Source of the DNA: Oscillospiraceae bacterium
GTDB taxonomy: Bacteria > Bacillota > Clostridia > Oscillospirales > Oscillospiraceae
Direction: 5' to 3'
Assembly: GCA_902799075.1 (NCBI GenBank)
Contig: CADBYZ010000040.1
Span: 1-42,341, forward strand
DNA length: 42,341 bases
The notes below the pieces were generated by a model. That model was not told the DNA's origin. It saw only the letters and a list, made by a program, of their open reading frames with translations, and searched no databases. This document shows positions 1 through 42,341 of this stretch, one piece after another. Made by a program: the position numbers and the translations under genes. Every line of letters starts with the position of its first letter. Within the stretch, counting starts at the first letter, position 1.

Positions 1-525
1 TATCAAAGCGAAACCTACCACATTACCTTCCCCGCCGAAGCAGGCACAGTCTACGGCGGGACGCTGGATGTGACAGCGGGTGTGCTGACAGTAGATAGGG
101 CAAACATCGCAAGCTATAGCGGCGAAACACTACCGGGCAAATGGATTTCAGACAGGGATGTTTATGCGGCTGGTACGATTCCCACGACAGGAGCACAAGT
201 GGTCTGCGAACTCGCCACCCCCATTGAAATCACCCTCACGCCCACGCAGATTGACACTTTGCTCGGCACAAACAACATCTGGGCAGACTGCGGCCCGGTC
301 AGCGTTGACTATCCCGCCGACACGAAGCTGTACATCCAGAAGATCAACGCGCCGACTGACGATGACATGATCGCCGACACGCAGATCGACAGCGGCAAGT
401 ATTTCCTCATCAACAATTCGCTGTATCTCAGCACCACGGTCATTCCCGCTGGTGATACCATCATCCCCGGCACGAACTGCACGAAGACCAACCTTGCGGC
501 GGCGCTCAACGCGCTGAACACTTAA
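1..525 (+). CDS. Phage tail/minor structural protein, C-terminal part (5' end outside window)
   Basis: The frame is open from base 1, so this is the end of a longer gene; the first internal start (GTG at 70) has no ribosome binding site and is not a real start. The visible 174 residues are rich in Thr, Asp, Ala and Pro with short beta-strand-like stretches and no membrane segment, typical of the distal end of phage tail-tip or minor structural proteins. It lies directly upstream of small phage genes and a holin/endolysin module, the usual late-gene order (tail, then lysis). The family is inferred from context and general composition; I see no catalytic motif. It could equally be a baseplate or receptor-binding protein. 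Confidence 0.55.
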   Translation, partial: YQSETYHITFPAEAGTVYGGTLDVTAGVLTVDRANIASYSGETLPGKWISDRDVYAAGTIPTTGAQVVCELATPIEITLTPTQIDTLLGTNNIWADCGPVSVDYPADTKLYIQKINAPTDDDMIADTQIDSGKYFLINNSLYLSTTVIPAGDTIIPGTNCTKTNLAAALNALNT

Positions 526-545
526 TATTTTGGAGGTAACAAATC

Positions 546-770
546 ATGAAGTATTCCATCATCAAGTGCATCAACGGCAACTACTCCGTCCATGCTGAGG
601 GCATCACCGATCTTGCCAACGCCAAAGTCAGCTTCCACGGCCTGTGCCAGACGCTCTGGAACGCGCCTGACGTTATCACAGCCCACGCCATGATCTGCGA
701 TGAGCAGCTTGACGTGGTGGAGGGCTACAAGGAGTATATTCACCACGAACCCCAGCCTGTGACTGAGTAA
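546..770 (+). CDS. Small phage protein of unknown function (74 aa)
   Basis: ATG at 546 sits behind a strong GGAGG (531-535) about 10 bases upstream, and the gene starts 20 bases after the tail gene stop. The product is acidic and soluble, with no membrane segment or recognisable motif; it contains two cysteines near the N-terminus and middle. Small proteins of this size commonly sit between tail fibre genes and the lysis cassette in Clostridia prophages. Function is not recognised. Reading through its TAA stays open in the same frame for a further 28 codons (see findings). Confidence 0.6.
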   Translation: MKYSIIKCINGNYSVHAEGITDLANAKVSFHGLCQTLWNAPDVITAHAMICDEQLDVVEGYKEYIHHEPQPVTE

Positions 771-857
771 TCAAAAGGACACTATAAGTCAAAATCGGAG
801 GTACCCATAGACGATGACGAAAAGGGCATTTCCGGCCTTTTAACGGAGGATTGAGCA

Positions 858-1004
858 ATGGAAGCATGGCGTGAGATCCTGCACAGCCTGAACGTGATCC
901 CGGCGTTCAGTATCTTTTGCCACGGCGCGGCGGCGGGCATCGGCGTATGCATGCTGTCGCTGCTGGCGGACAGGTCAATCAGGAAACGGAGGCGCAGAAA
1001 ATGA
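858..1004 (+). CDS. Small phage membrane-associated protein (48 aa)
   Basis: ATG at 858 is preceded by GGAGG (845-849). The 48-residue product has a hydrophobic stretch at about residues 13-37 followed by a very basic tail (RKRRRRK), which fits a single-span small membrane protein with a cytoplasmic C-terminus. Its TGA (1002-1004) overlaps the ATG of the endolysin gene (1001), a translational coupling typical of lysis cassettes. The function is unknown; a holin or anti-holin role is possible from size, charge and position but is inference only. Confidence 0.55.
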   Translation: MEAWREILHSLNVIPAFSIFCHGAAAGIGVCMLSLLADRSIRKRRRRK

Positions 1005-1723
1005 AGGGCGTGGACATCTCCCATTACCAGAAGGGCCTGACGATCCCGCAGATCCGGGAGGCGGGCAACGATTTTGCCGTCATCAAGGTCACGGAGGGCA
1101 CATGGCTCCGGGACGCCGCGGCCTTCGAGTTTTACCGCGAAGCCTATGAAGCGGGCTTTCCGGTGGGCTGCTACTGCTACAGCCACGCCGTCACGCCGGA
1201 GGACGCCCGCGCTGAGGCGCAGTTCCTGCTGCAGACGGTCAAGCGCTTTCCCATGCCCTGCGGCGTCTTTCTCGACATGGAGGAGCCGAAGCAGCTGGGC
1301 CTTGCGGCGGAAAAGCTCCGCGCCGTCGTTGAGGCCTGGTGCGGGGCGATCACAGAAGCGGACTATGTGCCGGGCGTTTACGGCGGTGAGGGAACTGTCT
1401 GGGCAAAGCTTGACCCGGACGCGCTGCCCGAGGGCTGCCTTGTGTGGGCTGCCAAGTGGAGCCGGACGCCGCCGGATATGCCCTGCGACCTGTGGCAGAA
1501 CAGTGACAGCGGCAGCATCGGCGGCGTGACCGTGGACACGGATGAGGCCAGGAGTGAGCGATTCCGGTCAATAGTCCTGGCGGGCATGCCCAGGCGTCCC
1601 GAGCCTGCGGATGCGGCCTCGTCCCTCATAAAGACCGCCGAAATGCTGGCCTCCTACCTGCGGACGCCGGAATTTGAGCGGGGCTTTCTCGACTATGTAC
1701 ACAGGACGGAGGGATCAAAATGA
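1001..1723 (+). CDS. Phage endolysin, glycoside hydrolase family 25 (lysozyme)
   Basis: A 240-aa peptidoglycan muramidase of the GH25 (Chalaropsis-type) family that cleaves the MurNAc-GlcNAc bond at phage release. The N-terminus GVDISHYQ is the family's first conserved strand, and the catalytic acid pair is visible as D92 and E94 in FLDMEEP. The GH25 barrel covers about residues 1-195; the last 45 residues are a short helical tail without an obvious cell-wall-binding repeat. The start chosen is ATG 1001, overlapping the previous stop and preceded by an A-rich GGAGG region; an upstream GTG at 917 would only add the shadow of the preceding gene. Its stop overlaps the next gene (ATGA), so endolysin and the two membrane proteins downstream form one lysis operon. 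Confidence 0.9.
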   Translation: MKGVDISHYQKGLTIPQIREAGNDFAVIKVTEGTWLRDAAAFEFYREAYEAGFPVGCYCYSHAVTPEDARAEAQFLLQTVKRFPMPCGVFLDMEEPKQLGLAAEKLRAVVEAWCGAITEADYVPGVYGGEGTVWAKLDPDALPEGCLVWAAKWSRTPPDMPCDLWQNSDSGSIGGVTVDTDEARSERFRSIVLAGMPRRPEPADAASSLIKTAEMLASYLRTPEFERGFLDYVHRTEGSK

Positions 1724-1956
1724 GTGACGCGTGGGTCGGCATGGCGGGCTCGGTGATCGTGGCGGTGCTGACGCTCATCGGCGTTCTGAGCAGCAACAGC
1801 AGGGCGCAGGCGGTGACGGACACAAAGCTGGAGGAGCTGACGCGCGAGGTGCGAGAGCACAACGGCTTTGCCCGGCGCATGCCGGTCGTGGAGGAGCAGA
1901 TCCGGGTCATCAACCACCGGATCACAGATCTTGAGAAAGAACAGAAGGGAGCGTAA
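1720..1956 (+). CDS. Phage holin-associated membrane protein (XhlA-like, 78 aa)
   Basis: An N-terminal membrane segment (about residues 5-25) is followed by a charged amphipathic helix with the pattern TKLEELTREVREHN and VVEEQIRVINHRI. This resembles the XhlA/haemolysin-like small proteins paired with holins in Gram-positive prophages. It starts by ATGA overlap with the endolysin stop. Likely role: membrane partner of the holin in timed lysis. The family assignment is from motif memory; the topology is directly visible. Confidence 0.7.
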   Translation: MSDAWVGMAGSVIVAVLTLIGVLSSNSRAQAVTDTKLEELTREVREHNGFARRMPVVEEQIRVINHRITDLEKEQKGA

Positions 1957-1959
1957 AAA

Positions 1960-2220
1960 ATGGAGTTTCTGGGTATGGCAGGCGTGGCGGCGATCACGGT
2001 GATCGCCTGGCTCATGGGCGAGGCAGTCAAGCTCAGCCCGCTGGAAAACAAATGGATCCCCGTCGCGTGCGGCTTTTTCGGCGGTGTGCTGGGCATTGTC
2101 GGCATGTACACCATGCCGGAGTTTCCCGCCGCCGATGTCATGACCGCCGCCGCGGTGGGCATCGTGTCGGGCCTTGCGGCCACCGGCGCGGACCAGATCG
2201 CAAAGCAGCTGGATAACTGA
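1960..2220 (+). CDS. Phage holin (Hol44/Phage_holin_5_2-like, 86 aa)
   Basis: Three hydrophobic segments are visible (about residues 5-20, 30-50 and 58-77) with short loops and an amphipathic end GADQIAKQL, the layout of Hol44-type holins that permeabilise the membrane to release the endolysin. It starts 3 bases after the preceding stop with GGGAGCG upstream of ATG 1960. It is the last phage gene before the host gene rny, so this is the right end of the prophage. Confidence 0.75.
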   Translation: MEFLGMAGVAAITVIAWLMGEAVKLSPLENKWIPVACGFFGGVLGIVGMYTMPEFPAADVMTAAAVGIVSGLAATGADQIAKQLDN

Positions 2221-2227
2221 ACGGGAG

Positions 2228-2247
2228 CGTCGGGCTTTTGCCCGGCG
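2228..2247 (+). terminator. Possible terminator after the lysis operon
   Basis: An 8-bp G+C-rich stem (one G-U pair) with a TTTT loop lies 8 bases after the holin stop. The T-tract after it is poor (CCTTTCT), so efficiency is uncertain. It is the only candidate end for the phage late transcript. Confidence 0.4.
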
Positions 2248-2256
2248 CCTTTCTGC

Positions 2257-2290
2257 AAAAAAATTCCCGGCACCGGGGCGGTGTCGGGAA
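2257..2290 (-). terminator. Rho-independent terminator of rny
   Basis: On the minus strand an 11-bp inverted repeat (2264-2274 with 2280-2290, five-base loop) is followed by seven T's (2257-2263). It begins 9 bases after the rny stop. Confidence 0.85.
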
Positions 2291-2298
2291 CTTGTTGT

Positions 2299-3840
2299 TT
2301 ACTTGGCGTAGTCGATGGCCTTGGTCTCGCGCAGGAGATGGACCTTGATCTGACCGGGGTAAGTCAGCTCCTCCTCGATCTTCTTGGCGATATCCCGAGC
2401 CAGCAGGACCATCTGATCCTCGCTGACATCCTCGGGCTTGACCATGATGCGGATCTCGCGGCCCGCCTGGATGGCGTAGGAACTCGCGATGCCGGGGAAG
2501 CTCTTGGAGACCTCCTCCAGCTTTTCAAGACGCTTGACGTAGTTTTCGATGTTCTCACGCCTGGCGCCGGGACGTGCGGCGGAGATGGCGTCTGCCGCCT
2601 GGACAAGGCAGGCCTCGATGCTGTGGGGCTCCACGTCGCCGTGGTGGGCCTCGATGCAGTGGATGACGGCCTCGGACTCCTTGTATTTGCGGGCGATGTC
2701 GACGCCGATGGTGACATGGCTGCCCTCGACCTCGTGGTCGATGGACTTGCCCAGGTCGTGCAGCAGGCCCGCGCGCTTGGCGATGTTCACGTCAGCGCCG
2801 AGCTCGGCTGCCATGAGGCCCGCCACATGGGAGACCTCTATGGAATGGTTCAGCACGTTCTGACCGTAGCTGGTGCGGTACTTCATGCGGCCGAGAAGCT
2901 TGATGATCTCGGGGTGCAGGCCGTGGATGTTGGTCTCGAACACGGCGCGCTCACCCTCGGCCTTGATGGTGGCGTTGACCTCCTTCTGGGCCTTGGCGAC
3001 CATCTCTTCGATTCTCGCGGGGTGGATGCGGCCGTCCTGGATGAGCTTTTCGAGGGCCAGACGCGCAACCTCACGCCGGACGGGGTCGAAGCTCGAAACG
3101 GTGATGGCCTCGGGGGTATCGTCGATAATCAGGTCGCAGCCGGTGAGGGTCTCGATGCTGCGGATGTTGCGGCCTTCGCGGCCGATGATGCGTCCCTTCA
3201 TCTCGTCGTTGGGGAGGGGTACGACGGAGACGGTGATTTCGCTTGCGTGGTCAGCGGCACAGCGCTGGATGGCGGTGGCGACGATTTCTCTGGCGCGCTC
3301 GTCCGCCTCTTCCTTGTACTGGGCCTCCACTTCCTTGACCTTCATGGCCATTTCGTGGGTAACGTCGTCGCGGATGCTGTTGATGAGGTAGGTCTTGGCC
3401 TCCTCCACGGTGAAGCCGGAGACCTTTTCCAGCATTTCCAGCTGGCTCTTCTTGATCATGCCGATTTCCTGCTGCTGCTGTTCGGCAGCGGCGATCTTGC
3501 TGGCAAGGGTCTCGTTTTTCTTGTCGGCGGCGTCGAGCTTCTTGTCCAGGTTCTCCTCCTTCTGCTGAAGGCGGCGTTCCTGCTTGGAGAGCTCCGCTCT
3601 CCGCTCCTTCACTTCCCGCTCGTATTCGGAGCGGTTTCTGTGTATCTCTTCCTTCGCCTCGACAAGAGCCTCTCTCTTTTTGCTCTCGGCGCTCTTTATC
3701 GCTTCATTGACGATGCGTCTGGCCTCTTCCTCGGCGCTTGTGATCTCACGCTCGGCGACCTTTTTCCGGTACATGACACCGACCACGAAGCCCGCGGCAG
3801 CCAGAACAATCATCAATATGATTGCTAATACCAACGGCAT
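2299..3840 (-). CDS. rny: Ribonuclease Y
   Basis: Membrane-anchored endoribonuclease that starts mRNA turnover in Firmicutes. The product is 513 aa, close to the family's 520. Order: N-terminal transmembrane helix (about residues 2-22), long charged coiled coil (about 25-200), KH RNA-binding domain with [12 protein letters not shown], then the HD domain with the metal ligands in LLHDLGK and the following AHHGDVE, and a C-terminal conserved domain. I chose ATG at 3840: the in-frame TTG seven codons earlier overlaps the GGAGG that serves as ribosome binding site. A strong promoter and a structured leader lie upstream, and its own terminator follows. It is monocistronic, convergent with the prophage lysis operon. 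Confidence 0.97.
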
Positions 3841-3978
3841 AGTAAGGGTATACACCTCCAATCTTTCAGAATATAGCTTGATCTATCGTAGGAGACGGGC
3901 CATCAAGCGGACCCGTCGGAGTTGAAAAGTAATATCATCGGGAGCTTCCCCATGCTCCCCCATAATATTAACTAAGTT

Positions 3979-4007
3979 ATTTTACCGTTTTCTCCGAGTT
4001 ATGTCAA
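3979..4007 (-). promoter_or_regulatory. Sigma-A-type promoter of rny
   Basis: On the minus strand TTGACA (4002-4007), 17-bp spacer, TAAAAT (3979-3984). The roughly 130-base leader that follows contains two hairpins (one at 3894-3917, another formed by GGGAGC/GCTCCC near 3940-3960) without a T-tract, so they are not terminators. Confidence 0.8.
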
Positions 4008-4071
4008 GCAAAAGACTTACCATTTTCAAGAAAAAATACGGAAAAACTGTCGCCGCCGTCCGTCGGGGCGC

Positions 4072-4100
4072 TGTACAAACACGCCGCTTTCTATTATAAT
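4072..4100 (+). promoter_or_regulatory. Sigma-A-type promoter of the inositol monophosphatase gene
   Basis: TGTACA (4072-4077), 17-bp spacer, TATAAT (4095-4100); the start codon is 31 bases downstream with GGAGG in between. Confidence 0.7.
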
Positions 4101-4131
4101 ATACAAAACAATTCTCCCGGAGGATGCTGCA

Positions 4132-4914
4132 ATGACTGACAATGAAATCCTTTCCCTGCTCTGTGAGGCCGAGCGCGAGGGCGCGGCGCTGATGCAGGAG
4201 GCCCACGACATCCTGGCCGAGCGCAAGACCGACCGGCGCGATGTGGTGACCGAATATGACCGCCGGGTGCAGGAGCTGCTGATCCGGCGGCTGAGCGAGG
4301 CCGTACCGGACGCGCGCTTTTTCTGTGAGGAAAACGACCGGCACGACGATCTGCATGCAGAGCATGTCTTCATCATCGACCCCATCGACGGTACGATGAA
4401 CTTTGTCCACGGCCTGCACCACAGCTGCATCTCGGCGGCGTACATGCGCAGGGGGGAGCTTCGCGCGGCGGCGATCCGCAACCCCTACGTAAACGAGCTT
4501 TTCACCGCCGTGAAGGGCGCGGGCGCGTTCCTGAACGGGCGGCCCATCCGTGTCACCGACGCGCCGCTTTCGGAGACGCTCGTCTGCTGCGGCACCACGC
4601 CTTATGATCCGAAGCTTGCCGACCGCTGCTTCGGCCTGATGAAGAAGGCATTCCTCGCGGGGCTGGACGTGCGGCGCGAGGGCGCGGCGGCGCTGGATCT
4701 GTGCACGGCGGCCGCGGGCCGGGCCGGGGTATTTTTCGAGCTGGGCCTGTCCCTCTGGGACTACGCGGCGGGCAAGCTCATCGTGGAGGAGGCGGGCGGC
4801 ATCTGCCGTACCCTTGAGGGCGGGGCCCTGCCCCTCGATCCCACGCGCCCGTCGGTGGTCGCGGGCGGCAGGCAGGCGGTGGAGGAGCTGCTGAGGCTTG
4901 CAAAGGAGAAATGA
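4132..4914 (+). CDS. suhB: Inositol monophosphatase family phosphatase
   Basis: 260 aa, the usual length for the Mg2+-dependent, Li+-sensitive IMPase/SuhB family that dephosphorylates inositol-1-phosphate and related sugar phosphates. The metal-binding motifs are all visible: the Glu of FFCEEND, then IDPIDGTMNF (the family signature with two Asp ligands), and the C-terminal LWDYAAGKLIVEEAGG with the third Asp. ATG 4132 follows GGAGGATG at good spacing. The gene stands alone with its own promoter and converges on the GLUG-protein gene. The exact substrate in this organism is not determined by the sequence; members also act on NADP, fructose-1,6-bisphosphate or PAP. Confidence 0.9.
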   Translation: MTDNEILSLLCEAEREGAALMQEAHDILAERKTDRRDVVTEYDRRVQELLIRRLSEAVPDARFFCEENDRHDDLHAEHVFIIDPIDGTMNFVHGLHHSCISAAYMRRGELRAAAIRNPYVNELFTAVKGAGAFLNGRPIRVTDAPLSETLVCCGTTPYDPKLADRCFGLMKKAFLAGLDVRREGAAALDLCTAAAGRAGVFFELGLSLWDYAAGKLIVEEAGGICRTLEGGALPLDPTRPSVVAGGRQAVEELLRLAKEK

Positions 4915-4926
4915 AGAGAAAAGTTT

Positions 4927-5126
4927 AAGGGACTGTGAAAAAAGTCCCCTTCATCAAGAACACAGTAATATCAACACCGTAGGGGCCGACGCCCTCGGCG
5001 GCCCGGCAAAGAAAACGCAATAATTACACGTATCCCCGGCAAAATTCTGCGCGTTTTCGAGTTGTTCCGCACGGGCCGCCGAGGGCGTCGGCCCCTACAA
5101 TGTCAAGTGGTTTTTTTCACAACTCC
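4927..5126 (+). repeat. Palindromic MITE-like repeat between convergent genes
   Basis: A 200-bp non-coding element. An inner perfect 27-bp inverted repeat (4979-5005 with 5072-5098, beginning GTAGGGGCCGACGCC), a further perfect 8-bp pair (GAAAACGC 5011-5018 / GCGTTTTC 5051-5058), and imperfect outer terminal repeats sharing TGTGAAAAAA (about 4927-4947 and 5107-5126). It could fold into a long cruciform or hairpin and may end transcription from both sides, since neither flanking gene has another terminator. No coding sequence is seen in it. Confidence 0.8.
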
Positions 5127-5135
5127 TTATTTTTG

Positions 5136-8100
5136 TTATTTCACCAGCACGTTCTTCACGGCGGCGGGGATCTCCTCCGCCTCGCTGTCGTTGAACTGCA
5201 CCGTGACGCCCACGGAGGCGTCGATGTCGCGGGACACCACGCGAAGGGAGGCGCCGCAGTCAAGCTCGATGCAGTCAAGCTCGCCGTCCGTGAGGGTGAT
5301 GCGCAGGCGGCAGTCCTCATAGCTCAGGTTGAGGCGGTCAAGCTCCGGCAGGAGTTTGGAAACCAGGTCTGACGCGTCGTCGGCGCCGAGCCGGATGACA
5401 AAGACCGTGCGCTCCCCGGCGCGGGCGCTGGAAAACTGGCCCTTGAGGCACAGCTCCTTTGCCATCGGGATGAGCTGGGCCGTGTCCACCACGCGCTGCT
5501 GAGCCTCGCTCAGGTCGAGACCGGAGGCGCTGCAGGCGGCGGTGTCGGTGAAGTAGAGCTTGAAGAGGGCCGAGCGGATGCAGTGCACGTCCGTGCCGTC
5601 CACCGCGCGGCGGGAGTAGCTGTAGCGCGGCGTGAGGCTCAGCGAGCCGCAGTCGGCGTTGACCGCGATATCGGCGCTGACGGTCTCAGCGCTCTCGTTT
5701 CTGACCCAGGCCGCAAGGAGCATCAGCAGGTCCTCGGACAGGATCTGGTCATCCTCTCCGCCGCCGTTTGTGACGGCGTCGATCACGGCCTGGGGGATCT
5801 TCGGCCTTTCGGTCATCTCCTGAGGCGTCAGCGACACGACAAACTGGAAAGCGGTACCGCCGGAGGCTGTGCCGGTGCCTTCAAAGGAGAGCCGGTACAG
5901 ACCTCCGTCCCGGGTATCCAGGGCAATGGTCATGCTCTCGGCCCGCAGGAGGTCTTCATCGCTTGCCGACAGGAAGAGCCGGAGGATGCGGTCGGCGGTC
6001 TCTCCGCCGATCACCGCGAGATACCGGGGCACACCGTCGACAGAGGTCTTCTGGATATCCTCGTGCAAAAACACATCCAGCGCCAGATCCAGCACCTTGC
6101 CCTGACTGAGCGTTCCCTCCGCCAGACGGAAGACGCGGCCGTTTTCCATGCAGACCATGCCGTCCGAGATGTAAAGCGGGATGCCGTACTGCTCGACACA
6201 GCGGATCATGTGGCCGTTTTCGCTGACGCGGTGGACCGTGGTGGTAAGCTCCACATCCCGCTCCTCGGCCTGGATACGGACATGGGTGAGCACATCCACC
6301 TCCTGCCGCGAGAAATCCTTGAGGATACGGTAAGCCGACAGCGCGGACCCGACGTTTGAAAACTGAAGCGGGACAAGCACACACGCCGCCGCGATGAGCA
6401 GCACCGGCAGGGCGATAAGGATGGGTTTGCGGTGCGTGTGCAGGAAGCGCCCGACGGGCTTTTCCCGGAAGGGTACGCGCTCCTTCTTCGGGCGCGAGCG
6501 CAGGAAACGTTTGAGCTTGACAATCACGACGATCAGCAGCACCAGGATCACCAGCGCTGCCGCGATATAGGCCACGATCCACCAGGACTGTATGGTGGAG
6601 ACCAGCTCAAACTGCGCCTGCCGGCCCGGGACCTCGATCAGATAATAGCTGCCGAAGGTATCCGGGTGGATGCGCTGCCAGCCGCCATCCTCCAAAAGAT
6701 AGAGGCGGTAGTTCTCCGTCTGACCGTTGGGGGTGAGATAACGCACGCTGTGGCTGTCCAGCCCGTCCTCGGGGAAGCTGACAAGCACATGCTCCGAAAC
6801 GCTCACGGGGATGGAGTAGTCCGGCTCCCGGTCGCGGAAGATGGAGCGCAGCTGCTCACGCACGGTGTCCTGCCAGGTGCCGGAGAAATCGCGGATCTCC
6901 TCCTCCGTGACGGGGATCATCTCCAGCGTAAGCTCGTCGCCCTGCTGGAACTGACCGTCCACGTAGACCACGGCGCGGCCGTCCTCCCGTTCAAGCGCCG
7001 AGCGCAGGACGGTCTCGTCCATGCGGTAGCGGGCGGTGACGGTGGTGTCGAAGCGCAGATCGTTCAGATCGGTGCGGTCCCAGACGGCATAGGCGCCGTT
7101 ACGGCGGGAGACCTCGGGAAAGACGCTGCGGTCGAAGCTTGCGCCGTAGGAGAAGGGGAGCTCCTTGATGACGCTGTCCTCCACCTCAAAGCGCAGACGG
7201 AAGCTTTTGGCCTCCTCGGGCAGGCCCTCCACCGCGGCATACTGTTCAAAGGGGATGGGCTCGGCCTTGCCGTGGATGGATAGCCTGTCGAGACCGGCGT
7301 AGTCCGCCTGGACAAAGTAGTTGTTCTCATAGATGCCCGCGCCGCCGCCGGAGACCGCGCCCGCAAACTGGGGCTTTTCCGTGATATCCACCAGGGCATA
7401 GCAGCCCGAGACCAGGCTTGAGCGGTCCTCCTTGTCACTGCGCTGGGCGTCGTAGCCGTTGCCGACGATGCCGCCGATGTAGCGCTTGCCGCTGAGGCTG
7501 CACTTGGCGCAGCTGCTCTTGACCGTGCCGTAGAGAAGACCGGTGATGCCGCCGGCGTAGTCGCCGTCCTCCAGGGCGACGGGGCCGTAGGAGGCGCAGT
7601 GGGCGGCGGTGCCGAGATCCATCTTGCCCGCGATGCCGCCGGCGCATTCGTGCTTGGCGGTGACGCTGCCGCGGTTGACACAGCCGATCACCACCGCGTA
7701 CACGCTCAGGCGGTTCTTGGCGAGGCGGCTGCCGGTGAGGGCGCTCAGGTCGCTTTCGGGGTCCACCTCGCTTTCCACCGTGAGGCTGCCGACGATGCCG
7801 CCGACATTGTTGTCGCCGCTGATGCTGCCGTTGTTGTCGCAGTGGGTGGTTTTGCCGTAGGTCTTGCCGTCGTCCTCTTCGTCGGTGGAGTCGTCCACCA
7901 GGATATCGCCGGTGTCCTCGGTGTTGACAAGGCTGTCGATGGTCTGGACGGCGGTGCCGGACAGGGCGTTGAGGTTGCCGTTGATGTCATCCATGTCACC
8001 CTTGAGGATCGCGCCGTGCTGGTCGACATCCTGACTGATGGCAGCCATCTCGTTTGATATGTTGTACACACAGTCGGAAATGACGCTGTGCAGGTAGAAG

Positions 8101-9221
8101 GCCGTGTCGGGGTCGGTCACATCCAGTGCGTTGATGGCGTCGGCCACCGGGTTGAGATAGGATCTGAGGTTGTCGAAGCGCCAGGCGAGGTCGTCGGAGG
8201 CGTTTCGCGCGTCCGCCGCCGCGTCGTTGAGGGCCTGGTTGAGGGCGTAGACACGGTAGCTTAAGCCGGACAGGGCGTTTGCCGCCTCGAGGATCTTGGT
8301 CAGGGGCTCGGCCTGGCCCGCGATGCCGCCCACGTCACGGCGGCCGTAGATGTCGCTGTCGTTGACGCAGCCCTTGATATAGCCGCCCGAGCGCCCGGCG
8401 ATGCCGCCCACGTTGTAGCCGAGGTGCAGGTAGCCCACGGTGCCCTCGTTCCGGCAGCCCTCGATAAAGCCCATGGAGAAGCCCGCGATGCCGCCGGTGT
8501 CGGTGGTGATGCCGGCGTTGTCGGTGCGCAGGCTCATGATGAAATTCAGGATGGAGCTGGTGTCGATGGTGTCAAGGCGCAGGCTGGGGTCCACGCTCTC
8601 GGTGTTGACGAAGGCGCGGTTGACGCTGTTGATGATGGCTCCGTTGTTCTCGCCCGCGATGCCGCCCGTGCCGCTCAGGCCCCGGACGCTGCCGGAGGCG
8701 GAGCAGGCGGTGATGACGCCGCCGGCCTCATTCCTGCCGACAAGGCCGCCCACGGTGCGCAGGGCGCTGACCTCGCCGCTGAAGGAGCAGTTGGAGAGAA
8801 GGCCGCGGTTTACGCCCGCAAGCCCGCCCACCACGCTGTCATCGCCGGTGGTGATGACCGTGCCGCTCACGTTCAGATCGTGCACGTCCGCGTCCTTCCC
8901 CGTCTCGAGGAAGAAGCCGCAGGGGGACTGGGCGGAGCTGAGCGTGAGATCGAAGACAGTGTGGCCGCCGCCGTCAAACTCGCCGTTGAAGATGGGGATG
9001 GACGTAAAGTCCACGCCGGACAGGGACAGGTCGTTTTCCAGCACGACCTTCTTCCCGTCGGACCAGGTGTCGAGGGAGCATTCCTTCGCAAGCGTCAGCA
9101 GATCCTCCGTCGTGCGGATGCGGATGGGCTCCGGCTCCTCGGCGAGGGCAAAAGGACACAAGGAGAGGATCAGCACTGCCAGAAGCAGCAGCGAAACACA
9201 GACAGATACGCGCTTATTCAT
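5136..9221 (-). CDS. Large GLUG-repeat surface protein with C-terminal membrane segments (1361 aa)
   Basis: A secreted, membrane-anchored protein. Residues 1-25 are a Sec signal peptide ending at ALA-EE. About ten glycine-rich turns of the GLUG type follow (VGGLAGVNRG, VGGLVGRNEAGG, TGGIAGENNG, VGGIAGRSGG, AGGIAGKMDL and others) in two blocks, about 95-255 and 470-640, split by a helical insert. Two membrane helices at about 880-905 and 930-955 are joined by a very basic loop, then comes a 400-residue C-terminal domain I do not recognise. GLUG repeats occur in Gram-positive adhesins and proteases as beta-helix-like stalks. I chose ATG 9221 (GAGGAG upstream), overlapping the end of the RND gene by 8 bases, so translation is coupled. 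Likely role: cell-envelope partner of the exporter. Function is inferred only from context. Confidence 0.8.
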   Translation of the reverse strand: MNKRVSVCVSLLLLAVLILSLCPFALAEEPEPIRIRTTEDLLTLAKECSLDTWSDGKKVVLENDLSLSGVDFTSIPIFNGEFDGGGHTVFDLTLSSAQSPCGFFLETGKDADVHDLNVSGTVITTGDDSVVGGLAGVNRGLLSNCSFSGEVSALRTVGGLVGRNEAGGVITACSASGSVRGLSGTGGIAGENNGAIINSVNRAFVNTESVDPSLRLDTIDTSSILNFIMSLRTDNAGITTDTGGIAGFSMGFIEGCRNEGTVGYLHLGYNVGGIAGRSGGYIKGCVNDSDIYGRRDVGGIAGQAEPLTKILEAANALSGLSYRVYALNQALNDAAADARNASDDLAWRFDNLRSYLNPVADAINALDVTDPDTAFYLHSVISDCVYNISNEMAAISQDVDQHGAILKGDMDDINGNLNALSGTAVQTIDSLVNTEDTGDILVDDSTDEEDDGKTYGKTTHCDNNGSISGDNNVGGIVGSLTVESEVDPESDLSALTGSRLAKNRLSVYAVVIGCVNRGSVTAKHECAGGIAGKMDLGTAAHCASYGPVALEDGDYAGGITGLLYGTVKSSCAKCSLSGKRYIGGIVGNGYDAQRSDKEDRSSLVSGCYALVDITEKPQFAGAVSGGGAGIYENNYFVQADYAGLDRLSIHGKAEPIPFEQYAAVEGLPEEAKSFRLRFEVEDSVIKELPFSYGASFDRSVFPEVSRRNGAYAVWDRTDLNDLRFDTTVTARYRMDETVLRSALEREDGRAVVYVDGQFQQGDELTLEMIPVTEEEIRDFSGTWQDTVREQLRSIFRDREPDYSIPVSVSEHVLVSFPEDGLDSHSVRYLTPNGQTENYRLYLLEDGGWQRIHPDTFGSYYLIEVPGRQAQFELVSTIQSWWIVAYIAAALVILVLLIVVIVKLKRFLRSRPKKERVPFREKPVGRFLHTHRKPILIALPVLLIAAACVLVPLQFSNVGSALSAYRILKDFSRQEVDVLTHVRIQAEERDVELTTTVHRVSENGHMIRCVEQYGIPLYISDGMVCMENGRVFRLAEGTLSQGKVLDLALDVFLHEDIQKTSVDGVPRYLAVIGGETADRILRLFLSASDEDLLRAESMTIALDTRDGGLYRLSFEGTGTASGGTAFQFVVSLTPQEMTERPKIPQAVIDAVTNGGGEDDQILSEDLLMLLAAWVRNESAETVSADIAVNADCGSLSLTPRYSYSRRAVDGTDVHCIRSALFKLYFTDTAACSASGLDLSEAQQRVVDTAQLIPMAKELCLKGQFSSARAGERTVFVIRLGADDASDLVSKLLPELDRLNLSYEDCRLRITLTDGELDCIELDCGASLRVVSRDIDASVGVTVQFNDSEAEEIPAAVKNVLVK

Positions 9222-11757
9222 TCTCCTCTGCCTCCTCTCCGTCCGCTTCGTCGGGTGCCTCGGGAGCGGCTTTGTCCGGCTCCGGCGTCGGCGGCAGCTC
9301 CGGGAAAGCGTCCCCGTCGGCGCTGTCGTCGTCCGCTTCCTCCAGCTTTCCCGACAGCAGCCGCACATTCACGTCGCCGTCGATGGTGCCGCGGAAAACG
9401 CCGTTGACCGTGCCGCGGATCTCACCCGAGATGAGGCCGTCCACCGCCACCGTGCCGCTGCCGCGGTGCTCACGGCCCGCGACCTTGGGCATGGAGAAGG
9501 AGGTCTTCTCGATGATCTTGCCGCCCAGGATCAGGATCTGCGGCAGCACGAACATGACCAGGATGATGGAGATGATGGTGCCGCGGCCCAGAGCGTCGCC
9601 GATGCCGTTGATGGTGCACTCGGTGGTCAGAAAGCTGATGAGGATGCCGGAGGTGGCGAGGATGGAGCCGGAGGTCAGGATCGTCGGGAAGGCGAAGTTC
9701 ATGGCCTCGATGATGGCCTCCTTCGGACGCATGGTTTTGGTGTTGTCCATATAGCGGTTGGCGATGACGATGGCGTAGTCGATGTTCGCGCCCATCTGAA
9801 TGGAGCTGACCACGAGCTGCGTCAGGAAGAACACGTCCTTTTTCACCAGCGTGGGGTAGGAGAAGTTCATCCAGATGGCGCCCTGGATGACCAGGATCAG
9901 CAGCACCGGCATGCCCGCGGAGTTGAAGGTGAACAGCAGCACCGCCAGCACGATCAGGATGGACACGATGTTGACCACAACGTTGTCGACCTGGAAGGAT
10001 TTTTCAAATTCAAACTGGTTGGTGGAGTTGCCCACCACATAGACCTGCCCCTTGGGATAGTGGTACTGGGCCACATCGCGGATGGTATCGGTGAAGCGGT
10101 AGGTCTCGTCGCCCGCCTCGGGCAGGGTCAGATAGACGAGCATGCGGTCAAAGTCCGTGCCCTCGAGCTGCTGCTTGCCCATGATCATCTGGGCTTTTGC
10201 GTCGTTCAAGGTCTGGGACTGGTCGGCGTCGAGAGTCACATAGCCCTCGTCCACCATGTCCACCACGAACAGCAGCATATCCACCAGCGGCACATTGTAC
10301 TTGGATATGCCGCTGATGAGCTTGTCGTAGCTCTGACCGTGCACGGCGTAGGCCGCGTACAGAAGCTCCACCGTCTCGTAGTCGAGCTTCATGAGCTCGG
10401 CAAACTGCCGCGGCGAGAGCTTGTCGGCAAGCTTGTAGCCGCCGATGGCGTCGGCGTTGGCAATGGAGGTGACGGAGTCGATCTGACTGTAGCCCTCGTA
10501 ATCGCGGATGAGGCTCTGCTCCTCGCTGTAGTCGCCGCCGGGGATGACCACGGCCACCATGGCGCGGTGAGAGAAGGTCTCGGCGATCATCTTCTCGGCG
10601 ATCTGCATCTCGTTGAGCCTGGGCGTGACGAGGGTGTCATAGCCGTAGACATAGGGGCAGCGGTTGGAGAGGGAGACGGCCGCCGCCAGCACAAGGGCAA
10701 AGATGGGCGGGATGATAAAGCGCGTGGCGTAGGCAAAGCGGCCCACAAAGGGGACCTTCGGCACAAAGTTCTTGTGCCGCGTCTTCTCCATCAGCTCGCC
10801 CATGAGCATCAGCAGGCCCGGCATCACCGTGAACACCGACAGCAGGGAGAAGAAGATGGCCTTAATAAGGCAGATGGCCATGTCGGGGCCGAGTTTAAAC
10901 TGCATGAACATCATGGCGATCAGGCCGCCGATGGTGGTCAGGCTCGAGGCGCCGACCTCCGGGATGGCCTTGGACAGGGAGATGACCACCGCGTCGCGCA
11001 GACCGTGGGTCTCGTGCTCTTCCTTAAAGCGGTTGCAGTAGATGACGGCGTAGTCCAGGGACAGGGCAAGCTGCAAAATCGTCGTAACGGAGTTTGAGAC
11101 GAAGGAGATCTTGCCCAGCAGGAAGTTTGTGCCCAGGTTCATGACCGCCGCCGTGATGAAGGTCAGGCCGATGATGGGTACCTCCGCGTAGGTCTGGGAG
11201 GTAAAGGTGAGCACCACCACCACGATCACCGCAACGAAGGCCGTGATCATGCCGACCTCCTTGTCGATGAGCTCCGCGCTCATGTCGCCGAGGGTGGTGG
11301 AGACGTATGTATCGTAGGGCCTGAGCGCCGCGCGCACCGCGTCCAGGGACGTAAGGCACGCGTCGTCCGTCTCCGGGTAGTCGAAGGTGACGGAGTAGAG
11401 GGCGGAGGCCTTGCTGTAGTGCTCGGTGGTGTCGTCGAAGGCGACGCTCTGCACGCCCTCGATCTGTTTGAGATCCTCAAACAGCTTTTCGGCCTCCGCG
11501 TAGGAGATGTTGGCCACCATCAGGTCCGCCGAGCCGTAGGTGATGAACTGCTTCTCCATCACCTCCAGCCCCTCCTTGGTCTTGGAGCCCGACGGCAGGT
11601 AGGCGGTCAGATCGTTTTCCACCTCCACCCAGCTGCGGGCGAAGAGGGAGAAGATCATGAAGATCCCCACCAGCAGAAACACCAGGTTTCGCTTATCGAC
11701 AATGAACGAGGCAAGCTTCATCATAAAGCCGCCGCTGTTCTCCTTTTCGTAATCCAT
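9214..11757 (-). CDS. MMPL/RND-family exporter with a bactofilin-like tail (847 aa)
   Basis: A proton-driven exporter of the Gram-positive MmpL/YdgH class. Two halves each hold one N-terminal helix, a large extracellular loop and a bundle of five helices. The conserved charged residue of the proton relay is visible in both: SLDYAVIYCNRF at about 236 and NIDYAIVIANRY at about 657. After the last helix (about residue 750) comes a repeated turn (VDGLISGEIRGTVNGVFRGT) at about 762-800 that resembles the beta-helix repeat of bactofilins, then an acidic Pro/Glu tail of 45 residues. ATG 11757 has AGAGG upstream. It is the first gene of a two-gene operon with the GLUG-repeat protein. Substrates of such exporters are lipids or hydrophobic molecules; nothing here fixes which. 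The tail is unusual for the family. Confidence 0.88.
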   Translation of the reverse strand: MDYEKENSGGFMMKLASFIVDKRNLVFLLVGIFMIFSLFARSWVEVENDLTAYLPSGSKTKEGLEVMEKQFITYGSADLMVANISYAEAEKLFEDLKQIEGVQSVAFDDTTEHYSKASALYSVTFDYPETDDACLTSLDAVRAALRPYDTYVSTTLGDMSAELIDKEVGMITAFVAVIVVVVLTFTSQTYAEVPIIGLTFITAAVMNLGTNFLLGKISFVSNSVTTILQLALSLDYAVIYCNRFKEEHETHGLRDAVVISLSKAIPEVGASSLTTIGGLIAMMFMQFKLGPDMAICLIKAIFFSLLSVFTVMPGLLMLMGELMEKTRHKNFVPKVPFVGRFAYATRFIIPPIFALVLAAAVSLSNRCPYVYGYDTLVTPRLNEMQIAEKMIAETFSHRAMVAVVIPGGDYSEEQSLIRDYEGYSQIDSVTSIANADAIGGYKLADKLSPRQFAELMKLDYETVELLYAAYAVHGQSYDKLISGISKYNVPLVDMLLFVVDMVDEGYVTLDADQSQTLNDAKAQMIMGKQQLEGTDFDRMLVYLTLPEAGDETYRFTDTIRDVAQYHYPKGQVYVVGNSTNQFEFEKSFQVDNVVVNIVSILIVLAVLLFTFNSAGMPVLLILVIQGAIWMNFSYPTLVKKDVFFLTQLVVSSIQMGANIDYAIVIANRYMDNTKTMRPKEAIIEAMNFAFPTILTSGSILATSGILISFLTTECTINGIGDALGRGTIISIILVMFVLPQILILGGKIIEKTSFSMPKVAGREHRGSGTVAVDGLISGEIRGTVNGVFRGTIDGDVNVRLLSGKLEEADDDSADGDAFPELPPTPEPDKAAPEAPDEADGEEAEENE

Positions 11758-11828
11758 GGAAAAACAAACCTCTTTTATCGAAACGCCGGCAATAATACCA
11801 ACATTAACATATTATGAAACAACTGTGT

Positions 11829-11857
11829 ATTGTACTCCCTTTCCCTGAAAAAAGCAA
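11829..11857 (-). promoter_or_regulatory. Promoter of the RND-GLUG operon
   Basis: On the minus strand TTGCTT (11852-11857), 17-bp spacer, TACAAT (11829-11834), about 70 bases upstream of the ATG. Confidence 0.7.
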
Positions 11858-11880
11858 CACACAGCGCATGCGTTGTGTTG
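11855..11880. promoter_or_regulatory. Imperfect palindrome overlapping the RND promoter -35 (candidate operator)
   Basis: A 26-bp inverted repeat whose outer arms CAACACA/TGTGTTG pair perfectly over 7 bp, around a centre containing the self-complementary CGCATGCG. It overlaps the first bases of the -35 element of the exporter operon, the position expected for a repressor (for example TetR-type) site. No regulator gene is adjacent, so the binding protein is unknown. Confidence 0.5.
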
Positions 11881-11943
11881 GATAATCGGGAAACTTAACA
11901 AATTCTTTACCGGCCGGCTCCTGCCGGCGCCTGTTATTTTTAG

Positions 11944-11972
11944 TTGACACCGGCGCGCTGATGACATATAAA
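11944..11972 (+). promoter_or_regulatory. Promoter of cysK-cysE
   Basis: TTGACA (11944-11949), 17-bp spacer, TATAAA (11967-11972). A small hairpin (GCCGGC-TCCT-GCCGGC, 11913-11928) followed by a T-rich stretch lies just upstream and may insulate it. Confidence 0.75.
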
Positions 11973-12006
11973 TATTATACTGTCTGTTTCTGAAAAGGAG
12001 AACACC

Positions 12007-12936
12007 ATGAACGTATATACCTCCGTTGACAAAATGATCGGCGGCACGCCGCTGCTGGAGCTTACAAATCTGGAAAAGGAGCTGGGCCTCAAGGCAAAGC
12101 TGCTGGCAAAGCTTGAATACTTAAATCCCGCGGGCTCGGCCAAGGACCGCATCGCCCGCGCCATGATCGACGAGGCCGAGCGGGAGGGCAAGCTCGGTCC
12201 CGGCTCCGTCATCATCGAGCCGACCTCCGGCAACACCGGCATCGGCCTTGCCTCCGTCGCCGCCGCCCGGGGCTACCGGGTCATCATCGTCATGCCCGAG
12301 ACCATGTCCATGGAGCGGCGCATGCTCATGAAGGCCTTCGGGGCCGAGCTCGTGCTGACTCCCGGCTCGAAGGGCATGACAGGCTCCATCGAAAAGGCGG
12401 AGGAGCTCGCGGCCTCCATGCCCGGAAGCTTCATCCCCGGTCAGTTTGTAAACCCCGTCAACGCCAAAGCCCACTATGAAACCACAGGCCCCGAGATCTG
12501 GAACGACACCGACGGCACGGTGGACGTGTTCGTGGCGGGCGTCGGCACCGGCGGTACCATCACCGGCGTGGGCCGTTATCTCAAGGAGCGGAAGGCGGGA
12601 GTGAAGGTCGTGGCGGTGGAGCCCGCGACCTCGGCGGTCCTCTCCGGCGGCAGGCCCGGCCCCCACGGCCTGCAGGGCATCGGCGCGGGCTTCATCCCGA
12701 AGGTGCTGGATACCGGCATCTATGACGAGGTGATCCCGGTCAAAAACGAGCAAGCCTATGAGGCCGCGCGCCTCATCGGCAAAAAGGAGGGCGTGCTGGT
12801 GGGCATCTCCTCGGGCGCCGCGCTTTTTGCCGCCCTGGAGCTTGCAAAGCGGGATGAGTACGCGGGCAAGACCATCGTGGCTCTCCTGCCCGACACCGGC
12901 GACCGCTATCTCTCCACGCCGCTTTTTGAGGGCTGA
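12007..12936 (+). CDS. cysK: Cysteine synthase A (O-acetylserine sulfhydrylase)
   Basis: PLP enzyme making L-cysteine from O-acetylserine and sulfide. 309 aa, family length. The PLP lysine is K46 in NPAGSAKDRIA; the substrate loop is TSGNTGIGLA at about 72; the phosphate-binding loop is GVGTGGTITGVG at about 180; SSGAALFA is near the C-terminus. ATG 12007 follows AAAAGGAG. Its stop is 2 bases before the serine acetyltransferase ATG, so the two consecutive cysteine-synthesis enzymes are made from one transcript and may form the cysteine synthase complex. No T-box or S-box leader is seen; regulation is not evident. Confidence 0.96.
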   Translation: MNVYTSVDKMIGGTPLLELTNLEKELGLKAKLLAKLEYLNPAGSAKDRIARAMIDEAEREGKLGPGSVIIEPTSGNTGIGLASVAAARGYRVIIVMPETMSMERRMLMKAFGAELVLTPGSKGMTGSIEKAEELAASMPGSFIPGQFVNPVNAKAHYETTGPEIWNDTDGTVDVFVAGVGTGGTITGVGRYLKERKAGVKVVAVEPATSAVLSGGRPGPHGLQGIGAGFIPKVLDTGIYDEVIPVKNEQAYEAARLIGKKEGVLVGISSGAALFAALELAKRDEYAGKTIVALLPDTGDRYLSTPLFEG

Positions 12937-12938
12937 GT

Positions 12939-13868
12939 ATGGACAGACATCTCGAACAGCTCATCTCCGAGGCGGCCCGCGGCCTGGAGGGGGCCGAGGG
13001 CTTCGGCACATCCGAGCAGATGGACTTCACCGGCTTTCGCGGAAGAGTCGAGCGCATGGACGATCTGCTCATCGCGGCGCTCTTTCCCCAGCACGCGGGC
13101 CATCTCAAGAGCCTGGACATCCCGGCGCGCCTTGCCCGCGAGCAGTATCTGCATGAGGCCATGGGCCATCTCCAGCGCTGCGCGGAATCGGTCATGACCG
13201 AGAAAGAGGCGCGCGAGCGCATCGTACCCGCCATGCTCGCGGCCCTGCCCGAGATCCGCCGCCAGCTCGGCACCGATCTCATCGCCGCCTACCAGGGCGA
13301 CCCCGCGGCCAAGAGCCCGGATGAGGTCATCCTCTGCTACCCGGCCTTCACCGCCATCGCCACCTACCGCCTGGCCCATGTGCTGTACGCGGAGAAGGTG
13401 CCCTACATCCCCCGTGTCATGACCGAGTATGCCCACCGCCTCACCGGTATCGACATCCACCCCGGCGCCACCATCGGCGACTACTTCTTCATCGACCACG
13501 GCACCGGCGTCGTCATCGGCGAGACCACCACCATCGGCCAGCACGTCAAACTCTACCAGCATGTGACGCTCGGCGCGAAGAGCTTCGCCGTCGAAGAGGA
13601 CGGCAGTCTTGTCAAAGGCATCAAGCGCCATCCGGACATCGGCGACAATGTGGTCATTTACTCCGGCGCCACGGTGCTCGGCGGCAAGACCAGGATCGGC
13701 AGCGGCTGCGTCATCGGCGGCAGCGTGTGGCTGACCCATTCGGTGGACCCGTACAAGATGGTCCTGGCCCGCGCGGCGGTGGCAGGGGATATCCTCCTGC
13801 GCGACAACCTCCCCGAGCTCGAGGACGGGGACGATACGCAGAAGTCGCAGATGGCCGCCATGCTTTAA
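12939..13868 (+). CDS. cysE: Serine O-acetyltransferase (EpsC type)
   Basis: Acetylates L-serine with acetyl-CoA, the step before CysK. 309 aa: a helical N-terminal region of about 170 residues, then a left-handed beta-helix of hexapeptide repeats (IDIHPGATIG, VVIGETTTIG, DIGDNVVIYSGATVLGG). The catalytic Asp/His region is visible as GIDIHPGA and FIDHGTGVVIGE. The long N-terminal region matches the EpsC subfamily of anaerobes rather than the shorter Bacillus CysE. The C-terminus ends in a hydrophobic QMAAML rather than the Ile tail that docks into CysK, so complex formation with CysK is uncertain. It starts 2 bases after the cysK stop. Confidence 0.94.
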   Translation: MDRHLEQLISEAARGLEGAEGFGTSEQMDFTGFRGRVERMDDLLIAALFPQHAGHLKSLDIPARLAREQYLHEAMGHLQRCAESVMTEKEARERIVPAMLAALPEIRRQLGTDLIAAYQGDPAAKSPDEVILCYPAFTAIATYRLAHVLYAEKVPYIPRVMTEYAHRLTGIDIHPGATIGDYFFIDHGTGVVIGETTTIGQHVKLYQHVTLGAKSFAVEEDGSLVKGIKRHPDIGDNVVIYSGATVLGGKTRIGSGCVIGGSVWLTHSVDPYKMVLARAAVAGDILLRDNLPELEDGDDTQKSQMAAML

Positions 13869-14028
13869 GGCAACACCGCACAATACGTCTGCGGCATCTT
13901 CCGGAAAATTTGTGCCCTGATTTCGTCACTTTTTCTTGAGGTACACAAAGTACATCTGCGAAAAAGTGCCATCATCAGAACCCAAATCCTTAAGGCAGCA
14001 CCGCACAGCTCCCTTTGCGAAAGGGAGC
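13865..14028 (+). repeat. Non-coding repeat with direct and inverted repeats
   Basis: An 18-base direct repeat (TTAAGGCA-A/G-CACCGCACA) at 13865-13882 and 13990-14007 brackets a 19-base imperfect inverted repeat (13917-13935 with 13960-13978, ending CACTTTTTC/GAAAAAGTG). A perfect 9-bp hairpin (14008-14028, GCTCCCTTT-GCG-AAAGGGAGC) follows. It lies between cysE and the GH3 gene and holds no gene. This looks like a small mobile or REP-type element; the hairpin has no T-tract. Confidence 0.65.
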
Positions 14029-14056
14029 ATGAATATACAAAACGGAGAAACAGAAA

Positions 14057-16420
14057 ATGGACTTTGTTTCCAGAACGTTCGGGAAGCTCATGCAGCGCTC
14101 CATCGACCGGCACATGGGCGCGGGGCTGATGCAGGAGGAGAACACCCCGGAGGGCGAGCGCTACTATACCGAGGGCTTTCCGGAGCTTATACGCAAGGCG
14201 GGGGCGGAGGCCTGCGTGCTGCTCAAAAACGACGGGATGCTGCCGCTGAAGAAGGACGAGGAGACGGCGGTCTTCGGCCGCTGCCAGCTCGACTGGTTCT
14301 ATGTGGGCTACGGCAGCGGCGGCGACGTACACCCGGCCCGGCGCGTGAACCTGATGGAGGGGCTAAAAAACGCGGGACAGTCTTACAACAGGACGCTTGC
14401 CGAGAACTACGCCGCCTGGTGCGCGGAAAACCCCGTCGACCAGGGCTGGTGGGGCCACTGGCCGTTCAGCTATCCCGAGATGGAGCTTGACGAAACGCTC
14501 GTGCGAAATGCCGCCAAGACCGCCAGGACGGCCCTCGTGGTCATCGGCCGCGCCGCCGGAGAGGACCGGGAAAACATGCTCGAAAAGGGCAGCTACTACC
14601 TCACCGAGGACGAGCGCGCCATGCTCGACCTCGTGACGGAGCACTTTACCCGCGTGGCGGTACTCATGAACGTGGGCAGCATCATGGACATGGCCTGGAC
14701 GGAGGATTACGGCGCGCGCATCTCCGCCGTCCTCTATGTCTGGCAGGGCGGCATGGAGAGCGGGAACGCGGCCGCGGACATCCTCTGCGGCAAAACCAGC
14801 CCCAGCGGACGCCTCAGCGACACCATCGCCCGCTACTATGTGGACTATCCCAGCAGCAAAAACTTCGGCGGCAGGGATTATAACAACTACGCCGAGGGGA
14901 TTTTTGTCGGCTACCGGCATTTTGACCGCTTTGCGCCGAAGAGCGTGCTGTTCCCCTTCGGCTTCGGCCTGAGCTATACAAGCTTCAAGACCGTGGGAGA
15001 GGACTTTGCCCACCAGGGCGGGACGCTCACCGTCACGGCACGGGTCACGAACACAGGCTCCATGCCCGGCAAGGAGGTCGTACAGCTCTGGTGCTCCGCT
15101 CCGGTGGGTGCGCTCGACAAGCCCAAACGCGTCCTGTGCGCCTTCGCCAAGACAAACGAGCTCTACCCCGGCGACAGCGAGACCGTCACCCTCAGGTGTA
15201 CGGACCAGGACTTTGCCTCTTATGACGAGAGCCGCCACGCCTTTATCCTCGAGGCCGGGCAGTACCGCTTCTCGGTCGGCGGGCAGGAGCTCGGCAGCTT
15301 CCGCGTCCCGGAGGACAGGATCGTGAGGAGCTGCCGCCCCTTGAAGCTTCTGAGCGACCGCCTGCGCCAGGTGATCCTGACGGAGCTGCCCGCCCCGGTG
15401 AGGGCAGCTCCCGCGCGCGGCACGCTGGACGACGTGGCGGCGGGGAAGCTGAGCCTCGAAGCCTTCGTCGCCGGTCTCTCCCCCGAGGAGCTGGAGGCTC
15501 TGAGCCGCGGCGAGGGGATGATGAATGTGCCCCTGGGCGTGCCCGGCAACGCGGGCGGCTTCGGCGGCGTGACCGAGGGCCTGCGCGAGAAGGGGATAGA
15601 CGAGCTCATCACCGCCGACGGCCCCGCGGGGCTGCGCCTGCAGAGATTTACCTGCCTCATGCCCATCGGCACGGCCCTGGCCTGCACCTGGAACACGGAG
15701 CTGGTGGAGGCCCTGCACGAAAAGCTGGGGGAGGAGATGACCCACTACGGCGTGGACGTGCAGCTCGGCCCCGGCATGAACATTCACCGCAACCCCTTGT
15801 GCGGTCGGAATTTCGAGTACTACTCCGAGGATCCGCTGCTCACCGGCAAAATCGCCGCCGCGGCGGTGCGCGGGGTGCAGCGCCGCGGGCATGCCTCCTG
15901 CCCCAAGCACTTTGCCTGCAACAACCAGGAGACGCGCCGCAACCAGAATGACTCCCGCCTGTCCGAGCGGGCGCTGCGGGAAATCTACCTGCGCGGCTTC
16001 GAGATCTGCGTGCGTGAGGCAAAGCCCCTCACGATCATGACCTCCTACAACAAGATCAACGGCGTCTATGCCCACTACAGCTATGAGCTGGCCACCACGG
16101 TCCTGCGCGGCGACTGGGGCTTTGAGGGCGTCGTCATCACCGACTGGTGGATGCAGCACGCCTTGAGCCCGGAATTCCCGGCCCTGCGCGACAACGCCTA
16201 CCGTGTCCGCGCGGGCGTGGATGTGCTCATGCCCGGCGACTGGAAAAAGATGGCGAAGTACTACCGCTCCGACGGGACGCTGCTGGAGACCCTGGGCCAG
16301 TCCGAGGGCATCACCCTCGCCGAGCTCCAGCGTACCGCCATGCGGGTTTTGCGCCTGGTGCTGCGGCTCAAAAAAGGCTGCGCTCCGGAGGCGCCCTGTC
16401 AAGACCGGGAAAATGGATAA
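14057..16420 (+). CDS. Glycoside hydrolase family 3 beta-glycosidase, circularly permuted domain order
   Basis: 787 aa, no signal peptide, so cytoplasmic. The domains appear in reversed order: first the alpha/beta sandwich (about 30-310, with GEDRENMLEKG carrying the likely acid/base Glu region and FPFGFGLSYTSF), then a fibronectin-III-like domain (about 310-420), then the catalytic barrel (about 470-787). The barrel shows GPGMNIHRNPLCGRNFEYYSED, KHFACNNQE and the nucleophile D696 in VVITDWWM. This permutation is known in some ruminal and clostridial beta-glucosidases, so the enzyme is expected to be active. Likely substrate: beta-glucosides or xylosides taken up from plant glycans. ATG 14057 has ACGGAG upstream. 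It is monocistronic, with a hairpin terminator candidate at 16526-16558. Confidence 0.93.
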   Translation: MDFVSRTFGKLMQRSIDRHMGAGLMQEENTPEGERYYTEGFPELIRKAGAEACVLLKNDGMLPLKKDEETAVFGRCQLDWFYVGYGSGGDVHPARRVNLMEGLKNAGQSYNRTLAENYAAWCAENPVDQGWWGHWPFSYPEMELDETLVRNAAKTARTALVVIGRAAGEDRENMLEKGSYYLTEDERAMLDLVTEHFTRVAVLMNVGSIMDMAWTEDYGARISAVLYVWQGGMESGNAAADILCGKTSPSGRLSDTIARYYVDYPSSKNFGGRDYNNYAEGIFVGYRHFDRFAPKSVLFPFGFGLSYTSFKTVGEDFAHQGGTLTVTARVTNTGSMPGKEVVQLWCSAPVGALDKPKRVLCAFAKTNELYPGDSETVTLRCTDQDFASYDESRHAFILEAGQYRFSVGGQELGSFRVPEDRIVRSCRPLKLLSDRLRQVILTELPAPVRAAPARGTLDDVAAGKLSLEAFVAGLSPEELEALSRGEGMMNVPLGVPGNAGGFGGVTEGLREKGIDELITADGPAGLRLQRFTCLMPIGTALACTWNTELVEALHEKLGEEMTHYGVDVQLGPGMNIHRNPLCGRNFEYYSEDPLLTGKIAAAAVRGVQRRGHASCPKHFACNNQETRRNQNDSRLSERALREIYLRGFEICVREAKPLTIMTSYNKINGVYAHYSYELATTVLRGDWGFEGVVITDWWMQHALSPEFPALRDNAYRVRAGVDVLMPGDWKKMAKYYRSDGTLLETLGQSEGITLAELQRTAMRVLRLVLRLKKGCAPEAPCQDRENG

Positions 16421-16489
16421 GACTGCGCGCGGCTGCGCCATAAGAAATCGGCATATCTCACAAGAATACATTTCGGGGGCCCTTGCCCC

Positions 16490-16518
16490 TTGAAATTGCG
16501 GGACAAATCCGCTACAAT
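16490..16518 (+). promoter_or_regulatory. Candidate distal promoter upstream of nrdG
   Basis: TTGAAA (16490-16495), 17-bp spacer, TACAAT (16513-16518). A transcript from here would begin almost at the hairpin 16526-16558 and run through both NrdR-like boxes. Confidence 0.45.
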
Positions 16519-16525
16519 AGCCAAG

Positions 16526-16558
16526 GTGTCAGCCCGGAGGGTGCCTCCGGGCCGACAC
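16526..16558 (+). terminator. Hairpin, probable terminator of the GH3 transcript
   Basis: A long stem GTGTC-GCCCGGAGG paired with CCTCCGGGC-GACAC (one bulge, 3-base loop), followed by TATATTTTGTG. The 3' arm merges into the first NrdR-like box. Confidence 0.6.
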
Positions 16559-16612
16559 TATATTTTGTGCCTGTTTTCGGGTGCTGCCGTTTCCTGAAAC
16601 TATATCTTGTGT
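16555..16612 (+). promoter_or_regulatory. Two NrdR-like boxes upstream of nrdG-nrdD
   Basis: Box 1 (16555-16570) ACACTATATTTTGTGC and box 2 (16597-16612) AAACTATATCTTGTGT both match the NrdR palindrome (ACACWATATMTWGTGT type). Their starts are exactly 42 bp apart, four helical turns, so both would face the same side of the DNA. NrdR is the ATP/dATP-sensing repressor of ribonucleotide reductase genes. The pair ends 19 bp upstream of the -35 of the proximal promoter. Confidence 0.75.
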
Positions 16613-16631
16613 TTTTGTTACTCTTTTGCTC

Positions 16632-16660
16632 TTGACAAAACACAAGCAGGGTGTTATGGT
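16632..16660 (+). promoter_or_regulatory. Promoter of nrdG-nrdD
   Basis: TTGACA (16632-16637), 17-bp spacer, TATGGT (16655-16660), 27 bases before the nrdG ATG. Confidence 0.7.
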
Positions 16661-16686
16661 AACGAGGCTGACAGGAGGGGTGACCG

Positions 16687-17382
16687 ATGCTGATTTCCGG
16701 ATTACAGAAGCTCACACTGCTGGACTATCCCGGAAAGGTGGCCTGCACGGTGTTCACCGGCGGCTGCAATTTCCGCTGTCCCTTCTGTCATAACAGCGCC
16801 CTGGTCCTGCCGGAGCAGCTTGCGCACGACTCGAGCGAGGACGCGGTGCTCTCCTTCCTCCGCAAGCGCATCGGCGTATTGGACGGCGTGGCCGTCACCG
16901 GCGGCGAGCCGCTGCTGCATGCCGACATCGGAGACTTCCTGAAAGAGGTCAAGGCGTTGGGCTTTCTCGTAAAGCTCGACACCAACGGCTCCTTCCCCGA
17001 CAGGCTCATCTCCCTGGTGAAGGCCGGACTTGTGGACCGTGTGGCCATGGACATCAAAAACGCGCCTGCGCTCTACGCCAAGACCGCGGGACTTGCGCGC
17101 TTCGATCTCAGCGGCGTTGAGCGCTCGAAGGATTTCCTGCTCGAAGGCAGCGTGGACTACGAATTTCGCACCACGGTGGTCAAGGGCCTCCACACCGCGG
17201 AAAGCCTTACAGAGGCCGCGCATTGGATCGAGGGCGCGAAGGAATACTATTTACAGCAATACAAGGACTCCGGCGCCATCCTCGACAGCACGGGGCTTTC
17301 GGGCTTCGACGCGGACGAGATGCATGCTCTTGCCGACACGGTGCGGCCCATCGTGCCCGCTGTGCAGGTGAGAGGCGTATAA
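16687..17382 (+). CDS. nrdG: Anaerobic ribonucleotide reductase-activating protein (radical SAM)
   Basis: 231 aa. It uses SAM and a [4Fe-4S] cluster to generate the glycyl radical on NrdD. The cluster motif C-x3-C-x2-C is visible as CNFRCPFC within GGCNFRCPFCHN, and the SAM-binding GGE motif as VTGGEPLL. Many relatives of this length are annotated simply as 'anaerobic ribonucleoside-triphosphate reductase activating protein'. ATG 16687 has AGGAGGGG 6-7 bases upstream. It precedes nrdD by 66 bases and shares the NrdR-like control region; here the activase comes first, the reverse of the enterobacterial order. Confidence 0.93.
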   Translation: MLISGLQKLTLLDYPGKVACTVFTGGCNFRCPFCHNSALVLPEQLAHDSSEDAVLSFLRKRIGVLDGVAVTGGEPLLHADIGDFLKEVKALGFLVKLDTNGSFPDRLISLVKAGLVDRVAMDIKNAPALYAKTAGLARFDLSGVERSKDFLLEGSVDYEFRTTVVKGLHTAESLTEAAHWIEGAKEYYLQQYKDSGAILDSTGLSGFDADEMHALADTVRPIVPAVQVRGV

Positions 17383-17448
17383 AAACCGCAGCGCTTTCGT
17401 TTTTTGCCAACTTCAAGATTTTAGAGATATATATGGGGGTTAACAGAT

Positions 17449-19832
17449 ATGTACCAGGTTGTAAAGCGTGACGGGAAGGTTGTCGACTTTGACCTCAACA
17501 AGATCGCCGATGCGATCAAGAAGGCCTTTGACGCAACCACGACCGAGTATAACGACAGCATCATCGACTTTCTGGCCCTGCGCGTGTCGGCGGACTTCCT
17601 GCCGAAAATCCACGACGGCAAGGTCGCGGTCGAGGACATCCAGGACAGCGTGGAGGCCGTGCTCTCCCGCGGCGGCTATGAGACGGTCGCCAAGGCCTAT
17701 ATTCTCTACCGCAAGCAGCGCGAGAAACTCAGAAGCGCCAAGAGCTCCTACCTTGACTACAAGGAGACCGTGGACAAGTACCTCAACATCGAGGACTGGC
17801 GCGTCAAGGAAAACTCCACCGTCACCTACTCGGTCGGCGGTCTCATCCTCTCCAACTCCGGCGCCATTACCGCCAACTACTGGCTCAGCGAGGTCTATGA
17901 CCAGGAGATCGCGGACGCCCACCGCAACTGCGATATCCACCTGCACGACCTCTCCATGCTGACCGGCTACTGCGCCGGCTGGAGCCTCAAGCAGCTCATC
18001 CAGCAGGGCCTCGGCATCCCGGGCAAGATCAACTCCTCCCCGGCAAGCCACCTGTCCACTCTCTGCAACCAGATGGTCAACTTCCTCGGCATCATGCAGA
18101 ACGAGTGGGCCGGCGCCCAGGCCTTCTCCTCCTTCGACACCTACCTTGCCCCCTTCGTCAAGATCGACAATCTTGACTACAAGGAGGTCAAGCAGTGCAT
18201 TCAGTCCTTCGTCTTCGGCGTGAACACCCCGTCCCGCTGGGGCACCCAGGCGCCGTTTTCCAACATCACCCTCGACTGGACCGTTCCGGCCGACCTGAAG
18301 GACCTGCCCGCCATCGTCGGCGGCAAGGAGATGGACTTCACCTACGGCGACTGCAAGAAGGAGATGGACATGGTCAACAAGGCGTTCATCGACGTCATGA
18401 TCAGTACCCCATCCCCACCTACTCCATCACCCGTGACTTCGACTGGTCGGAGACGGAGAACAACAAGAAGCTCTTCGAGATGACCGCCAAATACGGCACC
18501 CCCTATTTCTCCAACTACATCAACTCCGACATGGAGCCCTCCGATGTCCGCAGCATGTGCTGCCGTCTGCGTCTCGACCTCAGAGAGCTGCGCAAAAAGT
18601 CCGGCGGCTTCTTCGGCTCCGGCGAGTCCACCGGCTCCATCGGCGTCGTGACGCTCAATATGCCGCGCCTTGCGTACCTTGCAAGCGACGAGGCCGACTT
18701 CTACAAGCGCCTCGACAAGCTCATGGACATCGCCGCGCGCTCCCTCAAGATCAAGCGCACCGTCATCACCAAGCTCTTAAACGAGGGCCTCTACCCCTAC
18801 ACCAGGCACTACCTCGGCACCTTTGAAAACCACTTCTCCACCATCGGCCTTGTGGGCATGAACGAAGCCGGCCTGAACGCCAAGTGGCTGCGCTGCGACA
18901 TGACCGACCCCCGGTGCCAGGAGTTTACCAAGCAGGTCCTCGATCACATGCGTGAGCGCCTGAGCGACTATCAGGAGCAGTACGGCGACCTGTATAACCT
19001 CGAGGCCACCCCGGCCGAATCCACCTCCTACCGCCTTGCCAAGCACGACGTGGAGACCTATCCCGATATCATCACCGCGGCCGAGCCCGGCGGCACCCCG
19101 TACTACACCAACTCCAGCCACCTGCCCGTGGGCTACACCGAGGATATCTTCGAGGCCCTGGACGTGCAGGACGATCTGCAGACCCGCTACACCTCCGGCA
19201 CCGTCTTCCACGCCTTCCTCGGCGAGAAGCTGCCGAGCTGGAAGGCAGCCGCCAACCTCGTGCGCAAGATCGCCGAAAATTACAAGCTGCCCTACTACAC
19301 CCTCAGCCCCACTTATTCCGTCTGCAAGAATCACGGCTACCTCACCGGCGAGCAGTTCACCTGCCCCGACTGCGGCGAGAGCGCCGAGGTCTACAGCCGC
19401 ATCACCGGCTACTACCGCCCGGTGCAGAACTGGAACGTGGGCAAGACTCAGGAGTACAAGGAGCGCAAGGAGTACGTCATCGAGCGCTCGACGCTCCGCC
19501 ACGAGGGACCCCTTGCCGAGGGGGAGCAGCTGCCGCGCCCCGGCAAGAAGCGCAGCCCCATCCCCGAGATGGAGCCTGTGGCTGTCGCCGCCGCGAGCGA
19601 GGAAGCGGCCAACGAGCCCATCCTCTTTGCCACTCCCACCTGCCCCAACTGCCGCATCGCGTGCAGCTACCTGGACAAGGCGGGCGTGCACTACAACAAG
19701 CTCATGGCCGACGAGAACGCTGATCTGGTGAGTAAGTACGGCATCAAGCAGGCGCCCACCCTGGTCCTGCCGGACGGCACCAAGTACGCCGGCGCCGGCG
19801 CCATCAAGGGCTTTTTGAACCACAGACAGTAA
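17449..19832 (+). pseudogene. nrdD: Class III ribonucleotide reductase NrdD with C-terminal redoxin domain, broken by an internal deletion/frameshift
   Basis: Reduces NTPs to dNTPs without oxygen. Frame 1 runs 17449-18483: ATP cone (about residues 1-95, MYQVVKRDGK), then the catalytic barrel to KAFIDVMI. At about 18402 the homology moves to another frame (QYPIPTYSITRDFDW) that stays open to 19832. It includes the MCCRLRLD finger-loop cysteines, a zinc site (CKNH and CPDC), the glycyl-radical motif RITGYYRPVQNWNVGK, and a final 70-residue thioredoxin/glutaredoxin-like domain with active-site CPNC. In relatives about nine residues (GDAxGRxF type) sit between VMI and the PIPTY motif, so about 28 bases appear lost here. 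Either the gene is dead or the assembly is wrong; the rest of both frames is intact, with no other lesion. The start ATG 17449 has a weak GGGGG site. Confidence 0.88.
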
Positions 19833-19845
19833 TTTATAAATGAAA

Positions 19846-19873
19846 CAGCCCCGGACCGAGCGGTCCGGGGCTG
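19846..19873. terminator. Bidirectional terminator between nrdD and ychF
   Basis: A perfect 12-bp stem (CAGCCCCGGACC/GGTCCGGGGCTG) with a four-base loop lies between two convergent genes. T-tracts on either side are short and interrupted. Confidence 0.75.
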
Positions 19874-19888
19874 CTGTCATAATACGAG

Positions 19889-20962
19889 TTATATGTTGAA
19901 TCTGAACATGGTCACGTCGCCGTCCTGCATGACGTAGTCCTTGCCCTCAAGACGGAACAGGCCCTTGTCCTTGGCTGCAGCCATGGAGCCGCAGGCCTTG
20001 AGATCCTCAAAGGCCACGATCTCGGCACGGATAAAGCCGCGCTCGATGTCGGTGTGCACCTTTCCCGCGGCCTTGGGGGCCTTGGTGCCGCGCACGATGG
20101 TCCAGGCGTGCACATCGTCTTCGCCCGCGGTGAGGAAGGAGATGTAGCCCAGCAGATCGTAGGAGGTCTTGATCAGACGGTCAAGGCCCGTCTCGGTGAG
20201 CCCGAGGTCTGCCATGAACATCTCTGCTTCCTCGGGGTCGAGGCCCGCGATGTCCTCCTCAAACTTCGCCGCCACCGGCAGCACCGCCGCGCCTCTGGCC
20301 TCGGCAAAGGCCTTGAGGGCCTGGAAGTTTGCGTTATGGTCGAGATCGGACATGCCGCCCTCGTCGAGGTTGGCAACATAGATGACGGGCTTGACGGTCA
20401 GCAGGCCGCCGTCCACCAGGATGTCCCTGTCCTCATCGGTGAACTCAAACTCGCGCGCGGGCTTCTCGGCCTCGAGGTGGGCAATCAGCGCCTCGCACAT
20501 CTCCACCTCGCGCTTGTATTTCTTGTCGCCGCTCTTGGCGTTCTTCTTCGCGCGGTCAAGCCTGCGCTCGGCAATCTCCATGTCGGCGAGGATGAGCTCC
20601 AGGTCGAAGGACTCGGCATCGCGCACGGCGTCGGCCTTTTCGAGGAACACGCTGTCGTCGTCAAAGCACCGCACGACCTCCACCAGCGCGTCCACCATGC
20701 GGATGGCCTGAAACACCTCGCGGCCCTTGCCGCCGGCTGCCACGCCCGGCACGTCCACGAATTCGATGGTGGCGGGGGTGTACTTCTTCGGGTGGTAGTA
20801 TTCGGCCAGCCAATCCAGGCGCTCGTCCGGAACCTTGGCGGTGCCGATGTTGGGCTTGGCCCCGGCATTGGTGTAGCTGCCGGTCTCGGCCTGCGAGCCG
20901 GTCAGCGCGTTGAACAGCGTCGTCTTGCCCACATTGGGCAGACCCACGATCCCTAATTTCAT
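19889..20962 (-). CDS. ychF: Redox-regulated ATPase YchF (Obg-like)
   Basis: 357 aa, the family length. TRAFAC-class P-loop protein that prefers ATP and is linked to ribosome binding and stress responses. Walker A is GLPNVGKTT at residue 7, switch II is DVPGVAAGGKGRE, and NLDEGG replaces the NKxD of GTPases, which explains ATP preference. A helical insert and a C-terminal TGS domain (AWTIVRGTKAPKAAGKVH) follow. ATG 20962 has AAAGGAG about 9 bases upstream; the frame stays open further upstream but has no ribosome binding site there. Confidence 0.96.
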   Translation of the reverse strand: MKLGIVGLPNVGKTTLFNALTGSQAETGSYTNAGAKPNIGTAKVPDERLDWLAEYYHPKKYTPATIEFVDVPGVAAGGKGREVFQAIRMVDALVEVVRCFDDDSVFLEKADAVRDAESFDLELILADMEIAERRLDRAKKNAKSGDKKYKREVEMCEALIAHLEAEKPAREFEFTDEDRDILVDGGLLTVKPVIYVANLDEGGMSDLDHNANFQALKAFAEARGAAVLPVAAKFEEDIAGLDPEEAEMFMADLGLTETGLDRLIKTSYDLLGYISFLTAGEDDVHAWTIVRGTKAPKAAGKVHTDIERGFIRAEIVAFEDLKACGSMAAAKDKGLFRLEGKDYVMQDGDVTMFRFNI

Positions 20963-21005
20963 ATATGCATATCTCCTTTGAAAGTTCGATGATTTCAGCG
21001 CTGGT

Positions 21006-21034
21006 ATTATAGCACAGTCCCGCGCGATTCTCAA
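21006..21034 (-). promoter_or_regulatory. Promoter of ychF
   Basis: On the minus strand TTGAGA (21029-21034), 17-bp spacer, TATAAT (21006-21011). Confidence 0.75.
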
Positions 21035-21208
21035 TAGCGGAGACCCCCCTCATGTTCCGTTTCTCAAAATCTCAAGGTATGCCTTTGTATGGGAAGGTCC
21101 GACTGCCCTTGGAGATGAAATACCGGCAAGAACATTGCTATCTTATTTCAAGCTGCAGATCGAAATTGAAATAGGACGGATATAGTATGAGAAATATATG
21201 GGAGCGGC

Positions 21209-21243
21209 TTGGATCACGGGCGGAATTGTGATATGATATCACA
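21209..21243 (+). promoter_or_regulatory. Promoter with overlapping perfect palindrome (candidate operator) for the lipoprotein gene
   Basis: TTGGAT (21209-21214), 17-bp spacer, TATGAT (21232-21237). The -10 lies inside the perfect 17-bp palindrome TGTGATATGATATCACA (21227-21243). Such placement suggests repression by a dimeric regulator; the TGTGA/TCACA ends resemble CRP/FNR-type half-sites, though the spacing differs. Confidence 0.6.
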
Positions 21244-21317
21244 CGGATAACACGGTTCGGACCCGGTGCGCCTGTGCACAATAGAGTCTGCGCCGAACTT
21301 GAACAAGGAGAAAACAC

Positions 21318-21878
21318 ATGAAAAGAATCCTCGTGATAACTCTGGCGCTGTTCGTGCTGCTGAGTCTCACGGCCTGCGGGAAGAAGGCCCCGGCCGCGAC
21401 GCCGACGCCCGCGCCTGTCCCCACCGAGACACCTGCCCCCACCCCGGCGCCGACCCCGGCGCCCACGCCCACGCCTACCCCCGAGCCGCTGCCGCTTGCC
21501 CCGGATCTGCCGGAGATCCACGACGCGGCGCTGGAGGAAATTTTTGAAGGCGTGCTGTCGGTCTATCCCGGCACAGCCGGAAGCTCCCTGCGGGCGGCGC
21601 GGTGCGCGGCCTGGCTTTTGGACTGGGGCGCGGTGACGAGTCTCACAGACGATGAAATCTACTCCGCGGTCGGCTCCTGGATGGACAAGCAGAGCGACGA
21701 GCGCCTGGCGATCTTCCTCGAAAGCATCCTCGCCGTCTACGACCGCTGCTATGATCTCAAGGGCGAGAACGCCGAAGCCATCATGTCCGACGCCGGGATC
21801 GAGTCGAGCCGCTATCCCTGGAACGAGCGTGCCTTCCGAGCGGTGGAGATGGTCAGCTACGGCTGCGGCCTGCGATAA
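21318..21878 (+). CDS. Secreted lipoprotein with Pro-Thr linker, unknown function
   Basis: 186 aa. Lipoprotein signal peptide with lipobox LTAC (lipidated Cys at residue 20), then a roughly 35-residue Ala/Pro/Thr repeat linker (TPTPAPVPTETPAP type), and a helical C-terminal domain of about 130 residues that I do not recognise. Anchored to the outer face of the membrane, with the linker spanning the wall. ATG 21318 has AAGGAG upstream. It is a single gene with its own promoter and palindrome. No partner gene is nearby. Confidence 0.8.
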   Translation: MKRILVITLALFVLLSLTACGKKAPAATPTPAPVPTETPAPTPAPTPAPTPTPTPEPLPLAPDLPEIHDAALEEIFEGVLSVYPGTAGSSLRAARCAAWLLDWGAVTSLTDDEIYSAVGSWMDKQSDERLAIFLESILAVYDRCYDLKGENAEAIMSDAGIESSRYPWNERAFRAVEMVSYGCGLR

Positions 21879-21898
21879 TATGGAAACTGCCGCTTAAT

Positions 21899-22261
21899 AA
21901 AGGCGTTGTCTCAAAATAGCAAAAGGAGCTATTGAGAGGCAACGCCTCTTTAATCAGTCATAGTTTAATAGTGTCAAACGTGATCGCCTTTCCGTTTGCA
22001 CAGGTATATGTGTCTGTCTCAGCATTGTATGCCATATTTTCCCGGCGGCTGATGTCGGTACGCAAAGCAGCAGCAGTATTCTTTGCTCTCATAGCCAGAG
22101 TCCGCACAAATCTGCTTGATCTTGTCGTACCGCTTCAAATACTTTGTGGATGGGATCTATGCTTCACAACCTGATAATAAGCCGACAGCCGCCCCTGTTT
22201 CAAGGAACGGCTGCCGTTATTTTACTCTTTTTCAGGGGCTGTATTTTGAGACAACGCCTTT
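21899..22261 (-). mobile_element. Internally deleted IS1182-type element with intact terminal inverted repeats
   Basis: Perfect 20-bp terminal inverted repeats (AAAGGCGTTGTCTCAAAATA at 21899-21918 and its complement at 22242-22261) bound a 363-bp segment. Inside, the minus strand holds the C-terminal remains of a transposase. The right end lies 1 base before the mnmA stop codon (22263-22265). No clear target duplication is seen. With intact ends it could be moved by a full-length relative. Confidence 0.8.
21958..22146 (-). pseudogene. IS1182-family transposase remnant
   Basis: Two frames on the minus strand: first KRYDKIKQICADSGYES, then, after a small disruption near 22060, SRRENMAYNAETDTYTCANG ending at a TGA (21958-21960). 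Both segments match the C-terminal half of IS1182-type DDE transposases as I remember them. The catalytic N-terminal half is absent. Confidence 0.75.
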
Positions 22262-22262
22262 T

Positions 22263-23273
22263 TTATTCTGCCCAGTGTCCGATAAAGCCGCCGCCGATGA
22301 GGCGCTCGCCCTGGTACAGCACCGCGCTCTGCCCCGGTGCCGGGGCTCGGACGGGGGTCTCACAGATGATCCAGGCCACGCCCTCTCCCTCGGTCGTGAC
22401 CGTGCACCTTGGCTCCTCCCACTTGGTGTGGCGAACGCGCACAGAGGCCGGGATGAAATCCTTCGGCGGGTCGATGAGCCAGTTGAAGTCGCCCGCCGTA
22501 AACTGCGTCTTGAAAAGCTCCTCCCAGAGGGCAAGCTCTATTGTGTTTCTCTCCGCGTTGATGCCGGAGACATAGAGCTTGCGCCCGTCATGCAAACCGG
22601 GGACGCGCTGGCCTACCGTCCAGTGGACGATGCCCTCATGCTGCCCGATGACCTCCCCGTGGAAAACGAAGTCCCCCGGTCCGGGAAGCTGCGCCCGGCG
22701 CTCGATCCAGCCCACGTAGTCCTTGTCCGGGATAAAGCAGATCTCCATGCTGTCCTTCTTGTGCGCGGCGGGCAGGCCGAACTCCTCCGCCAGGGCACGC
22801 ACCTGTTTTTTCTCATACCCGCCCAGCGGCAGGGTCAGGCGTGAAACCTGCTCGCGTGTCAGGCGGCAGAGCATGTAGCTCTGGTCGTTTGCGGGCCTGC
22901 CCTTGTAAAGCGCGCCGTTTTCCGCTCTTGCATAATGTCCGGTGGAAACAAGCTCCGCGCCGAGGCGGTCCGCCTCCCGGATCAGCATCGGAAATTTCAT
23001 GCTGGGATTGCAGAGGATGCAGGGATTCGGCGTCTCGCCGCGGAGGTAGCAGTCCGTAAACGGGCGGCAGACCTTTTCCTCCAGCGCTTCATGCACGTCC
23101 AGCACCGTAAGCTCCACGCCCATGCGCTCGGCGGAACCGATCGCCTCCCACCTGGCCTGTTCGCTTGTATTGTCGAGGTACACCCCGTGTACCTCAAAGC
23201 CCGCCTTCTGCAGCAGCACGGCGGACACGGCGGAGTCCACCCCGCCGGAAAAGCCCAGTACGACCTTGCTCAT
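22263..23273 (-). CDS. mnmA: tRNA-specific 2-thiouridylase MnmA
   Basis: 336 aa. Thiolates U34 of tRNA Glu/Gln/Lys. The ATP pyrophosphatase loop [12 protein letters not shown] is at residue 7; the first catalytic Cys is in [12 protein letters not shown]; the second Cys is in [15 protein letters not shown]; the C-terminal beta-barrel ends [11 protein letters not shown]. Slightly shorter than the 350-380 aa of many homologues but with all motifs. ATG 23273 overlaps the mnmG stop (ATGA), so the two wobble-U34 modification enzymes are translationally coupled. The IS1182 remnant begins immediately after its stop. Confidence 0.95.
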
Positions 23274-25156
23274 TTTCTGTTCTCCATGTAAACCATCAGT
23301 ACCGAGATGTCCGCCGGGGACACGCCGGAGATGCGGCTTGCCTGGCCGAAGTTCTCGGGCCGTATCTTCTCGAGCTTCTCCCGCGCCTCCAGGCGCAGCC
23401 CCGCGATGGAGGCATAGTCGATATCCGCCGGCAGCTTTTTTCCCTCGAGACGCGAAAACTCCTCGATCTGTCTGAGCTGGCGCTTGATGTAGCCGTCGTA
23501 TTTGAGCCGGATCTCCGCCTGCTGCCATACCGCTTTTGAAAGCACCGGGCGCGCGGGGTCGAAGGGTGCGGTGTCGGCATACGTGATCTGCGGGCGGCGG
23601 ATGAGCTCGGCCAGGGAAAAGCCCGTGGCGACGGGCGCGGTGCCCTTGGCCGTGAGCATGGCGTTGAGTTCGTCCGTCGGCGGGACGTGGGTATTCTCCA
23701 GGCGCGTAAGCTCCGCGTCCACGGCGGCGTATTTGTCCAGAACGCGCTGATACTGTTCCTCGCTCACAAGGCCGATCTCCCGGCCGATGGCGGCAAGGCG
23801 CCAGTCGGCGTTGTCCTGGCGGTGCAGAAGGCGGTACTCGCTGCGGGAGGTCATCATGCGGTAGGGCTCGTTCGTGCCCTTGGTCACGAGATCGTCGATG
23901 AGCGTGCCGATATAGCCGTCCGAACGGCGGAGGATGAAGGGGCTCTCCCCCTTTATTTTTCGCGCCGCGTTGACGCCCGCGACAAAGCCCTGCACCGCCG
24001 CCTCCTCATAGCCGGAGGAGCCGTTGAACTGCCCCGCGCCGTAGAGGCCGGGGACCTTTTTGCTCTCGAGCGTGGCGTAGAGCTCGGTCGGGTCGACGCA
24101 GTCGTACTCGATGGCGTAGGCGCAGCGGGTCATCTCCGCGTGCTCAAGGCCCGGAATGGTGTGCAGCATCTGCACCTGGATCTCCTCCGGCATGGAGGAG
24201 GAAAAGCCCTGGATGTAGAGCTCCTCGGTCTCAAGGCCCATCGGCTCCACAAAGAGCTGGTGGCGGGGCTTGTCCGAGAAGGTCATGACCTTGGTTTCGA
24301 TGCTGGGGCAGTAGCGCGGGCCCACGCCCTCGATGACCCCGGCGTAGATGGGGCTGCGGTCGAGGTGCGCGCGAATGATGTCGTGGGTGCGCTCGTTGGT
24401 ATAGGTGAGGTAGCAGACGGCGCGGTTTTCCGGCACGTGCTCCGTGGAAAAGGAGAAGGGCTCGGGCTCCGCGTCCCCCTCCTGCAGCTCCATCTTGGAA
24501 AAGTCCACCGTGCGGGCGTTGACTCTGGGCGGCGTGCCGGTTTTAAAGCGGCGCAGGGAGAGGCCGAGCGCCCGCAGGCGCTCCGTCAGCGAGAGGGCCG
24601 GGGCCAGGCCGTCCGGCCCTGAATCGCGCAGGACCTCGCCCACAATGGTACGCCCGCCGAGATAGGTGCCCGAGGCGATCACGACCGCCCGGCAGCGGTA
24701 CACAGCGCCCGTGTGGGTGGTCACGGAGCACACGGCGCCCGTGTCGTCCACACCGATGTCCACGACCTCGGCCTGCTTGACGCGCAGATTTTCCTGCTTT
24801 TCAAGCGTATGCTTCATCACCTGCTGATAGCGCCGCCGGTCGGCCTGGGCACGCAGGGAGTGTACCGCCGGGCCCTTGCCGAGGTTTAACATGCGGTACT
24901 GGATGCAGGCTTTGTCCGCCGCCTTTGCCATCTCCCCGCCGAGGGCATCCAGCTCCCGCACCAGATGGCCCTTGCCCGTGCCGCCGATGGCGGGGTTGCA
25001 GGGCATGTTGCCAACGCTGTCGAGATTGACCGTGAAGCACACGGTGTCAAGCCCCAGGCGCGCGGAGGCCAGAGCGGCCTCGATCCCGGCGTGTCCCGCG
25101 CCTATGACCGCCACATCGCATGCGCCCGCGTCATATTGAATCAATGCAAACACCAC
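23270..25156 (-). CDS. mnmG: tRNA uridine 5-carboxymethylaminomethyl modification enzyme MnmG (GidA)
   Basis: 628 aa, full length. FAD protein that with MnmE modifies C5 of U34 in tRNAs. The FAD-binding Rossmann motif is [19 protein letters not shown] at residue 17; family motifs [17 protein letters not shown] and KTGTPPRVN are present, and the helical C-terminal domain ends [13 protein letters not shown]. The start is not obvious: GTG 25156 (or the next GTG, 25153) is only about 17 bases after the predicted transcript start and no Shine-Dalgarno is seen, so translation may be near-leaderless. First gene of mnmG-mnmA. Confidence 0.94.
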
Positions 25157-25179
25157 GATTCCATAACAATGATTGTGCT

Positions 25180-25208
25180 ATTCTACCATCCCGCTCCCGC
25201 CGCGTCAA
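25180..25208 (-). promoter_or_regulatory. Promoter of mnmG-mnmA
   Basis: On the minus strand TTGACG (25203-25208), 17-bp spacer, TAGAAT (25180-25185). The transcript would start near 25173. Confidence 0.75.
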
Positions 25209-25258
25209 ACAGAAATCCACATCAGGAAAAAACCGGTAAAAGTTTTTTGTGATTATTC

Positions 25259-25287
25259 TTGACCATCCGTCCCGGGAAAGCTATAAT
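25259..25287 (+). promoter_or_regulatory. Promoter of the LPYTG protein-K+ channel operon
   Basis: TTGACC (25259-25264), 17-bp spacer, TATAAT (25282-25287), 50 bases upstream of the ATG at 25337. Confidence 0.8.
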
Positions 25288-25336
25288 TATTCTGTGTTAT
25301 TATCCATACTGCATCTTCGAGGGAGGATGTGTCCGG

Positions 25337-26533
25337 ATGCGGAGAAAGAGAACGATTTTTCTGTCGGCACTGCTCTGCCTGTGCCTGTGCCTGACACTTT
25401 CGCAGCTTCGGCCGCCTGAGGCCGAGGCTGAAAGCTATATCGTCAAGGTCCTGGCCACCACGAGCTATACCCCGGTCGCCCTGATGGAGGCAGGCGAGAT
25501 CACCGCCGCCACGAGCACCAACGGCATCTATCTCTACGAGTACGGCTGGTATGAGGCCAGCAGCGGCAACCCCGTCAACGGAAAGTTCGGCGTGCGCCCG
25601 GTGTCTGTGCTCATGACCTTTGCCACCCATGACGGCTACGAATTTGACAGCACCGTCGCCGTCTATCTCAATAACTCCCCCGCCTCCTATGAGGTCAGCC
25701 CGGACCGGCACTACCTGACCCTCACGCGCACTTACGACCCCATGATCTGGAAGCCGTCCGTCATCAAGAACCCCGGTGACGAGTACGTCAACGAGGGCGG
25801 GCTTGCCTCGTTTGTCGCCTCCGCCTCCTATACCGAGGGCTTCCAGTGGTATGCCCACAACCCCGAGACCGGCGAGGTGCAGTCCATTTACGAGATCCCC
25901 AACGCCATCGAGATCTTCTCCGACGGCGAGCAGAGCAGGCTGAACATCTACGCGGTGCCCGCCTGGATGGACGGCTGGGAGATTTATTGCTCCTTTGTTG
26001 GCGCGCTCGGCAGCACCTCTCTGTCTACCCCCGCGACCATCCACGTCAAGGCGCTGGATCCGGCGCTCTATGACATCTACGCCCAGAACGTCCCGCAGGC
26101 CGCGGAGACCCCGGAGCCGACCCCCGAGCCCACGCCTTCGCCGACACCCTCCCCCGAGCCGAGCGCGGAGCCGACACCCGAGCCCACGCCTGAGCCCACC
26201 GCGCCGCCCATCCATGTGCACGAGTTTCCCGAGACCTTCCGCTTCGACGAGCAGCGCCACTGGCGCGAGTGCAGCTGCGGGGAACGCATCGAGCAGGGCG
26301 CCCACACCTTCGTCTGGGAGGTGCAGGAGCCGGCAGCCCGTGACCACGCCGGTACGGAGCGCGGCGTGTGTTCGGTCTGCGGCTATGAGGTCACACGGGA
26401 GCTTCCGTATACGGGGCCGAGTGATCTTGTGCGCTTCGGCACCATCGGCATCGGCGGCCTTGTGGGACTGACTGTGGCGGTGCTGATCGTCGATTCCATC
26501 CGCAGCGCCGTTCGCCGCAAAAACAAGAAATGA
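25337..26533 (+). CDS. Sortase-anchored (LPYTG) surface protein with Cys-His repeat
   Basis: 398 aa. Signal peptide about 1-32 with a Leu/Cys-rich core; an extracellular region of about 220 residues with Ig-like character (EWYAH-type strands, no catalytic motif seen); a Pro-Glu-Thr linker (EPTPEPTPSPTPSP) of about 40 residues; a small module with paired Cys and His (HVHEF, RHWRECSCGE, GVCSVCGYE) common in clostridial surface proteins. Last comes the wall-sorting signal: ELPYTG, hydrophobic helix, and RRKNKK tail. A sortase would link the Thr of LPYTG to peptidoglycan. ATG 25337 follows GGGAGG. Its stop overlaps the K+ channel ATG (ATGA). Function unknown; adhesion is one option. Confidence 0.85.
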   Translation: MRRKRTIFLSALLCLCLCLTLSQLRPPEAEAESYIVKVLATTSYTPVALMEAGEITAATSTNGIYLYEYGWYEASSGNPVNGKFGVRPVSVLMTFATHDGYEFDSTVAVYLNNSPASYEVSPDRHYLTLTRTYDPMIWKPSVIKNPGDEYVNEGGLASFVASASYTEGFQWYAHNPETGEVQSIYEIPNAIEIFSDGEQSRLNIYAVPAWMDGWEIYCSFVGALGSTSLSTPATIHVKALDPALYDIYAQNVPQAAETPEPTPEPTPSPTPSPEPSAEPTPEPTPEPTAPPIHVHEFPETFRFDEQRHWRECSCGERIEQGAHTFVWEVQEPAARDHAGTERGVCSVCGYEVTRELPYTGPSDLVRFGTIGIGGLVGLTVAVLIVDSIRSAVRRKNKK

Positions 26534-27321
26534 GAAAACGCCTGTTTGAGATCATAGAGGCCGACGATCTCGCCGACGGGTATGACCCAGCCAGCACCAT
26601 TTATGACGCTGTGATGATCGTGCTCATCGTGCTGAGCCTGCTGCCGCTGACCGTGAAGGCGGACCCGCCGATCTACACGCTGTTTGAGCGCGTGACGGTG
26701 GCGGTCTTCACGCTGGACTATCTGCTGCGCTGGGCGACCGCCGACTACAAATTCCGGCAGAGCGGCCTTGCGCCCTTCCTGCGCTACCCCTTTTCCCCCA
26801 TGGCGATCGTGGACCTGCTGAGCATCCTGCCGACGCTGATGATGATCCACCCCGCCTTCCGCCTTCTGCGCGTGATGCGGCTTCTGCGGGCGCTGCGGGT
26901 TTTGCGGGTGATCAAGGTCGTGCGCTACTCCGGCACGATCCGCATCCTCTCCGAGGTGCTGCGCGAGTCGAGGCAGCCTCTGGCCGCGGTGCTGAGCCTC
27001 GCCGCCGGGTATATCATCCTCTCGGCGCTGGTGATGTTCACGGTGGAGGCCGAGTCCTTCGACAATTTCTTCGAGGCCGTCTACTGGGCCACGATGTCCC
27101 TGACCACGGTGGGCTACGGCGACATCTTCCCCGTCACCACCACCGGCCGGGTCGTCACGATGTTCTCCTCCCTCATGGGCATCGCCATCATCGCCCTGCC
27201 CTCCAGCATCATTACCGCAGGCTATATCCGGGCGCTCAATCGGCGTATGGAGCCCCAGGGCACCCATGTGGAAATGCTCCCGACGCCTCAGATCAACACT
27301 GAAAAGACGGAAAAGATTTAG
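26530..27321 (+). CDS. Voltage-gated potassium channel (six-helix, Kv type)
   Basis: 263 aa. Six membrane helices: S1-S3 within about 25-115; S4 with an Arg every third or fourth residue (RLLRVMRLLRALRVLRVIK, about 116-135); S5; a pore loop with the selectivity filter TTVGYGD (about 196-202); and S6. A short cytoplasmic tail lacks a TrkA/RCK domain. It forms a tetrameric K+ pore opened by depolarisation. It is translationally coupled by ATGA overlap to the LPYTG protein, an unusual pairing. A terminator hairpin overlaps its stop codon. Confidence 0.92.
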   Translation: MRKRLFEIIEADDLADGYDPASTIYDAVMIVLIVLSLLPLTVKADPPIYTLFERVTVAVFTLDYLLRWATADYKFRQSGLAPFLRYPFSPMAIVDLLSILPTLMMIHPAFRLLRVMRLLRALRVLRVIKVVRYSGTIRILSEVLRESRQPLAAVLSLAAGYIILSALVMFTVEAESFDNFFEAVYWATMSLTTVGYGDIFPVTTTGRVVTMFSSLMGIAIIALPSSIITAGYIRALNRRMEPQGTHVEMLPTPQINTEKTEKI

Positions 27322-27338
27322 GGTCTTTTCCGTCTTTT
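27303..27338 (+). terminator. Rho-independent terminator of the K+ channel operon
   Basis: GACGGAAAAGA (27306-27316) pairs with TCTTTTCCGTC (27324-27334), followed by TTTT; the stem includes the last codons of the channel gene. Confidence 0.85.
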
Positions 27339-27341
27339 GTC

Positions 27342-27368
27342 ATATCCGTCCCCGGACGGGCATAGAGT
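27342..27368 (+). promoter_or_regulatory. Candidate sigma-E (sporulation) promoter of yabP
   Basis: ATATC (27342-27346), 14-base spacer, CATAGAGT (27361-27368) resembles the sigma-E pattern (ATA-type -35, CATACAnT-type -10). yabP and yabQ belong to the sigma-E regulon in Bacillus subtilis. No sigma-A promoter is seen in the gap. Confidence 0.55.
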
Positions 27369-27386
27369 GATTGCGGGGGTGAGAGT

Positions 27387-27671
27387 ATGGCTTATGAACA
27401 GGCGCCCAGGCAGACGACCAAGGAGCACAGCCTGAACATGCTGAACCGGGAGAAGCTGAGTTTGACAGGCGTACAGGACGTGAGCGGCTTTGACGAGAGT
27501 CTGATCGTGCTGGTGACAAGCCTCGGGCCGCTGACCATACGGGGCGAGGGGCTGCACATCGACCGCATCGATCTCAACGCCGGGCAGCTGGATGTGCGCG
27601 GCAAGGTCAGCGATCTGAGCTACGAGGAACCGGCGCGCGAGGGCGGCTTCTGGTCGCGGCTGTTCGGCTGA
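27387..27671 (+). CDS. yabP: Sporulation protein YabP
   Basis: 94 aa, family length. Small beta-strand-rich protein needed at an intermediate stage of sporulation. The conserved core HSLNMLNREKLSLTGVQDV, SLIVLVTSLGPLTIRGEGLHI and LNAGQLDVRGKV is visible. ATG 27387 has GGGGGTGAG upstream. Its stop directly abuts the yabQ ATG. Synteny yabP-yabQ-divIC-yabR is conserved through the Firmicutes, which makes the call firm. Confidence 0.93.
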   Translation: MAYEQAPRQTTKEHSLNMLNREKLSLTGVQDVSGFDESLIVLVTSLGPLTIRGEGLHIDRIDLNAGQLDVRGKVSDLSYEEPAREGGFWSRLFG

Positions 27672-28052
27672 ATGGAGCTGAGCATCCGAGCGCAGGCCCT
27701 TTCGCTGGGACTGGCCCTTTCGCTTGGCGCGGGGCTCGGGCTGCTGTACGATCTGCTGCGCCCCATACGGCGGCACGGCGGCGGCTCCGTCTGGGACGCG
27801 CTCTTCTGCCTGTGTGCGGCAGCCGCCGCCTTTCTCTTCGCCATGCGCGCGCCGAGCGGCGTGTTCGGCAGCGGCGAGGTGCTGCTGTCGCTTTTCGGCC
27901 TGCTGCTCTACTTTCAGCTGCTGAGCCCGGTATTACTTCCAGTATTTGTAAAACTCGACCGCCGGATTGGAGCAATCTGGATAATTACTCAAAACGCAGG
28001 AAAAAAAGTTCTTTTTTCTGCAAAAAAACTCTTTCAAAATTCGCCGGAATGA
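27672..28052 (+). CDS. yabQ: Spore cortex biosynthesis protein YabQ
   Basis: 126 aa. Membrane protein required for spore cortex formation. Hydrophobic helices at about 5-27, 42-60 and 68-95 with the family's GLGLLYDLLRPIRR motif after helix 1, and a basic C-terminal tail. It begins immediately after the yabP stop with no spacer; its ribosome binding site would lie within the yabP end. Confidence 0.88.
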   Translation: MELSIRAQALSLGLALSLGAGLGLLYDLLRPIRRHGGGSVWDALFCLCAAAAAFLFAMRAPSGVFGSGEVLLSLFGLLLYFQLLSPVLLPVFVKLDRRIGAIWIITQNAGKKVLFSAKKLFQNSPE

Positions 28053-28123
28053 TATATGATGTGGGAGTGTTCACGCGGTAGGTAATTTGCTCTGTGAGCG
28101 CCCCTGCGCGTGAAAGGACAGCC

Positions 28124-28414
28124 ATGGACGCAAAGGAAACCCTGATCCGAATCGTATTGCCGACACTGCTGGTTTATGCAGCGCTGTGCCTCGCCTCGGC
28201 AAGGCGGGAGCTGCATACGGCCGATGCCGTGGAAGCCTCGCTCCGCCTCAGGCTTGAGACGATCGAGCAGGAAAATCTTGCGGTGGGCGAAAAGCTCACA
28301 GAGGGCTGGAGCGCGGAAGAGCTGGAAGCGCTTGCGCGGGAGAGGCTGGGCCTCGTCCTGCCGGGCGACCGGATCTACCGCTTCAAAACGGACGGTCGGG
28401 AGCAATTGGGCTGA
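28124..28414 (+). CDS. divIC: Septum formation initiator DivIC/FtsB
   Basis: 96 aa. Bitopic division protein: membrane helix at about 8-24, heptad-like coiled coil at about 30-62, then the conserved LARERLGLVLPGDRIYRF end typical of DivIC/FtsB. It sits in the conserved position after yabQ. I chose ATG 28124 (AAAGGACA upstream); a GTG at 28094 in frame has no clear binding site. Confidence 0.85.
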   Translation: MDAKETLIRIVLPTLLVYAALCLASARRELHTADAVEASLRLRLETIEQENLAVGEKLTEGWSAEELEALARERLGLVLPGDRIYRFKTDGREQLG

Positions 28415-28479
28415 ACCGGCACAGCAGCGGGGTCCGGCCTTTCCGGACAGAGCTTGAATAGAGACAGAGAGGGAAATCC

Positions 28480-28926
28480 ATGGATTGGGAAATCGGCGAA
28501 ATACTCGAGGGTAAGGTCAGCGGTATCACCAAGTTTGGGGCTTTTGTCGCGCTCCCCGGCGGCAAGAGCGGTCTTGTGCACATCTCTGAGGTGGCCAACG
28601 CTTTCGTCAGCGATGTCAGCGAACATGTACAGGTCGGGCAGACCGTGAAGGTCAAGCTCCTGAGCGTCACGCCCGAGGGAAAGATCAACCTTTCGATCAA
28701 GCGCGCCCTGCCCGAGCAGCCGCGTACCGATGTGCGAGCGAAGCGGCCGGAGGCGCCGCTGCAGACCGCAAGCTCCCCGCGCGTGCCCCGCAATGTCCCG
28801 CCCGCCGCGGAGACCAGCGGGAACCAGGAGTTTGAAGACAGGCTCAAGAAATTCATGCAGGAGTCGGACAGCCGCATCGCCGACAGCCGCATGTATGCCG
28901 AGCACAAGCAGCGCCGCAGAAGATAA
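28480..28926 (+). CDS. yabR: S1 RNA-binding domain protein (YabR family)
   Basis: 148 aa. One S1 OB-fold domain (residues 1-72): GEILEGKVSGITKFGAFV, GLVHISEVANAFV, VGQTVKVKLLSV, GKINLSIKRA. It is followed by a Pro/Ala-rich linker and a charged helical tail (about 108-148) ending RRRR. Likely binds RNA or ribosomes; related to general stress protein 13 and PNPase S1 domains. GAGGGA precedes ATG 28480. Last gene of the cluster, with a strong terminator. Confidence 0.9.
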   Translation: MDWEIGEILEGKVSGITKFGAFVALPGGKSGLVHISEVANAFVSDVSEHVQVGQTVKVKLLSVTPEGKINLSIKRALPEQPRTDVRAKRPEAPLQTASSPRVPRNVPPAAETSGNQEFEDRLKKFMQESDSRIADSRMYAEHKQRRRR

Positions 28927-28928
28927 AC

Positions 28929-28975
28929 ACAGCGCCCGGACGTTCCTGACAGGAGCGTCCGGGCGCTGTCTTTTT
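28929..28975 (+). terminator. Strong terminator after yabR
   Basis: A 14-bp perfect stem ACAGCGCCCGGACG/CGTCCGGGCGCTGT followed by CTTTTT. The T-tract touches the 3' end of the convergent membrane-protein gene. Confidence 0.9.
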
Positions 28976-29375
28976 ATGTTTTCCGGTAAAGCGTATAGCC
29001 GCAGCGGCAGCTGATGTGGATCTTCCCCTTGTGCCGGGGCACACGCAGCCACTTCCCGCATGAGGGACACTTGAAATATTTGTAGTCCCTGCGGTTATGG
29101 ACGCGGTCCCTCCAGGCGGCGAAGGCGTACTTTTTCTTCTCGATCCAGCGGAGCAGGAGCCGGTTTTCCGCCTCCCGCATGGGAAGGTTCCGGGAGAAGG
29201 CGCGGACAAAGGCGAGGATCAGGCCCATGAGCCCGAAGGAGCTCAGAAGCGAGCCGATGCCGCCGCCGAGGAAGGCCGACAGCCCGAGCAGCACGATGCC
29301 CGCCCAGAACAGGAGCTTGGACAGCTCGTCCATCCCCTGCCGCCCTGTGAAGATCTGACGCAGTTTTTCTTTCAT
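28974..29375 (-). CDS. Membrane protein with C-terminal zinc ribbon, unknown function
   Basis: 133 aa. Two hydrophobic helices (about 22-42 and 45-62) and a soluble C-terminal part with Cys pairs CPSCG and CRCG (about 103-128) that form a zinc-ribbon-like site. I chose ATG 29375 because AAAGGTG lies 6 bases upstream; an in-frame GTG three codons earlier overlaps that site. I do not recognise a named family. It is monocistronic and convergent with yabR. Confidence 0.75.
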   Translation of the reverse strand: MKEKLRQIFTGRQGMDELSKLLFWAGIVLLGLSAFLGGGIGSLLSSFGLMGLILAFVRAFSRNLPMREAENRLLLRWIEKKKYAFAAWRDRVHNRRDYKYFKCPSCGKWLRVPRHKGKIHISCRCGYTLYRKT

Positions 29376-29495
29376 GTCGTTCACCTTTGTTTATGATTAC
29401 TGTGCCATATTTTAGGAAGCCGCGACGCCGCTGTCAAGAGCGGGGCAAAATTGTTTACAAATTCAACACAAGCACCGATTGCCTTCAAAAAATCC

Positions 29496-29524
29496 TTGAC
29501 AATCAGCATGTATAATTATATAAT
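29496..29524 (+). promoter_or_regulatory. Promoter of the T-box leader
   Basis: TTGACA (29496-29501), 17-bp spacer, TATAAT (29519-29524): consensus in both hexamers. Confidence 0.9.
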
Positions 29525-29530
29525 CCTTGT

Positions 29531-29818
29531 CAATAATTGTATACAGCCCAAAGGCATTGATGGAGAGGGCCCGGCGGCCCGGTTTTCAGAGAGTCTGCGT
29601 TTGCTGCGAGCAGATAGCGAAGCCGCCCCATGGTCTGTCACTCCGGAGCCGGAGCGCAGAAAGCGCGGGTCTGCCCCGCGTGAGTAGAGCCTCCCGTGAA
29701 GCCGCGTAAGAGCCAAAGCGCTTGACAGAGCGCTGAGCGGCGTCCCATCGGGACGCAACAGGGGTGGTACCGCGATGTGTTTACGTCGTCCCCGGTCTTT
29801 GAACCGGGGCGTTTTTTT
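29531..29818 (+). promoter_or_regulatory. T-box riboswitch (probable tRNA-Val sensor)
   Basis: The T-box sequence AGGGGTGGTACCGCG is at 29760-29774. The stem I distal part CAGAGAG-TCTGC-GTTTGCTGCGA-GCAGA is at about 29587-29617, and the usual CACTCCGGAGC follows the specifier region. The intrinsic terminator (CCCCGGT/ACCGGGG plus seven T's) is at 29790-29818. My best reading of the specifier is GTC (valine) in TGTCACTCCGGAGC near 29639. The antiterminator bulge TGGT expects discriminator base A73, which tRNA-Val has and tRNA-Cys (the TGT alternative) does not. The AGTA/GAA loop-E motif normally beside the specifier is not evident, so the specificity is uncertain. Uncharged tRNA would turn on the downstream gene. 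Confidence 0.88.
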
Positions 29819-29842
29819 ATCCATTCAAGGGAGGAAACAAGC

Positions 29843-32125
29843 ATGGCAAAGATGGCAGATTTGGAGTACAAGATCCACGAGATCACCGACCGTATCCGCG
29901 AGCTGCGCAGCATTCTCGGCATTTCCGAGGAGGAGATGGCGTCACGCCTCGGCATCACGGTCGAGGACTACCAGGGCTATGAGGCCGGGGAAGAGGAACT
30001 GAACTTTGCCTTCCTCTACACCTGCGCTCAGATTTTGAACGTCGACGTGACCGAGCTTATCGAGGGCGTCACGCCGAGGCTTTCCAGCTACATCCTCACC
30101 CGCAGCGGCGAGGGGCGGCGCGTGGAGCAGGCCCACGGCATGACCTACTATAACCTCGCCTACAAGTTCCGCCGCCGCATCGCGGAGCCGCTGTTTGTCC
30201 ACAGCGTGTTCAGCGAGGCATCCCAGCTGCGCCCCATCGAGGTCACCACCCACGAGGGACAGGAGTTCGACATCGTCATCCGCGGCTACCTCAAGATCCA
30301 GCTCGGCCAGCACACGGAGATCCTCGGCCCCGGCGACACCATTTACTTTGACTCCACCACGCCTCACGGCATGATCGCCACCAACGGCTCGGACTGCGAC
30401 TTCTACGCCATCGTGCTCACGCCCGAGGAACAGCTGGAGCCCCAGCCCGCCGCCGAGCCCGCCATCACCGCCGTGCGCGAGGCGGGGCGCCGCCGCATTT
30501 ACGAAAACTTCATCACCCCCATCGAAGACGGGCGCGACATGCTGCGCTCTGTGCGCTTTGAAAACGCGGACCGCTTCAACTTTGCCTTCGACGTGGTGGA
30601 CGCCCTCGGCGAGCAGCAGCCGGAGAAGCTGGCGCTTTTGCATGTGGACCGCTACGGAAAGGAGACGCGCCTGACCTTCGGGCAGATGCGCAAGATGAGC
30701 GCCCGGGCCGCCAACTATTTCCGCGCCCTCGGGATCAAAAAGGGCGACAAGGTGATGCTGGTGCTGCGGCGCAACTGGCAGTTCTGGCCCATCCTGGTGG
30801 GGCTTGAAAAGCTCGGCGCGGTGGCCATCCCGGCGGTGGATCAGCTTCTGGAAAAGGACTACCTCTACCGCTTTGAGGTCGCGCACATCTCCGCCATCAT
30901 CTGCACCGCCGACGGCGACAGCACCCGGCAGGCGGCTCCCGCCATCGAGAAATACGGCAAGATCGAGACCAAAATCGTCACCAACGGCGAGGTCGAGGGC
31001 TGGCGCAGCTTCGATACGGAGTACGAGCTGTACTCCAGCCGCTTCACCCGCACCGAGGACTGCATCTGCGGCGACGATCCCATGATGATGATTTTTACCT
31101 CCGGCTCTACGGGCTACCCGAAGCTTGCGGCCCACAACTGCAAGTATCCGCTGGGCCAGTTCGTCACGGCCCGCTACTGGCACTGTGTGGACCCGGACGG
31201 CCTGCACCTGACCATCTCCGACACCGGCTGGGCCAAGGCCATGTGGGGCAAGATCTTCGGCCAGTGGCTGTGCGAGGCGGCGGTTTTCGTCTACGACTTC
31301 GACCGCTTCAACGCCGACGAGATCATGCCCATGTTCAAGAAGTACAACATCACCACCTTCTGTGCTCCCCCCACCATGTACCGCTTCTTCATCAAGCAGG
31401 ATCTGAGCAAGTACGATTTAAGCTCCATCAAGCACGCCTCCACCGCGGGCGAGGCCATGAACCCCGAGGTCTTCAACCGCTTCCGCGAGGCCACCGGTCT
31501 TTCCATCATGGAGGGCTTCGGCCAGACGGAGACCACCGTCGTCATCGGCAACTTTGTCGGGATGGTCCCGAAGATCGGCGCCATGGGCAAGCCCAATCCC
31601 CAGTACGATGTGGAGCTCATCACCCCCGAGGGAAATCCCGCTCCCGCCGGCGAGGTGGGCGAGATCTGCATCTTCACCGGCGACGGCGCGCCTTGCGGCC
31701 TCTTTGCCGGGTACTTTGAAAACGAAGAGGAGACAAGCGCCTGCTGGCACGACGGCTACTACCACACGGGGGACCTCGCGTGGCAGGACGAGGACGGCTA
31801 TTACTGGTACGTTGGCCGCGCGGACGACGTGATCAAATCCTCCGGTTACCGCATCGGGCCGTTCGAGATCGAGAGCGTGATCATGGAGCTGCCCTACGTG
31901 CTCGAGTGCGGCGTATGCGCCGTGCCGGACGAGATCCGCGGCCAGGTGGTCAAGGCCGCCATCGTGCTCGTCAAGGGCAAGGAGGGCACGGAGGAGCTCA
32001 AGAAGGAGATCCAGAACTACGTCAAGCACCGCACCGCGCCCTACAAGTACCCCCGCATTGTGGAGTTCCGGGAGGAGCTGCCCAAGACCACCAGCGGCAA
32101 GGTGATCCGCAGCAAGCTGAAATAA
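29843..32125 (+). CDS. Fusion of XRE helix-turn-helix, cupin and AMP-forming acyl-CoA synthetase (760 aa)
   Basis: Domains: XRE-type HTH at about 16-70 (LGISEEEMASRLGITVEDYQ), cupin at about 120-190 (GQEFDIVIRGYLKIQ, PGDTIYFDSTTPHGM), then an adenylate-forming acyl-CoA synthetase at about 215-760. The synthetase has the P-loop MMIFTSGSTGYPK (about 412-424), YYHTGDLAW (about 637), GRADDVIKSSGYRIGPFE, and the catalytic Lys in PKTTSGKVIRSK. It activates a carboxylic acid with ATP and CoA; the sequence resembles acetate/propionate or medium-chain ligases, and the acid is not fixed by the motifs I can read. The HTH and cupin suggest DNA binding and ligand sensing in the same chain. ATG 29843 follows GGGAGG after the T-box terminator. 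A valine T-box would fit a branched-chain acid such as isobutyrate (inference). Confidence 0.9.
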   Translation: MAKMADLEYKIHEITDRIRELRSILGISEEEMASRLGITVEDYQGYEAGEEELNFAFLYTCAQILNVDVTELIEGVTPRLSSYILTRSGEGRRVEQAHGMTYYNLAYKFRRRIAEPLFVHSVFSEASQLRPIEVTTHEGQEFDIVIRGYLKIQLGQHTEILGPGDTIYFDSTTPHGMIATNGSDCDFYAIVLTPEEQLEPQPAAEPAITAVREAGRRRIYENFITPIEDGRDMLRSVRFENADRFNFAFDVVDALGEQQPEKLALLHVDRYGKETRLTFGQMRKMSARAANYFRALGIKKGDKVMLVLRRNWQFWPILVGLEKLGAVAIPAVDQLLEKDYLYRFEVAHISAIICTADGDSTRQAAPAIEKYGKIETKIVTNGEVEGWRSFDTEYELYSSRFTRTEDCICGDDPMMMIFTSGSTGYPKLAAHNCKYPLGQFVTARYWHCVDPDGLHLTISDTGWAKAMWGKIFGQWLCEAAVFVYDFDRFNADEIMPMFKKYNITTFCAPPTMYRFFIKQDLSKYDLSSIKHASTAGEAMNPEVFNRFREATGLSIMEGFGQTETTVVIGNFVGMVPKIGAMGKPNPQYDVELITPEGNPAPAGEVGEICIFTGDGAPCGLFAGYFENEEETSACWHDGYYHTGDLAWQDEDGYYWYVGRADDVIKSSGYRIGPFEIESVIMELPYVLECGVCAVPDEIRGQVVKAAIVLVKGKEGTEELKKEIQNYVKHRTAPYKYPRIVEFREELPKTTSGKVIRSKLK

Positions 32126-32131
32126 ACGGGA

Positions 32132-32522
32132 CAAATCGAGCAGGAGGGGCTGTATAGGCCCCGACCTCTCACACCACCGTGCGTACCGTTCGGTACACGG
32201 CGGTTCAAGCGCATAAGTGCAGAGACTCGTACCGGTCAAGGATACTGCAGTATCCGGCCTGTGCGAGTCTTTTGCTGGATATGGCCCTATTGACGCTGGC
32301 GTGCTTAGCACAGCGCCAATAGGCTTTTCGGGAATAGGCAACCGCACAAGCCCGCCAGTCCGGAAGTCCAAGTTTCATCAAATTCTTTACTCTTGTTCTC
32401 GGAAGTTTCCACTGCTTCCAGATATACATACGGAAACGACGGCGCAGCCATTCGTCCCAACTTTTCATTTTGTTTCGCATACTCGCTGTGTAGAAGCAGC
32501 CAAGCCATCCACGGATAATGTG
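32132..32522 (-). mobile_element. 3' fragment of a group II intron
   Basis: Minus strand. The C-terminal end of the intron reverse transcriptase is followed by a domain V hairpin (32165-32206: GAACCGCCGTGTACCGAACG and its pairing arm, ending GTGAGAGG), and a domain VI hairpin (GGGGC-CTATACA-GCCCC, about 32143-32160). The 5' half of the intron is missing; homology stops at about 32520, where another gene fragment begins. It cannot splice or move by itself. Confidence 0.85.
32205..32522 (-). pseudogene. ltrA: Group II intron reverse transcriptase/maturase, C-terminal fragment
   Basis: The frame reads HIIRGWLGCFYTASMRNKMK, SWDEWLRRRFRMYIWKQWK and RVKNLMKLGLPDWRACAVAY, the GIIM (maturase) end of LtrA-type proteins, and stops at 32205. 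The polymerase domains are absent. The ATG at 32480 is internal. Confidence 0.85.
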
Positions 32523-32615
32523 CTGACAGACTGCGAGACCTTCTGCTATGCCTTCAAACTTGGAGCCAAGATCATGTTGGACGTGCTGACTGAGGGTGAA
32601 ATGAAAGAAATCTGA
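32520..32615 (+). pseudogene. C-terminal fragment of a small protein (DUF6809-like), copy 1
   Basis: The last 31 codons (VLTDCETFCYAFKLGAKIML, VLTEGEMKEI) end at TGA 32613-32615. A near-identical copy lies at 37988-38083. The upstream part is replaced by the group II intron fragment. The family name is from memory and uncertain. The region 32520-32619 is one half of a roughly 100-bp direct repeat. Confidence 0.55.
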
Positions 32616-32626
32616 GTCATATCAGA

Positions 32627-32662
32627 ACACAAGGGCAGGAGCTTCGGCTCCTGCCCTTGTGT
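32627..32662. terminator. Strong hairpin terminator downstream of the OYE-like gene
   Basis: A perfect 16-bp stem (ACACAAGGGCAGGAGC and its complement) with a TTCG loop, 15 bases after the stop of the minus-strand oxidoreductase. No long T-run on the minus side; GTTTTTCG follows on the plus side. Confidence 0.75.
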
Positions 32663-32677
32663 TACAGTTTTTCGTAT

Positions 32678-34894
32678 TTAATCCAGGTACCTGGAAACAG
32701 CGTAGCCGCTATGGATGGCGGACTGGATTGTCTTCGGCTCATCGCAGCCGGCTGCATAGACCTCGAATCCAGCGGCTTTGATCTCGTCAAACAGTTCCAT
32801 GTTGGGAACCATATCCCAGCACTCGATCACAGTATCGCAGGGGATCACATGCTTTAAACCGGAGGCATTGAGCGTGATCGTGACGGAATCGTCGGTGACA
32901 CTATCAACCGTGGCATTATTCCAAACCTTCACGCCGTGCGCATAAAGGTGGGCACGCACATAGGTCTTTACCCAGGGGGATTGACCATCCGCGACGAACT
33001 CCGCGCCCTTTTCCTGCACGAGCTGGACGTTCTTGCCTTGGGCGATCAGATACTGGGCGAGGTCGGTCGCCTGCAGGGCAGCACCGAGAATGACAATGTT
33101 GTCCCCGAGCTTTGCACCCATAAAGCTATCCATGCCGATGACATTTGCGCCGTCAAAACGGCTCTCCCGCTTGCCACCGACCGCGACGATCACGGCATCG
33201 GGATTCTGCTCCTTGATGAAGTCCAGATCCACCGTAGTGCCGGTGACGACCTCAACGCCCTTGAGTTCCTGCTGGCGGATGAGATATTTTCTGAGATCTT
33301 CCAGTCTTTCATGCGGGCCCTTGATGGCGTTGGCAAAGAGCAGCATGCCGCCCATATAACCGTTCTTTTCGTAGAGCGTCACCTTATGGCCGCGCTCTGC
33401 CGCGATGCGGGCGGCCTCCATACCGGCGGGGCCGCCGCCGATGACCATGACCTTTTTCGGATTGGCAGCCGGGGTCAGGTCGTAGCCCTCGACAAAGCCG
33501 CCCTCCACATAGGCGTACTGGGTGGTTGCGTTGACACGGCACTTCTCGTTATCGCTCTTGAGTGCGGCCGGAGCTTTGTTGTGGCAGTGGAAGCAACGTG
33601 TGCAGGGGGCAACCTCATCGCGGCGTCCTTCCTTGAGCTTGTTGGGCAGCTCGGGATCGACCGTCAGGGGGCGGTTCATGAACAGAAGATCCAGATCTCC
33701 GTTTGCAATGGCGTTGTTCATCATATCCGGCGCGGTGCGCGGGTCCATGTAGCTTGCGCAGCCGACCGGAATATCCACTACCTTCTTGATCTCTCTGGCC
33801 ATGGGAATAAAGGCGCCTGCGCCGGAATGGGCACCGTCGTACAGACCCTGGAAATGCTTGGTGAAATCAAACTGCGTGCCATAGCCGGTAGTGCCGTTGG
33901 CGTGGTAGGCACAGAAATTGGTGTCGGTTGCCCAGCAGTTCGGCTCCATACCGATGGTGCCGACGCGCACCTGGATCAGATCGGCTCCGGCTTCCACCAA
34001 TGCCTTTGCCATGTTCTGTGCTTCTTCGATCAGGATATCGCCGTCGTTGTTGCCGAGTTCCTTATCATTTTCCTCCACGGCGTTCATGAGCACCAGGATG
34101 CCGAAATCGTCACCGCAGGCTTCACGAACGGATTTGACCATGCCCACGAAATAGCGCATACGGTTTTCCTCGTTCTGCGCGCCGTACTCATCTTCACGCT
34201 TGTTGCCGCGGCGGCTGCAATAGGCATTGAGCAGATCATTGGTAGCGCCCTTGAGCTCCACGCAGTCAAACCCGGCCTTTTTGAGACGGAGCGCCCGGTC
34301 GCCGTAGGCTTTGATCATGTTCTCGATGTCTTCAATGGAATCGTCGACGGGGTTGTTCTCCCCGACAGGAGAACCGATGCCGAACTGCACACCGATGTAA
34401 GCGCCGCCGGCATGGACGCGGTCAGCGACCTTCCTGACCTCAACGATGCCCTGCTCCTCCATTTCCGGCGCGATCGGCTTGCTCGGGTTCATGCCGAAGG
34501 GGTTGACGGTGCCGGACTCAAGCAGCACCAGCGCGGTTCCGCCGTCGGCGATGCGTCCGTAATAATCAATAGCATTCTGACTCATCTCTTTGGCGTCGCG
34601 CGGCAATGTGTCGGACCCGGCGGAGGACTTCACGATGCGATTGCGCAGGGTCATGGGGCCAACCTTGATCGGGGTAAAGATGGCAGAATAGTCCGTCGTA
34701 TAAGTGTCGTAGCTTTCGTCCTGCGGGTTCAGCTCTGTCCATGCCGGCACCGGTGCCTTGGCGGTATCCTTTGCCTCATCGGCAAAGGCGACACTCTCCT
34801 TCGCAGAGATCGCATTCAGCAGCCCGGAAGCCGCAAGCGTCGCGGCTCCGGCAATGCCGCCCTTCAAAAAATCTCTTCGTGTGATATTTCCCAT
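32678..34894 (-). CDS. Tat-exported Old Yellow Enzyme-like flavin reductase with Fe-S and FAD/NAD domains (738 aa)
   Basis: Tat signal: MGNITRRDFLKGG then a hydrophobic stretch to about residue 38. FMN-binding OYE barrel at about 65-425; a [4Fe-4S] site C431, C434, C437, C452 (CTRCFHC, then KC); and an FAD/NAD domain from about 480 with VMVIGGGPAGMEAA. This is the architecture of 2-enoate and 2,4-dienoyl-CoA reductases and of BaiCD-type bile acid enzymes, which are usually cytoplasmic. Odd: the HGAH pair that binds the substrate carbonyl in this family is KGAT (K215-T218) here, although the surrounding NKREDEYG and NEENR blocks are conserved. ATG 34894 has AAAGGAG upstream. It lies downstream of an FMN_bind flavoprotein in the same direction; both probably act outside the membrane on an organic electron acceptor. 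Confidence 0.9.
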   Translation of the reverse strand: MGNITRRDFLKGGIAGAATLAASGLLNAISAKESVAFADEAKDTAKAPVPAWTELNPQDESYDTYTTDYSAIFTPIKVGPMTLRNRIVKSSAGSDTLPRDAKEMSQNAIDYYGRIADGGTALVLLESGTVNPFGMNPSKPIAPEMEEQGIVEVRKVADRVHAGGAYIGVQFGIGSPVGENNPVDDSIEDIENMIKAYGDRALRLKKAGFDCVELKGATNDLLNAYCSRRGNKREDEYGAQNEENRMRYFVGMVKSVREACGDDFGILVLMNAVEENDKELGNNDGDILIEEAQNMAKALVEAGADLIQVRVGTIGMEPNCWATDTNFCAYHANGTTGYGTQFDFTKHFQGLYDGAHSGAGAFIPMAREIKKVVDIPVGCASYMDPRTAPDMMNNAIANGDLDLLFMNRPLTVDPELPNKLKEGRRDEVAPCTRCFHCHNKAPAALKSDNEKCRVNATTQYAYVEGGFVEGYDLTPAANPKKVMVIGGGPAGMEAARIAAERGHKVTLYEKNGYMGGMLLFANAIKGPHERLEDLRKYLIRQQELKGVEVVTGTTVDLDFIKEQNPDAVIVAVGGKRESRFDGANVIGMDSFMGAKLGDNIVILGAALQATDLAQYLIAQGKNVQLVQEKGAEFVADGQSPWVKTYVRAHLYAHGVKVWNNATVDSVTDDSVTITLNASGLKHVIPCDTVIECWDMVPNMELFDEIKAAGFEVYAAGCDEPKTIQSAIHSGYAVSRYLD

Positions 34895-34934
34895 GTTTTG
34901 CTCCTTTCGTCATTTGAGTCCTTATGAAATCTTG

Positions 34935-34978
34935 AAAAGCGCACGGAAAGAAATTGCTGTTCATTTCCGTGCGCTTTT
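34935..34978 (-). terminator. Hairpin between the two flavoenzyme genes
   Basis: A 15-bp perfect inverted repeat (AAAAGCGCACGGAAA 34935-34949 with 34964-34978); on the minus strand the stem ends in TTTT followed by CAAG. It may end most transcripts after the first gene, leaving less of the OYE gene, or protect mRNA ends. No separate promoter for the OYE gene is evident in the 40 bases after it. Confidence 0.65.
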
Positions 34979-35016
34979 GACAGTTTAATGCGTTTCCGCC
35001 ACAGCGGATATGAAAA

Positions 35017-36876
35017 TCACAGCTTTGCCACGTACTCACCGGTCACATAACCGCCGGTGACACAGCGGCCAAGGGACATGCCCATGGTGAAAAGGCTGTA
35101 GTCGATGCCGCCGTAGAAGGGACCGGAGCAGTTTCCGGCAGCGAACAGACCGTCAATCAGAGTACCGTCGGCTGCCTTCACCTGACCGTTTGCGTCCGTG
35201 ACCAGACCGCCGAGCAGCGCGGAGACCTGGAAATAGCGCTTCGTGCCATAGAAAGGCGCGGTGTCCACAGGCTTCATGTACTTGGCAGGCTTGCCGAAAT
35301 CTTCGTCAAAACCGGCTTTGCACAGCTCGTTATAGCGCTTGACAGTAGCGATGGTGGTCTCAACAGGCAGGCCCATCTTTTCGCACAGCTCCTCCAGTGT
35401 GTCCGCTACGAGGACATTGCCGTTGTCAATGAACTTCTTGATCTGTTCGGGGCTTGCGTTGCCGACAGTGGAGCGATCCGGATCGCCGCCCCAGCCGACC
35501 ACCTGATCGTGGTAGTTGGCGTCAAAGATCGTGTTCCAGCAGCCGTTGGGCTCATAGGCAACACAGGTGTTGCGCTGACCGTAGGGCACATCCTCAGCCA
35601 CAAAGCGCTCACCGTTGTCGTTGACAGCCAGCAGTGGTTCCTCGCGCATAACGCTGGTGGCCTTGGCATGGATCATCTTGGTGTGGGTGATGGGTTCCAG
35701 CTCCGCACCGATCAGCATACCCATGAGCTGACCGTCGCCGGTTTTGGCAAACTGCTTTTTCTCAAACAGCGCCGCATCCGGGCAATAGCGTGCGACCATA
35801 GCGGCATTGTTCTGATAGTCGCCGGTGGCGAGAATGACACCTTTATTGGCGCGGAAGCAGATGTGAGAACCGTTCTTGGTGCGGCCTATGACGCCGCTTA
35901 CCTTGCCGCCGTCGGCAACAAGTTGAACGGCGGGAGTTTCATAGTAGAAGTCGATGCCGAGCTTCTCAGCATATTCCGCCAGTGCGGTGGTGGGCTCAAG
36001 CATGCTTCCGGGGAAGAGCGTGCCGCGCAGGTAGCAGTTGCCCTCCTCATACTGATGGTCAAGGGTCTCCTTCTCCATCATGTTCTCGAAGCCGATCTCA
36101 TTAAGGTGATTGAGATACCAGTCCACCGCCTCGCCGGAACGCTGTACATACACGCGATTGAGGGCCAGATCCGTGCGGTAGTCGTATGTTGCGTGCAGCT
36201 CATGCAGGAAAGCAGACATGCCGGCGGGCGTGCTCTTTTCCGGGATGACTGCCGCACAGCACATGCCCTGGGCGACAGCGGCGCCACTCTTTTGCAGCAC
36301 GCAGACGGAAGCGCCCTCTTCAAAGGCTTTGATTGCGGCAGGCAGACCAGTGGTTCCGGCGCCGACAACAACCACGTCATAGGTCTTCTCATCGTCGAAG
36401 GTAGTGATCGGATCTTTCTCAACTGTGGACTCTGCCAGCAGTGCGTCGATGGAATCGCCGGTCACGGCTGCTTCTTCCTTTTCCTCAGCCTCAAGTCCGA
36501 GGGCCTGCCTGATGCAGTTTGCAGCAGCTTCCTTGACGCCGTTGGAGGTCATCGTTGCGCCAGTGACACCATCGATGTCGGCAGACTGTTTTTCCAAAAG
36601 CTGTGCGCGAAGTGTTTCACCGTGGATGCCGCCGATTTCCGGGGTCTCGGCAGATACATCCACCTGTACATCCGTGATTTTGGTTTCATCAAAGGTCATG
36701 GTGACAATGACCTTTTCCTTGCCCGGCGCTTCAGCGCTGTAGGTACCGGGAATATAGAGCTTTTCGCCCTCGTCGGCGTAGGCGGTCAGCGTGGACGGAA
36801 GCGCGCTCAGCACAGCAGCGGCAGCCGTACCCTTGACAGCCAGCTTCAGGAACTCTTTACGATTCATTTCTTTCAT
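35017..36876 (-). CDS. Exported FMN_bind / FAD fumarate-reductase-like flavoprotein (619 aa)
   Basis: An N-terminal export signal with a Tat-like RK variant (MNRKEFLKLAVKG) and hydrophobic core to about residue 34. An FMN_bind domain at about 42-125 holds the flavinylation motif DGVTGATMT (T108 would carry covalent FMN added by an ApbE-type enzyme). A linker is followed by a flavocytochrome-c/fumarate-reductase-type FAD domain from about 166 (YDVVVVGAGTTGLPAAIKAF) to the end (GLFAAGNCSGPFYGGIDYSL). Such proteins take electrons from the membrane and reduce extracellular organic acceptors; the acceptor here is unknown. ATG 36876 is 6 bases after GGAGGG; an ATG three codons later is possible. 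Divergent from the LysR gene. No ApbE, NQR/RNF or cytochrome partner is in the window. Confidence 0.9.
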   Translation of the reverse strand: MKEMNRKEFLKLAVKGTAAAAVLSALPSTLTAYADEGEKLYIPGTYSAEAPGKEKVIVTMTFDETKITDVQVDVSAETPEIGGIHGETLRAQLLEKQSADIDGVTGATMTSNGVKEAAANCIRQALGLEAEEKEEAAVTGDSIDALLAESTVEKDPITTFDDEKTYDVVVVGAGTTGLPAAIKAFEEGASVCVLQKSGAAVAQGMCCAAVIPEKSTPAGMSAFLHELHATYDYRTDLALNRVYVQRSGEAVDWYLNHLNEIGFENMMEKETLDHQYEEGNCYLRGTLFPGSMLEPTTALAEYAEKLGIDFYYETPAVQLVADGGKVSGVIGRTKNGSHICFRANKGVILATGDYQNNAAMVARYCPDAALFEKKQFAKTGDGQLMGMLIGAELEPITHTKMIHAKATSVMREEPLLAVNDNGERFVAEDVPYGQRNTCVAYEPNGCWNTIFDANYHDQVVGWGGDPDRSTVGNASPEQIKKFIDNGNVLVADTLEELCEKMGLPVETTIATVKRYNELCKAGFDEDFGKPAKYMKPVDTAPFYGTKRYFQVSALLGGLVTDANGQVKAADGTLIDGLFAAGNCSGPFYGGIDYSLFTMGMSLGRCVTGGYVTGEYVAKL

Positions 36877-37012
36877 TGATGTCCCTCCGTATATTCGTTT
36901 TGGGGTAATTCAAATCGGCGTGTTCTGTTTTGATTATAACAAAAGAACTTTACAATGGTATTTCGATTGTGATATCCTTGTAATAAGTAAAAGCTTAATT
37001 GAAGGTGATCCT
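36877..37012. promoter_or_regulatory. Divergent control region between the flavoprotein and LysR genes
   Basis: On the minus strand TATAAT (36933-36938) has no good -35 at 16-18 bp, as expected for a promoter needing an activator. On the plus strand TTTACA (36949-36954) with an 18-bp spacer to TATCCT is a weak candidate for lysR. An inverted repeat CAAT-N9-ATTG (36953-36969) lies between them. A+T-rich compared with the rest of the window. Confidence 0.5.
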
Positions 37013-37924
37013 GTGAAATTACATGATCTTGAAGTTTTCTGTGCTGTCGCCGAAGAGGAAAGTTTTGTCAATGCGGCGCATCGGTTGTTTGTTTCTCAAT
37101 CTGCCGTGACGCAGCATATCAAGAAAATCGAGACAGAACTGGGTTTCCCCTTGCTGATCCGCAATAAGCATTTTGTCAAGATTACCGCGCAGGGAGAAAT
37201 TTTTCATCGTGCGGCAAAGGACATCCTTCTGCGTTATCGACAGGCGTTGGATGATTGTGCCCGCGAGAAAGGGGCTGAGCATATCCTGCGCCTATCCTAT
37301 GTGGGACCAAGTGGTGCACCATATCTAACGGATATCCTGAAACAATTTCATTTATTCTACCCGGAGTGTGAGATCGTGACAAGACGCCTTCGCCCGGATC
37401 AGGTGAGCTCTTCATTAGAACAGGATGAAACAAATCTTGTTTTTACACCCTATGATCTGATTACCGAAAGCTTTCAACTTTTCTTCTATCCGCTTTATGT
37501 GGATCAGCATTACTGCGTAATGGCAGAAGGCAATCCGCTTTCGACGATGAAAGAGCTTCAATGTGAGGACCTTGCCGAAAAGCATGTTTTCCTTCCGTCA
37601 AAGGCATTTCGCCCGGCACACATGCAGACCTTCGTTCAAATACTGAACAAAAAAGAACTGCACTGCAAGACGGAAGAAGGATATAATATTGACAATACAC
37701 TGATACAACTGCTGTCACATGGCGATGCAATTGCTGTCATGCCAGGCTTCTCGATTCCACAGCACCCGCAGTTATGTGCCGTACCGCTCATGGACGGAAT
37801 CTGCATCCGTGTGGGGCTGGCCTACCGTCATCCGATGACCCGCATGGAAGAGGCATTTGCGGTGCTCGCGCGAGAGCTGCCTTTTTCTGACATCCAGCCG
37901 AGAGTGTATAGAAACTCCTGTTGA
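37013..37924 (+). CDS. LysR-family transcriptional regulator
   Basis: 303 aa, typical length. N-terminal winged HTH (about 1-65: LHDLEVFCAVAEEESFVNAA, LFVSQSAVTQHIKKIETELG) and a type 2 periplasmic-binding-like effector domain (about 90-290). GTG 37013 is used, with GAAGGTGAT 5-6 bases upstream; the HTH begins right there, and the longer upstream frame covers only promoter DNA. Divergent from the exported flavoproteins, so it most likely activates them in response to their substrate. Base composition is clearly less G+C-rich than the left part of the window, suggesting transfer. Confidence 0.92.
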   Translation: MKLHDLEVFCAVAEEESFVNAAHRLFVSQSAVTQHIKKIETELGFPLLIRNKHFVKITAQGEIFHRAAKDILLRYRQALDDCAREKGAEHILRLSYVGPSGAPYLTDILKQFHLFYPECEIVTRRLRPDQVSSSLEQDETNLVFTPYDLITESFQLFFYPLYVDQHYCVMAEGNPLSTMKELQCEDLAEKHVFLPSKAFRPAHMQTFVQILNKKELHCKTEEGYNIDNTLIQLLSHGDAIAVMPGFSIPQHPQLCAVPLMDGICIRVGLAYRHPMTRMEEAFAVLARELPFSDIQPRVYRNSC

Positions 37925-37963
37925 TTTATGGAATACTGAAAGAGGGAACAGTTTAAAGCCTGA

Positions 37964-38083
37964 ATGAATGCCCAGCGGGAGGTCAACGTGCTGACAGATT
38001 GCGAGACTTTCTGCTATGCCTTCAAGCTCGGAGCCAAGATCATGTTTGACGTGCTGACCGAGGGAGAAATGAAAGAAATCTGA
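37964..38083 (+). pseudogene. C-terminal fragment of a small protein (DUF6809-like), copy 2
   Basis: 39 codons from an ATG at 37964: MNAQREV, then VLTDCETFCYAFKLGAKIMF and VLTEGEMKEI, the same end as the fragment at 32520-32615. The region 37988-38087 is the second half of the direct repeat (about 90% identical by eye). No good ribosome binding site. Confidence 0.55.
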
Positions 38084-38087
38084 GTCA

Positions 38088-38377
38088 CCTTCTAACCCGA
38101 ACAGGGAATATAAAATCATACCCCTTACCGATCAGACGCTCGGAAGTCGTTGATACATGCGGCTTTCCGAGCGCCTAAATGCGTATAATACGAGCATACG
38201 CGCTGGCACGGGAACAGGAACAGGCGCTTCGCTTGAAACACAGTTTTATGCGCAGCGTTTTTCCCCAACCAAAGTCGGTGAATGAATTGTCCAGCGTTTT
38301 GACTTTTCGTCCAAAATTCATTAAAATTGGACATAAGAAGACTCAACTGGACGAAAGGAAGCTCCCATGAGAGATGT
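38088..38377. other. Non-coding or degenerate stretch
   Basis: No supported gene. Holds the inverted repeat CGCTCGGAAGTC.../...TTTCCGAGCG at about 38138-38173 and one copy of the 13-base repeat GCCTAAATGCGTA (38173-38185; second copy 39169-39181). A 63-codon open frame at 38179-38370 has no ribosome binding site and no recognised similarity. Confidence 0.4.
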
Positions 38378-38482
38378 ATAGGACGCAGAACCTGCTATAT
38401 CCGTGCGGACAGCATAGAAGAATGGTATATCAAAAACGCCTGTCGCGGCAACGATCACTTGTTGTTGGGGCAGGCGTTTTAG
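38378..38482 (+). pseudogene. Excisionase/HTH fragment
   Basis: Reads IGRRTCYIRADSIEEWYIKN and then CRGNDHLLLGQAF with a TAG at 38480-38482. The IGRRTxxIRADSIEEW block matches the second half of MerR-like excisionases (HTH_17) of Tn916-type elements. The N-terminal helix-turn-helix is missing. A hairpin (AAAACGCCTG 38433-38442 with 38471-38480) overlaps its end. Confidence 0.6.
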
Positions 38483-38707
38483 CTGATCGCCCGGTATAGG
38501 GCAAATCAGACGATGGAGAACAGCGGAATGTACCAATGACCGCTTTGAATGCTGCCAAACGCGTCAGAACAAAATGCCGATAAATAGGTTTTGTATTCAC
38601 TCTATTTTGGCAAACTGCAGCGACATTTTCAATGAAATAATTACGGATTTTGCGGCAGAATTTGCCCTCTCGCGGGAGACCCGTGCAGCACTATCATTCT
38701 GCTTGTC

Positions 38708-39049
38708 TTACTTTTCAGGTTCAGACCGGATTTCCCAATATCCGAAACGTTTGCCGCCTTTGCGTTCGACACGACCAGCCTCTTTTAGCTTGTCCATGAA
38801 GCGTTGAACTGTTTTATAAGACACATCCAATTGGTCAGCAATCTGTGACATTGCTCGTGTTTCCAGATCATTTTCTTTTTGGACATCCTTTTGGTCACCC
38901 TGTCCGTTTGGCGCTTTGGATTCATCTACCAAGGCGCTTTGCAGCGCGGCGAAACGGACACGCAGGCTGTTTCCCCGCAGCTCATACGTCGGTTGTTCTG
39001 CCCCAAGCTCTTTACAGGCGCTGCAAATCAATAGAATACTTGATTCCAA
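38708..39049 (-). pseudogene. C-terminal fragment of an ATP-binding (AlbA_2-type) transcriptional regulator
   Basis: Homology begins near CKELGAEQPTYELRG, typical of the end of the ATP-binding domain of these regulators, followed by a winged-helix end (MSQIADQLDVSYKTVQRFMD). The N-terminal AlbA_2 and ATPase parts are absent and there is no credible start, so this is a remnant. Stop at 38708-38710. Confidence 0.6.
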
Positions 39050-39215
39050 ATGCGATCATGACCTCGCCGATCCCACCGTACTTTCGTTCTCCGCGCGGCA
39101 CCTGGGTGGGATTACTGTGCTGTGCGCTTTCAAGATAGACAATATAAACAAAAGTTTTATTCCCGGATGCCTAAATGCGTAGGATGGAATTTGCGCCTCC
39201 AACGCAGACTTGCAT

Positions 39216-39237
39216 GGTACTTGTACGGTACTTGTAC
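39216..39237 (+). repeat. Tandem repeat of 11 bp, two copies
   Basis: GGTACTTGTAC twice in a row, followed by GGTCACC; each unit contains the palindrome GTACTTGTAC. It lies about 80 bases upstream of the IS66 fragment. Confidence 0.6.
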
Positions 39238-39315
39238 GGTCACCGGTCAAGTATAAAAGGCCCGAACCCATTGAAAACACTGTACTTTTTGCTTCTTTCG
39301 TGGTATACTTGAGGC

Positions 39316-39473
39316 ATGGAAAACAAGATCGCTTTAGAGGCAAACAACATGGAAATGGTGAGCATTTCCCGTGCGGAATACGAAGATCTGAAGGCACAAA
39401 CCAGTGGCTTCTTGAGCAGCTGCGCGTACTGAAAAGGCTGTCAGCGGATAATAATCGAGGACTGAACAGATGA
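39316..39473 (+). pseudogene. IS66 transposase (TnpC), N-terminal fragment
   Basis: Starts MENKIALEANNMEMVSISRA then EYEDLKAQ, stops at 39430-39432; about base 39400 the homology continues in another frame as NQWLLEQLRVLKR, the IS66 TnpC N-terminal pattern (SRAEYEELK ... WLLEQLRLAK). Everything after about 45 codons is missing. It ends where the phosphotriesterase-like gene starts and may supply its upstream region. Confidence 0.65.
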
Positions 39474-40333
39474 GTTATCAGGACGGATTGACCTTAATGC
39501 ATGAACATATGACGATCGATCTGACACCGGGGGATCTTGGCACGGACTCCTTTGACGAGCTGGCTTCTGACCTCCGGCTGATCTATGACCACGGTGTCCG
39601 AAATATCGTCGATCTGACCAACCAGACAATGGGCAGAGCCCCGGAATATGTCAGACGTCTCAGCGAAGAGACCGGTATCAATATATTCCTCTCTACCGGT
39701 ACTTATCTGGAGACCTTCTCCGGTACGTATATCTCAGAAAAATCTGTGGATGAAATTGCAAAGGATGCCGTTCGGGATCTGACGGAAGGCATCGATAATA
39801 CGGGAATCAAAGCGGATGTGATCGGAGAAATCGCCTGGTCAGCCCCTGAAGAGGGGCTTTTGGAAAAAAAGGCCTGGGAAGCCTATTGTATTGCGGCAAA
39901 AAAGACCGGCGCCCTTGTTTCCACCCACGCGAGCAGAGGGGATCAGCTGTATCCCCAGGTCAAATATCTGCTCGAAAACGGAGTCAAACCGGAAAGGATC
40001 GTGATCGGGCATATCGAATTCTACCCGGAAGAGGATTCCCTGATAAAAATCCTGGAAAGCGGCGTCACGATCGGGCTTGACATGATCGGCAAGGGCGGCT
40101 CAAGGGATGATTACCGCGCTGATTTTGTCAAGAAGATCCGGGATATGGGAAGGCTTTCACAGCTGACGCTGTCGCTTGACATCTGCAGAAAGGAACAGCT
40201 GCGAACGAATGGCGGCTATGGATATATCCACCTCTTTGAAACCTTCATCCCCATGTTGAAGAAGCGGGGAATCACGGACGATGATCTTGAGATCATGCTG
40301 AATAACAATCCCAGGCGGTTGCTGAAGCCTTAG
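39470..40333 (+). CDS. Phosphotriesterase-family metal-dependent hydrolase
   Basis: 287 aa, TIM barrel of the PTE/PLL amidohydrolase group (lactonase or esterase). Metal ligands visible: H11 and H13 in LMHEHM, the Glu of VIGEIAW at the bridging (Lys/Glu) position, the His of VSTHASRG, the His of VIGHIEFYPEED and the Asp of LSLDIC. The N-terminus starts close to the HxH motif, about 15-20 residues shorter than many relatives; a truncated N-terminal strand is possible because an IS66 remnant abuts it. ATG 39470 has GAGGA about 8 bases upstream. No clear operon partner; substrate unknown. Confidence 0.82.
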   Translation: MSYQDGLTLMHEHMTIDLTPGDLGTDSFDELASDLRLIYDHGVRNIVDLTNQTMGRAPEYVRRLSEETGINIFLSTGTYLETFSGTYISEKSVDEIAKDAVRDLTEGIDNTGIKADVIGEIAWSAPEEGLLEKKAWEAYCIAAKKTGALVSTHASRGDQLYPQVKYLLENGVKPERIVIGHIEFYPEEDSLIKILESGVTIGLDMIGKGGSRDDYRADFVKKIRDMGRLSQLTLSLDICRKEQLRTNGGYGYIHLFETFIPMLKKRGITDDDLEIMLNNNPRRLLKP

Positions 40334-40442
40334 ATCGAGTTTCCAATTATAAAATGAAACAGTACAGAGCTTTTTAAGCTTTTCAGTCGGATCATGTTTT
40401 CTGGAGTACTTGGGCAGATAGTCAAATCTGGCTGACGAGCTC
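40334..40442. other. Unassigned intergenic stretch
   Basis: No supported gene. The minus strand stays open through here (SSARFDYLPKYSRKHDPTEK) and ends in a coding-like segment I cannot assign; it may be another gene fragment. It joins the hydrogenase remnant at about 40443. Confidence 0.3.
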
Positions 40443-40690
40443 ATGTACTTATACTTTGACTTCATCGAGGTCATGGCCTTCCCCAACGGCTGCATCGGCT
40501 GCGGCGGTCAGCCCCCGCCTCGAACGCGCGCAAACGTGAGCGCATGGACGCCATCTTCAAGGCGGACGAAGCCTGCGAACTCAAGATCCCACAGCAGAAC
40601 CCGGCTCTCGGCTATGTCTACGACGAGCTGTTGAAGGGCCGCGCACATGAGCTGCTGCATATCCATTATCCCCTGCACGGTCAGCACTGA
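40443..40690 (+). pseudogene. [FeFe]-hydrogenase C-terminal fragment, frameshifted
   Basis: Frame 1 from 40443: FIEVMAFPNGCIGCGGQP, matching the last cluster motif (EVMACPGGCxxGGGQP) of [FeFe]-hydrogenases. The first Cys is replaced by Phe and the GGGQP by CGGQP. Near 40515 the reading continues in another frame: NARKRERMDAIFKADEA and QQNPALGYVYDELLKG, then HELLHIHY to TGA 40688-40690, the iron-hydrogenase small-subunit-like tail. The large N-terminal part is absent. A dead remnant, not functional. Confidence 0.75.
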
Positions 40691-40718
40691 GCGTCAGGAG
40701 CTTTCCCCTTGTTTTGAC

Positions 40719-40758
40719 AAAGGGCGCTGTCTCACAACTGTGAAGACAGCGCCCTTTT
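40719..40758. terminator. Terminator hairpin after the hydrogenase remnant / before MATE 3' end
   Basis: AAAGGGCGCTGTCT (40719-40732) pairs with AGACAGCGCCCTTT (40744-40757), followed by T and ATC. A+T runs on both sides allow either direction. Confidence 0.75.
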
Positions 40759-40859
40759 ATCAAACAAGCAGCCCAATGGGACGGGCGAACAATGGTGGAA
40801 GAAAATTAGTTTACATAACATAACGGCAGATCAGGTCAAGCTGTATGCCGCTTTTTCTA

Positions 40860-42239
40860 TTATCGGATTGCCACAGAAGAATGATCGGAAGACTCGTCAC
40901 TGAAAACGACCGTTGTCCGCCGCAGATCAATGGACGCAGCTTTTTTGCGCTTTATGGGGAATATCCACATCAGCGCTGTCGGGATCACCGGCCCCAGCGC
41001 GATACCCCAAACCAGGCCGTCAAGAGAGATGCCGCCCAGCAATGCGGCGAGCAGGAGCGGAACCAGCCCCAGGCAGAATATCCAGATCAGAACTGCCTGC
41101 ACGAGTTTCTTCGTATATTGATGGAAAACTGCCGTGACACGCGCAATAATGACAGCGAGGGGAGACAGCGCGAGGATGCGGATTGCCGTTATGGCGGCTT
41201 TTGCCGTTTCGGGATCATCGATATCAAAGATCCCGACGATCAGCGGAGCAGTGAAAAGAAACAGCAATGAAAAAACAACGCTTTCGATCAGTACGGCCCG
41301 GAATGTGATGCGCATCCCGTATCTCAGCTCTTCCCGTTTCTGATCGCCCAGAGCCCAGTTTATCGCTACCGTCTCATATTCACTGATACCCTCGGACACA
41401 TAGGCAACGATCTCGTAAAGATTGATTACCACCGCGGCGACGGCGACGCCCCGGATCGAATAATGCTTCAGCGCCAAAGCATTGACGCCGCCTTCCATAA
41501 TGACAAGAGACAGGAAGAAACAGCTCTCCGGTATGCCGAGAGGCGTGAGCGATTTGATATAGTCGAGGTTTACATACGGCCGATAAGTAAAAGCTCTGTG
41601 CTTTGCAATGACGAAAAGGCTCAGGATAAGAACGGACAGGCAATGGGCAATAAACGTAGCGCAGGTGACTCCTCCGATGCCCATTCTGCGCCCGAGATAA
41701 ACGGAAAGCCCCGTATCGACAATCGTCATGAACACCATGGTGACAGAATCCACAAGGGCGCCGTCGAAATACAGGACATATGTAAACAGAAAGACATACA
41801 GCGGAAGCAGCAGCAGGTAGAAGCGCTCCCAGTAGAAAGCTTCCAGCGTATACGGATGTGCGGCGCTGTTCTGGGTCACCAGGGACACAAACCATTCATC
41901 GAAAAGGGAAAAAACCACGAAGAAAAACAGCCCGATCATCAGGCAGCAGGTCACGCAATGGTTGAAAAGCTTCCGCATCTCCTCTGGCTTTTTTGCGCCC
42001 CGCGCTCGGACGAGCATCGCTGTTCCTCCGACGCAGATCAGGTAAGAGAAAAACTCTACCAGTATCATATAGGGTTCCACCAGATTGATCGCACCGAAAG
42101 CAACATCGTCAAACAGGTTTCCGACGACCGTTTCATTGACAAGAAGCCGGATGCTGTCAATCAATACTGACAGCGTCGCAGCCGTAAAGATCGGGAAAAA
42201 CCTTACGGGTCTGGTAGTGACATTTTGCCGTTTCAACAT
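40860..42239 (-). CDS. MATE-family multidrug/Na+-driven efflux protein
   Basis: 459 aa with about twelve hydrophobic helices in two six-helix halves, the MATE fold. Characteristic features: a membrane segment with NLVEPYMILVEFFSYLICVG, the GGTAMLVRARGAKK loop, GIPESCFFLSLVIMEGGVNA opening the second half, and EYETVAINWALGDQK. Exports cationic or amphipathic compounds with Na+ or H+. ATG 42239 has AAGGGATG upstream. It follows a partial gene (42279-42341) on the same strand by 37 bases, so it may be the second gene of an operon extending beyond the window. Substrate unknown. Confidence 0.88.
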   Translation of the reverse strand: MLKRQNVTTRPVRFFPIFTAATLSVLIDSIRLLVNETVVGNLFDDVAFGAINLVEPYMILVEFFSYLICVGGTAMLVRARGAKKPEEMRKLFNHCVTCCLMIGLFFFVVFSLFDEWFVSLVTQNSAAHPYTLEAFYWERFYLLLLPLYVFLFTYVLYFDGALVDSVTMVFMTIVDTGLSVYLGRRMGIGGVTCATFIAHCLSVLILSLFVIAKHRAFTYRPYVNLDYIKSLTPLGIPESCFFLSLVIMEGGVNALALKHYSIRGVAVAAVVINLYEIVAYVSEGISEYETVAINWALGDQKREELRYGMRITFRAVLIESVVFSLLFLFTAPLIVGIFDIDDPETAKAAITAIRILALSPLAVIIARVTAVFHQYTKKLVQAVLIWIFCLGLVPLLLAALLGGISLDGLVWGIALGPVIPTALMWIFPIKRKKAASIDLRRTTVVFSDESSDHSSVAIR

Positions 42240-42278
42240 GTTGATTTACATCCCTTCATCCTTGTGAGCATGCACTTT

Positions 42279-42341
42279 CTATCCTTTGCACGCCATAAAC
42301 AGCTTCCCATCCTGGCCGGAACGATCCGGATTCTTCACAAA
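42279..42341 (-). CDS. C-terminal end of an unidentified gene (partial)
   Basis: The minus strand is open from the window edge to TAG at 42279-42281 and reads FVKNPDRSGQDGKLFMACKG. Twenty residues are too few to assign a family. The short distance to the MATE start suggests co-transcription. Confidence 0.3.
   Translation of the reverse strand, partial: FVKNPDRSGQDGKLFMACKG

Follow-up and report, generated by a model that had tools for sequence, protein, structure and literature searches.

A T-box leader with a valine specifier upstream of an XRE-cupin-acyl-CoA ligase fusion that probably activates isobutyrate for valine synthesis

A leader RNA that reads as a T-box riboswitch for tRNA-Val precedes the gene of a 760-residue XRE-cupin-acyl-CoA ligase fusion in an Oscillospiraceae bacterium. 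We consider it probable that the gene encodes a tRNA-Val-controlled isobutyrate:CoA ligase feeding valine synthesis by reductive carboxylation, and that a paralogue under an isoleucine T-box is its twin for 2-methylbutyrate and isoleucine. The observations behind this reading are the leader and its specifier, the gene neighbourhoods, the co-occurrence of the genes among genomes and a link between the specifier and residue 464 of the enzyme. The gene lies in a window of 42,341 nucleotides, the whole stretch of DNA analysed, and all features below are on its forward strand.

T-boxes switch genes on at amino acid shortage, and several rumen bacteria require isobutyrate, 2-methylbutyrate or isovalerate for growth and make branched amino acids from them. 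In the proposed mechanism, a fall in charged tRNA-Val would let uncharged tRNA-Val (anticodon GAC, A73) pair with GUC at 29637-29639 and UGGU at 29765-29768; the paired tRNA would stabilise the antiterminator, and transcription would read through the terminator at 29790-29818. The fusion enzyme would then convert isobutyrate, ATP and CoA to isobutyryl-CoA, the 2-oxoacid:ferredoxin oxidoreductase VOR would carboxylate this reductively to 2-oxoisovalerate, and IlvE would transaminate the product to valine. The isoleucine T-box paralogue would start the same route from 2-methylbutyrate. The sequence of branched acid, acyl-CoA, VOR and transaminase is that of rumen reductive carboxylation, from which our proposal differs in naming genes for the activating step and in invoking tRNA-specific control.

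Results

The first-pass annotation had claimed a complete leader upstream of the fusion gene, and its promoter, stem I, T-box and terminator were all located between 29496 and 29818. The promoter (29496-29524), with TTGACA at -35 (29496-29501), a 17-nt spacer and TATAAT at -10 (29519-29524), matches the consensus at 12 of 12 positions. From stem I to the antiterminator (29548-29796), the leader aligned with the full length of the RF00230 covariance model (1-219) at 77.9 bits (E 2.4e-17), and its fold z-score was -3.09. An Rfam scan at the gathering threshold reported no T-box in the window, since the curated gathering score is 93; a scan in E-value mode recovers the leader. Two of the seven T-boxes found in the genome reach 93, and those upstream of pheS (78.3) and alaS (72.9) are among the five that stay below it.

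The covariance alignment places CAGAGAG at 29587-29593 in stem I, which we take to be the AG-bulge motif; CAGAGA is identical throughout 16 aligned leaders. The same alignment gives GUC (29637-29639), followed by A at 29640, and no other codon, in agreement with the valine specifier proposed earlier. The T-box core AACAGGGGTGGTACCGCG (29757-29774) carries UGGU at 29765-29768 opposite the tRNA 3' ACCA, and the genome encodes a tRNA-Val with anticodon GAC whose 3' end, A73-CCA, matches the discriminator site, again as proposed. By eye, CCCC at 29790-29793 is common to the 3' arm of the antiterminator, CGTCGTCCCC (29784-29793), and to the intrinsic terminator, CCCCGGTCTTTGAACCGGGG plus T-run (29790-29818, hairpin 29790-29809), which makes the two folds mutually exclusive. 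The antiterminator helix, also judged by eye, varies on both strands (GAG / CTC) in Ile and GUA-type Val leaders. A ribosome-binding-like GGGAGG lies at 29829-29834. With its full-length model match, tRNA-matched specifier, UGGN/discriminator match and exclusive antiterminator and terminator, the leader at 29548-29796 is, by its predicted function, a T-box riboswitch with a valine specifier. It shares the stem I specifier, T-box core, discriminator pairing and antiterminator/terminator switch of the transcription-terminating class of RF00230; it differs in preceding a gene for an acyl-CoA ligase with a proposed role in providing a carbon skeleton, where a transporter, a synthetase or one of the classic ilv/leu genes would be usual.

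The specifier position was checked within the genome. In five other T-boxes it gives Val before valS (with a 173-aa ORF between), Phe before pheS, Ala before alaS, Leu before a LeuA-like gene and Trp before a TrpX-like gene, the last two genes assigned with scores under their NCBIfam cut-offs. Shifted frames of the present leader would read UGU, CUG or UCA; these were rejected because the position of GUC yields the correct amino acid in the other T-boxes.

A recognisable T-box with a readable specifier precedes 70 of the 89 distinct fused relatives compared, so the pairing of leader and fusion exceeds chance. Forty of the specifiers are Val (GUC/GUA), 30 are Ile (AUC) and none is another codon; orthologous leaders with unrelated specifiers, which would have spoken against the annotation, were thus not found. 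This set excludes duplicates (same last 600 residues), rows covering 700 or fewer query residues, and L079 and L080, which are copies of L008 and L009. Three of the 70 specifiers (L034 4995, L037 2322 and L102 1384) were read manually from the leaders. A T-box was not recognised upstream of the other 19 relatives, of which eight are 89-92% identical, two (L010 and L046) have fewer than 300 bases upstream, and two (in L024 and L025) are second copies that directly adjoin the first. On the full-length protein tree, the specifier label switches once between Val and Ile. Tandem Ile and Val copies occur at 15 loci, many of them adjoining VOR genes and ilvE.

The encoded protein (29843-32125) begins at ATG 29843 behind GGGAGG. 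It comprises a strongly acidic XRE/HTH domain (residues 17-76, 29891-30070; HTH_19/HTH_3), a Cupin_2 domain (residues 135-190, 30245-30412; Pfam) and a ligase (residues 227-758, 30521-32116) with Pfam domains AMP-binding at 257-624 and AMP-binding_C at 675-753; of the six Pfam families listed, HTH_31 alone falls short of its cut-off. The two ligase domains and their MACS fold place the enzyme in the MACS type. Its nearest solved structure is 3etc, MacsMa, the medium-chain acyl-CoA synthetase of Methanosarcina acetivorans, which aligned over the full ligase length (E 2.2e-182) with a TM score of 0.86 by target length; the matched chain is without an XRE-cupin part. K465 and W468 align with K256 and W259 of MacsMa (chain numbering offset 23, by counting). 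Cupin residues H137, G139, E141, D143 and H175 are unchanged in 89/89 fused proteins. PADLOC returned a weak HTH match only.

HTH followed by Cupin_2 is the order of the XRE-cupin transcription regulators of the Pseudomonas type, and the protein has both of their domains. It differs from them in that this part is fused to a ligase, or encoded directly before one, and in its acidic HTH. The HTH net charge, an indirect proxy for DNA binding, is -9 here and averages -7.1 in Val-labelled and -5.1 in Ile-labelled members (with -1 or 0 in 3 of 30 Ile members), against +1.1 (range -2 to +6) for 26 HTH_3 matches in two genomes of the genus; these 26 were read among the 33 that remained of 37 matches after removal of four fused proteins. 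By this proxy the HTH lacks DNA-binding character. A working DNA-binding regulator is therefore doubtful: of the single chain described earlier as DNA-binding domain, cupin and ligase, the domains stand in Pfam, whereas the DNA-binding function does not agree with the charges. It is accordingly unlikely that the fusion is a true DNA-binding trigger enzyme whose XRE domain, in response to a cupin or ligase ligand, acts as a repressor at its own promoter or elsewhere, even though HTH_19 and HTH_3 exceed their Pfam cut-offs and known XRE-cupin proteins are transcription regulators, according to the available text of PMC7901475.

We suspect that the XRE-cupin part responds to an effector and thereby adjusts the enzyme instead of binding DNA, which is the weakest step of our explanation. 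We propose, only tentatively, that this half is an amino-acid- or acyl-specific allosteric sensor derived from a DNA-binding regulator. Each enzyme would then be under a matched double lock for one amino acid, with tRNA-Val or tRNA-Ile at the T-box and the corresponding effector at the cupin half, while residue 464 sets the acid. The fusion itself is not essential, since in 12 relatives the XRE-cupin part and the ligase are two adjacent genes behind one T-box.

The genome encodes both VOR and a branched-chain transaminase, which would follow the ligase in reductive carboxylation. One run contains an Ile T-box, ligase, P-loop ATPase, vor alpha/beta/gamma, CN-hydrolase and ilvE, with IlvE above its NCBIfam cut-off (444 vs 307). 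The vor alpha reading frame is broken in this genome and intact in a related genome (G174), where it passes the VorB cut-off (534.9 vs 399). The fusion gene with the Val T-box does not adjoin VOR, which sits in this isoleucine operon. In another genome (G012), Leu, Ile and Val T-boxes lie within a single cluster that ends in vor genes. Of 300 genomes of the family, our own included, 90 have the fused gene; this VOR was found in 56 of them and in 13 of the other 210, and ilvC in 21 of the 90 and 130 of the 210 (Fisher tests, which ignore phylogeny). At the threshold used, a VOR match was missing in 34 of the 90 genomes with the fused gene; together with the 21 that carry ilvC, this indicates that reductive carboxylation is no strict replacement of the ilvC route. 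We did not find ilvC in our genome, which is 75.7% complete, or in five of five genus relatives. A partial ilvD-like match lies at a contig edge of our genome (491.8 bits, under the cut-off of 618). More generally, leuB usually and ilvC often were not found where fused and VOR genes occur.

Both paralogues have MbcS of Staphylococcus aureus (NF047394), which serves lipid synthesis, as their best NCBIfam model, and both stay under its cut-off. The enzyme studied here scores 418.2 bits against an equivalog cut-off of 850, and therefore at most works like MbcS. According to the available text of PMC10026030, MbcS activates 2-methylbutyrate and isobutyrate and supplies fatty acid synthesis from these same two acids. 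By analogy, the present ligase might provide branched acyl-CoA primers from which branched-chain fatty acids are made, the T-box merely reporting a shortage of branched amino acids. We regard this as improbable: a role in amino acid synthesis agrees better than one in lipid synthesis with the vor/ilvE clusters, the lower frequency of ilvC where the fused gene occurs and the separate Val and Ile copies with their own specifiers. MbcS is a single enzyme acting on both acids.

A ligase for branched acids that feeds valine by reductive carboxylation, the putative activity assigned by the first-pass annotation, agrees with the specifiers, the VOR/ilvE neighbourhoods, the co-occurrence and also residue 464. 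Ala464 (codon 31232-31234) follows W463 in the acyl-pocket motif TGWAKAMWGK. The residue is Ala in 42/42 Val-labelled and Gly in 44/44 Ile-labelled enzymes, that is, it agrees with the label in all 86 rows with a readable specifier, a set that includes near relatives and a nested Val case (L164) within the split-gene group. The specifier script for this set had a bias, as it favoured Ile, Val and Leu codons at multiple candidate places. It gave ATC for L037, GTC for L102 and TTG for L034; manual readings replaced the last two, and without this replacement one row of the 86 (L102) is a mismatch. Most split-gene specifiers were also read without codon preference, and those of L174 and L175 come from the favouring script only.

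On the whole-ligase tree, specifier and residue 464 change together in 6/6 pairs (sign test p 0.031). A single Ile clade was rejected for residues 230-462 (AU p 0.017), and it was not rejected for the whole ligase (0.088), 621-757 (0.11), 230-620 (0.074), 466-620 (0.55) or 400-560 (0.60); all trees were quick LG+G4 trees, and the AU tests exclude L050_4638 (long branch). On these segment results, no more than two co-changes can safely be counted as separate: the first lies within the fused family, the second is that of L164 among the split genes, with forks at SH-aLRT 88-89. A comparison from which 6 of 120 rows, having no usable N-terminal part, were dropped hints at gene conversion between the tandem copies.

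MacsMa has Gly at the position of residue 464, as do the Ile-labelled paralogues, and according to the available text of PMC10455477 it prefers 2-methylbutyrate and adenylates C3 to C8 acids. The substrate range of this ligase family is hard to infer from sequence, and the enzyme might favour another acid (aryl or medium chain), with the Val and Ile specifiers acting as a broader starvation signal. The agreement of specifier and pocket residue in every row, L164 included, makes this very unlikely.

Discussion

The least credible alternative is the oxidative direction, in which VOR degrades branched 2-oxoacids and the ligase runs in reverse to conserve energy: VOR enzymes can run in either direction, and several of them act in catabolism, but activation by a T-box at amino acid shortage would come at the wrong time for degradation, and the frequent lack of detectable ilvC and leuB alongside these genes also argues against it.

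The annotation held that a regulator-enzyme fusion under tRNA control is undescribed. Searches of an incomplete literature collection gave nothing that contradicts this: among the papers retrieved, no title or abstract opening describes a T-box ahead of such a ligase. Two T-box surveys, PMC2494555 and PMC3766115, in their available text mention neither acyl-CoA, CoA ligase nor ferredoxin; the former also does not mention AMP-binding, acetyl-CoA synthetase or cupin, and the latter does not mention indolepyruvate or 2-oxoacid. The available main text of the MbcS paper (PMC10026030) does not mention a T-box.

If our reading is correct, the window provides a gene for acid activation on the way to valine, along with an isoleucine paralogue, a proposed one-residue discrimination between acids and a tRNA-based circuit. 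A genome alone would then predict which branched acids a gut bacterium assimilates. Such a device would point to the genes with which bacteria of this kind turn branched fatty acids into amino acids and make rumen branched-acid assimilation testable gene by gene, and the joint change of a specifier codon in the RNA and a pocket residue in the enzyme would constitute a natural experiment.

A probable tRNA-Val-controlled acyl-CoA ligase

The fused gene of the window very probably encodes a tRNA-Val-controlled enzyme, a predicted isobutyrate:CoA ligase acting in valine synthesis by reductive carboxylation. Each of its components belongs to a known type; neither the combination nor the paired Val and Ile copies described below turned up in the literature searched.

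This single gene (29843–32125, plus strand; 760 aa) carries HTH, cupin and AMP-forming ligase domains and follows, on the same strand, a sigma-70-like promoter (29496–29524, 12/12 consensus), a T-box leader (29548–29796; RF00230, 77.9 bits, E 2.4e-17) and a terminator (29790–29818). A default Rfam scan was silent on the T-box because 77.9 bits is below the gathering score of 93, as are five of the seven T-boxes detected in the window's own genome (G000, 75.7% complete), including the pheS and alaS leaders. The long ORFs that flank it most closely (28974–29384 and 32678–34894) lie on the opposite strand, and thus the fused gene seems to stand alone. The latter ORF and 35017–36876, also on the minus strand, are a neighbouring pair of flavoenzyme genes, one with Oxidored_FMN/Pyr_redox domains and a TAT-signal match, the other with FMN_bind/FAD_binding_2 domains.

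The first-pass annotation had proposed a valine specifier with a fitting discriminator base, and both were recovered. Covariance-model alignment placed GUC at the specifier position (29637–29639), followed by A, and G000 encodes a tRNA-Val (anticodon GAC, 3' end A73-CCA) whose A73 matches UGGU of the window T-box. In the six further T-boxes of G000, the codon at the same position was GUC upstream of valS (a 173-aa ORF intervenes), UUC before pheS, GCC before alaS and AUC before the Ile paralogue of the fused gene; a LeuA-like gene is preceded by CUC, and a TrpX-like gene, whose T-box core carries UGGC, by UGG. The names valS, pheS and alaS passed NCBIfam cut-offs; the LeuA-like (282 of 532; 250 of 598.7) and TrpX-like (207 of 390) genes fell below them.

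Specifiers among relatives

The locus search for relatives returned 71 loci, the final few just weakly similar, and a search of 300 family genomes gave matches at ≤1e-150, fused or not, in 132. We compared 89 distinct full-length fused proteins drawn from the loci in hand. Unrelated specifiers in orthologous leaders had been named beforehand as an outcome that would refute the hypothesis. Valine specifiers preceded 40 of the 89 (17 GUC, 23 GUA) and the isoleucine specifier AUC 30, with three specifiers of the whole set read by hand; 19 had no recognised T-box, and no other amino acid occurred among the readable specifiers. The hypothesis thus withstood this check. The full-length protein tree has one Val/Ile change.

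Substrate of the ligase

The ligase aligned full length with MacsMa (PDB 3etc; E 2.2e-182), and its predicted model (mean pLDDT 80.9, residues 461–464 of low confidence) matched 3etc with a TM of 0.86 by target length. The preferred acid of MacsMa is 2-methylbutyrate, and Trp259 has a critical role in binding the substrate (PMC10455477). In the sequence alignment, W468 and K465 correspond to MacsMa W259 and K256, and residue 464 to the Gly beside K256. The best NCBIfam model was MbcS, which acts on 2-methylbutyrate and isobutyrate and hardly activates isovalerate (PMC10026030).

Residue 464 is the one ligase position at which Val- and Ile-labelled fused enzymes share no residue, being Ala in 40/40 Val and Gly in 30/30 Ile enzymes; three positions in the N-terminal half (97, 100 and 117) behave likewise. 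When split-gene relatives (XRE-cupin part and ligase in two adjacent genes) and unfused relatives were included, all 86 rows with a specifier, two of them hand-read, agreed (42 Val with Ala, 44 Ile with Gly); 34 extra rows had no specifier. It would make chemical sense for the larger acid to go with the smaller residue. The split-gene copy at L164 has GUC and Ala, and its closest relatives AUC and Gly; the fused copy in the same genome is Gly-type, without a T-box in the fetched stretch.

Pathway neighbourhood

In G000, the genes downstream of the Ile paralogue encode a P-loop ATPase, three subunits of a 2-oxoacid:ferredoxin oxidoreductase (VOR), a CN-hydrolase and the branched-chain transaminase IlvE. 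The vor alpha gene is unbroken in the genus relative G174 and exceeds the VorB cut-off there (534.9 vs 399), but in G000 (L109:15552–16546) it lies in two frames, so that either the assembly is wrong or the gene broke recently. The ATPase (L109:14722–15423 and relatives; ParA/CbiA-like by a sub-threshold Pfam match) stands alongside vor genes in many clusters.

Two fused copies occur in 18 loci, and all 15 with both specifiers read have one Ile and one Val copy. ATPase and vor genes follow the copy pair in L032–L034, L037, L041–L043, L063 and L066, with ilvE within the fetched stretch in L034, L037, L042, L043, L063 and L066; in L017, L021, L024–L026 and L031, the upstream region holds more distant vor genes on the opposite strand. 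In genome G012, a Leu T-box operon and then the Ile and Val operons all precede ilvE and vor genes.

At E ≤1e-230, a limit that is a mere stand-in for fusion, 90 of the 300 genomes carry the fused gene, G000 counted. In statistics that ignore phylogeny, this VOR (scored by its alpha subunit, E 1e-120) was present in 56/90 genomes with the fused gene vs 13/210 without, and ilvC in 21/90 vs 130/210 (18/51 vs 91/137 among genomes ≥90% complete). There was no ilvC match in G000 or the five genus relatives drawn, of which G174 alone carries the fused gene. Among 20 genomes picked for the fused gene or genus membership, ilvD was matched only in G000, partially and below threshold.

Leu T-boxes (CUC or CUG) precede a LeuA-like gene and a second fusion at L109:8162–12037, L210:804–4870 and L211:1418–5406. 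This fusion, 839 aa long in L210, joins a xylose-isomerase-like TIM barrel to an acyl-CoA ligase. Since leuB passed its cut-off in none of the 11 genomes searched (one sub-threshold match), the predicted function may be that of an isovalerate:CoA ligase for leucine.

Evolution of the fused form and its leader

Fused proteins have an acidic HTH, its net charge averaging -7.1 in Val-labelled, -5.1 in Ile-labelled and -7.4 in T-box-free members. In G000 and G174, 26 of 33 HTH_3 matches outside the fused proteins, near-identical pairs between the two genomes among them, averaged +1.1 (-2 to +6). Cupin residues H137, G139, E141, D143 and H175 are identical in 89/89 fused proteins.

Specifier and residue 464 each change once on the XRE-cupin tree, built from fused rows, and six times on the ligase tree. 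In the 15 tandem pairs, mean identity is 41% and 50% in two N-terminal blocks (same-type copies across genomes, 54–63%) and 82% and 84% in the two final blocks of the ligase (79–84%). This pattern is suggestive of gene conversion in the ligase. As proof of conversion with the sensor half kept apart, it was weakened by block-wise tests, because residues 230–462 alone reject a single Ile clade.

In twelve relatives, a single T-box precedes two adjoining genes, one for XRE-cupin and one for the ligase, and Pfam searches confirmed the domains in two of the twelve. Two arrangements therefore exist, of which fusion is one. Gene pairs without a recognised T-box (L153, L154, L155, L156, L157, L144:3991–6219 and L060:905–3145) share the motif GWAKFGWGK and form a third subgroup. 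In a Prevotella sp. MAG record (L067:5013–7262), an XRE-cupin gene lies directly ahead of a Gly464-type ligase, again with no recognised T-box; outside Firmicutes, the pair may not require T-box control.

Eight orthologues, 89–92% identical, lack a full T-box by eye, and thus the T-box is dispensable in some lineages. By the same inspection, neither a remnant nor a terminator-like hairpin was seen in L014–L016 and L018, and such a hairpin remains in L011 and L013. The short leaders of L010 (1–270) and L012 (4481–5000) retain a promoter, a T-box-like core (GATGGTACCGCA) and a terminator, with no space for stem I, which is apparently missing; they would represent T-box remnants or a reduced attenuator.
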